Shown here: positions 1 to 26,099 of the stretch, one piece after another
How positions within the stretch are numbered: position 1 is the stretch's first letter
Layout: every line of letters begins with the position of its first letter
Notes under the pieces: model-generated
Told to the model about the DNA's origin: nothing
Database searches by the model: none
Seen by the model: the letters and a program-made list of their open reading frames with translations, nothing else
Source: a virus
IMG/VR virus record: IMGVR_UViG_3300021963_000575
Coordinates: 1 to 26,099 of that record
Strand: one strand, 5' to 3'
DNA length: 26,099 nucleotides
Program-made: the position numbers and the translations under genes

Positions 1-10
1 CCGGGTCAGC

Positions 11-250
11 ATGATCACTGTCACCGAAGAGGTCCGGCGCAGCATGAAAGCCCAAGCCATCGCCATGACAGACATGGACGAGTACGAGATTGACGAGCGT
101 ATCCCACCCATCGGGGAGGAGATCGGTCGCATCGAATCAGCCAACCGTCAGGTCGAATCTCTCGAAGAGGCTGCCTCGATCATTCCTTTGCTCTGGGAGT
201 GGATCATGGGGTTCTCTGACGACCTGCCCGAAGAAATGGAGAAAGAGTGA
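11..250 (+). CDS. Small acidic protein, unknown function
   Basis: I do not recognise this 79-residue protein. It is rich in Glu and Asp and looks mostly helical, with a short hydrophobic stretch near the C terminus (around residues 57-66, LLWEWIMGF). The reading frame stays open to the left edge of the window, so the true start may lie upstream; the ATG given is the first start inside the window. Its stop overlaps the GTG of the next gene (GTGA), which indicates translational coupling inside one plus-strand operon. Confidence 0.6.
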   Translation: MITVTEEVRRSMKAQAIAMTDMDEYEIDERIPPIGEEIGRIESANRQVESLEEAASIIPLLWEWIMGFSDDLPEEMEKE

Positions 251-798
251 CTCCCACAGTCCAAGACCTCTGGTCTCACATAAGTAACAAGATTGCCAAC
301 AAGGTTGCCAATCCTTACGAGGATCTGTTGGCAACGATCATCCCAATCGATGAGGACGGCAAGTTCTGTGCTCACATCTCGGCACATGACAAGCCAGAGT
401 ACAACGGCGACAGCTACGACATGATCAGGGCTCTGTGTTTCACCACGGAACTACTGCCCACCAAGTCGTTCGGGTACATGTGCCCAGCCATTGCCCGTGA
501 CCCAGAGACCGGAGAGGTCGCCAAGACGATCATCTCATTTGCTCTTGTCATCGAACACGGCAACGTGGTGTTCGGGTACTGGGATCTCGACACCAACGAG
601 GTCGAGTACATGGATAAGGAGGAAGACCAGGGTTACAAGGGTGAGTTGCCCATCGCCCTGTCTGCCCTGTCCCTCAAGTGGGAACTCGACAGGGGTGGTC
701 TTGGCGAGGTGGGTGACGCAATGCGTGACGCCCTCAAGGCAGCCGAGAAGGCTCGGGAAGCAATCCACAAGGTCATCAAGATGGAGGAGACCAACTAG
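247..798 (+). CDS. Hypothetical phage protein, possible paralogue of 4396-4824
   Basis: This is a 183-residue soluble protein starting at GTG in a GTGA overlap with the gene before it. No catalytic motif is visible. The middle has an HIS..DKP segment followed by Y-D-M and later LVIEHGNVVFGYW. The gene at 4396 has HVS..DEP, Y-E-M and IFLDHGTVY in the same order, so the two may be distant paralogues; this is a by-eye comparison. The C terminus (about residues 155-180) is a charged helix rich in Lys, Glu and Ala. Its TAG stop lies inside the first CTAG-N3-CTAG site and overlaps the next GTG start. Confidence 0.8.
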   Translation: MTPTVQDLWSHISNKIANKVANPYEDLLATIIPIDEDGKFCAHISAHDKPEYNGDSYDMIRALCFTTELLPTKSFGYMCPAIARDPETGEVAKTIISFALVIEHGNVVFGYWDLDTNEVEYMDKEEDQGYKGELPIALSALSLKWELDRGGLGEVGDAMRDALKAAEKAREAIHKVIKMEETN

Positions 799-805
799 TG
801 ACTAG
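795..805 (+). repeat. CTAG-N3-CTAG site 1
   Basis: The site reads CTAGTGACTAG then C. It spans the TAG stop of one gene and the GTG start of the next, so it overlaps a start codon. Confidence 0.7.
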
Positions 806-1118
806 CACTTACAAAGAGAAACGCAAGCTCACTACGGCGTCTGATGCCTGGCACTTCATTCGCCAGCGTCAGCCGTTCAAGACCAGTGGCGCTTTGTGGG
901 GTACCAAGGAAGCAGTAGGCTCGGGCCGTCTTGACGGAATCGAGCTGATCCAGTTCCGTAGGGCAATCGAGGAAGGTCACATCGATTTCATCGTCATGTC
1001 GTACCACACCCCAATCGCCTGGTATAACAAGACACTCAAGAAGTGGCACCTGGTGAACGAGAAGTTCTCAGTTACCACCAGCAAGCACCAAACCATCACA
1101 AGAAGGGCAGTCTCATGA
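798..1118 (+). CDS. Conserved phage-type protein with SYxTPIAW and TTSKHQ motifs
   Basis: This 106-residue protein starts at GTG, sharing one base with the preceding TAG stop. The segments TSGALWG (about residues 30-36), MSYHTPIAW and KFSVTTSKHQ are typical of a small protein family frequent in actinobacteriophages and actinobacterial mobile DNA. I believe this is a catalogued domain of unknown function, possibly DUF8033, but I am not certain of the number. Its role is unknown. The last codons overlap the next start (ATGA). The start and first codons lie within the first CTAG-N3-CTAG site, so a bound protein there would sit over the translation start. Confidence 0.85.
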   Translation: MTSTYKEKRKLTTASDAWHFIRQRQPFKTSGALWGTKEAVGSGRLDGIELIQFRRAIEEGHIDFIVMSYHTPIAWYNKTLKKWHLVNEKFSVTTSKHQTITRRAVS

Positions 1119-1420
1119 TCACAGAAGATGATGACGTAGTACTAGTGGTAGTGCCACTGTCATACGTCATGCTCCTTGAATCCATCGCCAACTTCGATCC
1201 CGATTGGGCGAGTAGCGAGGATTGGGAGCACATCGACGATGTACGAAGTATCCTCATCGAGGACACCGAGGTGCTAGCCACCGTAGGAATGCTCAACGAA
1301 TCATGGGATCCTGACATGGACGACAACCAACCCAGGGATTTCACGATGCTCCCCAACCCGAGGCCCGAGATCTCTCGGTACTCGCTCAACCAGTTAGGAG
1401 AAGATCCTGATGACGAGTGA
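1115..1420 (+). CDS. Hypothetical acidic protein
   Basis: This is a 101-residue protein with many Asp and Glu residues and no recognised domain. The frame is open further upstream to 1043. The ATG at 1115 is preferred because it makes an ATGA overlap with the preceding stop and has AGAAGGG a few bases upstream. A hydrophobic stretch at residues 8-20 (VVLVVVPLSYVML) follows an acidic N terminus; it is more likely a buried strand and helix than a membrane segment. It overlaps the next gene by 11 bases. Confidence 0.75.
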   Translation: MITEDDDVVLVVVPLSYVMLLESIANFDPDWASSEDWEHIDDVRSILIEDTEVLATVGMLNESWDPDMDDNQPRDFTMLPNPRPEISRYSLNQLGEDPDDE

Positions 1421-1592
1421 GCTAGCCACTAGCGAGGACGAGGTAGTCAATGAGGCTTTGCGCATCATCGACAACGCCCTGTCCTCATACGGCAAGAACA
1501 GCATTGTCCCAGGCGAGGCTTTCAAGGATTGCCTGCTAGACCTGCGCATCCTTATCGCCTCCAAGCCCAAGGAGGAACCCGTTGCTGAGTAA
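1410..1592 (+). CDS. Small hypothetical protein
   Basis: This 60-residue acidic protein is predicted mainly helical (residues 10-55). No family is recognised. It starts with ATG inside the end of the previous gene, preceded by TAGGAGAAG at a good distance. Codons 5-8 fall in a reverse-oriented CTAG-N3-CTAG site (1422-1432). Its 3' end contains the strong AAGGAGG ribosome site of the following lipoprotein gene, so the two are probably translationally linked. Confidence 0.75.
   Translation: MTSELATSEDEVVNEALRIIDNALSSYGKNSIVPGEAFKDCLLDLRILIASKPKEEPVAE
1422..1432 (-). repeat. CTAG-N3-CTAG site 2
   Basis: On the minus strand it reads CTAGTGGCTAG then C, identical in core to sites 5 and 7. It lies just after the stop of the acidic gene and within codons 5-8 of the next. 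Confidence 0.7.
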
Positions 1593-1992
1593 GGCAACAG
1601 TTGTTATCGGCTTGGCCGTGCTGTCAGCGTGCAGCACTGCCGAGTCGAATGACACGACAACTCTGGTGGCACTTGAGACGAGCACCGTCGCAACTGTGCC
1701 GCCGTCCAATACAACGTACTACTCGCCCGCAAAGATCGCCTTTGTTGACGATGTGTACTACTACTACGGGGCATCCGTGCCCCTTGGTGCCGATGACCTA
1801 CTTGAGTTTGGTGACACCTGGTGCTATGCACTAGAGACGGGCATGGGTGTGTCAGATGTATCAGAGCGCATAAGAGAGGGCGCTATTGATAACAACGACG
1901 CGAACCTCCACTACGCGATCGTTAGGGCGGCAGTGTTCAACCTGTGCCCCGAGCAGCAATACAAGTGGATTGACGTTGCTAACAGCAGATAA
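1582..1992 (+). CDS. Lipoprotein, DUF732-like
   Basis: This 136-residue protein has a lipoprotein signal: a short basic N terminus, a hydrophobic core and the lipobox LSAC with Cys17 as the lipidated residue. A Thr/Ser-rich linker (about residues 18-45) leads to a C-terminal domain with the pattern LLEFGDTWC...G..VSDV...AIVRAAVFNLCP, which resembles DUF732, a small secreted domain common in mycobacteria; its two Cys would plausibly form a disulfide. The start is TTG, chosen for the AAGGAGGAACC five bases or so upstream. The mature protein should sit on the outer face of the membrane. In a phage this would suit a moron-type or superinfection-exclusion role, but that is inference. Confidence 0.8.
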   Translation: MLSKATVVIGLAVLSACSTAESNDTTTLVALETSTVATVPPSNTTYYSPAKIAFVDDVYYYYGASVPLGADDLLEFGDTWCYALETGMGVSDVSERIREGAIDNNDANLHYAIVRAAVFNLCPEQQYKWIDVANSR

Positions 1993-2001
1993 GGAGAGGT
2001 A

Positions 2002-2490
2002 ATGGACATGCGTTACGAGATAGCCCAGGCTATGCGCAAAATCCCCGACCACGCACCTGACATCAAGGACTTCTTCCCAGACGGGATCCGCTTTGACAAT
2101 GGTGAGTGGGAAATTGACGATGTTGTCAAGCTGTACGAGTACAAGCACGAGCACTTCTGGCATAACATCGCCCAGTCTGCCATGCGTGATGAGTTGATTC
2201 CGTGTGCTACGTACATCAACCAAATCCGACGTGAGATCGGGCTTGATAAGGACGAGGATGAAGAGTTCTTTGAGCGCCTTATGTTCGCTGGCTCACTTGT
2301 CAGTGAAGACCGTAGGTACCGAGCACTATCGGACGACGAGCGTGAGGAGATCGACCTTATCCGTAAGGACCTCAACGAACAGTTTGCCGACCCCGAATCG
2401 GAGTTCAACAATGTCTTGGCTCAGGCAATGGATGCGGTGAACTCCAAGATGGATGACATCGAGTCTCTCAACAAATTACTGGAGGAATGA
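2002..2490 (+). CDS. Hypothetical acidic helical protein
   Basis: This 162-residue protein starts after AAGGAGAGGTA; a second in-frame ATG lies two codons later. It is acidic and predicted almost entirely helical, with a likely coiled-coil at the C terminus (about residues 110-160). There are no cysteine motifs, P-loop or membrane segments, and I do not recognise the family. The stop is directly followed by the ParA-like gene, whose ribosome site (GGAGGAATG) lies in the last codons here, so the two are probably co-translated. Confidence 0.8.
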   Translation: MDMRYEIAQAMRKIPDHAPDIKDFFPDGIRFDNGEWEIDDVVKLYEYKHEHFWHNIAQSAMRDELIPCATYINQIRREIGLDKDEDEEFFERLMFAGSLVSEDRRYRALSDDEREEIDLIRKDLNEQFADPESEFNNVLAQAMDAVNSKMDDIESLNKLLEE

Positions 2491-2491
2491 C

Positions 2492-3007
2492 ATGACAAGG
2501 AACATCTGCCTAGTGTCTAGCAAGGGTGGTCAAGGTATCACCACTACCACCTTGTTGCTGGCCCGGAGTTTCGAGGAGCAGGGCCTCACTGTTGCTGTCG
2601 TCGATAAGGATGACGGTGACCTGAGGGCTGCGATGGGCGTCCCATACACTGATGACGCCACTTACCGAGTAACCGATAAGGTTACGTGGCACCGTCACGG
2701 AACAGTTGTCGAGGCTGACGTTGCTATCTACGACAACTGTGTACCCCACACCAACAAGTACGAAACGTACGTGGTTGTGCGTAACTGCTACCTGTCCATC
2801 AGGCGCAACATGGACACACCTGGTGATGGCGTAATCGTTGTGTTGGATAAGGCACGAGCCCTTACCGATTCTGACGTACAGTCAGTGCTTCGTAAGCCTG
2901 TGTCTGTGGTGGTGCCCATCGACAACGCCATCGTCAAGAAGGTGGATGCCGGTCTGTTCGACAGGCTCCCCACCAAGTTCACCATTGACCCACTAGTAAC
3001 TAGCTAA
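2492..3007 (+). CDS. ParA/MinD-like ATPase (short form)
   Basis: This is a 171-residue P-loop ATPase of the ParA/MinD (SIMIBI) class. The deviant Walker A KGGQGITT is at residues 11-18, the A' region VVDKDDGD at about 38-45, and a Walker-B-like VAIYD at about 76-80. Ordinary ParA proteins have 200-300 residues, so this is a minimal form without an N-terminal DNA-binding region. Such proteins move or position DNA by ATP-dependent cycling on the nucleoid, usually with a ParB-type partner; a ParB-like gene follows at 3499. The frame is open to 2453, but ATG 2492 fits the ribosome site GGAGGA. Two CTAG-N3-CTAG sites lie in this gene, one across the Walker A codons and one at the last codons. Confidence 0.85.
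   Translation: MTRNICLVSSKGGQGITTTTLLLARSFEEQGLTVAVVDKDDGDLRAAMGVPYTDDATYRVTDKVTWHRHGTVVEADVAIYDNCVPHTNKYETYVVVRNCYLSIRRNMDTPGDGVIVVLDKARALTDSDVQSVLRKPVSVVVPIDNAIVKKVDAGLFDRLPTKFTIDPLVTS
2510..2520 (+). repeat. CTAG-N3-CTAG site 3
   Basis: Reads CTAGTGTCTAG then C, lying over the codons L-V-S-S just before the Walker A of the ParA-like gene. Confidence 0.7.
2993..3003 (+). repeat. CTAG-N3-CTAG site 4
   Basis: Reads CTAGTAACTAG then C, at the last codons of the ParA-like gene. Confidence 0.7.
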
Positions 3008-3017
3008 GGAGAACCAC

Positions 3018-3371
3018 ATGAAGAAGTACAAGTTCAAGTTCCCCGCCACGATCAGCATGACAAGTGAGGACCTCTTCGATCATTTGATCGGGTCAGGCGC
3101 CAGTTGTTATCCGTGGTGGCGAACTGTTGACCTGAACGATGAAGGATTCCTCCTGCTTGAAGCAGACAGCGAGACCGACATCGACGGAGTAGAGCCCCCC
3201 ATCAGCAAAACGTTGACCATCGACGAGGTTGTTGCTGGGATTCAGGCTATGCTTGACGACCCCAAGTGCCCCGAGTCGGTCACGTGGGCGTTTCAAAACG
3301 ACGACATTGACTCGGACGCAGCGGACGTAATTCTTCAGACGCTGTTGTTCGGTCAGACAATCTTCGCATAG
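3018..3371 (+). CDS. Conserved hypothetical protein
   Basis: This is a 117-residue soluble acidic protein preceded by AAGGAGAACCAC, a ribosome site used repeatedly in this operon. The pattern HLIGSGASCYPWWRTVDL followed by SKTLTIDEVVAGI and a C-terminal segment with DADVIL-like spacing resembles a family common in actinophages whose function is unknown to me. No catalytic residues can be assigned. The gene lies between the ParA-like and ParB-like genes and is followed by a 127-base non-coding structured leader. Confidence 0.8.
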   Translation: MKKYKFKFPATISMTSEDLFDHLIGSGASCYPWWRTVDLNDEGFLLLEADSETDIDGVEPPISKTLTIDEVVAGIQAMLDDPKCPESVTWAFQNDDIDSDAADVILQTLLFGQTIFA

Positions 3372-3377
3372 AGTCGG

Positions 3378-3445
3378 TGGCGTGCTGGCACACGCCAACG
3401 AATGGTCTTGTTCGCAAGACCACAACGAGCCGCAATCGTGGCGGC
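3378..3445 (+). ncRNA. Structured leader with three hairpins upstream of the ParB-like gene
   Basis: Three perfect hairpins occur in a row in the non-coding gap. Arms 3378-3384 and 3391-3397 form a 7-bp stem with a 6-base loop. Arms 3404-3410 and 3415-3421 form a 7-bp stem with a TTCG loop. Arms 3429-3433 and 3441-3445 form a 5-bp stem with the loop AATCGTG. None is followed by a T-run, so they are unlikely to be terminators. A 5' leader RNA acting on the downstream gene is the likeliest reading. The third hairpin recurs at 11869-11889. Confidence 0.55.
3429..3445 (+). repeat. AATCGTG-loop hairpin, copy 1
   Basis: A 5-bp GC stem encloses the 7-base loop AATCGTG and is followed by GTCC and an A-run. 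The copy at 11869-11889 has the same loop and the same 3' GTCC, with two stem pairs changed on both sides so that pairing is kept. A 5-bp stem with a 7-base loop recalls a tRNA arm, but the loop lacks the conserved anticodon-loop and T-loop bases. Confidence 0.6.
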
Positions 3446-3466
3446 GTCCCAAAACCCGGGGTTCTC

Positions 3467-3502
3467 ATGGCCCTGGTTACCAACCAAGGAGGGTTACTTT
3501 GA
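3467..3502 (+). CDS. Possible leader peptide (11 codons)
   Basis: A short ATG-initiated frame encodes MALVTNQGGLL and stops at TGA. That stop overlaps the TTG start of the ParB-like gene (TTGA), and the frame contains that gene's AAGGAGG ribosome site. A weak GGGG lies upstream as a possible ribosome site. Translation of this frame would control access to the downstream start. It could equally be a chance frame. Confidence 0.25.
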   Translation: MALVTNQGGLL

Positions 3503-4332
3503 GAGTAACACTTGAAACCATCACACCGCAGGATGCCGAACGGCTACTGCAGTACAACGCGGGTAATCGCTTCATCCGCAAGAAGCGTGTTGCCCTCTAT
3601 GCCAAGCAGATGGCCAATGGCCAGTGGCGGGCAACCGGTGAAGCACTCAAGTTCAGTAGTACTGGCCGTCTTCTCGATGGTCAGCACAGACTTCACGCTG
3701 TGGTTTTGGCAGGCGTGCCTACCCAGTTCTTGGTCATCCGTGACCTCGATGATGAAGTTTTCAAAGTACTGGACAGCGGGCTTGCCCGTGGTGCTTCGGA
3801 CGTTGTCCGTTCGCTCGGAGTTGGCAGTCCCAGTGATGCCAGTGCAATCACTCGCATGTACCTAGTGGCTAGCAGTGGGTTGAACCCGGCTAACACGAAC
3901 GTCATGACGCTTGTGACGAAGACAGACATCGCTTCCTACGTCGAGACCCACAAGGATCTTCTGACGGAGACAACCAGCGTATCGCGCAATACCCGCAATG
4001 CTGTGGGTGGGTCCACTACGTCTTGGGGTGCTGCGAGGCTCATGGCTTCCGACACTGTTGGTGTTGCGGAGTTCGACAAGTTTGTTGCCGGAGTTGTCTC
4101 TGGCGCTGGCCTTTCGGCTGGCGACCCGAGGTTGGCTTTGCGCAACTGGCTTAGCCGTAACTTCAAGCCGAGTACTTCTGGTGTTACCGCTGCGGTGCAC
4201 CTCGGTACGTACATGAAGGCATTCGTTGCCTACCTCAACGGGGATCAGATCCACCTGCTCAGGACGTGGGATCCCAAAAAGCCCATGCCCATTCCGGTGG
4301 CCACCCCGTCATCGGTCATCTTCACTAGCTGA
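3499..4332 (+). CDS. ParB-like N-terminal domain protein
   Basis: This 277-residue protein starts at TTG. The start was chosen for AAGGAGG at 3486-3492 and because the conserved region (RVTLETITPQDAERLL) begins right there; the frame itself is open to 3382 through the structured leader. Residues 1-90 carry NRFIRKKRVALYAKQM and LLDGQHRLHAVVLAGVP, the latter at about residues 58-74. This resembles the DGxHRxxA signature of ParB/Srx-fold proteins and a family common in actinobacterial phages. The C-terminal half is helical without a clear HTH. ParB proteins bind centromere-like sites and work with ParA, and a ParA-like gene lies 0.5 kb upstream. A CTP-binding or nuclease role cannot be decided by eye. 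Confidence 0.8.
   Translation: MRVTLETITPQDAERLLQYNAGNRFIRKKRVALYAKQMANGQWRATGEALKFSSTGRLLDGQHRLHAVVLAGVPTQFLVIRDLDDEVFKVLDSGLARGASDVVRSLGVGSPSDASAITRMYLVASSGLNPANTNVMTLVTKTDIASYVETHKDLLTETTSVSRNTRNAVGGSTTSWGAARLMASDTVGVAEFDKFVAGVVSGAGLSAGDPRLALRNWLSRNFKPSTSGVTAAVHLGTYMKAFVAYLNGDQIHLLRTWDPKKPMPIPVATPSSVIFTS
3862..3872 (+). repeat. CTAG-N3-CTAG site 5
   Basis: Reads CTAGTGGCTAG then C, inside the ParB-like gene (codons L-V-A-S). Confidence 0.7.
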
Positions 4333-4343
4333 CCATTCACCAC

Positions 4344-4376
4344 GGTGGTGCCCTAGCGGCTAGCTGGGGCACCACC
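4344..4376 (+). promoter_or_regulatory. 10-bp hairpin with a CTAG-N3-CTAG site in its loop
   Basis: A perfect 10-bp inverted repeat (GGTGGTGCCC and GGGCACCACC) encloses a 13-base loop that carries most of a CTAG-N3-CTAG site. It lies 12 bases after the ParB-like stop and shortly before the ribosome site AAGGAGAACCACC of the next gene. No T-run follows. It may be a U-less terminator or attenuator, or a structured protein-binding site. Confidence 0.55.
4353..4363 (+). repeat. CTAG-N3-CTAG site 6
   Basis: Reads CTAGCGGCTAG then C, at the loop of the 10-bp hairpin at 4344-4376 in a non-coding gap, so coding constraint cannot explain it. Confidence 0.7.
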
Positions 4377-4395
4377 ACAATCAAGGAGAACCACC

Positions 4396-4824
4396 ATGAC
4401 CACAACCATTGAACACAAGTTCCAAGCCTTTGAAAAGGCATACGAAGAGGCATGCGACTGGGATTCAGTCCATTCTCTGTGGTCCATCAGTGCTGAGACG
4501 AACGGTCCCGCGTTGGCCGTACACGTCAGTGACTTTGATGAGCCTTATGAAATGGTCGACGCGTTTGTTGACCTCGGAATCGAGGGTCGAGCGATGGTCG
4601 TCATGTACGGGTGGGCGGCACCTTACAAGCCAGGCGAAGACGACACACGCCCGTCTCAACACGAAGCCCGTATCAGGGTCAGGTTGTACATCTTCCTTGA
4701 CCACGGTACGGTGTACACCGCTATGCGTATGCGGGGAGGAGAGTTGGACACCGACATGAGTGATGCTGGTGGTCCTCTCGACGAAGCAATCAAGGAAGCA
4801 ATCAACAGGAAGAAGAACAAGTGA
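4396..4824 (+). CDS. Hypothetical protein, possible paralogue of 247-798
   Basis: This is a 142-residue soluble protein of unknown function with the ribosome site AAGGAGAACCACC. Alternating charged and hydrophobic stretches (AVHVSDFDEP, AMVVMYGW, RVRLYIFLDHGTVYTA) suggest a beta-sheet domain, followed by a C-terminal helix with a Lys-rich tail. The order HVS..DEP, Y-E-M, LDHGTVY matches segments of the 183-residue protein at 247-798. The stop overlaps the GTG of the next gene (GTGA). Confidence 0.8.
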   Translation: MTTTIEHKFQAFEKAYEEACDWDSVHSLWSISAETNGPALAVHVSDFDEPYEMVDAFVDLGIEGRAMVVMYGWAAPYKPGEDDTRPSQHEARIRVRLYIFLDHGTVYTAMRMRGGELDTDMSDAGGPLDEAIKEAINRKKNK

Positions 4825-5057
4825 GTACCAAGATCAACGTCCATGCCAACAACGACAAGGACCGAGTGTCCTTGGAGACGAACACCTATGACCACACCAA
4901 CGGTTCTGCGATTAGGTTTCACACGATTGAACTGTCGTACGCTGGAATCAACATCGTACTGTTCGTGAATGACGATGAGGCACTCATCGACTCCCTCAAC
5001 AAGGTCATCGACGGCGCTCAGGCCAAGCTCGATGCCATGTTGTCCGTGGGTGTCTAG
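4821..5057 (+). CDS. Small hypothetical protein
   Basis: This 78-residue protein starts at GTG in a GTGA overlap. It appears to have a beta-rich N-terminal half and a C-terminal helix (about residues 52-74, DDEALIDSLNKVIDGAQAKL). The family is not recognised. Its TAG stop lies inside a CTAG-N3-CTAG site and shares its last base with the next GTG start, the same arrangement as at 795-805. Confidence 0.75.
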   Translation: MSTKINVHANNDKDRVSLETNTYDHTNGSAIRFHTIELSYAGINIVLFVNDDEALIDSLNKVIDGAQAKLDAMLSVGV

Positions 5058-5064
5058 TGGCTAG
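5054..5064 (+). repeat. CTAG-N3-CTAG site 7
   Basis: Reads CTAGTGGCTAG then C, over a TAG stop and GTG start, as at site 1. Confidence 0.7.
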
Positions 5065-5374
5065 CAACTTCAGTGACGGGGCCTGTTACATAGTGATAGG
5101 CCCCGTCACATGGGAAGACACGGGGACCACCGAGCACCATACGATCATTGTCGATCCTTCTTTGGAATACGACATTGACGAGGATGGTGAAGCCTTGTAC
5201 GTAGCTGAGTCTGCTGGCGAAGTGTTCGACCTAGTAGCCAACATGCACGACAGCCCTAATTTTGGATGGGTTCTCAACGACATTACCTGTGTCAAGTACA
5301 TGGGAAAGGTCTACGAGGGCGCTGCTGCCTGGAACAAGTTGGAGTCAATCCATTTGGAGGAGATCAATGCCTAA
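5057..5374 (+). CDS. Hypothetical acidic protein
   Basis: This is a 105-residue acidic protein starting at GTG within the CTAG-N3-CTAG site at 5054-5064, coupled to the upstream stop. It has beta-like segments (CYIVIGPVTW, HHTIIVDP) and no catalytic motif. It overlaps the next gene by 8 bases; the GGAGGAGATC that serves the next gene lies in its last codons. Confidence 0.75.
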   Translation: MASNFSDGACYIVIGPVTWEDTGTTEHHTIIVDPSLEYDIDEDGEALYVAESAGEVFDLVANMHDSPNFGWVLNDITCVKYMGKVYEGAAAWNKLESIHLEEINA

Positions 5375-6065
5375 CTGGTGTTCTAACTACACAACGGTGT
5401 ACGGCCCTAAAGATAAGCTTCAAAAGTTTATCGATAAGGTAACACCTGCTTACCCGAAGCTTCATGGAGAGATCTCTTTGAAGCGGTTGATGCCAATGCC
5501 TATGGTGCTTCGCAAGCCACCTAAGCATCTGGCTCACAAGTTCTCAAAGTTTCCCATCAGCCAGGAAGAGAAGGAAATAGCTGACGCCAAAGCTGCGGAT
5601 TACACGGCTCTCTGCATTGAGAAGACTGGGTACTCCGACTGGTACCCATGGGCTGACGTCAACTGGGGTACCAAGTGGGGTGACTGCGAAACCCGTGTAC
5701 TCACCCCGCTATCACCTCTCAAAGAAGCGGTCGATCTATGGACTGGTGCTAAGGACATCCATTACATCGAGTTTGCCTACGACACGGCGTGGGGACCGTT
5801 CTGCACGACGTTTTGGGAAAAGGTGTCAAAGAAATACAAGGGACTTGTGTTTGTTACAAAGTTTCACGAACCTGGCATGGACTTCCTGGGCATCTACGTC
5901 ACTCGCGATGGTGTTACCAAAGTCTCTATCGAAGAGCGCATCAGTGAAGTTTCTACCGCACCAGATGACGGTGAGTGGAACGAAGAGTTCTGGGCACAGA
6001 TGTACGACTTCTTAAACAAGCAAGAAGAAATCGGAGTAATGAGAGTTGGCTTATGCCTAAAGTAA
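5367..6065 (+). CDS. Api92-like protein with ferredoxin-like fold
   Basis: This 232-residue protein begins MPNWCSNYTTVYGP and has WADVNWGTKWGDCETRV (about residues 92-108), FAYDTAWGPF (about 135-144) and FVTKFHEPGMDFLGIY. This is the signature of the Api92/DUF1281-type family with a ferredoxin-like domain, found in phages and mobile elements and of unknown biochemical role. The frame is open to 5262, but the family's invariant MPNWCSN start and the GGAGG ten bases upstream fix the start at 5367. It overlaps the previous gene by 8 bases and the next by 13. Confidence 0.85.
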   Translation: MPNWCSNYTTVYGPKDKLQKFIDKVTPAYPKLHGEISLKRLMPMPMVLRKPPKHLAHKFSKFPISQEEKEIADAKAADYTALCIEKTGYSDWYPWADVNWGTKWGDCETRVLTPLSPLKEAVDLWTGAKDIHYIEFAYDTAWGPFCTTFWEKVSKKYKGLVFVTKFHEPGMDFLGIYVTRDGVTKVSIEERISEVSTAPDDGEWNEEFWAQMYDFLNKQEEIGVMRVGLCLK

Positions 6066-6298
6066 CCTTGTCGAGTAAGAGGTACATCTACTACACGTAT
6101 GTTCGTGAGATCATCGTGTTGGCTGTTGCCTCCCGTACATTGATGTACGGAAATCACAACGTGTTTCAAGCACTGGCTTTGCTAGTCACTATCCACAGCA
6201 TGGCCAAGCTGGTGCTAACAACTGTGTACGCACAGTGGCGTGCAGATAACAACTGGGACACAGAAGTTGATGTGCCTGACGACATCCTGAGGCGGTGA
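6053..6298 (+). CDS. Small probable membrane protein
   Basis: This 81-residue protein has two hydrophobic stretches, about residues 18-34 (VREIIVLAVASRTLMYG) and 43-62 (VFQALALLVTIHSMAKLV), suggesting a two-helix membrane hairpin with a charged C-terminal tail. The frame is open to 5975, but the ATG at 6053 is more plausible for length and hydrophobic layout. The ribosome site is weak, and the 13-base overlap with the Api92-like gene suggests coupling. A holin is possible from the topology, but the early-gene context argues against it. Confidence 0.6.
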   Translation: MPKVTLSSKRYIYYTYVREIIVLAVASRTLMYGNHNVFQALALLVTIHSMAKLVLTTVYAQWRADNNWDTEVDVPDDILRR

Positions 6299-6302
6299 CT
6301 AC

Positions 6303-7739
6303 ATGAGTACCCCAATACCTACGACCACGCTTCTTCCACACCAGGAGGAGGCTGTGGGCTTTGTCCTCGCCAACCAGCATGCTTATCTTGCCCTTGATAT
6401 GGGCTTAGGTAAGACTGCTGTGGCCATCAGTGTCATCTCTCGTGTAGCTGAGCGTGGCCTTGCGCCAGCATTGGTGGTGGTGCCTCCATCCCTACGCACA
6501 ACGTGGGTCAAGGAGGTAGCCAAGTTTGCGCCCCACCTGACTACCCATGTCATCAAGGGTATGCAGACTAACCCTCTGCCACTTGCTGACGTGTACATCA
6601 TTGGTGACTCAGTCATCAGTGAGTGGGTAGACCCCAAGGATCCCAACTCACTGCTAGGTAAGTTCAGGGTGATCGTGGTAGACGAAGCGCATCGAGAGAA
6701 GAACTTCAGCGCCAGACGTACCAAGGCGGTCATGCGATTGGCCAACACAGTCAATGGCATACGGCTGCTCATGTCAGGTACCCCAGTACCTAACGGACGC
6801 AACCAGGAGATCGGTACTCAGATCGACATCCTTGGTGACAAGGCATGGAAGGCAATCGGCGGTAAGAGTAAGTTCTGGAACTACTACTGCCCTGTAGAGC
6901 GTGACGCCAACGGCAAGCTAAACAAGTACGGTAAGCGTGCCAACATCGACTCGCTCGGGCTCCATGAGGCGCTGACGTCTTCGTTCATGCACCGTCGCAA
7001 ACGTGGTGATGTCCTAAATCTGCCCAACAAGGGTCGCGCACCTTTGTACACCGAGGGTATGGGTAAGGCTGTCGACGACTATCTACTAGCCGAGCGTGAC
7101 CTTATCTCTTACCTGGCTGGTGAGGGTAAGAACTGGCGTGCGGCTGTACGTAACGAGGCGCTGGTAAAGATCACCACCATGCGCAAGCTCGCTGGTGAGT
7201 GCAAGGTCAAAGCCGTTATCGAACATGCCAAAGAGTTCCTTAACGACACAAAGCATAACGACGTACCCCCTGGCCTGTTCATCGTGGCTGAGCATCACAG
7301 TGTGATGCAGCCGTTGTTTGAGGGGTTAGAGAGTTACGGTGCTGTCATGTACAACGGTTACATGAAAGACTTCGAGAAAGACGAATCGGTAGAGCTGTTC
7401 ACCAACGGTGATGCTCGGGTGCTCATCGGGCAGATCAAATCAGTTGGTGTAGGGCTTACCCTGCACGGTGGAGGGAGGAACCACAATGTAATCATCGCAC
7501 AACTACCTTGGTCGCCTGCGGATCTAACCCAGGCAGAGGACAGGTTGCACCGCATCGGGCAAATATCAGACGTTGATGTCGAGATATGCCTGGCCAGTAT
7601 TGATGGCACCTGGACTATCGACGAACGCCTGTGGGCGCTTCTTGAACAGAAAGCGTTTTCATCAGGAGAGATCGTCGATGGTAAGGGAGAGTTCTTACTA
7701 GACGAACTCCAGGACAGCCTCATCGACACCTACCGCTAG
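6303..7739 (+). CDS. SNF2-type DEAH-box helicase/translocase
   Basis: This 478-residue superfamily 2 ATPase has motif I DMGLGKT at residues 32-38, motif Ia around VVVPPSL (58-64), motif II DEAH at 127-130, motif III SGTP at 158-161, and motif VI QAEDRLHRIGQ at about 410-420. Motif VI, GVGLTL and AQLPWSPADLTQAEDR are characteristic of the SNF2 group, close to the SMARCAL1/HARP-like branch. Such proteins move on dsDNA and can anneal strands or displace proteins, and phages use them in replication or recombination. No extra DNA-binding domain is visible. The TAG stop lies in the CTAG-N3-CTAG site at 7736-7746, which also runs into the ribosome site of the next gene. Confidence 0.92.
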   Translation: MSTPIPTTTLLPHQEEAVGFVLANQHAYLALDMGLGKTAVAISVISRVAERGLAPALVVVPPSLRTTWVKEVAKFAPHLTTHVIKGMQTNPLPLADVYIIGDSVISEWVDPKDPNSLLGKFRVIVVDEAHREKNFSARRTKAVMRLANTVNGIRLLMSGTPVPNGRNQEIGTQIDILGDKAWKAIGGKSKFWNYYCPVERDANGKLNKYGKRANIDSLGLHEALTSSFMHRRKRGDVLNLPNKGRAPLYTEGMGKAVDDYLLAERDLISYLAGEGKNWRAAVRNEALVKITTMRKLAGECKVKAVIEHAKEFLNDTKHNDVPPGLFIVAEHHSVMQPLFEGLESYGAVMYNGYMKDFEKDESVELFTNGDARVLIGQIKSVGVGLTLHGGGRNHNVIIAQLPWSPADLTQAEDRLHRIGQISDVDVEICLASIDGTWTIDERLWALLEQKAFSSGEIVDGKGEFLLDELQDSLIDTYR

Positions 7740-7746
7740 TAGCTAG
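7736..7746. repeat. CTAG-N3-CTAG site 8
   Basis: Reads CTAGTAGCTAG then G; its rightmost bases begin the ribosome site of the next gene, and the left ones hold the SNF2 stop. It is the only site lacking a following C on the plus strand. Confidence 0.65.
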
Positions 7747-7754
7747 GAGAAACC

Positions 7755-7943
7755 ATGCCAATCATCAAGTCATCCTCCAAGGGTGAGCAACTCACCACGG
7801 TGATCTTCACGGAGCAGGAGATCAAGTCATTGATCCACCTGCTTGCCAGCGGGTCATTCAATGCCGACGACGAAACGTACGACGCAGTCGAGTCTTTGCA
7901 AGACATGTTGTACGCATTCGCCATCGACGTTAATTACGTGTGA
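7755..7943 (+). CDS. Small acidic protein, last gene before a terminator
   Basis: This 62-residue protein has the ribosome site TAGGAGAAACC. A predicted strand (LTTVIFTEQEIKSLIHLL) and a helix rich in Asp, Glu and Ala follow. The family is not recognised. The stop TGA and the last codons lie inside the left arm of the 15-bp terminator hairpin, so the 3' end is shaped by the terminator. Confidence 0.75.
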   Translation: MPIIKSSSKGEQLTTVIFTEQEIKSLIHLLASGSFNADDETYDAVESLQDMLYAFAIDVNYV

Positions 7944-7963
7944 CTTCGGTCACACGTAATTAA
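7930..7963 (+). terminator. 15-bp hairpin with C(TTCG)G loop
   Basis: A perfect 15-bp inverted repeat, 7930-7944 and 7949-7963, is closed by the exceptionally stable C(UUCG)G tetraloop. The lower stem is A/T-only (TTAATTA), giving a short U-containing tail on either strand, so it can act in both directions. It separates the SNF2 unit from the MoxR/VWA unit. The left arm includes the stop codon of the preceding gene. Confidence 0.85.
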
Positions 7964-7972
7964 TTGCAACGA

Positions 7973-7996
7973 CCTACCTTATGCAGATAAGGTGGG
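7973..7996 (+). promoter_or_regulatory. Inverted repeat and possible promoter ahead of the MoxR gene
   Basis: ACCTTAT and ATAAGGT (7976-7982 and 7987-7993) form a perfect 7-bp repeat around GCAG, extendable to 10 bp with one G-T pair. TTGCAA at 7964-7969, spaced 17 bases from ATAAGG, could be a -35/-10 pair, although this -10 is weak. Its place between a strong terminator and a gene supports a promoter with an overlapping operator. A 5' RNA hairpin is the alternative. Confidence 0.4.
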
Positions 7997-8028
7997 GTAC
8001 ACCACCAACAACAACAAGGAGAACCACA

Positions 8029-9234
8029 ATGGTTGCAGCCAAGGCCCTGCACAAGGGCATGTCTGTCATCGTCAACTCGGGACCTTTCAAGGGGCTGACG
8101 GCTACTGTCATCAACCCCGAGGTGTTTCCCGACGGACACCCTGACCAGCGCAAGGTTGTTGTCGATATCAATGGCGTTGGGGAAGTCAACATCATCCCCA
8201 AGCAGTTGAACATCGGCACCGGCCTTACCCCCACGGTCAGCACGACGACCACCCACGACGAGCCTTACCTCAAGGCGCCCAAGGTGGTTTCGGCCACCAC
8301 CCCCATCACCTCCCTCGACGACCCGGCACTTGACCGTTGGCGTCCGTCCCGTCCCAACCTGCTCAAGGAGTACGTCAGCCGTACCCTTCCTGACGGCAAG
8401 ATTGACACCGACGTCATGCTCACTATGTGGCGTGACGCACGTGTCAACGGGTATGCCCCCAACGTTGGGCTTGTCGGTGACACCAGCACCGGTAAGACCA
8501 TGCTCGTAGAAGTCATGGCCCATCTCGTCGCTAAGGAGATGGGGTTGTCCAAGCCCCTCCCCATCTTCCTGCTCGCGGGTGACAGCGCTATCACTGACCA
8601 CGACATGTTCGGCCAGTACCGTCCTGACGAGAACGGCGACCTGGTGTGGATGGAAGGCATCGTTGCGCTAGCCGCTAGGCTCGGCGGTATCTTGTACCTT
8701 GACGAAATCAATGCCATGCCTGGCAACGTTACGTCAGCCCTCCACCCTCTGTGTGACGACCGACGTCAGTTCGTCAACATCCGTCGCCCAGTCGATGACG
8801 GCCACGGTGGCAAGATGGCCGAGGTTGTGTACGCCAGTCGTGACCTGTGGATCATCTCCACTTACAACCCCGGTTATGCAGGTATGTCTCGTACCAACGA
8901 GGCTTTCGCTGCCAGGTTTGAATGGTTGCCGTGGGATTACAACGACGACGTTGAGCGTAAGCTCATCAAGTCGCCTGCTATCCGACTGCTTGGCCAGGCA
9001 CTGCGCAGTGCACGTGACACCCGTGCCATCTCCACTCCGGTGGGTACCTCTGCACTTCAGAGGCTCGAGCGCAACGTCGCACTCTTCGGAGTTGACTTCG
9101 CACTCTTCGCCTTTGCTGGGCGCTTTACCTCCAAGTCCGAGAAGGCTGTGGTTGACACCATCATCGAGGATCGTAGTATCCGAGTGATGCTCAACACCGA
9201 GGTGTCCTCACCCAAAGAACCAGACACCAACTGA
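8029..9234 (+). CDS. MoxR-type AAA+ ATPase with N-terminal KOW-like domain
   Basis: This 401-residue protein has a KOW/SH3-like N-terminal segment (residues 7-60, KGMSVIVNSGPFKGLTATV) and an AAA+ core with Walker A GDTSTGKT at 150-157, Walker B ILYLDEINAM at about 220-229, and a sensor region with ISTYNPGYAG. The wording LDEINAM and NPGY is typical of MoxR/CobS/GvpN-type ATPases. These pair with VWA-domain proteins to insert metals or remodel complexes, and a VWA gene follows directly. The start is the ATG after ACAACAAGGAGAACCAC; the frame is open to 7981, through the inverted repeat. A reverse-oriented CTAG-N3-CTAG site lies at 8668. Confidence 0.92.
   Translation: MVAAKALHKGMSVIVNSGPFKGLTATVINPEVFPDGHPDQRKVVVDINGVGEVNIIPKQLNIGTGLTPTVSTTTTHDEPYLKAPKVVSATTPITSLDDPALDRWRPSRPNLLKEYVSRTLPDGKIDTDVMLTMWRDARVNGYAPNVGLVGDTSTGKTMLVEVMAHLVAKEMGLSKPLPIFLLAGDSAITDHDMFGQYRPDENGDLVWMEGIVALAARLGGILYLDEINAMPGNVTSALHPLCDDRRQFVNIRRPVDDGHGGKMAEVVYASRDLWIISTYNPGYAGMSRTNEAFAARFEWLPWDYNDDVERKLIKSPAIRLLGQALRSARDTRAISTPVGTSALQRLERNVALFGVDFALFAFAGRFTSKSEKAVVDTIIEDRSIRVMLNTEVSSPKEPDTN
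8668..8678 (-). repeat. CTAG-N3-CTAG site 9
   Basis: On the minus strand it reads CTAGCGGCTAG then C, the same core as site 6, inside the MoxR gene. Confidence 0.65.
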
Positions 9235-9246
9235 TAAGGAGTAACC

Positions 9247-11307
9247 ATGTCAATGTTTGAAGAGGTTATACCTCATAACGACGAAGACATAGATGATGAC
9301 TCGCTGTCCCCCCAGCTAGCGGGTAGGCAAGTGATGACTCGTAAGGAGCTCATCAACTCTCGGGCCCGTATGCGTAATGCGGTTAACCGTGATGCCAAAG
9401 AAGCTGAAGAGCGTGCTCGCAACACTGCCTCGATGCTTCTTTCGTACAACGAGCGTGAGGACTGGTACCGCCAACGTAATGAACGGCGTAACAAATATGA
9501 GAGTGTTGCTTACGGCGTAACGAACATGGCCAACAAGGTGTTACAGAGCCTTGATATCAATGTTCCTCTGCGTGTCGATGCTGACCCACACACCCGCAGC
9601 TACGGCATCACCGACTACGAGTCAATCGACATAACGCTTCACATTCCGGAAAGCGATATCGATACCGTCAGCAACACAGAAGTGTTGTCCGACCTGGTGT
9701 TTAAAGCCAAGGGTATGGTGTACCACGAAGGTGGCCATATCATGTGGACCTACCCCTTTGACAACCTTGTCACGGAGGTTACGGGCATGATCGGTACGGA
9801 CGGTTGTGCCTCCATCATCAAGTCGGTAATCGGTGAGTACGTAGCTAAGCATGCACCATCATTGCTTAGTGATTACACCGATATGGTGTCTAAGTACTCC
9901 ATAAGCCATTTCATCACCCGCATGATGTTCCCAGCTTGGGGCGTACTTGAAGACCAACGCATGGAGACTGCCATGTGTTATACCTCACCAATCATGTCTC
10001 GGTACTTCACCGAGATTGTGTTGGCATGCGTCATTGATCCGCAACACCCAGGTACTGCCTGGCCATGGGTTGCTGGGCGCACCTACTTGCCGAGCAACAT
10101 CCGTCAACTTCTCAGAGAATTGGCTGAGACTAACGGGTTCAGCCAAGTCATCGACGACATAAACGAGCAAGTGTTCAAGTACCGTAAGTCAAACGATGTA
10201 CTTGAGATGTTCGAATGTGTAGTTCGTATGTCTGAACTCATGTACATTTGGTATCAGGGGTGCCCTAGTGAAACCAAGCAGCCCCGCAACGAGCACGGTA
10301 GTAAGTCTGGTAGTGGTGGTGCTAAACAGTTGCCTGTTGTACCTAACCCATATGAACACGATATGGAGCAGCCCAACAAGGTCAAGGGTAGCCAATCCCC
10401 CAGCGAAGGCCAGGGAGAGGAACAGGACAAGGGCGAGGGTGACCCCCAATCCAGTGGTCCATCAACTTCCGGTGACCTAGCCAGTCAGTACGGCAAGCTT
10501 GCTGACAACGAGCGTGCCAAGCAGGCCAACGCTACACGCAAAGACGAGGTTGACTCAGTGGCGTCTGATATCAACAAGCATCGCAATGCTGATATCAAAC
10601 CGTATGCTAACCCATACGCAATGTCATCCGATGAGGTAGAGAAGACCAAGGTTGTGGCTAACGGTATGATCTCGGTGCTTGAGTCGCTTCACTCACAGGT
10701 TGACCCCAGCTGGAGGTTCTACCAAGAGCATGGTGTGCTTGACCCCGTAGCGTTCAGCATGGCTGAGCCCGGTGATGACCGTTACTGGTCAGGCCTCGAC
10801 GATATCGGTGCTAATGGGCATAACCTTGCGGTGTCGATCTTGTTGGACGTATCGGGTTCCATGGGTGGCCATGCTGAGGAACTGTCTATATCAGCTATGG
10901 GTATTCGCAAGGCTTGTGAGTACTTCTCCATCCCGTGTACTATCACTACGTTCAGCGACTTAGCTAGGATGTTTGTTGAGGGAGACACCGAAGAGGCGGA
11001 CTTCATATCCATCTCCGTGGGCGGTGGCACTAACGTGTATGGTGCCATCAGTAAAATGCCTGACCAAACATACGGCAAGCAGAACCACTTAGTGCTCATC
11101 TTGACTGACGGCGAATGGTCTGATGTCGAGGACATCCGACCGTGGGTTGACAACAACAAGTACATCATCTTGGTTGGCTTTAGGATGTACGACCAAGCAA
11201 TCAACAAGATGCGCAAGAAGGGTGCCAACGAGGTGATCAACATCAACGAACTCAGTAAGCTTCCTCAGCTTATGACTAGTGCGCTAGCTGGGTTCATGGC
11301 CAAATGA
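9247..11307 (+). CDS. VWA (CobT-like) protein with HEXXH motif
   Basis: This is a 686-residue partner for the MoxR-type ATPase. Residues 1-330 include HEGGH at 160-164 and LEDQRME at 234-240. That pairing is found in CobT-like and predicted metallopeptidase proteins and could bind zinc, with Glu161 as catalytic residue. Residues about 335-440 are a disordered linker rich in Gly, Ser, Glu, Gln and Pro. The C-terminal VWA domain has the MIDAS motif DVSGSMGG at 534-541, a GGTN segment and LILTDGEW. In CobS/CobT the pair drives cobalt insertion; in phages the substrate is unknown. The gene starts after TAAGGAGTAACC, 12 bases from the MoxR stop, so they are one unit. Confidence 0.9.
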   Translation: MSMFEEVIPHNDEDIDDDSLSPQLAGRQVMTRKELINSRARMRNAVNRDAKEAEERARNTASMLLSYNEREDWYRQRNERRNKYESVAYGVTNMANKVLQSLDINVPLRVDADPHTRSYGITDYESIDITLHIPESDIDTVSNTEVLSDLVFKAKGMVYHEGGHIMWTYPFDNLVTEVTGMIGTDGCASIIKSVIGEYVAKHAPSLLSDYTDMVSKYSISHFITRMMFPAWGVLEDQRMETAMCYTSPIMSRYFTEIVLACVIDPQHPGTAWPWVAGRTYLPSNIRQLLRELAETNGFSQVIDDINEQVFKYRKSNDVLEMFECVVRMSELMYIWYQGCPSETKQPRNEHGSKSGSGGAKQLPVVPNPYEHDMEQPNKVKGSQSPSEGQGEEQDKGEGDPQSSGPSTSGDLASQYGKLADNERAKQANATRKDEVDSVASDINKHRNADIKPYANPYAMSSDEVEKTKVVANGMISVLESLHSQVDPSWRFYQEHGVLDPVAFSMAEPGDDRYWSGLDDIGANGHNLAVSILLDVSGSMGGHAEELSISAMGIRKACEYFSIPCTITTFSDLARMFVEGDTEEADFISISVGGGTNVYGAISKMPDQTYGKQNHLVLILTDGEWSDVEDIRPWVDNNKYIILVGFRMYDQAINKMRKKGANEVININELSKLPQLMTSALAGFMAK

Positions 11308-11345
11308 TCATCGTAAGCAGTAACACAACAGAAAGGGATATCATC

Positions 11346-11702
11346 ATGAATGATTCACTAGAAGACACCGCCAGGGAATACCTTGGTGTTAAGCGGGCAA
11401 TCGACGACTTGACCGAGAGGCTCAAGGGCCTTGATAAGTCCATCAAGCAGATGATGGTCGATCAAGACCTCAAGAAGCTCAGCCTCGATGGTAAGTCAAT
11501 TAGCCTTGTGCAGTACCCACAACGATCCTTCAAGATCGACGAGCTGCGTAAGCTGATCTCGGCTTCTACCTTCAACTTGGTAACGGAGCCCAAAGTATCC
11601 ACAGAGATGTTCGACTCAGCAGTCAATGTTGGCAAGATCTCTCAAGAAGTTGCTGACCAAGTCACCGTCAAGACTCCGGTGGCTCAACTCAGGGTCAAGT
11701 AA
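11346..11702 (+). CDS. Coiled-coil hypothetical protein
   Basis: This 118-residue protein has a likely coiled-coil at residues 5-45 (ERLKGLDKSIKQMM) and a basic C-terminal half with SISLVQYPQRSF. It resembles small phage proteins of unknown role found near replication genes. The frame also opens at ATG 11304, which would overlap the VWA stop (ATGA) and add 14 residues. The ATG at 11346 is preferred because GAAAGGGA lies 6 bases upstream. It ends the unit before the structured non-coding region. Confidence 0.8.
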   Translation: MNDSLEDTAREYLGVKRAIDDLTERLKGLDKSIKQMMVDQDLKKLSLDGKSISLVQYPQRSFKIDELRKLISASTFNLVTEPKVSTEMFDSAVNVGKISQEVADQVTVKTPVAQLRVK

Positions 11703-11712
11703 CAAGGCGTAA

Positions 11713-11889
11713 GGGCAAGATAACCGACCTCCCGCCTCTCACTCCTTTCTGAGGTGGAGCTTGCCCTCCCCTGGCCGAGTGACGCACAATGCCTCTGTAG
11801 GGTTTGTTGCGCCTGCAAGTCATAGTGCTACAGCACTTGGCCAGGGGTGAGTTCGGTTAGACTGAAGCACAGCGCAATCGTGGCGCTGT
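11713..11889 (+). ncRNA. Structured RNA ahead of the HNH gene (hairpin, three-way junction, hairpin)
   Basis: The 201-base gap before the HNH gene is dense in perfect pairings. GGGCAAG (11713-11719) pairs with CTTGCCC (11760-11766), with an inner pairing at 11727-11731 and 11751-11755. One base later CCCCTGGCC (11768-11776) pairs with GGCCAGGGG (11839-11847). This encloses two arms: CGCACAA (11783-11789) with TTG and TGCG at 11804-11811, and AGTGC with GCACT (11824-11837). A third hairpin at 11869-11889 has the AATCGTG loop. CCCTCC at 11764-11769 is complementary to GGAGGG in the ribosome site at 11895-11900, so an alternative fold could hide that site. A leader or cis-regulatory RNA is inferred. 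Confidence 0.6.
11869..11889 (+). repeat. AATCGTG-loop hairpin, copy 2
   Basis: A perfect 7-bp stem surrounds the loop AATCGTG (11876-11882). Compared with copy 1 at 3429-3445, pairs 4 and 5 from the loop change from C-G and G-C to G-C and A-T, so pairing is preserved while sequence changes. The ribosome site AAAGGAGGG and the HNH start follow within 15 bases. Confidence 0.6.
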
Positions 11890-11903
11890 CCAAAGGAGGG
11901 TCT

Positions 11904-12374
11904 ATGAGCCTGTGTCGTGGTCCGGTGTGTAACCGCAAAGTCGTATCAAAAGGGTTATGCGCTGCTCACTATAAGCAAATGCAACGAGATGGCGTGTTGC
12001 ACGTCATCGAAGATTCCAAGCTGCCAGAAGATAAGTTCTGGAAGAACATAAAAAAGACAGACGATGGGTGTTGGCTGTGGACAGGGCCTGTGGATAAGGG
12101 TTATGGCCGCATGTACGTGGGCAATAAGGCGTACCAAGTACACCGCTGGTCATATGAACAGCATAAGCACGTAAGCCTTACCAAGGCAGAGACATTAGAT
12201 CACCTATGCCGTAACACTACGTGCTGTAACCCAGAGCATCTCGAGAAGGTGTCGTTGATCGAGAACATCGAGAGGCAGCACCTGTACCACGCCCTTAACG
12301 CGGAGATCAAACGCCTAAGGGATTTCCTAACCGATATCGGATACAACCCCGACACCTTACAAAAGGAGATGTAA
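11904..12374 (+). CDS. HNH endonuclease (HNH_3 type)
   Basis: This 156-residue protein starts after AAAGGAGGG; the frame runs open to 11847, through the hairpin. Residues 1-30 form a small zinc-finger-like segment (CRGPVC, GLCAAHY). The nuclease core has the HNH_3 pattern FWKNIKK..DGCWLWTG..DKGYG, then HRWSYE, then DHLCRNTTCCNPEHL with the catalytic His and metal-binding residues, then LIENIERQ. The C-terminal 30 residues look helical. Proteins of this type are free-standing homing endonucleases or nicking enzymes in many phages. The stop overlaps the next start (TAATG). The strongly folded leader is unusual for such genes. Confidence 0.9.
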   Translation: MSLCRGPVCNRKVVSKGLCAAHYKQMQRDGVLHVIEDSKLPEDKFWKNIKKTDDGCWLWTGPVDKGYGRMYVGNKAYQVHRWSYEQHKHVSLTKAETLDHLCRNTTCCNPEHLEKVSLIENIERQHLYHALNAEIKRLRDFLTDIGYNPDTLQKEM

Positions 12375-12628
12375 TGACCGAAGTAATCCATCCGCACAAG
12401 CTCGATGAGTTTGACGACACTGAAGTGCAGGAGTACCTGCGTAACCCAAACAAATGCCCTTACTGCCGTAGTACGCACATCTGTAGGACCGGAGCTGACT
12501 GGGAGGAAGTTGACTTCGTTACCCACGTAATCAGGTGCTATGACTGCGAGCACCGGTGGGCCGAGGTATATAACCTCGTAGCTATCGAGCCCTACGGGGA
12601 AGACCCCTGCGACGACGAACCGTTCTGA
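12374..12628 (+). CDS. Zinc-ribbon protein
   Basis: This is an 84-residue acidic protein with two CxxC knuckles, CPYC at residues 28-31 and CYDC at about 56-59, followed by HRWAEVYNL. That is the usual form of a four-Cys zinc ribbon like those in small phage regulators. No enzymatic domain is present. It is translationally coupled to the HNH gene through TAATG. It may bind nucleic acid or host RNA polymerase, but this is inference. Confidence 0.82.
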   Translation: MTEVIHPHKLDEFDDTEVQEYLRNPNKCPYCRSTHICRTGADWEEVDFVTHVIRCYDCEHRWAEVYNLVAIEPYGEDPCDDEPF

Positions 12629-12648
12629 CAACAACAAGGAGAACCACC

Positions 12649-12870
12649 ATGAACACCAGACATTACTCACACCTTGACCACCTGATTGGCAAACGTGTGC
12701 GGCTTCAATATACAAATGACCCTTACACTGATTTGAAACAAGGTGATGAGGGGGTTGTCCAATTCATTGACGACCTTGGTACCGTTCACGTCAAGTGGGA
12801 CAACGGTAGTTCAATGGGGCTTATCACCTCTGAAGGTGACCGGTTTGTTGTACTAAAAGAGGAGGAATGA
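12649..12870 (+). CDS. DUF4314 protein
   Basis: This 73-residue protein matches DUF4314 closely: IGKRVRLQYTNDPYTDLKQG, DEGVV..IDDLGTVHVKWDNG and SSMGLI..GDRF. It is a small SH3-like barrel found in phages and Gram-positive mobile DNA, with no established function. The ribosome site is ACAACAAGGAGAACCACC, nearly the same leader as that of the MoxR gene. Its stop overlaps the following start. Confidence 0.9.
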   Translation: MNTRHYSHLDHLIGKRVRLQYTNDPYTDLKQGDEGVVQFIDDLGTVHVKWDNGSSMGLITSEGDRFVVLKEEE

Positions 12871-13217
12871 TGTTTAGGTACCACGACGATGAGGATTACT
12901 ACGACCGCCCAGACCCGGTGTATGCCCGTGGCTGTAGATGTAACAGCCTGTCAGAAGAGCCGTGTAGCTACTGTCAGGGTGACTACACATGCCCTGGTGG
13001 GTGTGGACACTCAGCAGGTGACTGCCAGTGTCCCCCAGTATGGGACGATCTTTCTGAAGAAGACCAGATGAAAAGAATCAAAGAGGCATTTGAGTATCTG
13101 TGTGACCGTGGCGAAGTGCCTTACGGGATCATGGTTGGAGACGATGGTACTTGGGACACTTACGACCCGGCTATCGAGTTGGCCGAAGAATGGTATGACC
13201 ACGAAAGGGTAGGGTAA
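12867..13217 (+). CDS. Cysteine-rich hypothetical protein
   Basis: This 116-residue protein starts at the first ATG of an ATGATG that overlaps the DUF4314 stop. Residues 22-55 hold eight or more cysteines in CxC and CxxC pairs (GCRCNS, PCSYCQG, CPGGCGHS, CQCPP), suggesting one or two bound zinc ions. The C-terminal half is an acidic helical domain. The family is not recognised; co-location with the zinc-ribbon gene suggests a small nucleic-acid or protein-binding module. Confidence 0.8.
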   Translation: MMFRYHDDEDYYDRPDPVYARGCRCNSLSEEPCSYCQGDYTCPGGCGHSAGDCQCPPVWDDLSEEDQMKRIKEAFEYLCDRGEVPYGIMVGDDGTWDTYDPAIELAEEWYDHERVG

Positions 13218-13219
13218 CA

Positions 13220-13651
13220 GTGCAAACGTTTGTGCCTTATGGCCCTAACTTCCTAGCTAACGCTCAATGCTTGGATAACAAACGACTGGGTAAGCAGCGA
13301 GTCGAGTGCCTGCAGATCCTTAACGCACTCACCGACCCTGCCGCCAAGGGTTGGCGCAACCACCCTGCCACACGCATGTGGGATGGTCATATCCCAGCTC
13401 TTGTGCTGTACGGTCGTGCCATGTGCGCTGAATGGACACGTAAAGGGTATAAGGATACGTGCGCTGACAAGATGCTTCAGCGTGCGGCTGATATGTGCAT
13501 CGATCTGGAGTACCCCGTGTTGCCCAGTTGGTTATCGGATTACGAAGTAATGGAATCCCATAGGTCCAATTTAATTAGAAAGCTGCCAGACCACTACGGA
13601 CTGATGTGGCCGGGTCTCAGGGATGACTTGCCTTACAAGTGGCCTGTCTAA
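13220..13651 (+). CDS. Pyrimidine-dimer DNA glycosylase-like protein (Pyr_excise family)
   Basis: This 143-residue protein begins MQTFVPYGPNFLANAQCLDNKRLGKQRVE and continues with WRNHPATRMWDGH, ADMCIDLEYPVLPSWLSD, SHRSNLIRK and DDLPYKWP. These segments match the MSMEG_6572/MSC_2448-type proteins related to T4 endonuclease V. That family cuts the glycosyl bond at UV dimers; activity of this branch is presumed rather than shown. The start is GTG, two bases after the previous stop. It is the last plus-strand gene; its TAA overlaps the TAG stop of the convergent deaminase gene in the bases CTAA. Confidence 0.88.
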   Translation: MQTFVPYGPNFLANAQCLDNKRLGKQRVECLQILNALTDPAAKGWRNHPATRMWDGHIPALVLYGRAMCAEWTRKGYKDTCADKMLQRAADMCIDLEYPVLPSWLSDYEVMESHRSNLIRKLPDHYGLMWPGLRDDLPYKWPV

Positions 13652-14046
13652 GCTAGCACTAGCTCTCTGATACGAGCCTTACCCCAACCATCCGTCTCAG
13701 TCCATATGGCGGTGTTAACCCCGTGCTCAGCTAGTAGCTCCTGGCATGCCTCGCACGGCTTGGCCAATCCGATAAGACCGCTCCTTGTTATCCTGGCAAT
13801 GTAGATTGTAGACCCTTGGGCGTCTCCTGCCTTACGCAGTGCTACTTGCTCAGCGTGGTACGAAACACCACCAGGTTCGACTTGTGCTGGGTCATTACGG
13901 TACCGATTGAAACCGGTGCTAAGGACACGCCCACCACCAACAAGCACGGCCCCCACACGCCACTTATCGTGGGGGGCCATCAGTGCTTGTTGTGCAGCGA
14001 CGTTTATCCAGCGAAGATCAGACGTACTGATTTTGGGCATCAGCAA
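13648..14046 (-). CDS. Deoxycytidylate/cytidine deaminase family protein
   Basis: This 132-residue zinc deaminase has HAE at residues 64-66 (proton-shuttle Glu66) and PCEAC at 97-101, providing the zinc ligands His64, Cys98 and Cys101. N-terminal GAVLVGGGRVLSTGFN is typical of the fold. It probably converts dCMP or a related cytidine nucleotide to the uridine form for thymidylate supply. The start is TTG at 14046, five bases after GAGGA; an ATG two codons later is the alternative. The reading start overlaps the WhiB gene end by 29 bases. Confidence 0.85.
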   Translation of the reverse strand: MLMPKISTSDLRWINVAAQQALMAPHDKWRVGAVLVGGGRVLSTGFNRYRNDPAQVEPGGVSYHAEQVALRKAGDAQGSTIYIARITRSGLIGLAKPCEACQELLAEHGVNTAIWTETDGWGKARIRELVLA

Positions 14047-14479
14047 TCAGTTCCTCAGACTTTTCGATAGAGATACCGAGGTGGGTTGCTAGATCACTGA
14101 CGATGCCTCTGGATGGAATCTTTTTAAAAGCGTTGAACTGCTTAAGGCATTTGATAACCACAGTTACCGGCATGCGACAATCAAGATTGTTGGTGTCCAT
14201 GTTTCTGCGCTCCCTTGGAGCCAGGCCGCCGTATACACCGTGGTGTAGCCCATTCTCTATAGCAAAAGTCAAACACTCTTTGCGCACCGTGCATTTAGAG
14301 CAAATCAATTTTGATTCGTTAACACAGGCTTGCATTAAGTGGGCTTCTTCTTTGGAAGGGAAAAAACATGAGGCCCCATGGCCCTTGCACGCAGCTTTCT
14401 GTCTCCACTTGTCGTCTCCCCATGAACGAAGTTGGGGAAGGTCTACCGACTTTTCAATGAGTTGTTCAGATGTGTTCAT
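14018..14479 (-). CDS. WhiB-family Fe-S protein, with C-terminal extension
   Basis: This 153-residue protein has the four WhiB cysteines at C31, C60, C63 and C69 (CSKCTVRKEC) and the GVYGG turn at 81-85 followed by LAPRERR. WhiB proteins bind a [4Fe-4S] cluster and the sigma factor, and are exclusive to actinobacteria and their phages. Extra cysteines at 38 and 52 and a ~55-residue C-terminal extension that may hold an HTH (SDLATHLGISIEKSEELI) are additional features. The ribosome site is weak (AGGA). It probably modulates host or phage transcription or blocks superinfection, as reported for some phage WhiB proteins. Confidence 0.9.
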   Translation of the reverse strand: MNTSEQLIEKSVDLPQLRSWGDDKWRQKAACKGHGASCFFPSKEEAHLMQACVNESKLICSKCTVRKECLTFAIENGLHHGVYGGLAPRERRNMDTNNLDCRMPVTVVIKCLKQFNAFKKIPSRGIVSDLATHLGISIEKSEELIADAQNQYV

Positions 14480-14492
14480 GTTGTGGTGAATC

Positions 14493-15554
14493 CTACAAGT
14501 TATTAATGATGTCTACAATTCGTTCAAGGCCAAAGCGAACGTCCCTTACGGCTACGGCCTCGCGGTTGAAGGCCCCCTCCTCAGCACGGATGCGAGGGTT
14601 CCTGAGCTCTTCGATATGCCTAATCCATTTGATTGGCTTCTTGGCGATACGCCCAACACCCAGGGTGAAGTACAGATCCATGTACGAGTCGAGGTTCTGA
14701 GCAATGAATGGGATACCGCTGGCGGCGTATTCCAACCCCTTGATATCGGACTTGGCCCGATTGAAAGGGATATTGGTGAGAGGTACGATACCAATGTCCA
14801 TGGTCAACAGCTTCGGGTAGTGCTCAGCAGTGCACACCGGAGCGGTAACCACTTCGCTGTCTTTCATACCGAGCTTGCCGGCAAAGCTTGGGGCGTTGAC
14901 AATGTGTCCACCGTGGTAGAGGGCAATCCGTCCATCACGAACCATTGGTGGAAGGATCCCTTTCATTGTCTCAATGTCCTTACTGCGGTGGAGGGTGCTA
15001 CCAACCCACCCGACCACAGGTACGTCTGAGTCGTTGTGCTCTTTTACGTTGAACCTTTCAAGATCAATGGTGTTAAGAGACACCACAGTCTTGGTGTTGA
15101 GCATCTCATCCATACGCATAGCTAGGTACGGAGTACTGCAGATGAGTAGGTCGGACTTGGCCAACGTCGCCTTGTAATGGTTGATGTTCTCAATAAGGTT
15201 TGTCTTAGGGTTGTTTACGTGGTAAGCGTAGTTGTCCGTCGACAGACCCCAGTACCAATCATCAACATCATTGATGATCTTCTGACCATAAGCCTTGGCG
15301 GCAACGACGTTGTCGGCAATGCCCTTATGCATGAGGCGTTGCATGATGATGACATCGGGGTCATACATCTCACCAGTTTGATCTTGGATGGAGAAGTGTG
15401 TCCGGTTCCAAACAAGCACACCGACAGCAGTAGCCATCGGTAGACGTGTTACGAACTGACCAAGCCGGGCCCATCCAGACCCGCCCCAGTGCTCCTTGCC
15501 GTCAGGAGCCTTGCTCGGGGGAAGCCAATCCCCTGACGCTATTCCTAGTAGCAC
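14493..15554 (-). CDS. GT-B type glycosyltransferase
   Basis: This 353-residue protein has an N-terminal GEWxPP-like segment (SGDWLPPSKAPDGKEHWGGSGW) common in phage glycosyltransferases. The C-terminal half has VGWVGSTLHRSKDIE and DIGIVPL..IPFNRAKSDIKGLEYAASGIPFIA, the donor-binding pattern of family 4-like glycosyltransferases. The acceptor could be DNA bases, a virion protein or the host surface; no neighbour decides it. The start is GTG 15554, chosen for GGAGGTAAAGG six bases upstream. It overlaps the preceding zinc-ribbon gene by 53 bases. Confidence 0.88.
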   Translation of the reverse strand: MLLGIASGDWLPPSKAPDGKEHWGGSGWARLGQFVTRLPMATAVGVLVWNRTHFSIQDQTGEMYDPDVIIMQRLMHKGIADNVVAAKAYGQKIINDVDDWYWGLSTDNYAYHVNNPKTNLIENINHYKATLAKSDLLICSTPYLAMRMDEMLNTKTVVSLNTIDLERFNVKEHNDSDVPVVGWVGSTLHRSKDIETMKGILPPMVRDGRIALYHGGHIVNAPSFAGKLGMKDSEVVTAPVCTAEHYPKLLTMDIGIVPLTNIPFNRAKSDIKGLEYAASGIPFIAQNLDSYMDLYFTLGVGRIAKKPIKWIRHIEELRNPRIRAEEGAFNREAVAVRDVRFGLERIVDIINNL

Positions 15555-15708
15555 CCTTTACCTCCGATACGAACGTCATGACATTGGTCTTTCTACCACC
15601 TACCCCACAACGGTGAAGTGGGGGTTGTGTCATTGGGACAAACACCTCCACCTCACCGTTGCATTTGGGGCACCGATAGTGCCCCGGCGGGTAAGTTTCT
15701 TTGGTCAC
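15502..15708 (-). CDS. Small zinc-ribbon-like protein
   Basis: This 68-residue protein has CPKC at residues 13-16 and HRC at 32-34, suggesting a zinc knuckle, followed by an unstructured tail. The tail overlaps the glycosyltransferase start by 53 bases, which is long for a real gene pair, so its C-terminal part may have little constraint. It starts with GTG in a GTGA overlap with the HTH gene stop. The family is not recognised. Confidence 0.65.
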   Translation of the reverse strand: MTKETYPPGHYRCPKCNGEVEVFVPMTQPPLHRCGVGGRKTNVMTFVSEVKGATRNSVRGLASPEQGS

Positions 15709-15911
15709 GACGTAGCTTCGGCCTTGGGACGGCGCCTGGTCCAGGTCTTGGCAAACTCGCGAATCTGCTCAAGGTCCCACAGGGGGGTTGCAGCTAGCGT
15801 TAGTACGGGCTGGGGGAAGTCCTTACGCTTACGAAGCGCATGGATCTGCTGCTTAGGGCAACCAAGCAAGTTGGCTACCTCGGCTGTTCCTCCAATGTTT
15901 GTGATGTCCAT
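15705..15911 (-). CDS. Small HTH regulator, AlpA/Xis/MerR-like
   Basis: This 68-residue protein has the pattern GTAEVANLLGCPKQQIHAL..RKDFPQPVLTL..TPLWDLEQIREFAKTW, a winged helix-turn-helix seen in AlpA/excisionase-type proteins. It is preceded by AAGGAGACCAAA and by a promoter with an inverted repeat (15938-15978). It is first in a minus-strand unit containing the zinc-ribbon, glycosyltransferase, WhiB and deaminase genes. Self-regulation through that repeat is inferred. An excisionase role is possible but no integrase is in the window. Confidence 0.85.
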   Translation of the reverse strand: MDITNIGGTAEVANLLGCPKQQIHALRKRKDFPQPVLTLAATPLWDLEQIREFAKTWTRRRPKAEATS

Positions 15912-15937
15912 TTTGGTCTCCTTATGGTGTACACATT

Positions 15938-15960
15938 ACGTGTGGCTATATGTTACACGT
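15938..15960. promoter_or_regulatory. Inverted repeat ACGTGT-N11-ACACGT, candidate operator
   Basis: The arms at 15938-15943 and 15955-15960 flank the -10 region of the HTH-unit promoter. A palindrome GTGTACAC lies at 15927-15934, between the promoter and the start codon. The left arm context ATTACGTGTG also occurs in the terminator at 7934-7943. This would fit a dimeric repressor such as the HTH product, but no contact evidence exists. Confidence 0.45.
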
Positions 15961-15978
15961 GGCGGTGCCTCAGTGCAA
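15950..15978 (-). promoter_or_regulatory. Promoter for the HTH unit
   Basis: On the minus strand TTGCAC (15978-15973) and TAACAT (15955-15950) are separated by 17 bases. This is close to the sigma-70-type -35/-10 consensus, and the HTH start follows about 40 bases later. It sits in the 70-base gap between the lipoprotein gene and the HTH gene. Confidence 0.55.
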
Positions 15979-15981
15979 CTA

Positions 15982-16497
15982 CTACTTACACTTTCTTGTC
16001 CAGGGCTGGAACCCGCACCCACGGTGGGCGTCGAACCAGATGTACATCTCCCAGGCCCAGGCAAAGTTGTAATAGGGGTCATTGACGTACCGCCAATCTC
16101 CGTACTTGTCCTGAATCTCGTTGTGCCATACCTGGTTGATTTGGAGCGGTCCCGAATCGTGACCGTTCCACCTGGGGTGACCCTCGATGATGTTTAGACA
16201 TCGAGACTCATTCCAAGCCTCGTCAAGGACGTCCACTAGGAGTTCCTGAGGCCAGCCAGCCGCAACGGCAATCGGTGCAAGTTCTTCACACTTAGTGCCG
16301 GGAGGCACCAGTGTGGTTGTCGGCACCGGAGCCACCGTTGTGGTGGTTGTGGTTGATGTGGTTGTAACTATCGGTGGTTCAGTTGTTGTGGTTGTAGGAA
16401 CCGGAGCTTGAGTTGTGGGGATGGCTTTTTGTGTGCTCACTTGTCCGCTGCAGCCGACGAGTACGACGGCCGCAATCGTTAGGGTAAGTTTACGCAA
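15982..16497 (-). CDS. Lipoprotein with lysozyme-like domain
   Basis: This 171-residue protein has a lipoprotein signal with lipobox LVGC (Cys16), a Thr/Pro-rich linker at about residues 25-65 that resembles cell-wall spacers, and a C-terminal domain of about 100 residues. That domain has WNESRC (likely catalytic Glu), NGHDSGPLQINQVWH and GCGFQPWTRKC, as in transglycosylase/lysozyme-like domains of actinobacterial phages. It should be anchored outside the membrane facing peptidoglycan. It may be a lysogenic-conversion or exclusion factor rather than a lysin, which would not need a lipid anchor. The start is TTG after AAGGAGAAGACTA. Terminator hairpins lie upstream, so it may be transcribed separately. 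Confidence 0.85.
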   Translation of the reverse strand: MRKLTLTIAAVVLVGCSGQVSTQKAIPTTQAPVPTTTTTEPPIVTTTSTTTTTTVAPVPTTTLVPPGTKCEELAPIAVAAGWPQELLVDVLDEAWNESRCLNIIEGHPRWNGHDSGPLQINQVWHNEIQDKYGDWRYVNDPYYNFAWAWEMYIWFDAHRGCGFQPWTRKCK

Positions 16498-16526
16498 TAG
16501 TCTTCTCCTTGATAGGGGATAAGGAA

Positions 16527-16552
16527 AAGCCCTACTCGTAGGGGTAGGGCTT
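16527..16552 (-). terminator. 9-bp hairpin with T-run
   Basis: AAGCCCTAC and GTAGGGCTT form a perfect 9-bp stem with an 8-base loop. On the minus strand it is followed by TTTTCC. It lies between the WhiB gene and the lipoprotein gene, 30 bases before the lipoprotein start. Confidence 0.6.
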
Positions 16553-16578
16553 CCTTCTAGTTTACCACTGCGTTACGG

Positions 16579-16624
16579 AAAAGTCCTACCAGATCAACCA
16601 ATTAGGTCGAAGAGCAGGACTTTT
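16579..16624 (-). terminator. Terminator at the end of the long minus operon
   Basis: AAAAGTCCT and AGGACTTTT form a perfect 9-bp inverted repeat around the last codons and TGA stop of the WhiB gene. On the minus strand it ends in a T-run. Together with the hairpin at 16527-16552 it gives two terminators in series. Confidence 0.55.
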
Positions 16625-16959
16625 ATGTCAAACGTACTACCTTGGTTTGGTATTTTATTGATGTCAACAGGTGTTGGCTTGGGGGGTCTATCGCATTGTC
16701 CACAGTCGCACCCACGTCGATACGACTCAGTGGTTCCGTGTACGATCTTGGCCGTGCCTTTGCGTTCTTGCGGAGTGAGCCCACCCCACATACCCCACAC
16801 TTCGTTGGTGCCGTACGTAGCACACCTGCGCCACACGGGGCATGAATGGCAGACCAGTTTTCCTACGGCGTAGTAGTCGCTAGGGGATGGAGCGTCTAGG
16901 GGCGGGTACCACAAGTCGTGGTGTTTTCCACGACACAGAGCCTCATCTAGCCAATCCAT
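16594..16959 (-). CDS. WhiB-family Fe-S protein, second copy
   Basis: This 121-residue protein has cysteines at C9, C37, C40 and C46 (CHSCPVWRRC) and the GMWGG turn at 56-60 followed by LTPQERK. A second pair of motifs, HGTTESYRRGCDCGQC, follows; it is common in phage WhiB proteins and in small actinobacterial proteins of unknown role. It should bind a [4Fe-4S] cluster and host sigma factor. It is the last gene of the long minus-strand operon and its stop is inside the terminator. Confidence 0.9.
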   Translation of the reverse strand: MDWLDEALCRGKHHDLWYPPLDAPSPSDYYAVGKLVCHSCPVWRRCATYGTNEVWGMWGGLTPQERKGTAKIVHGTTESYRRGCDCGQCDRPPKPTPVDINKIPNQGSTFDIKVLLFDLIG

Positions 16960-16962
16960 CTA

Positions 16963-17277
16963 TTAGTAGCGCCCACCCTCTACTTCTCGACGGAACAAGC
17001 ACAAGGCGATTACAGAGTAAGTAGCGATATCGAGAAGGCTGTCTTCGATGCCTTCGTTCTGGAGGGTGGAGCCCTTAGCAGCTGACTGTAAGCGAACGAC
17101 CTTATCATTAGCCCGCATCATTGCACCGATCCATGGACTAACGCCCCAATCCTTTGATGCACTAACGTTTGCAAAGAAGTCCTCGTCAGTACCGTAGTCA
17201 GCACCCTTACGACGGTGCATAGCAAGAACTTCTTCGATAACCGCTTCGAACTCGGGGTCACCATGAATGTGGGGCAT
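16963..17277 (-). CDS. MazG/DUF1599-like nucleotide pyrophosphohydrolase-type protein
   Basis: This 104-residue all-helical protein has the pattern VLAMHRRKGADYGTDEDFFANVSAS, WIGAMMRANDKVVRLQS and NEGIEDSLLDIATYSVIALCLFR. This fits MazG-like/nucleotide-modification-associated families in which acidic residues such as the E-D pair bind metal. It may hydrolyse a nucleotide triphosphate or act near nucleotide modification; this is inferred from family resemblance. The ATG at 17277 is chosen; TTG 17292 and GTG 17286 in frame are alternatives. It overlaps the membrane-protein gene by about 20 bases. Confidence 0.82.
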   Translation of the reverse strand: MPHIHGDPEFEAVIEEVLAMHRRKGADYGTDEDFFANVSASKDWGVSPWIGAMMRANDKVVRLQSAAKGSTLQNEGIEDSLLDIATYSVIALCLFRREVEGGRY

Positions 17278-17488
17278 CGTCTTCACTTTCAATTAATGTA
17301 TCTAATACACGGACTAACGCTAGAGGACCAACAGTCAGAACAAGGAAGAACCCAAAAGCTTGTGGGATGGACCACCCACTTCCCTTGTTTGACAAGGCGT
17401 CTAAGAGAGTCGCAAAGACGGCGATCAGAATAGCCGCTGCTGCTCGTCGTCGTTCACGATATACCTCGGTGTTGCGCATGCGTCGCAC
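17258..17488 (-). CDS. Small membrane protein
   Basis: This 76-residue protein has an Arg-rich N terminus and two hydrophobic helices, about residues 16-31 (AAAAILIAVFATLLDA) and 44-61 (AFGFFLVLTVGPLALVRV). The charge layout puts both ends in the cytoplasm. The start is GTG with GGAGG seven bases upstream. It shares 64 bases with the coiled-coil gene at 17425-17604 in another frame, and 20 bases with the next gene. Holin or antiholin is possible by topology but unproven. Confidence 0.65.
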   Translation of the reverse strand: MRRMRNTEVYRERRRAAAAILIAVFATLLDALSNKGSGWSIPQAFGFFLVLTVGPLALVRVLDTLIESEDDAPHSW

Positions 17489-17604
17489 CTGCTGTCCTCC
17501 ATTCTTCGTAGCTCGGTTTCCAATGCTTTGATCTTCTTGTTAAGAAGCTTGATCTCATGATTAAGAACGTTAATCATGGCTTGTTTAGAAGCGTCGAAGT
17601 CCAT
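17425..17604 (-). CDS. Small coiled-coil protein with CxxC (59 residues)
   Basis: The frame starts at ATG 17604, overlapping the preceding TGA stop (TGATG), and runs to TGA at 17425. Heptad spacing in residues 10-36 (INVLNHEIKLLNKKIKALE) suggests a coiled coil, and CDAC at 40-43 a redox or zinc pair. The tight stop-start coupling supports it as real despite its small size. It overlaps the membrane-protein gene by 64 bases. Confidence 0.6.
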   Translation of the reverse strand: MDFDASKQAMINVLNHEIKLLNKKIKALETELRRMEDSRCDACATPRYIVNDDEQQRLF

Positions 17605-17921
17605 CAGATGGCGTTAGGTACTTGGCTGTTGTAAGCGTATAGGTAGCTGCGGAGAGCGTTGCTGATCCATGAAGAGGCGACTTCCTTGTAGAAGTAGTCC
17701 ACAACATCTTCGGGGAGCTCGATCTCTTCGCCGTTAATCACCACAACCATGGAAGAACGTAGGCGATAATGGTTTGCCTCGTCGGCCAAATGGGTGATCA
17801 TGGCAGAGGCTTCCGCCAAGGTGGCTGTTACGTCTGCGATGGAAACCCCGACAGTATTACTTTGTAGATCTTCAGCCAGGTTTTTAATGTGGCTAGCAAA
17901 CCCGTAGTAGTCCGTGTTCAT
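17604..17921 (-). CDS. Hypothetical protein
   Basis: This 105-residue, mostly helical protein has the ribosome site AAAAAGGAGAACAT. The segment SMVVVINGEEIELPEDVVDYFY is a strand-helix pattern without a known catalytic motif. No family is recognised. It lies between the large protein at 17955 and the small coiled-coil gene, in the same operon. Confidence 0.8.
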   Translation of the reverse strand: MNTDYYGFASHIKNLAEDLQSNTVGVSIADVTATLAEASAMITHLADEANHYRLRSSMVVVINGEEIELPEDVVDYFYKEVASSWISNALRSYLYAYNSQVPNAI

Positions 17922-17954
17922 ATGTTCTCCTTTTTGTCAATCCTATAGCGATTG

Positions 17955-19388
17955 TTACTGCTCGTCAATGTTTATTACATCGGCTATGAACTGGTCGGTC
18001 ATAGACCGATCCAACCCTCCACCGGGTAGTTGTCGGGAAACCTCTCCGGCCTTGGCTCCAAACAACCTAGACAAGACACCGGCGTTACCACGGGCCTCAA
18101 CTTCCATGCGGATGACGTCTCGATTGTCAGAGATGTTCTTGAACTTGTCGACCAGCGAGAAAAGCCTGTCCATTTCTGACGACAGGGCCGGGTCCAGCCC
18201 CTGACCCTCCAGCTCTTCAGCAAACCTGGCAAACAAAACACGGCTGGCTTGCATCTCAATCATGGCCTGTAGTACTGCTTGTAGTTGATCCTTGGTGCGT
18301 ATCTCTACAGGCAGTTTGAAGCCACAATCGGAATGTTCGCGGAATGCAGGACAACGGGCCGCCAGGTAGCAACTATCACACTGTCGCAGTGGGTTCGATT
18401 GATACCGGATTACAGGGGTCTCTTCAGGGCTGATTTCAATGTATTCCCCCTGCTCAGACTCACTTTGTGTACCCATTGAAAGGATGCTCTCAATGCCCAT
18501 AACCGGTAGTAATACACGGTCACTGTCGTGCCGCTTTTCTAGTTGACCGGTAGCAATAGTTGGTGGCCTCGACACCGCTTTAGGTGGGGTAACCGTTTCA
18601 TGGGGTATATCAACTATCTCCCCACTTTCACTGTTTACGAACTCCTCTTCATCACCAATCTCTTGGGGGTCATAGGCCCCAAAAGACTTGGTCTCCCATG
18701 CCATCCAAGAACGAATCGCCAGGGTGCCTAATGCACTCACATCGTCTTCCATGACGGCCTCGTAGTCGACCCCCAAACGGAGGATGTCTGGGCGGTGCTT
18801 TTTACGTGACGACTCTTTTTGCTGGGCCGGGTAACGGCGTAGTCCGTGCCCGTCCCATACCTGGGTTTCGCCGTAGCGGATAGTAGATGTCCAAGAACCG
18901 ACGACCACGGCGTCCCATGGGAGAGCTTCAATGATGTCTGGCTTGCTGGTGAGCCCAATTAGGTTGGCGTTCCACCGCTGTGACAGCGACCGGATTCTGG
19001 GGGTGGTCTTAGATGTGACGGCCTTGTCCGAGATGGCGGCACGCCCATACCTCTGGCATAGCCAGGCTAATCGTTCCAGATCGTCGTTGTCCGACCATAG
19101 GGGGATGTACTTATCCCCCATCCAGTCACCGTCATACCCTGGGCGTCCTACAACGTATGTCAGGTCGTCGATGTGCTGGCGTACAAAGTCGGTGTAACGG
19201 TTTTCGTCCTCGTCATTTTCAGACGTGTACAAAAGAACCTCAGCGTTGTTGAACACCGTGGGGATGTGAAACTCTTTGATCTTGGGGATCGGTAGATGGG
19301 TAAGGTTTACAGCCATATGCTTTACGTTGTTAGCGATAAGCATGTTTCTGTGGGCGCCCTTTTCGGCACCGCCTAGGAATACTCTCAC
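17955..19388 (-). CDS. Large conserved phage-type protein with C-terminal zinc-like motif
   Basis: This 477-residue protein begins MRVFLGGAEKGAHRN; a longer frame exists to 19400, but GTG 19388 has GGAGAG upstream and makes a GTGA overlap with the HAD-like gene stop. The N-terminal half resembles proteins common in large actinophages. Residues about 350-370 have CDSCYLAARCPAF..HSDCGF, a likely zinc-binding cluster, then helices with TKDQLQAVLQAMIEMQASRVLF. A terminase-small-subunit-like or packaging role has been suggested for similar C-terminal parts, but I cannot confirm it. The C-terminal tail is flexible. Confidence 0.85.
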   Translation of the reverse strand: MRVFLGGAEKGAHRNMLIANNVKHMAVNLTHLPIPKIKEFHIPTVFNNAEVLLYTSENDEDENRYTDFVRQHIDDLTYVVGRPGYDGDWMGDKYIPLWSDNDDLERLAWLCQRYGRAAISDKAVTSKTTPRIRSLSQRWNANLIGLTSKPDIIEALPWDAVVVGSWTSTIRYGETQVWDGHGLRRYPAQQKESSRKKHRPDILRLGVDYEAVMEDDVSALGTLAIRSWMAWETKSFGAYDPQEIGDEEEFVNSESGEIVDIPHETVTPPKAVSRPPTIATGQLEKRHDSDRVLLPVMGIESILSMGTQSESEQGEYIEISPEETPVIRYQSNPLRQCDSCYLAARCPAFREHSDCGFKLPVEIRTKDQLQAVLQAMIEMQASRVLFARFAEELEGQGLDPALSSEMDRLFSLVDKFKNISDNRDVIRMEVEARGNAGVLSRLFGAKAGEVSRQLPGGGLDRSMTDQFIADVINIDEQ

Positions 19389-19858
19389 TCGTCTCTCCAA
19401 GTCCGTTCAGCGGCCTTGAGGGCCTGGGTATCCATCTCGTCTACCAGGTTTCCCCACTCCTTGATCTTCCTACCGGAATCCCATTCCGGGCGCACGATGT
19501 ATGGTGCGGCCACCAAAAGGGTAGGGATACCAAGCTTTAGGGTCTCAGCGCATACCCGTGGGTCGTTATCAATGTACCACTCAATGCGACCGGCAGCGGA
19601 ACCGAGGCGGTGCACAGTCTCCGCCTTGAGCACCGGGTCCACGTGGTCGACGAAGTCAATCATTGATGCCTTGAACTGCTCTCGTTTGAGCCAGTCCGTG
19701 AACAACGCTCGATCATATTGCTCGTTACAGACAAGGAGAATCCGGCCCATGTACTTATCGAACATGGCCCCCCAAATGGCTCTGCCATTTGTATCAGGTT
19801 GCCTAGTGACTAGCGAGTCCGCAGGGCGGGCCAGCACGTCAAAGTTAAATACGATCAC
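19385..19858 (-). CDS. HAD-like phage protein
   Basis: This is a 157-residue protein with the pattern IEWYIDNDPRVCAETLKLGIPTLLVAAPYIVRPEWDS, seen in phage proteins related to haloacid dehalogenase/5'-nucleotidase folds. The N-terminal FNFDVL is where HAD enzymes carry DxDxT; here the first Asp is replaced by Asn, so it may be catalytically altered. The start is GTG in a GTGA overlap with the preceding stop. A CTAG-N3-CTAG site lies at codons for L-V-T-R (19803-19813). Confidence 0.75.
   Translation of the reverse strand: MIVFNFDVLARPADSLVTRQPDTNGRAIWGAMFDKYMGRILLVCNEQYDRALFTDWLKREQFKASMIDFVDHVDPVLKAETVHRLGSAAGRIEWYIDNDPRVCAETLKLGIPTLLVAAPYIVRPEWDSGRKIKEWGNLVDEMDTQALKAAERTWRDE
19803..19813 (+). 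repeat. CTAG-N3-CTAG site 10
   Basis: Reads CTAGTGACTAG then C, identical in core to site 1, on the strand opposite to the HAD-like gene. It is the only exact site in the right half. Confidence 0.6.
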
Positions 19859-20313
19859 CCGTCATACATCCCTTTGGCCTTGCGGGCCTGATGGATTACG
19901 AAGGCAGACGCTGGGCAGTAATGGCAAAGGTACTGTTGGCTCTCTTTAGGTACGCCAAACGTGCGACCAATCGACTTTGACGAGTCCTCGTAGTCTGGAC
20001 ACATCCCAGAGGGGCGATTGTGCTTATTGAAGCACCGCAGGGCGTCTACCTTGAGATCGTCACGGAGTTCACGTACTTCCCACTCATTCTTGAGAAGCTC
20101 TTTTTGAACTGCTGTTTCATCGCCAAGCTTCTCCCAGGTATCTTCGTCAACGCGGAAGATTAGAGAACTATGGGCATCAGGATTGGGGTCCTTAGACTGA
20201 CCGAGGTGCCTTTTGATGAGCTCTTGTAGCTCCATGTCATAGTCAGGCTGACCTTCGTAGTCACGCATCTTGTACATTGTGCCGCATGAGCGGCAGGCCA
20301 AAAGCCTGGGCAT
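19855..20313 (-). CDS. Conserved phage-type protein with zinc-binding cysteines
   Basis: This 152-residue protein begins with CRSC at residues 7-10. Near the C terminus it has LRCFNKHNRPSGMCPDYEDSSKSIGR and YLCHYCPASAFV, a pattern I associate with conserved actinophage proteins of unknown role. The Cys pairs may hold zinc. The ribosome site TAGGAG lies close to the ATG. The middle is a helical acidic segment. Confidence 0.8.
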   Translation of the reverse strand: MPRLLACRSCGTMYKMRDYEGQPDYDMELQELIKRHLGQSKDPNPDAHSSLIFRVDEDTWEKLGDETAVQKELLKNEWEVRELRDDLKVDALRCFNKHNRPSGMCPDYEDSSKSIGRTFGVPKESQQYLCHYCPASAFVIHQARKAKGMYDG

Positions 20314-20335
20314 GTTGTGCTCCTAGTGAGGGTTG

Positions 20336-20569
20336 TCAGTCCTCAGCGTAGCCGCTTTCGTACTCGTGGTCAAGCACCTTTGGTGTTACACCCTGGAGAA
20401 AATCAGTTACGTTGTACTGGGCTTGAAGCTGACCGGAGCGAACCATTACGTTAGGGTCTTTGTCGAGCTCTCCACCGCGTCCTGGGGTGAGGCTCTTCAA
20501 GCGCCCGTCGTTTAGGCCTGAATGAAGATCGTTATTCATTGAGCGTGAGTTGTTAACGGCCATAATCAT
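20336..20569 (-). CDS. Small hypothetical protein
   Basis: This 77-residue protein, mostly polar with no membrane helix, has no recognised family. It starts at ATG overlapping the previous gene's TGA (ATGA) and may use a second ATG two codons on. It belongs to a run of small polar proteins that precede the HAD-like and large genes. Confidence 0.7.
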   Translation of the reverse strand: MIMAVNNSRSMNNDLHSGLNDGRLKSLTPGRGGELDKDPNVMVRSGQLQAQYNVTDFLQGVTPKVLDHEYESGYAED

Positions 20570-21387
20570 TTCTTCTTTCTAGAGGTGGACCTGCGAGTGG
20601 GCTGCTTGGCAGGGGTTGGTGGTACAAAGTCGTCTGGCATTCCTGTTACTCGGGCCTGAGCACTGCCGGGCTTAGGGACCGTAGGTAACCCTTTGCGGTA
20701 ATCTAGGTCAGGGTCAAACGGGGTGTTAGATGGGTTATCTCCTGTGAGCGGGCTATCTAGCATCTTGATGACCCATGCAGCGGCTTGGGACACACCACCA
20801 GCACCAAGGTTGGGGTTCTTTTCTGTGGTGCGTGGGTCACTAAACGGTTCGGGGATGTCGAGCATCCCTAGAGCTTCCCCGTGCTTTGGTTCGTGGGGTT
20901 TACCATGGAACATATCTCGTCCAACAATCGCGATAAAGTTAGCCCTACCACGACGAGCACCAGCGGTACGCGTGGCTGCCTCTGCCTGAGCGGCCTGAGC
21001 CTCTCGGGCGAGCGTTTCTTGTTGGGCCCTTTGCTTCTTTTTAAACCGCCAATCCACGGTTGCTCCTATCGCTGAACCGGCTAATGAACCTAACGTGTTA
21101 GATACATTGGCAAGTGTAGCCCAGTTGTGTCCACCGGGGTTGGACCTCCCGCCTCCACCGTAGGACTCAAGACCTGCTGAGCCAGACCCCATCCAACGCC
21201 CAGCGGGTGACGACGTCGCACCGCCCCTGCCTTGGATTCCTTCGGCCAACCCAGAGTTATCGGTTAGAAGTCCGTACCGTCCGTAATCAAAGAAGCGGGG
21301 ATCGCTGCCTGCCACGTGGCGCATACGTACATCCCAGCCACTTTGAAGGCCAGTTGCTGACATCTGTGTCTTTGGTGCATCAGCCAT
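20566..21387 (-). CDS. Gly-rich, disordered hypothetical protein
   Basis: This 273-residue protein has a Gly/Ser-rich N-terminal third, a segment NTLGSLAGSAIGATVDW that is weakly hydrophobic, then a charged Ala/Gln-rich helix (KKKQRAQQETLAREAQAAQ) and a basic tail with SRKKK. This layout is common in phage virion-associated or scaffold-like proteins, but I recognise no family. ATG 21387 is chosen over GTG 21402 because it lies just after the previous stop. Confidence 0.75.
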   Translation of the reverse strand: MADAPKTQMSATGLQSGWDVRMRHVAGSDPRFFDYGRYGLLTDNSGLAEGIQGRGGATSSPAGRWMGSGSAGLESYGGGGRSNPGGHNWATLANVSNTLGSLAGSAIGATVDWRFKKKQRAQQETLAREAQAAQAEAATRTAGARRGRANFIAIVGRDMFHGKPHEPKHGEALGMLDIPEPFSDPRTTEKNPNLGAGGVSQAAAWVIKMLDSPLTGDNPSNTPFDPDLDYRKGLPTVPKPGSAQARVTGMPDDFVPPTPAKQPTRRSTSRKKK

Positions 21388-21389
21388 GA

Positions 21390-21689
21390 TTAGGCGCTCC
21401 ACAAACTATTCATTGAGTACCGACCTGAACCGGAGAACGAACCGTCCTCGAAGGCTTCGTGCATAACGGGCATGCCAGATATCCATGACCTGTAAGACGG
21501 TGCTCCATACCTGCTCATGTTTAGGACACTGAAGATGTCGGGCGACTGCTTGGCGAATCCATTGCGCTTTGGGAAGAGCTGCTGGGGTACGACAGGGCGT
21601 GTTTTCCTAATGGTCTCCGGGTCGCTAATCGCGCTCTGGAGAGCCAGGTCAACAAGCATCTCTTGTCGGGTAGCCCAGGGCTTCGCCAT
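21390..21689 (-). CDS. Hypothetical protein
   Basis: This 99-residue polar protein with many aromatic residues near its C terminus (YGAPSYRSW, SGRYSMN) has no known domain. Its ATG overlaps the preceding TGA by one base (TGATG), so the two are coupled. It is likely a virion-associated or accessory protein by context only. Confidence 0.7.
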   Translation of the reverse strand: MAKPWATRQEMLVDLALQSAISDPETIRKTRPVVPQQLFPKRNGFAKQSPDIFSVLNMSRYGAPSYRSWISGMPVMHEAFEDGSFSGSGRYSMNSLWSA

Positions 21690-21895
21690 CAGTAGTCTTT
21701 CTTTACCTGCAGGGTAGGTCGCTCTTTTTTGCCGCCAAATACTTGGTGTACACGAGCAGCAATGGCGTCACCCATCGAACCGATTGCCTCCCCAGCCTGT
21801 TGCCCAGCAAGGGCTTCACGGCTAACTGGAATACGGGATCCTGGGACAATGGGCTTTCCATTTGCCCATAGACCACGGTTACGTGGAGCTGCCAT
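21689..21895 (-). CDS. Small basic hypothetical protein
   Basis: This 68-residue basic protein has an Arg/Gly N terminus (MAAPRNRGLWANG) and an Ala/Gly helix (AGQQAGEAIGSMGDAIAARV). No family is recognised. Its stop is coupled to the following gene. The ribosome site before the ATG is weak, GAGAGACGAGG, 6 bases or more away. Confidence 0.65.
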   Translation of the reverse strand: MAAPRNRGLWANGKPIVPGSRIPVSREALAGQQAGEAIGSMGDAIAARVHQVFGGKKERPTLQVKKDY

Positions 21896-21917
21896 TGTAG
21901 TTACCTCGTCTCTCTAA

Positions 21918-22265
21918 TCAGTCGTAAACGCCAAACATACCCTTTGCTGAGGGCATGAAGCGTGGGCCATTACGTTTTGCTGCTTTAGCTGGTTTTCCTA
22001 GACTTGCCAATTTTTGACCGGCGGCCTCTGTTTCAGCAGTCCTGTTATTCATAGGGGAGAACGGATCAGAAAAACTGCTGACGTCGTTGCCGTATACCCC
22101 AGTCCAATTGCCTTGCTGACCTTGCTGTACCTGTCGGATTGACTCAATGTTTTTACGTGCTGAACGTGGTGATGTGATACCGTGAGCCTTGGCTGTCTCC
22201 ATATCACCAGCGGTTAGTTGTGGCCGTTTGTTACGGCCAAGGATACTGCGCATGAACTTAGCCAT
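21918..22265 (-). CDS. Small basic hypothetical protein
   Basis: This 115-residue basic protein is rich in Arg, Lys, Gln and Ser, with a probably disordered middle (QQGQQGNWTG) and a C-terminal Lys/Ala segment. No domain is recognised. The preceding AAAGAGGAAAGTA before the ATG is a possible ribosome site. It lies in a run of similar small proteins. Confidence 0.7.
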   Translation of the reverse strand: MAKFMRSILGRNKRPQLTAGDMETAKAHGITSPRSARKNIESIRQVQQGQQGNWTGVYGNDVSSFSDPFSPMNNRTAETEAAGQKLASLGKPAKAAKRNGPRFMPSAKGMFGVYD

Positions 22266-22292
22266 TACTTTCCTCTTTTCTTGGTAACTCGA

Positions 22293-22820
22293 TCACTTAG
22301 GTGGTCTTGATGGTCTTGCAGGTTGGTTTTCATTACCCTTACCTTTAAAGGGCACATTTTTTAGTGGCTTAGACGTATCAACACGCTCTTTAGAATCCCT
22401 TGCTGGTACTGTCGAAGAACCGGATGCCTTACCTTTTTTATCAAAGGATACTTTGCCCCTGTCTACTGCCTCGGGGGTCATGTTACGGTAAGCAAGTTCG
22501 TTGTGGATATCCTTCATCTTTTTATTGTCTGCATAACCCATTTTGTCTTGGTGTGAAGGGTCATTCTTTGCTCTCTTGTAATGGTCAATCAACTGGCGGT
22601 CGTCCATTGCGTTCAAGTCAGCTTTTGAGTAGCGGTCAACACTTGCATCAACGTTTCCGTTTGCGAGACGCTTAACTGAATCTTTTGCGGGTGCTGGCTT
22701 TGACGAAGAACCTTTGCTGGTTGTTTCAGGTGGGCGGGTAGTACGACGAGGGGGCGATGCCGGTGGCCTCTTTTCGTCTTTCTTAACTTCTGCTTTTGCT
22801 TTACTATTCTTTTTAAACAT
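22293..22820 (-). CDS. Lys/Pro-rich hypothetical protein
   Basis: This 175-residue protein has a disordered Lys/Pro/Ser N terminus (residues 1-50), a short structured core (about residues 58-120) with SKADLNAMDDRQLIDHYKRAKNDP and NELAYRNMTPE, and a disordered tail. The core is helical with an acidic-basic pattern. No family is recognised. A role in binding DNA or the virion interior is suggested only by charge. Confidence 0.75.
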   Translation of the reverse strand: MFKKNSKAKAEVKKDEKRPPASPPRRTTRPPETTSKGSSSKPAPAKDSVKRLANGNVDASVDRYSKADLNAMDDRQLIDHYKRAKNDPSHQDKMGYADNKKMKDIHNELAYRNMTPEAVDRGKVSFDKKGKASGSSTVPARDSKERVDTSKPLKNVPFKGKGNENQPARPSRPPK

Positions 22821-22825
22821 AATGA

Positions 22826-22999
22826 TTACCCTTTCTTTTTATCCCTTTTCTTAATAGCGGCGTTAGCCGCTTTAACGGCTTTAGCATCGTCTCCTGTAGA
22901 TTTTAGCACTTTGTTGGCGACCGTTGCCCACTGCTTCTTTTCAGCTGGGGTGTCAGCCTTTTTGTTTTTCTTAGATGCATCTGATGGTTTCCAGGGCAT
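22826..22999 (-). CDS. Conserved small phage protein (57 residues)
   Basis: The ATG at 22999 follows GGAGGTAACA, inside the end of the previous gene. The protein begins MPWKPSDASKKNKKADTP and continues AEKKQWATVANKVLKSTGDD, then Ala/Lys. This matches a short family common in phages of many hosts (MPW..DASKKTKKA..KRQWA.VAN); its function is unknown. It is basic and helical. The 5-base gap to the Lys/Pro-rich gene indicates co-transcription. Confidence 0.85.
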   Translation of the reverse strand: MPWKPSDASKKNKKADTPAEKKQWATVANKVLKSTGDDAKAVKAANAAIKKRDKKKG

Positions 23000-23001
23000 T
23001 G

Positions 23002-23499
23002 TTACCTCCAGGGCGGGGCCAGGGTCTTTAGTTTTGCCTGACGCTGGCGGTCAATCATTTCCTGTTGTGGGCGCTCGAGTCCTCGGGGGATACCTCGAGG
23101 ACCGACCTTCCCATCGTTGGTAAGGCGCACTGGTTCAGCACCAGGTGGTGCAAACTTCTGACCAACTGACTGTAGCTGTAACCCTGTGTATAGATTAAAC
23201 TCATCTGGCCAAATGTAATCACCTTGGTTGATCCGCTCACCTTTATGCACACCACGGCTATATGGACGGGTGTTGGTTCGGGCAACAGCGTTAAGGAGTT
23301 TGTCTTGTCGACGGTTGGACGACATGGTGCCCAAGTACCCGTCTGGATACTGGGCATCTGGGCTAGCTCCGAAGGCAGCCAGGCGAGCGTCCTTAGCGTT
23401 ACGGAATACCGGGGCCGGACCTAGAGCGGCTTGGGTGTCATTGGCATACGGGTCGTAACCACCACCCCAGTCACTAAAGGTCTGTTGGTTAGCGGGCAT
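23002..23499 (-). CDS. Hypothetical polar protein
   Basis: This 165-residue polar protein, with patches such as NAVARTNTRPYSRG and NLYTGLQLQSVGQKF, has no membrane helix or catalytic motif. It is probably flexible and Gln-rich. The ATG overlaps the previous TAA by one base (TAATG), showing coupling with the 49-residue gene. Role unknown. Confidence 0.75.
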   Translation of the reverse strand: MPANQQTFSDWGGGYDPYANDTQAALGPAPVFRNAKDARLAAFGASPDAQYPDGYLGTMSSNRRQDKLLNAVARTNTRPYSRGVHKGERINQGDYIWPDEFNLYTGLQLQSVGQKFAPPGAEPVRLTNDGKVGPRGIPRGLERPQQEMIDRQRQAKLKTLAPPWR

Positions 23500-23648
23500 T
23501 AATCCTCTTTAAGGCCAAAGCGAACCTGTTCGCGCTTCTTGGATTTGCTTTCCCGGACGATCTCTTCCTCGTACCAGTCGTCATATTGGTCGTCGTAATC
23601 TGGGCTGTTGGCTAGGTTACGAAGTTCGCTTTGTGTCTTGTTACGCAT
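23499..23648 (-). CDS. Small acidic protein (49 residues)
   Basis: A frame from ATG 23648 to TAA 23499, preceded by TAAGGACC, encodes MRNKTQSELRNLANSPDYDD and then an acidic aromatic segment (QYDDWYEEEI) and a basic tail. It is too small to assign to a family, but the one-base stop-start overlap with the next gene supports it. Confidence 0.65.
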   Translation of the reverse strand: MRNKTQSELRNLANSPDYDDQYDDWYEEEIVRESKSKKREQVRFGLKED

Positions 23649-23697
23649 GGTCCTTACTTGTTGTTAATCACCCTACGTCGGTGCTGGTTTCTACTGC

Positions 23698-26099
23698 CTA
23701 TTGACCGAACTGAATACTGTTAAGTTGGTTAATACCCATTCCACGGCGCTTGGCAACACCACTAGCGCGTACCGTTACATCGGTATCAGATTCGCTGAGC
23801 TGAGGAGCTTGAGGTGTGCCACCTTGTGGTGCCCCACGACGAGCCATACCTAGCGACCCTACTGATACACGGCGTGCCATATCACTCATACTCTCACCTT
23901 CTAGTGGCATGCGGGCAAATGCACCTGAACGCTTTCCTGCAACGAGGGCGTCAGCACGGCGGATGTTCTCCATACGCTGTTCTTGTGACTGTTCTTGTGG
24001 GGCTGGGGTGGATGTTGGTATAGGAGAAGCGAGAGTTGAAGCTTGAGATGTGTACCCAGCAGATCTATTAAACTGAATGTCGTTAACGTTTTTAAAGTAG
24101 GGGTTGCCAGTTGGGTTGACCTCTTTAAAGTAGGGGCCGCCGGTTGGTTTGTCCTCATCTTTAGGTGGCGTTGTGGGGATACTAACTACATATCGTTTGT
24201 TGAAATCTGCGTCACTGGAAGGCTTTAACAAGGCTCCGGTGATTGACCTAGCTGGGATACCAGTTTGGTCTACTTCAAACTGTTCAACGTCAGCACCGAG
24301 CATACGGCTTGTTACCGCTTCTGCGTCTCCAGTCAACATTGCCCTGTTTGGACCAGTGGCCCCTCCCATTTTGGCTCCAAGAGCATACGGGTCCATTTCA
24401 TGAGCGGCCACAAACCCTGCGGTGTCATAGTCCGTCTCGGCGTTGGGGCCCTCACGTAGTGATTTGTAAGCTTGACGTGGGGCTTCGTCCTCAGCAATCC
24501 GCTTAGCCACGGCCTTACGTGACCTAGCTTGTTCGGCCTTGCTTGGAGCCTTGGGCATACCCTTTTGCCTTTCGGCCTTCTTGGTTGCTTCAAGGTCAGC
24601 GTCACGCTTAGCCAGATCCTCAGGAGAAAGGATCGTGCGCTTAGGGATTAGGTACGTGGACAACCGGTCGGCGTAAGCTGGTACTTCTTCACCAGCTTTT
24701 TGAGGGAACATTTCAACAAGCTCGTCAGCAGTTGGGATGTTGGTCCTAACGTTGACTGTGCCTCCGCCAGCTTTTGGAACCCTGGTCATCTGACCTTTTA
24801 CAGAGGTGGAGGTGCCACGCCTTTCCCGGAGAATGTTTAGATCTTCACCCGAGGTTGTTACAGCTTCAGTTCCCTCGGTAATTACATCTTCCTTACGCTT
24901 ACGGAGTTCGTCTGCTGCGGCAAGACGGCGAGCTGCGTCCATCCGACTTATTCCCTGTTGCTTAGCGAGTTCGGCAACATCGGAACCAAACTCATCTACG
25001 TTGGTCTGCTCCATGACAGTTGGCCCAGGTAGTGGGTCTTTTCTCTTGCTTGGGCGTCGACCAGTGAATGAAGCTGGCTTGCCTTTCTTGAGAATCGCAG
25101 CCTGAATTTCCCTTACCTTTTGCTCTCCTTCCAGGCCCGACACATCACGGACTGGGATCTGTGGAGAATTGGTATACGGGGTGTACTCAGGATCCATCGG
25201 ATCGCGAACTTCTTTTAGGGGATTGACCAATTCAAAAGCGCCTGAATCGGTCTGGGTTACTTGTGTAGCGGGGTTAGCCGTGTCTGCTGGTTTGGGTTGG
25301 CCTGTTTGCCGGTCAGTTCCAACATCCCAAGAACCAACAACTGCGCCTAGGGCGGTGCCACCTACTCGACGAGTAATGGCGTCAGCACCCTTTAGTAGGG
25401 CACCACCTGAACGGGAGCCGGGACCAATGATTCCGCCTAGCTGGTTGTCTCTCAAAAACTTCTGCAGTTGAGGAGGCATGCCACTGGGGTTAGCCGCTCC
25501 AGTAGCTGCGGTGTCCCCCGAAGCTGCGCGGTTAATGCGCATACGCCTTGGACCAGACGGGCGCCCGGGTACAGGAGTTACTTCGGGCTGTAGGTCGCTA
25601 GCGCCAGTTACGTCTGCCAATGACATCGTGGAAACGCCGTCCCTAGATGCCATCGGACGATTAGCTGCGTTGCTAGAGCGGATAACACGACCTGGTGTGG
25701 GGGGTGTTACTGCACGTTGTTCTACTTGAGCAGTGGGTGCGCTTCCCTCGACGGGGATGGTCATTGATTCTGGGCTACCGCTTTCTAACCCAAGATCTTT
25801 ATTGGTGCGGGCAACTAGTTCATTGAAGGTTCCGACCATACGTCGGACTTTGTTTTCTTCGCGGGCCTCTCGTGCTTGCGGAGTAGATGTAATAGCCGAA
25901 ACACCTAGGTCTTTACCGGAATCTTTAGTAGTTAGAGCTTGCGGCTGAACAAATGGGCGCTGGGGTTTTCCGGAGCGTGTTTCTCCAGACCAAAACCGCT
26001 GTTCTGCAACTAGTTCTCCCACGGTCTTTGCACGTGGAATGGCTGTACTCCTACGTGAAGATGTGGGGGCAGCAGGTTGTGCTGATCGTGCTGGACTTG
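23698..26099 (-). CDS. Large disordered protein, 5' end outside the window
   Basis: The frame runs from TAG at 23698 to the right edge with no stop, so the protein continues beyond 26099; the GTG at 26022 is the first in-window start with some context but need not be the real one. At least 800 residues are visible. They are rich in Pro, Thr, Gly, Ser, Arg and Lys with few hydrophobic blocks, a Gly-rich patch GGALLKGADAITRRVGGTALG, and Lys-rich helices. An 11-residue tandem repeat (PTGxPYFKxVN) is near the C-terminal third. The composition suggests an internal or virion-associated protein, but no family is recognised. Confidence 0.75.
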   Translation of the reverse strand, partial: SPARSAQPAAPTSSRRSTAIPRAKTVGELVAEQRFWSGETRSGKPQRPFVQPQALTTKDSGKDLGVSAITSTPQAREAREENKVRRMVGTFNELVARTNKDLGLESGSPESMTIPVEGSAPTAQVEQRAVTPPTPGRVIRSSNAANRPMASRDGVSTMSLADVTGASDLQPEVTPVPGRPSGPRRMRINRAASGDTAATGAANPSGMPPQLQKFLRDNQLGGIIGPGSRSGGALLKGADAITRRVGGTALGAVVGSWDVGTDRQTGQPKPADTANPATQVTQTDSGAFELVNPLKEVRDPMDPEYTPYTNSPQIPVRDVSGLEGEQKVREIQAAILKKGKPASFTGRRPSKRKDPLPGPTVMEQTNVDEFGSDVAELAKQQGISRMDAARRLAAADELRKRKEDVITEGTEAVTTSGEDLNILRERRGTSTSVKGQMTRVPKAGGGTVNVRTNIPTADELVEMFPQKAGEEVPAYADRLSTYLIPKRTILSPEDLAKRDADLEATKKAERQKGMPKAPSKAEQARSRKAVAKRIAEDEAPRQAYKSLREGPNAETDYDTAGFVAAHEMDPYALGAKMGGATGPNRAMLTGDAEAVTSRMLGADVEQFEVDQTGIPARSITGALLKPSSDADFNKRYVVSIPTTPPKDEDKPTGGPYFKEVNPTGNPYFKNVNDIQFNRSAGYTSQASTLASPIPTSTPAPQEQSQEQRMENIRRADALVAGKRSGAFARMPLEGESMSDMARRVSVGSLGMARRGAPQGGTPQAPQLSESDTDVTVRASGVAKRRGMGINQLNSIQFGQ
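24091..24156 (-). repeat. 33-base tandem duplication inside the disordered gene
   Basis: Two 33-base units, 24091-24123 and 24124-24156, match at 28 of 33 positions and encode PTGGPYFKEVN and PTGNPYFKNVN. The in-frame length keeps the protein intact. It points to recent slippage in a low-complexity gene. Confidence 0.75.

Follow-up and report, generated by a model that had tools for sequence, protein, structure and literature searches.

The two hairpins that precede a ParB-like and an HNH gene in this phage probably both belong to a dispersed cis-acting RNA element, which would be read by a factor and would mark a single operon. In the initial annotation of the window (the whole analysed stretch of 26,099 nt), hairpins at 3429-3445 and 11869-11889 were said to share the loop AATCGTG and the following GTCC, to differ on both sides at pairs 4 and 5, counted from the loop, with pairing kept, and to lie in leaders before AAGGAGGG ribosome sites of the two genes. 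All of this was confirmed for both hairpins, and the idea of a phage-specific element was borne out by many more copies in IMG/VR relatives. The window features concerned are the following.

1676..1708, + strand: third copy AGACGAGCACCGTCGCAACTGTGCCGCCGTCCA, exact core; match to covariance model R1 of 18.4 bits
3417..3449, + strand: copy 1, degenerate, AGAC-CACAACGAGCCG-CAATCGTG-GCGGC-GTCC, exact core; ParB-like leader
3429..3445, + strand: annotated hairpin 1, GCCGC-AATCGTG-GCGGC, then GTCC (register A)
3486..3493, + strand: Shine-Dalgarno sequence AAGGAGGG of the ParB-like gene
3499..4332, + strand: ParB-like gene, start TTG at 3499; PHROG 5931 (E 7e-65), no Pfam match, ParB-like by inspection
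6982..7014, + strand: possible fourth copy, core CAAACGTG-GTGAT-GTCC, exact core; in the helicase gene
11768..11847, + strand: inverted repeat CCCCTGGCCGAGTG ... CACTTGGCCAGGGG, just 5' of copy 2
11858..11863, + strand: TAGACT box resembling a -10, sharing bases with the 5' arm (AGAC) of copy 2
11859..11891, + strand: copy 2, degenerate, AGAC-TGAAGCACAGCG-CAATCGTG-GCGCT-GTCC, exact core; HNH leader
11869..11889, + strand: annotated hairpin 2, ACAGCGC-AATCGTG-GCGCTGT (register A); six inner pairs covary in orthologues
11893..11900, + strand: Shine-Dalgarno sequence AAGGAGGG of the HNH gene
11904..12374, + strand: HNH endonuclease gene, start ATG at 11904; HNH matches in PHROGs and Pfam
17955-19388, - strand: DpdA-like / queuine tRNA-ribosyltransferase homologue

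In the IMG/VR relatives the element spans 33 nt with the consensus [A/G]GAC-N12-CAANYGTG-N5-GTCC(AA), in full RGAC-N5-CACR-NNGCAAN-YGTG-N5'-GTCC and then AA. Where the hairpin is best formed, it has 13 bp and the 7-nt loop NNGCAAN; GGAC, found 13-16 nt 5' of the core, pairs with the GTCC 29 nt downstream of it across an interval of two 9-nt arms and the 7-nt loop, and CGTG is in most copies the inner 3' part of the stem, with CACR as its partner. The predicted fold is about -32 kcal/mol for copies like GGACGGGCGCACGCCGCAATCGTGCGCCCGTCC and about -4 to -12 kcal/mol for the window and HNH copies. The arms vary with compensation and the loop CAA, YGTG and the GTCCAA tail are fixed in sequence, which points to recognition by a factor. 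When column information was computed for 52 non-redundant copies, only the element and its GTCCAA were conserved within about 50 nt.

The pairing was assessed in two sets of copies. In 19 aligned copies, some of them picked for good pairing, standard pairs occupy 90.7% of the 13 stem positions vs 75.6% with shuffled partners, doubly changed cells number 33 vs 12.2, and a slid-partner control reaches at most 46% paired. Because of this bias a second test used selection by sequence only: with the GAC box required, 84 matches were obtained vs 5 in reversed sequence, and the N5 arm is fully paired in 11 of 63 distinct copies vs 1.0 expected. Mismatches in well-paired copies are of the G-T/T-G kind 23 times vs 4 for A-C/C-A, which fits a sense-strand RNA. 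Compensatory changes thus exceed both shuffled and slid controls, as in a conserved structured RNA, and covariance model R1 finds the aligned copies again together with additional ones. The full 13-bp stem is absent in more than half of the copies, including both window copies, so the structure is not required at every site. Two details of single genomes may be mentioned here. The G038 copies carry the loop CUGCAAA, like a tRNA-Cys anticodon loop, which is probably a coincidence, the U being absent in other copies. In the G035 copies at 78537, 79160 and 83285 the AGAC arm doubles as the 3' arm of an upstream GTCTCA-N3/4-TGAGAC hairpin, so that two mutually exclusive folds are possible; window copy 1 likewise has an alternative upstream hairpin, GGTCTTG-TTCG-CAAGACC.

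The core CAANYGTG-N5-GTCC occurs exactly four times in the window (1691, 3433, 6998 and 11875), always on the + strand, vs 0.04 expected; 100 shuffles never equalled this. Across 11 long contigs, which are mutually related so that counts are not independent, and with operon edges set when copy positions were already known, 35 exact cores are sense in the operon, none is antisense there and two lie in the other 757 kb. Nearly all copies in long contigs fall within one 14-19 kb block of co-directed genes, which in the window includes ParA-like, ParB-like, SNF2-type helicase, AAA, CobT-like and HNH genes; there are about 3-8 copies per operon, spaced every few kilobases on the sense strand. The same core at fixed spacing precedes unrelated genes, as read in the leaders of other genes in relatives. 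Many copies lie after a stop codon and before the next Shine-Dalgarno sequence, some separate the final stop codon from a U-tailed terminator (G010:7264, G018:24985, G016:11852), and a minority are intragenic; the annotated role as a leader element therefore describes many copies and not those within genes or just before terminators. From the end of the element to the start codon there are 12-13 nt in HNH leaders, about 14-50 nt elsewhere and at some sites more than 50 nt. Where the operon of a lineage contains U-tailed terminators, they stand more often upstream of an element than downstream; in the window's own lineage a search of the operon found none.

Both window copies are degenerate, alternative-register members of the element: AGAC, CAATCGTG and GTCC are correctly spaced, N5' is unpaired with the distal arm, and it pairs instead with the bases immediately 5' of the loop, which gives the annotated hairpins. 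The stem of hairpin 2 amounts to 7 bp and takes in the G and T of GTCC. Copy 1 can also fold as GCCGC-AATC-GTGGC with a 4-nt AAUC loop, so that the 7-nt loop is uncertain there; it is near-identical in G006 and has the loop CATCGTG in G007, and the ParB-like orthologue of G002 has its own leader copy, GGCGTCGCAATCGTGCCGCCGTCC. AATCGTG stands as the loop in the HNH and ParB-like leaders and fails outside them, the family-wide loop being NNGCAAN, and the 7-mer was rejected as a signal in itself, since it occurs in the window 4 times vs 3.07 expected; a 13-mer search allowing mismatches was also at background. The search for further copies that the annotation had advised did yield many in relatives, but with another loop family-wide, and the exact cores at 1691 and 6998 had been overlooked. 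Just 5' of copy 2, the RNA fold of 11700-11904 has z = -3.6, and by eye several relatives have similar hairpins upstream of the HNH leader copy; the inverted repeat at 11768..11847 is possibly a terminator of the preceding genes. Another strong inverted repeat, GTGACGGGGCCTGTTACGTGATAGGCCCCGTCAC, with 17-nt arms and 3 nt between them, lies at a gene start at 5073-5109.

The HNH leaders give the best view of the annotated register. In IMG/VR there are 38 HNH orthologues of 72-100% identity, nearly all with the same leader directly 5', and copy 2 is kept 5' of most of them, in 20 distinct leader sequences. For 17 distinct leaders this register is 82.4% paired vs 75.2% with shuffled partners, with 10 doubly changed cells vs 3.9, a number not reached in any of 500 shuffles. 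The covariation proposed from two copies thus extends to these leaders, yet one clade breaks some pairs, the innermost included, and can adopt the 4-nt-loop register; conservation of sequence is accordingly stronger than that of structure. The annotation had taken a lack of further copies in relatives, or copies with broken stem pairs, as evidence against itself: further copies do exist, and this clade does break pairs. Neither the 4-nt-loop register nor the canonical 13-bp structure, which were tried for the HNH leaders, shows covariation there, and the latter is unsupported.

In most HNH leaders the TAGACT box is present, with plain GGAC instead in L093 and L094; GGAC is retained in two genomes whose preceding gene extends up to the element. 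Some TAGACT leaders stand behind a U-tailed terminator and others behind a strong hairpin without a U-run. TAGACT is probably a -10 box, and the 5' arm of the element at the HNH gene would have been converted to it, leaving the CAANYGTG-N5-GTCC half to pair with the bases before the loop as a short hairpin. A transcript from such a promoter would start near the foot of hairpin 2, which would account for the short hairpin alone being kept there.

The third window copy falls in a T/V/P-rich linker encoded by the gene 1582-1992, which matches DUF732 weakly. G007 maintains this copy with third-position changes, the codons having been read by eye. The fourth has no GAC at the expected position and, among relatives, only G006 and G007 have the match; it is possibly a genuine copy and may also be chance. 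In-gene matches were seen too in the AAA (CobS-like) gene of several lineages, at positions that are not homologous: GGACG...GCAAACGCCGCCCCGTCCA in the linker of this gene at L145:15951, L160:1488, L190:2879 and L180:9204, either functional or a coding coincidence, and a different element-like match elsewhere in the same gene in G001, G002 and G005.

DNA searches gave no close cultured relative of the window phage. The nearest relatives in IMG/VR are G006 (92.8 kb; helicase 100% identical), G007 and G002 (95.6 kb), others being more distant, and a search of isolates and MAGs for a close HNH orthologue found none. The helicase and CobT-like proteins are about 22-32% identical to those of Arthrobacter and Gordonia phages, and the DpdA-like protein has a match in Streptomyces phages; judged from these protein matches, an actinobacterial host is likely. 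The DpdA-like gene suggests, by homology, 7-deazaguanine DNA modification in this phage. The examined stretches of Gordonia phage ChisanaKitsune and Streptomyces phage BRock held no convincing copy, and blastn with a canonical copy returned chance matches only. BRock (L246, 1-12000) has several intergenic 12-14 bp hairpins of its own with TTGAC in the loop (GTTGACAT, ACTTGACT, GGCTTGACT), as if the loops presented -35 boxes.

Rfam 15 gave no match at the gathering threshold for the window, and only chance-level matches for window 1600-3600 and for a G002 stretch with three canonical copies. The element belongs to none of the systems compared, since for each of them it lacks a defining trait. 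The SAS/ESAS of Cluster K mycobacteriophages, a 13-bp GGGATAGGAGCCC repeat at translation starts (PMC3203893; PMC12699233), are likewise repeated motifs of one orientation, confined to part of the genome beside the translation starts of some genes; half have an upstream inverted repeat, and their function is unproven. The element differs in being one fused 33-nt hairpin with fixed spacing and covarying arms, found also within genes and before terminators, and GGGATAGGAGCCC itself has only three window matches at 3 mismatches (the criterion being at most 2), below chance expectation. Cluster O mycobacteriophages carry 17-bp inverted repeats, dispersed between and within genes (PMC4351075) as the element is, but with invariant arms and little orientation preference, as in a DNA site, whereas the element has compensating arms and strict orientation. 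A parS-like site also has invariant arms, unlike the five variable, complementary bases per arm seen here, and an intrinsic terminator has a U-run in place of the GTCCAA tail. The leading functional analogy is with HK022 put and lambda nut, which are RNA structures in phage early transcripts acting on elongating polymerase. Lambda nut consists of boxA and boxB and promotes terminator read-through with an N-like protein; the 52 non-redundant copies show no second conserved box. HK022 put is about 70 nt long, with two adjacent stem-loops, one per early promoter (PMC9378689), whereas the element is a single 33-nt hairpin in many copies with no conserved neighbour. The gp43 operators of T4 and RB69 are hairpins upstream of the ribosome site with the loop UAAC or, in a selected variant, CAAC (PMC3014915); in T4 there is one site for one gene, while the element has many sites, a longer stem and the GTCCAA tail.

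The strict orientation, the restriction to a single operon and the compensating stem mutations point to a gene-control signal. We propose that a phage-coded or host RNA-binding factor would recognise the pattern in the transcript, either nascent or finished, and would thereby mark the whole operon. Tentatively, by analogy with nut and put, this factor may load on the elongating polymerase, be re-loaded every few kilobases and sustain transcription through the operon. Processive antitermination usually needs one site and not many, and the many sites together with the lack of a boxA-like box flanking the hairpin argue against it; the terminators, being mostly upstream of the element, do not help it either. 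Somewhat unlikely, though close behind elongation or antitermination in our leaning, is a role in mRNA processing or stability, in which a putative endoribonuclease would cut at the loop or tail, or an exonuclease would be blocked, and the transcript would be split into protected units. The many copies in stop-to-Shine-Dalgarno gaps or between a last stop and a terminator suit this, as do the sequence-specific loop and tail and the precedent of T4 RegB, which cleaves phage intergenic regions at specific sites (PMC3014915), but a cut at the in-gene copy at 1676-1708 would destroy the message, and the weak stems of many copies would protect poorly. A phage protein that represses operon genes from a hairpin before the ribosome site, as gp43 does in T4, would explain why the element lies close to start codons (12-13 nt for HNH, about 14-50 nt for others) and why its CAAN resembles the gp43 operator loop UAAC or the selected CAAC (PMC3014915). 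Pre-terminator copies, however, have no reachable downstream gene on that strand, other copies lie in genes and the distance to a start exceeds 50 nt at some sites, which makes a pure translational operator unlikely.

The remaining alternatives are less probable. Ingham et al. are said to have described, in 1995, intergenic terminators without a U-run in actinophage phiC31; our literature search on phiC31 repeats found no paper. A terminator or attenuator of this kind would agree with GC-rich 13-bp stems right after stop codons and with the operon of the window lineage, where no U-tailed terminators were found, yet it is quite improbable: termination has no need of a conserved loop, YGTG or GTCCAA, the window and HNH copies fold at only about -4 to -12 kcal/mol, and some copies stand immediately 5' of a real U-tailed terminator. 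A DNA-level site, whether operator, partition site or part of a promoter, with the dyad GGAC..CACG..CGTG..GTCC bound by a dimer, is improbable as well, although ParA-like (2453-3007) and ParB-like genes adjoin copy 1, sequence conservation exceeds pairing, GAC mirrors GTC as CACR does YGTG, in HNH leaders the 5' arm shares bases with the TAGACT box, and the Cluster O dyad repeats are thought to be bound by dimeric proteins (PMC4351075). The complementarity of the variable N5 arms would be needless in a duplex, every exact operon copy has one orientation, the mismatches are G-T and not A-C, and GC-rich DNA makes a poor promoter. That two GC-rich hairpins merely look alike by chance, for which the background frequency of the AATCGTG 7-mer could speak, is refuted by the recurrence of copies in a fixed orientation in relatives and has hardly any probability left. 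Three further candidates were rejected: an upstream peptide (frame CGC AAN YGT ...), which by eye has no start codon and in copy 2 meets a stop immediately 5'; an antisense partner in trans, the complement of the core being present on the same strand at low numbers only; and an N4-like hairpin promoter on the template strand, disfavoured by the asymmetry of mismatches, which points to the sense strand.

It is a real possibility, if not a probable one, that the element represents a novel class of operon-marking RNA, in which short hairpins, lying between genes and also within them, would tag the transcript every few kilobases for a dedicated factor of elongation, processing or decay, without a close phage counterpart. 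To our knowledge, few systems act on a whole transcript in this manner, namely nut, put and SAS/ESAS. Oriented RNA elements kept along one operon in divergent genomes imply a layer of control on the whole transcript, and the element can serve as a marker for this uncultured phage group.

Follow-up and report, generated by a model that had tools for sequence, protein, structure and literature searches.

An uncatalogued family of structured phage RNAs with a nested pseudoknot, usually located behind a stop codon

The window analyzed here is a stretch of 26,099 nucleotides from a virus (IMG/VR record IMGVR_UViG_3300021963_000575, positions 1 to 26,099). The features between 11346 and 12374 are on the + strand. 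A gene with a weak match to DUF7376 (11346..11702; E 8e-6, just below the Pfam cut-off) is followed by a structured RNA (11708-11858), a short leader (11858-11900) and a gene for a small HNH endonuclease of 156 aa (11904..12374), with the Shine-Dalgarno sequence AGGAGGG at 11894..11900. Between the end of the upstream reading frame, including its stop codon, and the first helix of the RNA there are 10 nt. The HNH gene is a neighbor and is not part of the RNA family described below. Further upstream (7981-11307), an AAA_5 ATPase adjoins a CobT-like VWA protein; this pair also occurs in Gordonia phages, e.g. ChisanaKitsune. Two ORFs, which by eye are WhiB-like (14018-14479 and 16594-16959, both on the - strand), suggest an actinobacterial host. 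There is no tRNA in the window.

The region 11713-11889 folds strongly, as the earlier note on this DNA had described. Its minimum free energy is -84.2 kcal/mol, compared with a mean of -62.4 (sd 4.07) for dinucleotide shuffles (z = -5.35), and none of 200 shuffles was as stable. The 7-bp stem noticed at that time is helix P1 (GGGCAAG, 11713..11719, with CUUGCCC, 11760..11766). The single base that follows is U11767, the spacer between P1 and P4, which is invariant (20/20 aligned rows). The next helix belongs to the P4 arm (11768..11847), the distal part of which is variable. It had been described as a 9-bp stem (11768-11776/11839-11847) and actually extends over 14 bp (11768-11781 with 11834-11847). 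Two additional hairpins, thought to form a three-way junction inside this stem, were not recovered: the best fold has a single long irregular arm within P4. Three elements had been overlooked. Hairpin P3 (11729..11759) lies inside P1 and has a loop (11739-11750) with the conserved motif CCUUUC (11744-11749). P2 pairs AACCGA (11722..11727) with UCGGUU (11853..11858) across P1, which results in a pseudoknot. The pentanucleotide CGUAA (11708..11712) is found immediately 5' of P1 and is highly conserved (C in 20/20, G in 18/20 and UAA in 20/20 aligned rows). The segment between P4 and the 3' strand of P2, J4/2, is UGAGU (11848..11852).

Some details of this fold are less firm. A 2-bp helix P0 (11708-11709 with 11848-11849) is only suggested; its pairs, C11708-G11849 and G11709-U11848, are both possible in 17/20 rows, without compensatory changes. 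A11712 may pair with U11767. In several single-sequence folds (L161, L178 and L209), P2 is chosen over P1, and the two helices could be alternative rather than simultaneous pairings. No known RNA class had been recognized by eye, and Rfam 15 agrees: there is no match at the gathering level for the window, and a permissive scan of 11600-12000 gave nothing above chance.

The HNH gene has a leader of its own. It starts with TAGACT (11858..11863), a possible -10 element that the promoter scan did not recognize, and continues with the hairpin ACAGCGC-AATCGTG-GCGCTGT followed by (GT)CCAA (11869..11893). The AATCGTG-loop hairpin of the earlier note is thus present (11869-11889). An alignment of 20 leaders shows that the arrangement TAGACT-N6-hairpin-GTCCAA fronts HNH relatives with or without the large RNA. 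Because the leader persists without the RNA, the RNA (11708-11858) and the HNH leader (11858-11900) are two separate conserved elements. In the sister phages L012, L014 and L018, an intrinsic terminator replaces the RNA ahead of the same HNH leader.

The leader motif can be written as TAGACT-N6-stem-C(A/C)ANCGTG-stem-GTCCAA and precedes the aligned HNH relatives. Near-copies are also found at the start of an ORF for an SNF2-type helicase and, in sister phages, immediately ahead of terminators. The loci concerned are 11858-11893 in the window, L315:3561, L316, L317, L319, L004 and L009. In L002 (3386-3643), a near relative of the window, the RNA and the leader are separated from the HNH gene by a gene for 85 aa; here the leader thus fronts a different gene. 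On the reverse strand of L317 (8979-9068), the motif is directly followed by an intrinsic terminator, without an ORF; this may encode a very small transcript or be what is left of a gene that was lost. I-TevI is known to use its binding site as an operator. By analogy, the leader motif could be a binding site for the HNH protein that serves as an operator.

Relatives of the RNA were collected in several ways. A search with the HNH protein resulted in 38 close relatives, and the 260 bases ahead of each start codon were compared. The whole RNA, with changed letters and the same architecture, is present in about 10 distinct contig types (window/L038, L003, L019, L020, L025, L027, L029, L033, L039 and L002; in L002 it sits one gene further upstream). 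It is absent from the other HNH relatives (L004-L018, L034). Members not associated with HNH genes were found in viral contigs with patterns of the type CGTAAGG...CCTTTC...CTCCC, followed by a P1-helix filter (L082, L125, L148, L127/L108/L269, L161, L209, L178, L035, L202, L213 and L285). A covariance model was built from 12 trimmed sequences, from which the distal P4 had been removed to ease alignment. It recovered the pattern-found members at full length and added L096, L120, L128 and, with doubt, L135. Loci were also selected by homology to the CobT-like protein, with an alignment of six sequences. The resulting set has 22 parsed members, L019 (placed by hand) and further model matches; evolution has kept the RNA in about twenty related viral lineages.

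P1, CGTAAGG, CCTTTC and CTCCC were used to choose the non-HNH members and are to be read with this in mind. The filter that yielded most of these members made no use of P2, and P4 was used for L269 and L285 only. The HNH- and CobT-selected loci share the same features without such circularity. Most of the HNH-selected loci have CGTAAGG; L020 and L028 carry CCTAAGG in its place.

Other searches were negative within their scope. Nothing usable resulted from a blastn comparison of the RNA with phage records. A strict DNA pattern had 10 matches in 84,980 bacterial and archaeal genomes, none with the architecture, so that with this pattern there is no sign of the RNA outside phages. No credible match was obtained in five cultured actinophages that carry CobT-like or HNH relatives, and no credible copy of the RNA was found in the sister phages L012, L014, L018, L004 and L036, even with filters switched off.

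The members share the strand order P1-P2-P3-P3'-P1'-P4-P4'-P2' and form a nested pseudoknot that is about 100-190 nt long. The consensus consists of CGUAA, P1, a J1/2 of a few nt, P2 (4-7 bp), P3 (5-10 bp), P1', one U, P4 starting with CCC, (C/U)GAN as J4/2, and P2'. P1 starts with GG in all members and has 7/7 pairs in those parsed, most of which had been selected for P1 (the HNH-selected loci had not); exceptions are L096 and L120 (6 bp) and L135 (about 4). CCUUUC is found in every parsed member towards the 3' end of the P3 loop and, except in L202, 7-11 nt ahead of P1'.

The pairing is decisively supported by covariation, the check that the earlier note had proposed for the 9-bp stem; the stems named there covary, and pairing is conserved. 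In the 12-sequence alignment, both sides are changed in 22/28 pairs, and the covariation score is 0.669, compared with 0.224 after shuffling and no more than 0.18 for slid controls. The 22-row model alignment has both-side changes in 22/27 pairs and a score of 0.698 (0.211 when shuffled), but leans towards the structure of the model and includes a mis-fitted row (L002) and a spurious one (L209:8323). None of 500 shuffles matched the observed covariation. P2 is not part of the covariance model behind the 22-row alignment. All 6/6 of its pairs are changed on both sides in both alignments. It is paired in 71-76%, which is an underestimate, because P2 is shifted by one base in a number of rows. 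G-U pairs are frequent in P1-P3. It is thus practically certain that we are dealing with a previously uncatalogued family of real structured phage RNAs.

The genomic setting is variable in its genes and constant in its position. In a search of whole records, matches were found in 11 of 26 viral records, with exactly one copy each. The RNA lies on the coding strand, usually at a distance of 0-17 nt from the preceding stop codon. In 12/22 members, the upstream gene terminates with the UAA of CGUAA, and in 9 more its stop codon is 6-17 nt upstream; L285, L096 and L120 are exceptions, with no stop codon immediately ahead of the RNA. In most of the matching records, a same-strand CobT-like VWA gene, often together with a DUF7376-like gene, is found at a distance of up to about 5 kb. 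Because these genes are nearby, the RNA belongs to one phage group, within which it shifts locally. The downstream genes are unrelated in L002, L035, L127, L178, L161 and L209. In L127, L108 and L269, the RNA precedes a lysozyme-like gene; in L161 and L209, it lies behind a Pyr_excise-type gene; in L178, it is followed by the CobT-like gene. In L082, L125 and L148, it is located at the end of an operon and is followed by terminator-like hairpins; the next gene (primase-like) is convergent, and no same-strand gene comes after. A contribution to coding by stop-codon read-through is excluded, because the near-identical L127 and L108 differ by a one-base indel in the P3 loop, which breaks the frame.

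What the RNA does has to be judged from its conservation and setting. The earlier note had seen in it the logic of a riboswitch or attenuator for the HNH gene. Conserved unpaired bases around a pseudoknot are indeed typical of ligand-binding RNAs, and the RNA adjoins the HNH leader in the HNH clade. The proposed switch was based on CCCTCC (11764-11769), which is complementary to GGAGGG of the ribosome site (11895-11900). The complementarity is real, but the alternative fold that it implies is hardly populated: the CCCUCC-GGAGGG pairing has a probability of ~1e-4, and forcing it results in -92.6 rather than -98.7 kcal/mol, a cost of 6.1. The letters of this putative anti-Shine-Dalgarno element (CCUCCC) are simply the end of P1', the spacer U and the start of P4, and they are kept whatever gene follows. 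No terminator-like site (GC stem plus T run) was found near the window RNA, and the RNA itself was rejected as an intrinsic terminator on the same grounds. The class of the downstream gene is not conserved, and sometimes there is no such gene, while HNH relatives lacking the RNA retain their own leader. Because the neighbors vary or are missing, the switch is unpopulated and there is no terminator, we do not consider the RNA a riboswitch for the HNH gene; control of a downstream gene in cis in a wider sense (by a riboswitch, an attenuator or a protein-binding leader) is also unlikely. The strand order and the nested pseudoknot are identical to those of HDV-like ribozymes. The RNA might represent a new self-cleaving subclass, which would cut between UAA and GG and trim the upstream message at its stop codon. 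P1 is a 7-bp helix starting with G in most members, as noted above, and J4/2 is CGAA in many, as in HDV. The details, however, do not fit. HDV-like ribozymes are expected to have a short P3, and that of the family is too long. The HDV models of Rfam do not match, P1 is shortened in L096, L120 and L135, and the 5' flank CGUAA is conserved, even though HDV cleavage requires no 5' flank. HDV-like ribozymes need a C at the first position of J4/2, and a change from C to U inactivates them (PMC10879173). In the family, this base is C in 12, U in 7 (the window and six rows) and A in 1 (L178) of 20 rows; in the window, U thus occupies the position of the catalytic C. P1.1, which in HDV forms between L3 and the bases after P1' (PMC4908430), has no GG available here, as P1' is followed by a single U and then CCC. 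Because the catalytic C is a U, P3 is too long and P1.1 is lacking, the RNA is, judged by its sequence, not a standard HDV-like ribozyme. At the sequence level, membership fails, and a diverged self-cleaving subclass is improbable. The HDV-like ribozymes include the theta ribozymes, which occur in phages (PMC10879173). Like the window RNA, they are found in tailed phages and have the same strand order. Most of those described cleave at the 3' end of a tRNA, whereas the window RNA has no tRNA neighbor. The RNA family also differs from HDV-like ribozymes in general, which have an invariant catalytic C, a short P3 and P1.1, by lacking these features and having the conserved 5' CGUAA.

We infer that the RNA is an independent domain within the operon transcript and does not serve to switch the following gene, and that what matters is the RNA itself or the RNA end that it creates. 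It could be a stand-alone RNA that is freed from the operon transcript and acts in trans, with the CCUUUC loop pairing to target messages or binding a host protein. Its single copy, varying positions and unrelated neighbors are in line with this, as is the presence of the loop motif in every parsed member, and CCUUUC is complementary to AAAGG-type ribosome sites, which these phages contain. Of the ribosome sites counted, however, no more than about a fifth are of this type, and no conserved target was found. CCTTTC was among the search patterns, although it is also present in the HNH-selected loci. Autoregulation via the ribosome site of the upstream gene was rejected as a general mechanism, as GAAAGG occurs there only in the window and L020. 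We regard a role in trans as possible though not probable. A chance structure or an element at the DNA level (a cruciform or a recombination site) is hardly credible. It has nothing but the single-copy occurrence in its favor, while covariation exceeds all shuffles and is far lower in the slid controls. The free use of G-U pairs speaks for an element of RNA, not of DNA, and disfavors a cruciform. The reading that we tentatively prefer, although it falls short of being probable, is that of a transcript-boundary element. It is favored because the RNA is found at operon ends and because a terminator is in its place in the sister phages. After the upstream ribosome leaves the stop codon, the RNA would fold into a compact pseudoknot. 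This would block or steer ribonucleases, and the transcript might also be cleaved at UAA|GG or close to it; on one side of the pseudoknot, a stable RNA would then persist. The HNH message would be started or carried by the separate TAGACT leader. The conserved exposed CCUUUC loop is not obviously needed by such a boundary element and could point to pairing in trans or to protein binding.

Some known systems resemble the RNA in part. To our knowledge, no exonuclease-resistant RNA (xrRNA) is known from bacteria or phages. The xrRNAs of flaviviruses are likewise compact pseudoknots that open a 3' untranslated stretch. They combine a pseudoknotted ring around the 5' end with pairing of two 5' nucleotides in a junction, for which the suggested P0 helix would be a candidate counterpart in the window RNA. 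The order of helices and the conserved bases are unlike those of the window RNA. The HEARO RNA (IsrB-associated omega RNA) is a structured RNA upstream of an HNH-containing gene, and a structured RNA lies ahead of an HNH gene here too. There is, however, no Rfam match, the 156-aa HNH protein has no IscB/IsrB body, and the RNA is also found where there is no HNH gene. The 6C sRNA of actinobacteria has a pyrimidine-rich hairpin loop, which could pair with ribosome sites. The loop is a shared feature, but the 6C architecture is different, and there is again no Rfam match. Flavivirus xrRNAs can stop the bacterial RNase J1 in vitro (PMC5760640), so that blocking of a nuclease is physically possible. 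A non-exhaustive literature search revealed neither a bacterial exonuclease-blocking RNA nor a described phage RNA of this kind.

Strongly covarying structured RNAs without an Rfam family are uncommon, and the combination found here (a nested pseudoknot in HDV order, a site behind a stop codon, a single copy, and a group of phages that look actinobacterial) is unusual. It is tempting to speculate, even if we consider it doubtful, that the family represents a new functional class of phage RNA. It would be a single-copy, post-stop pseudoknot that either blocks the host 5'-3' RNase J, as the first natural bacterial counterpart of xrRNAs, or cleaves itself with HDV topology but does without the catalytic cytosine. 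The domain of roughly 100 nt is small enough for direct in vitro tests. If the family indeed protects or cuts RNA, it would give phages a novel means of shaping their transcripts in hosts with 5'-3' RNA degradation.
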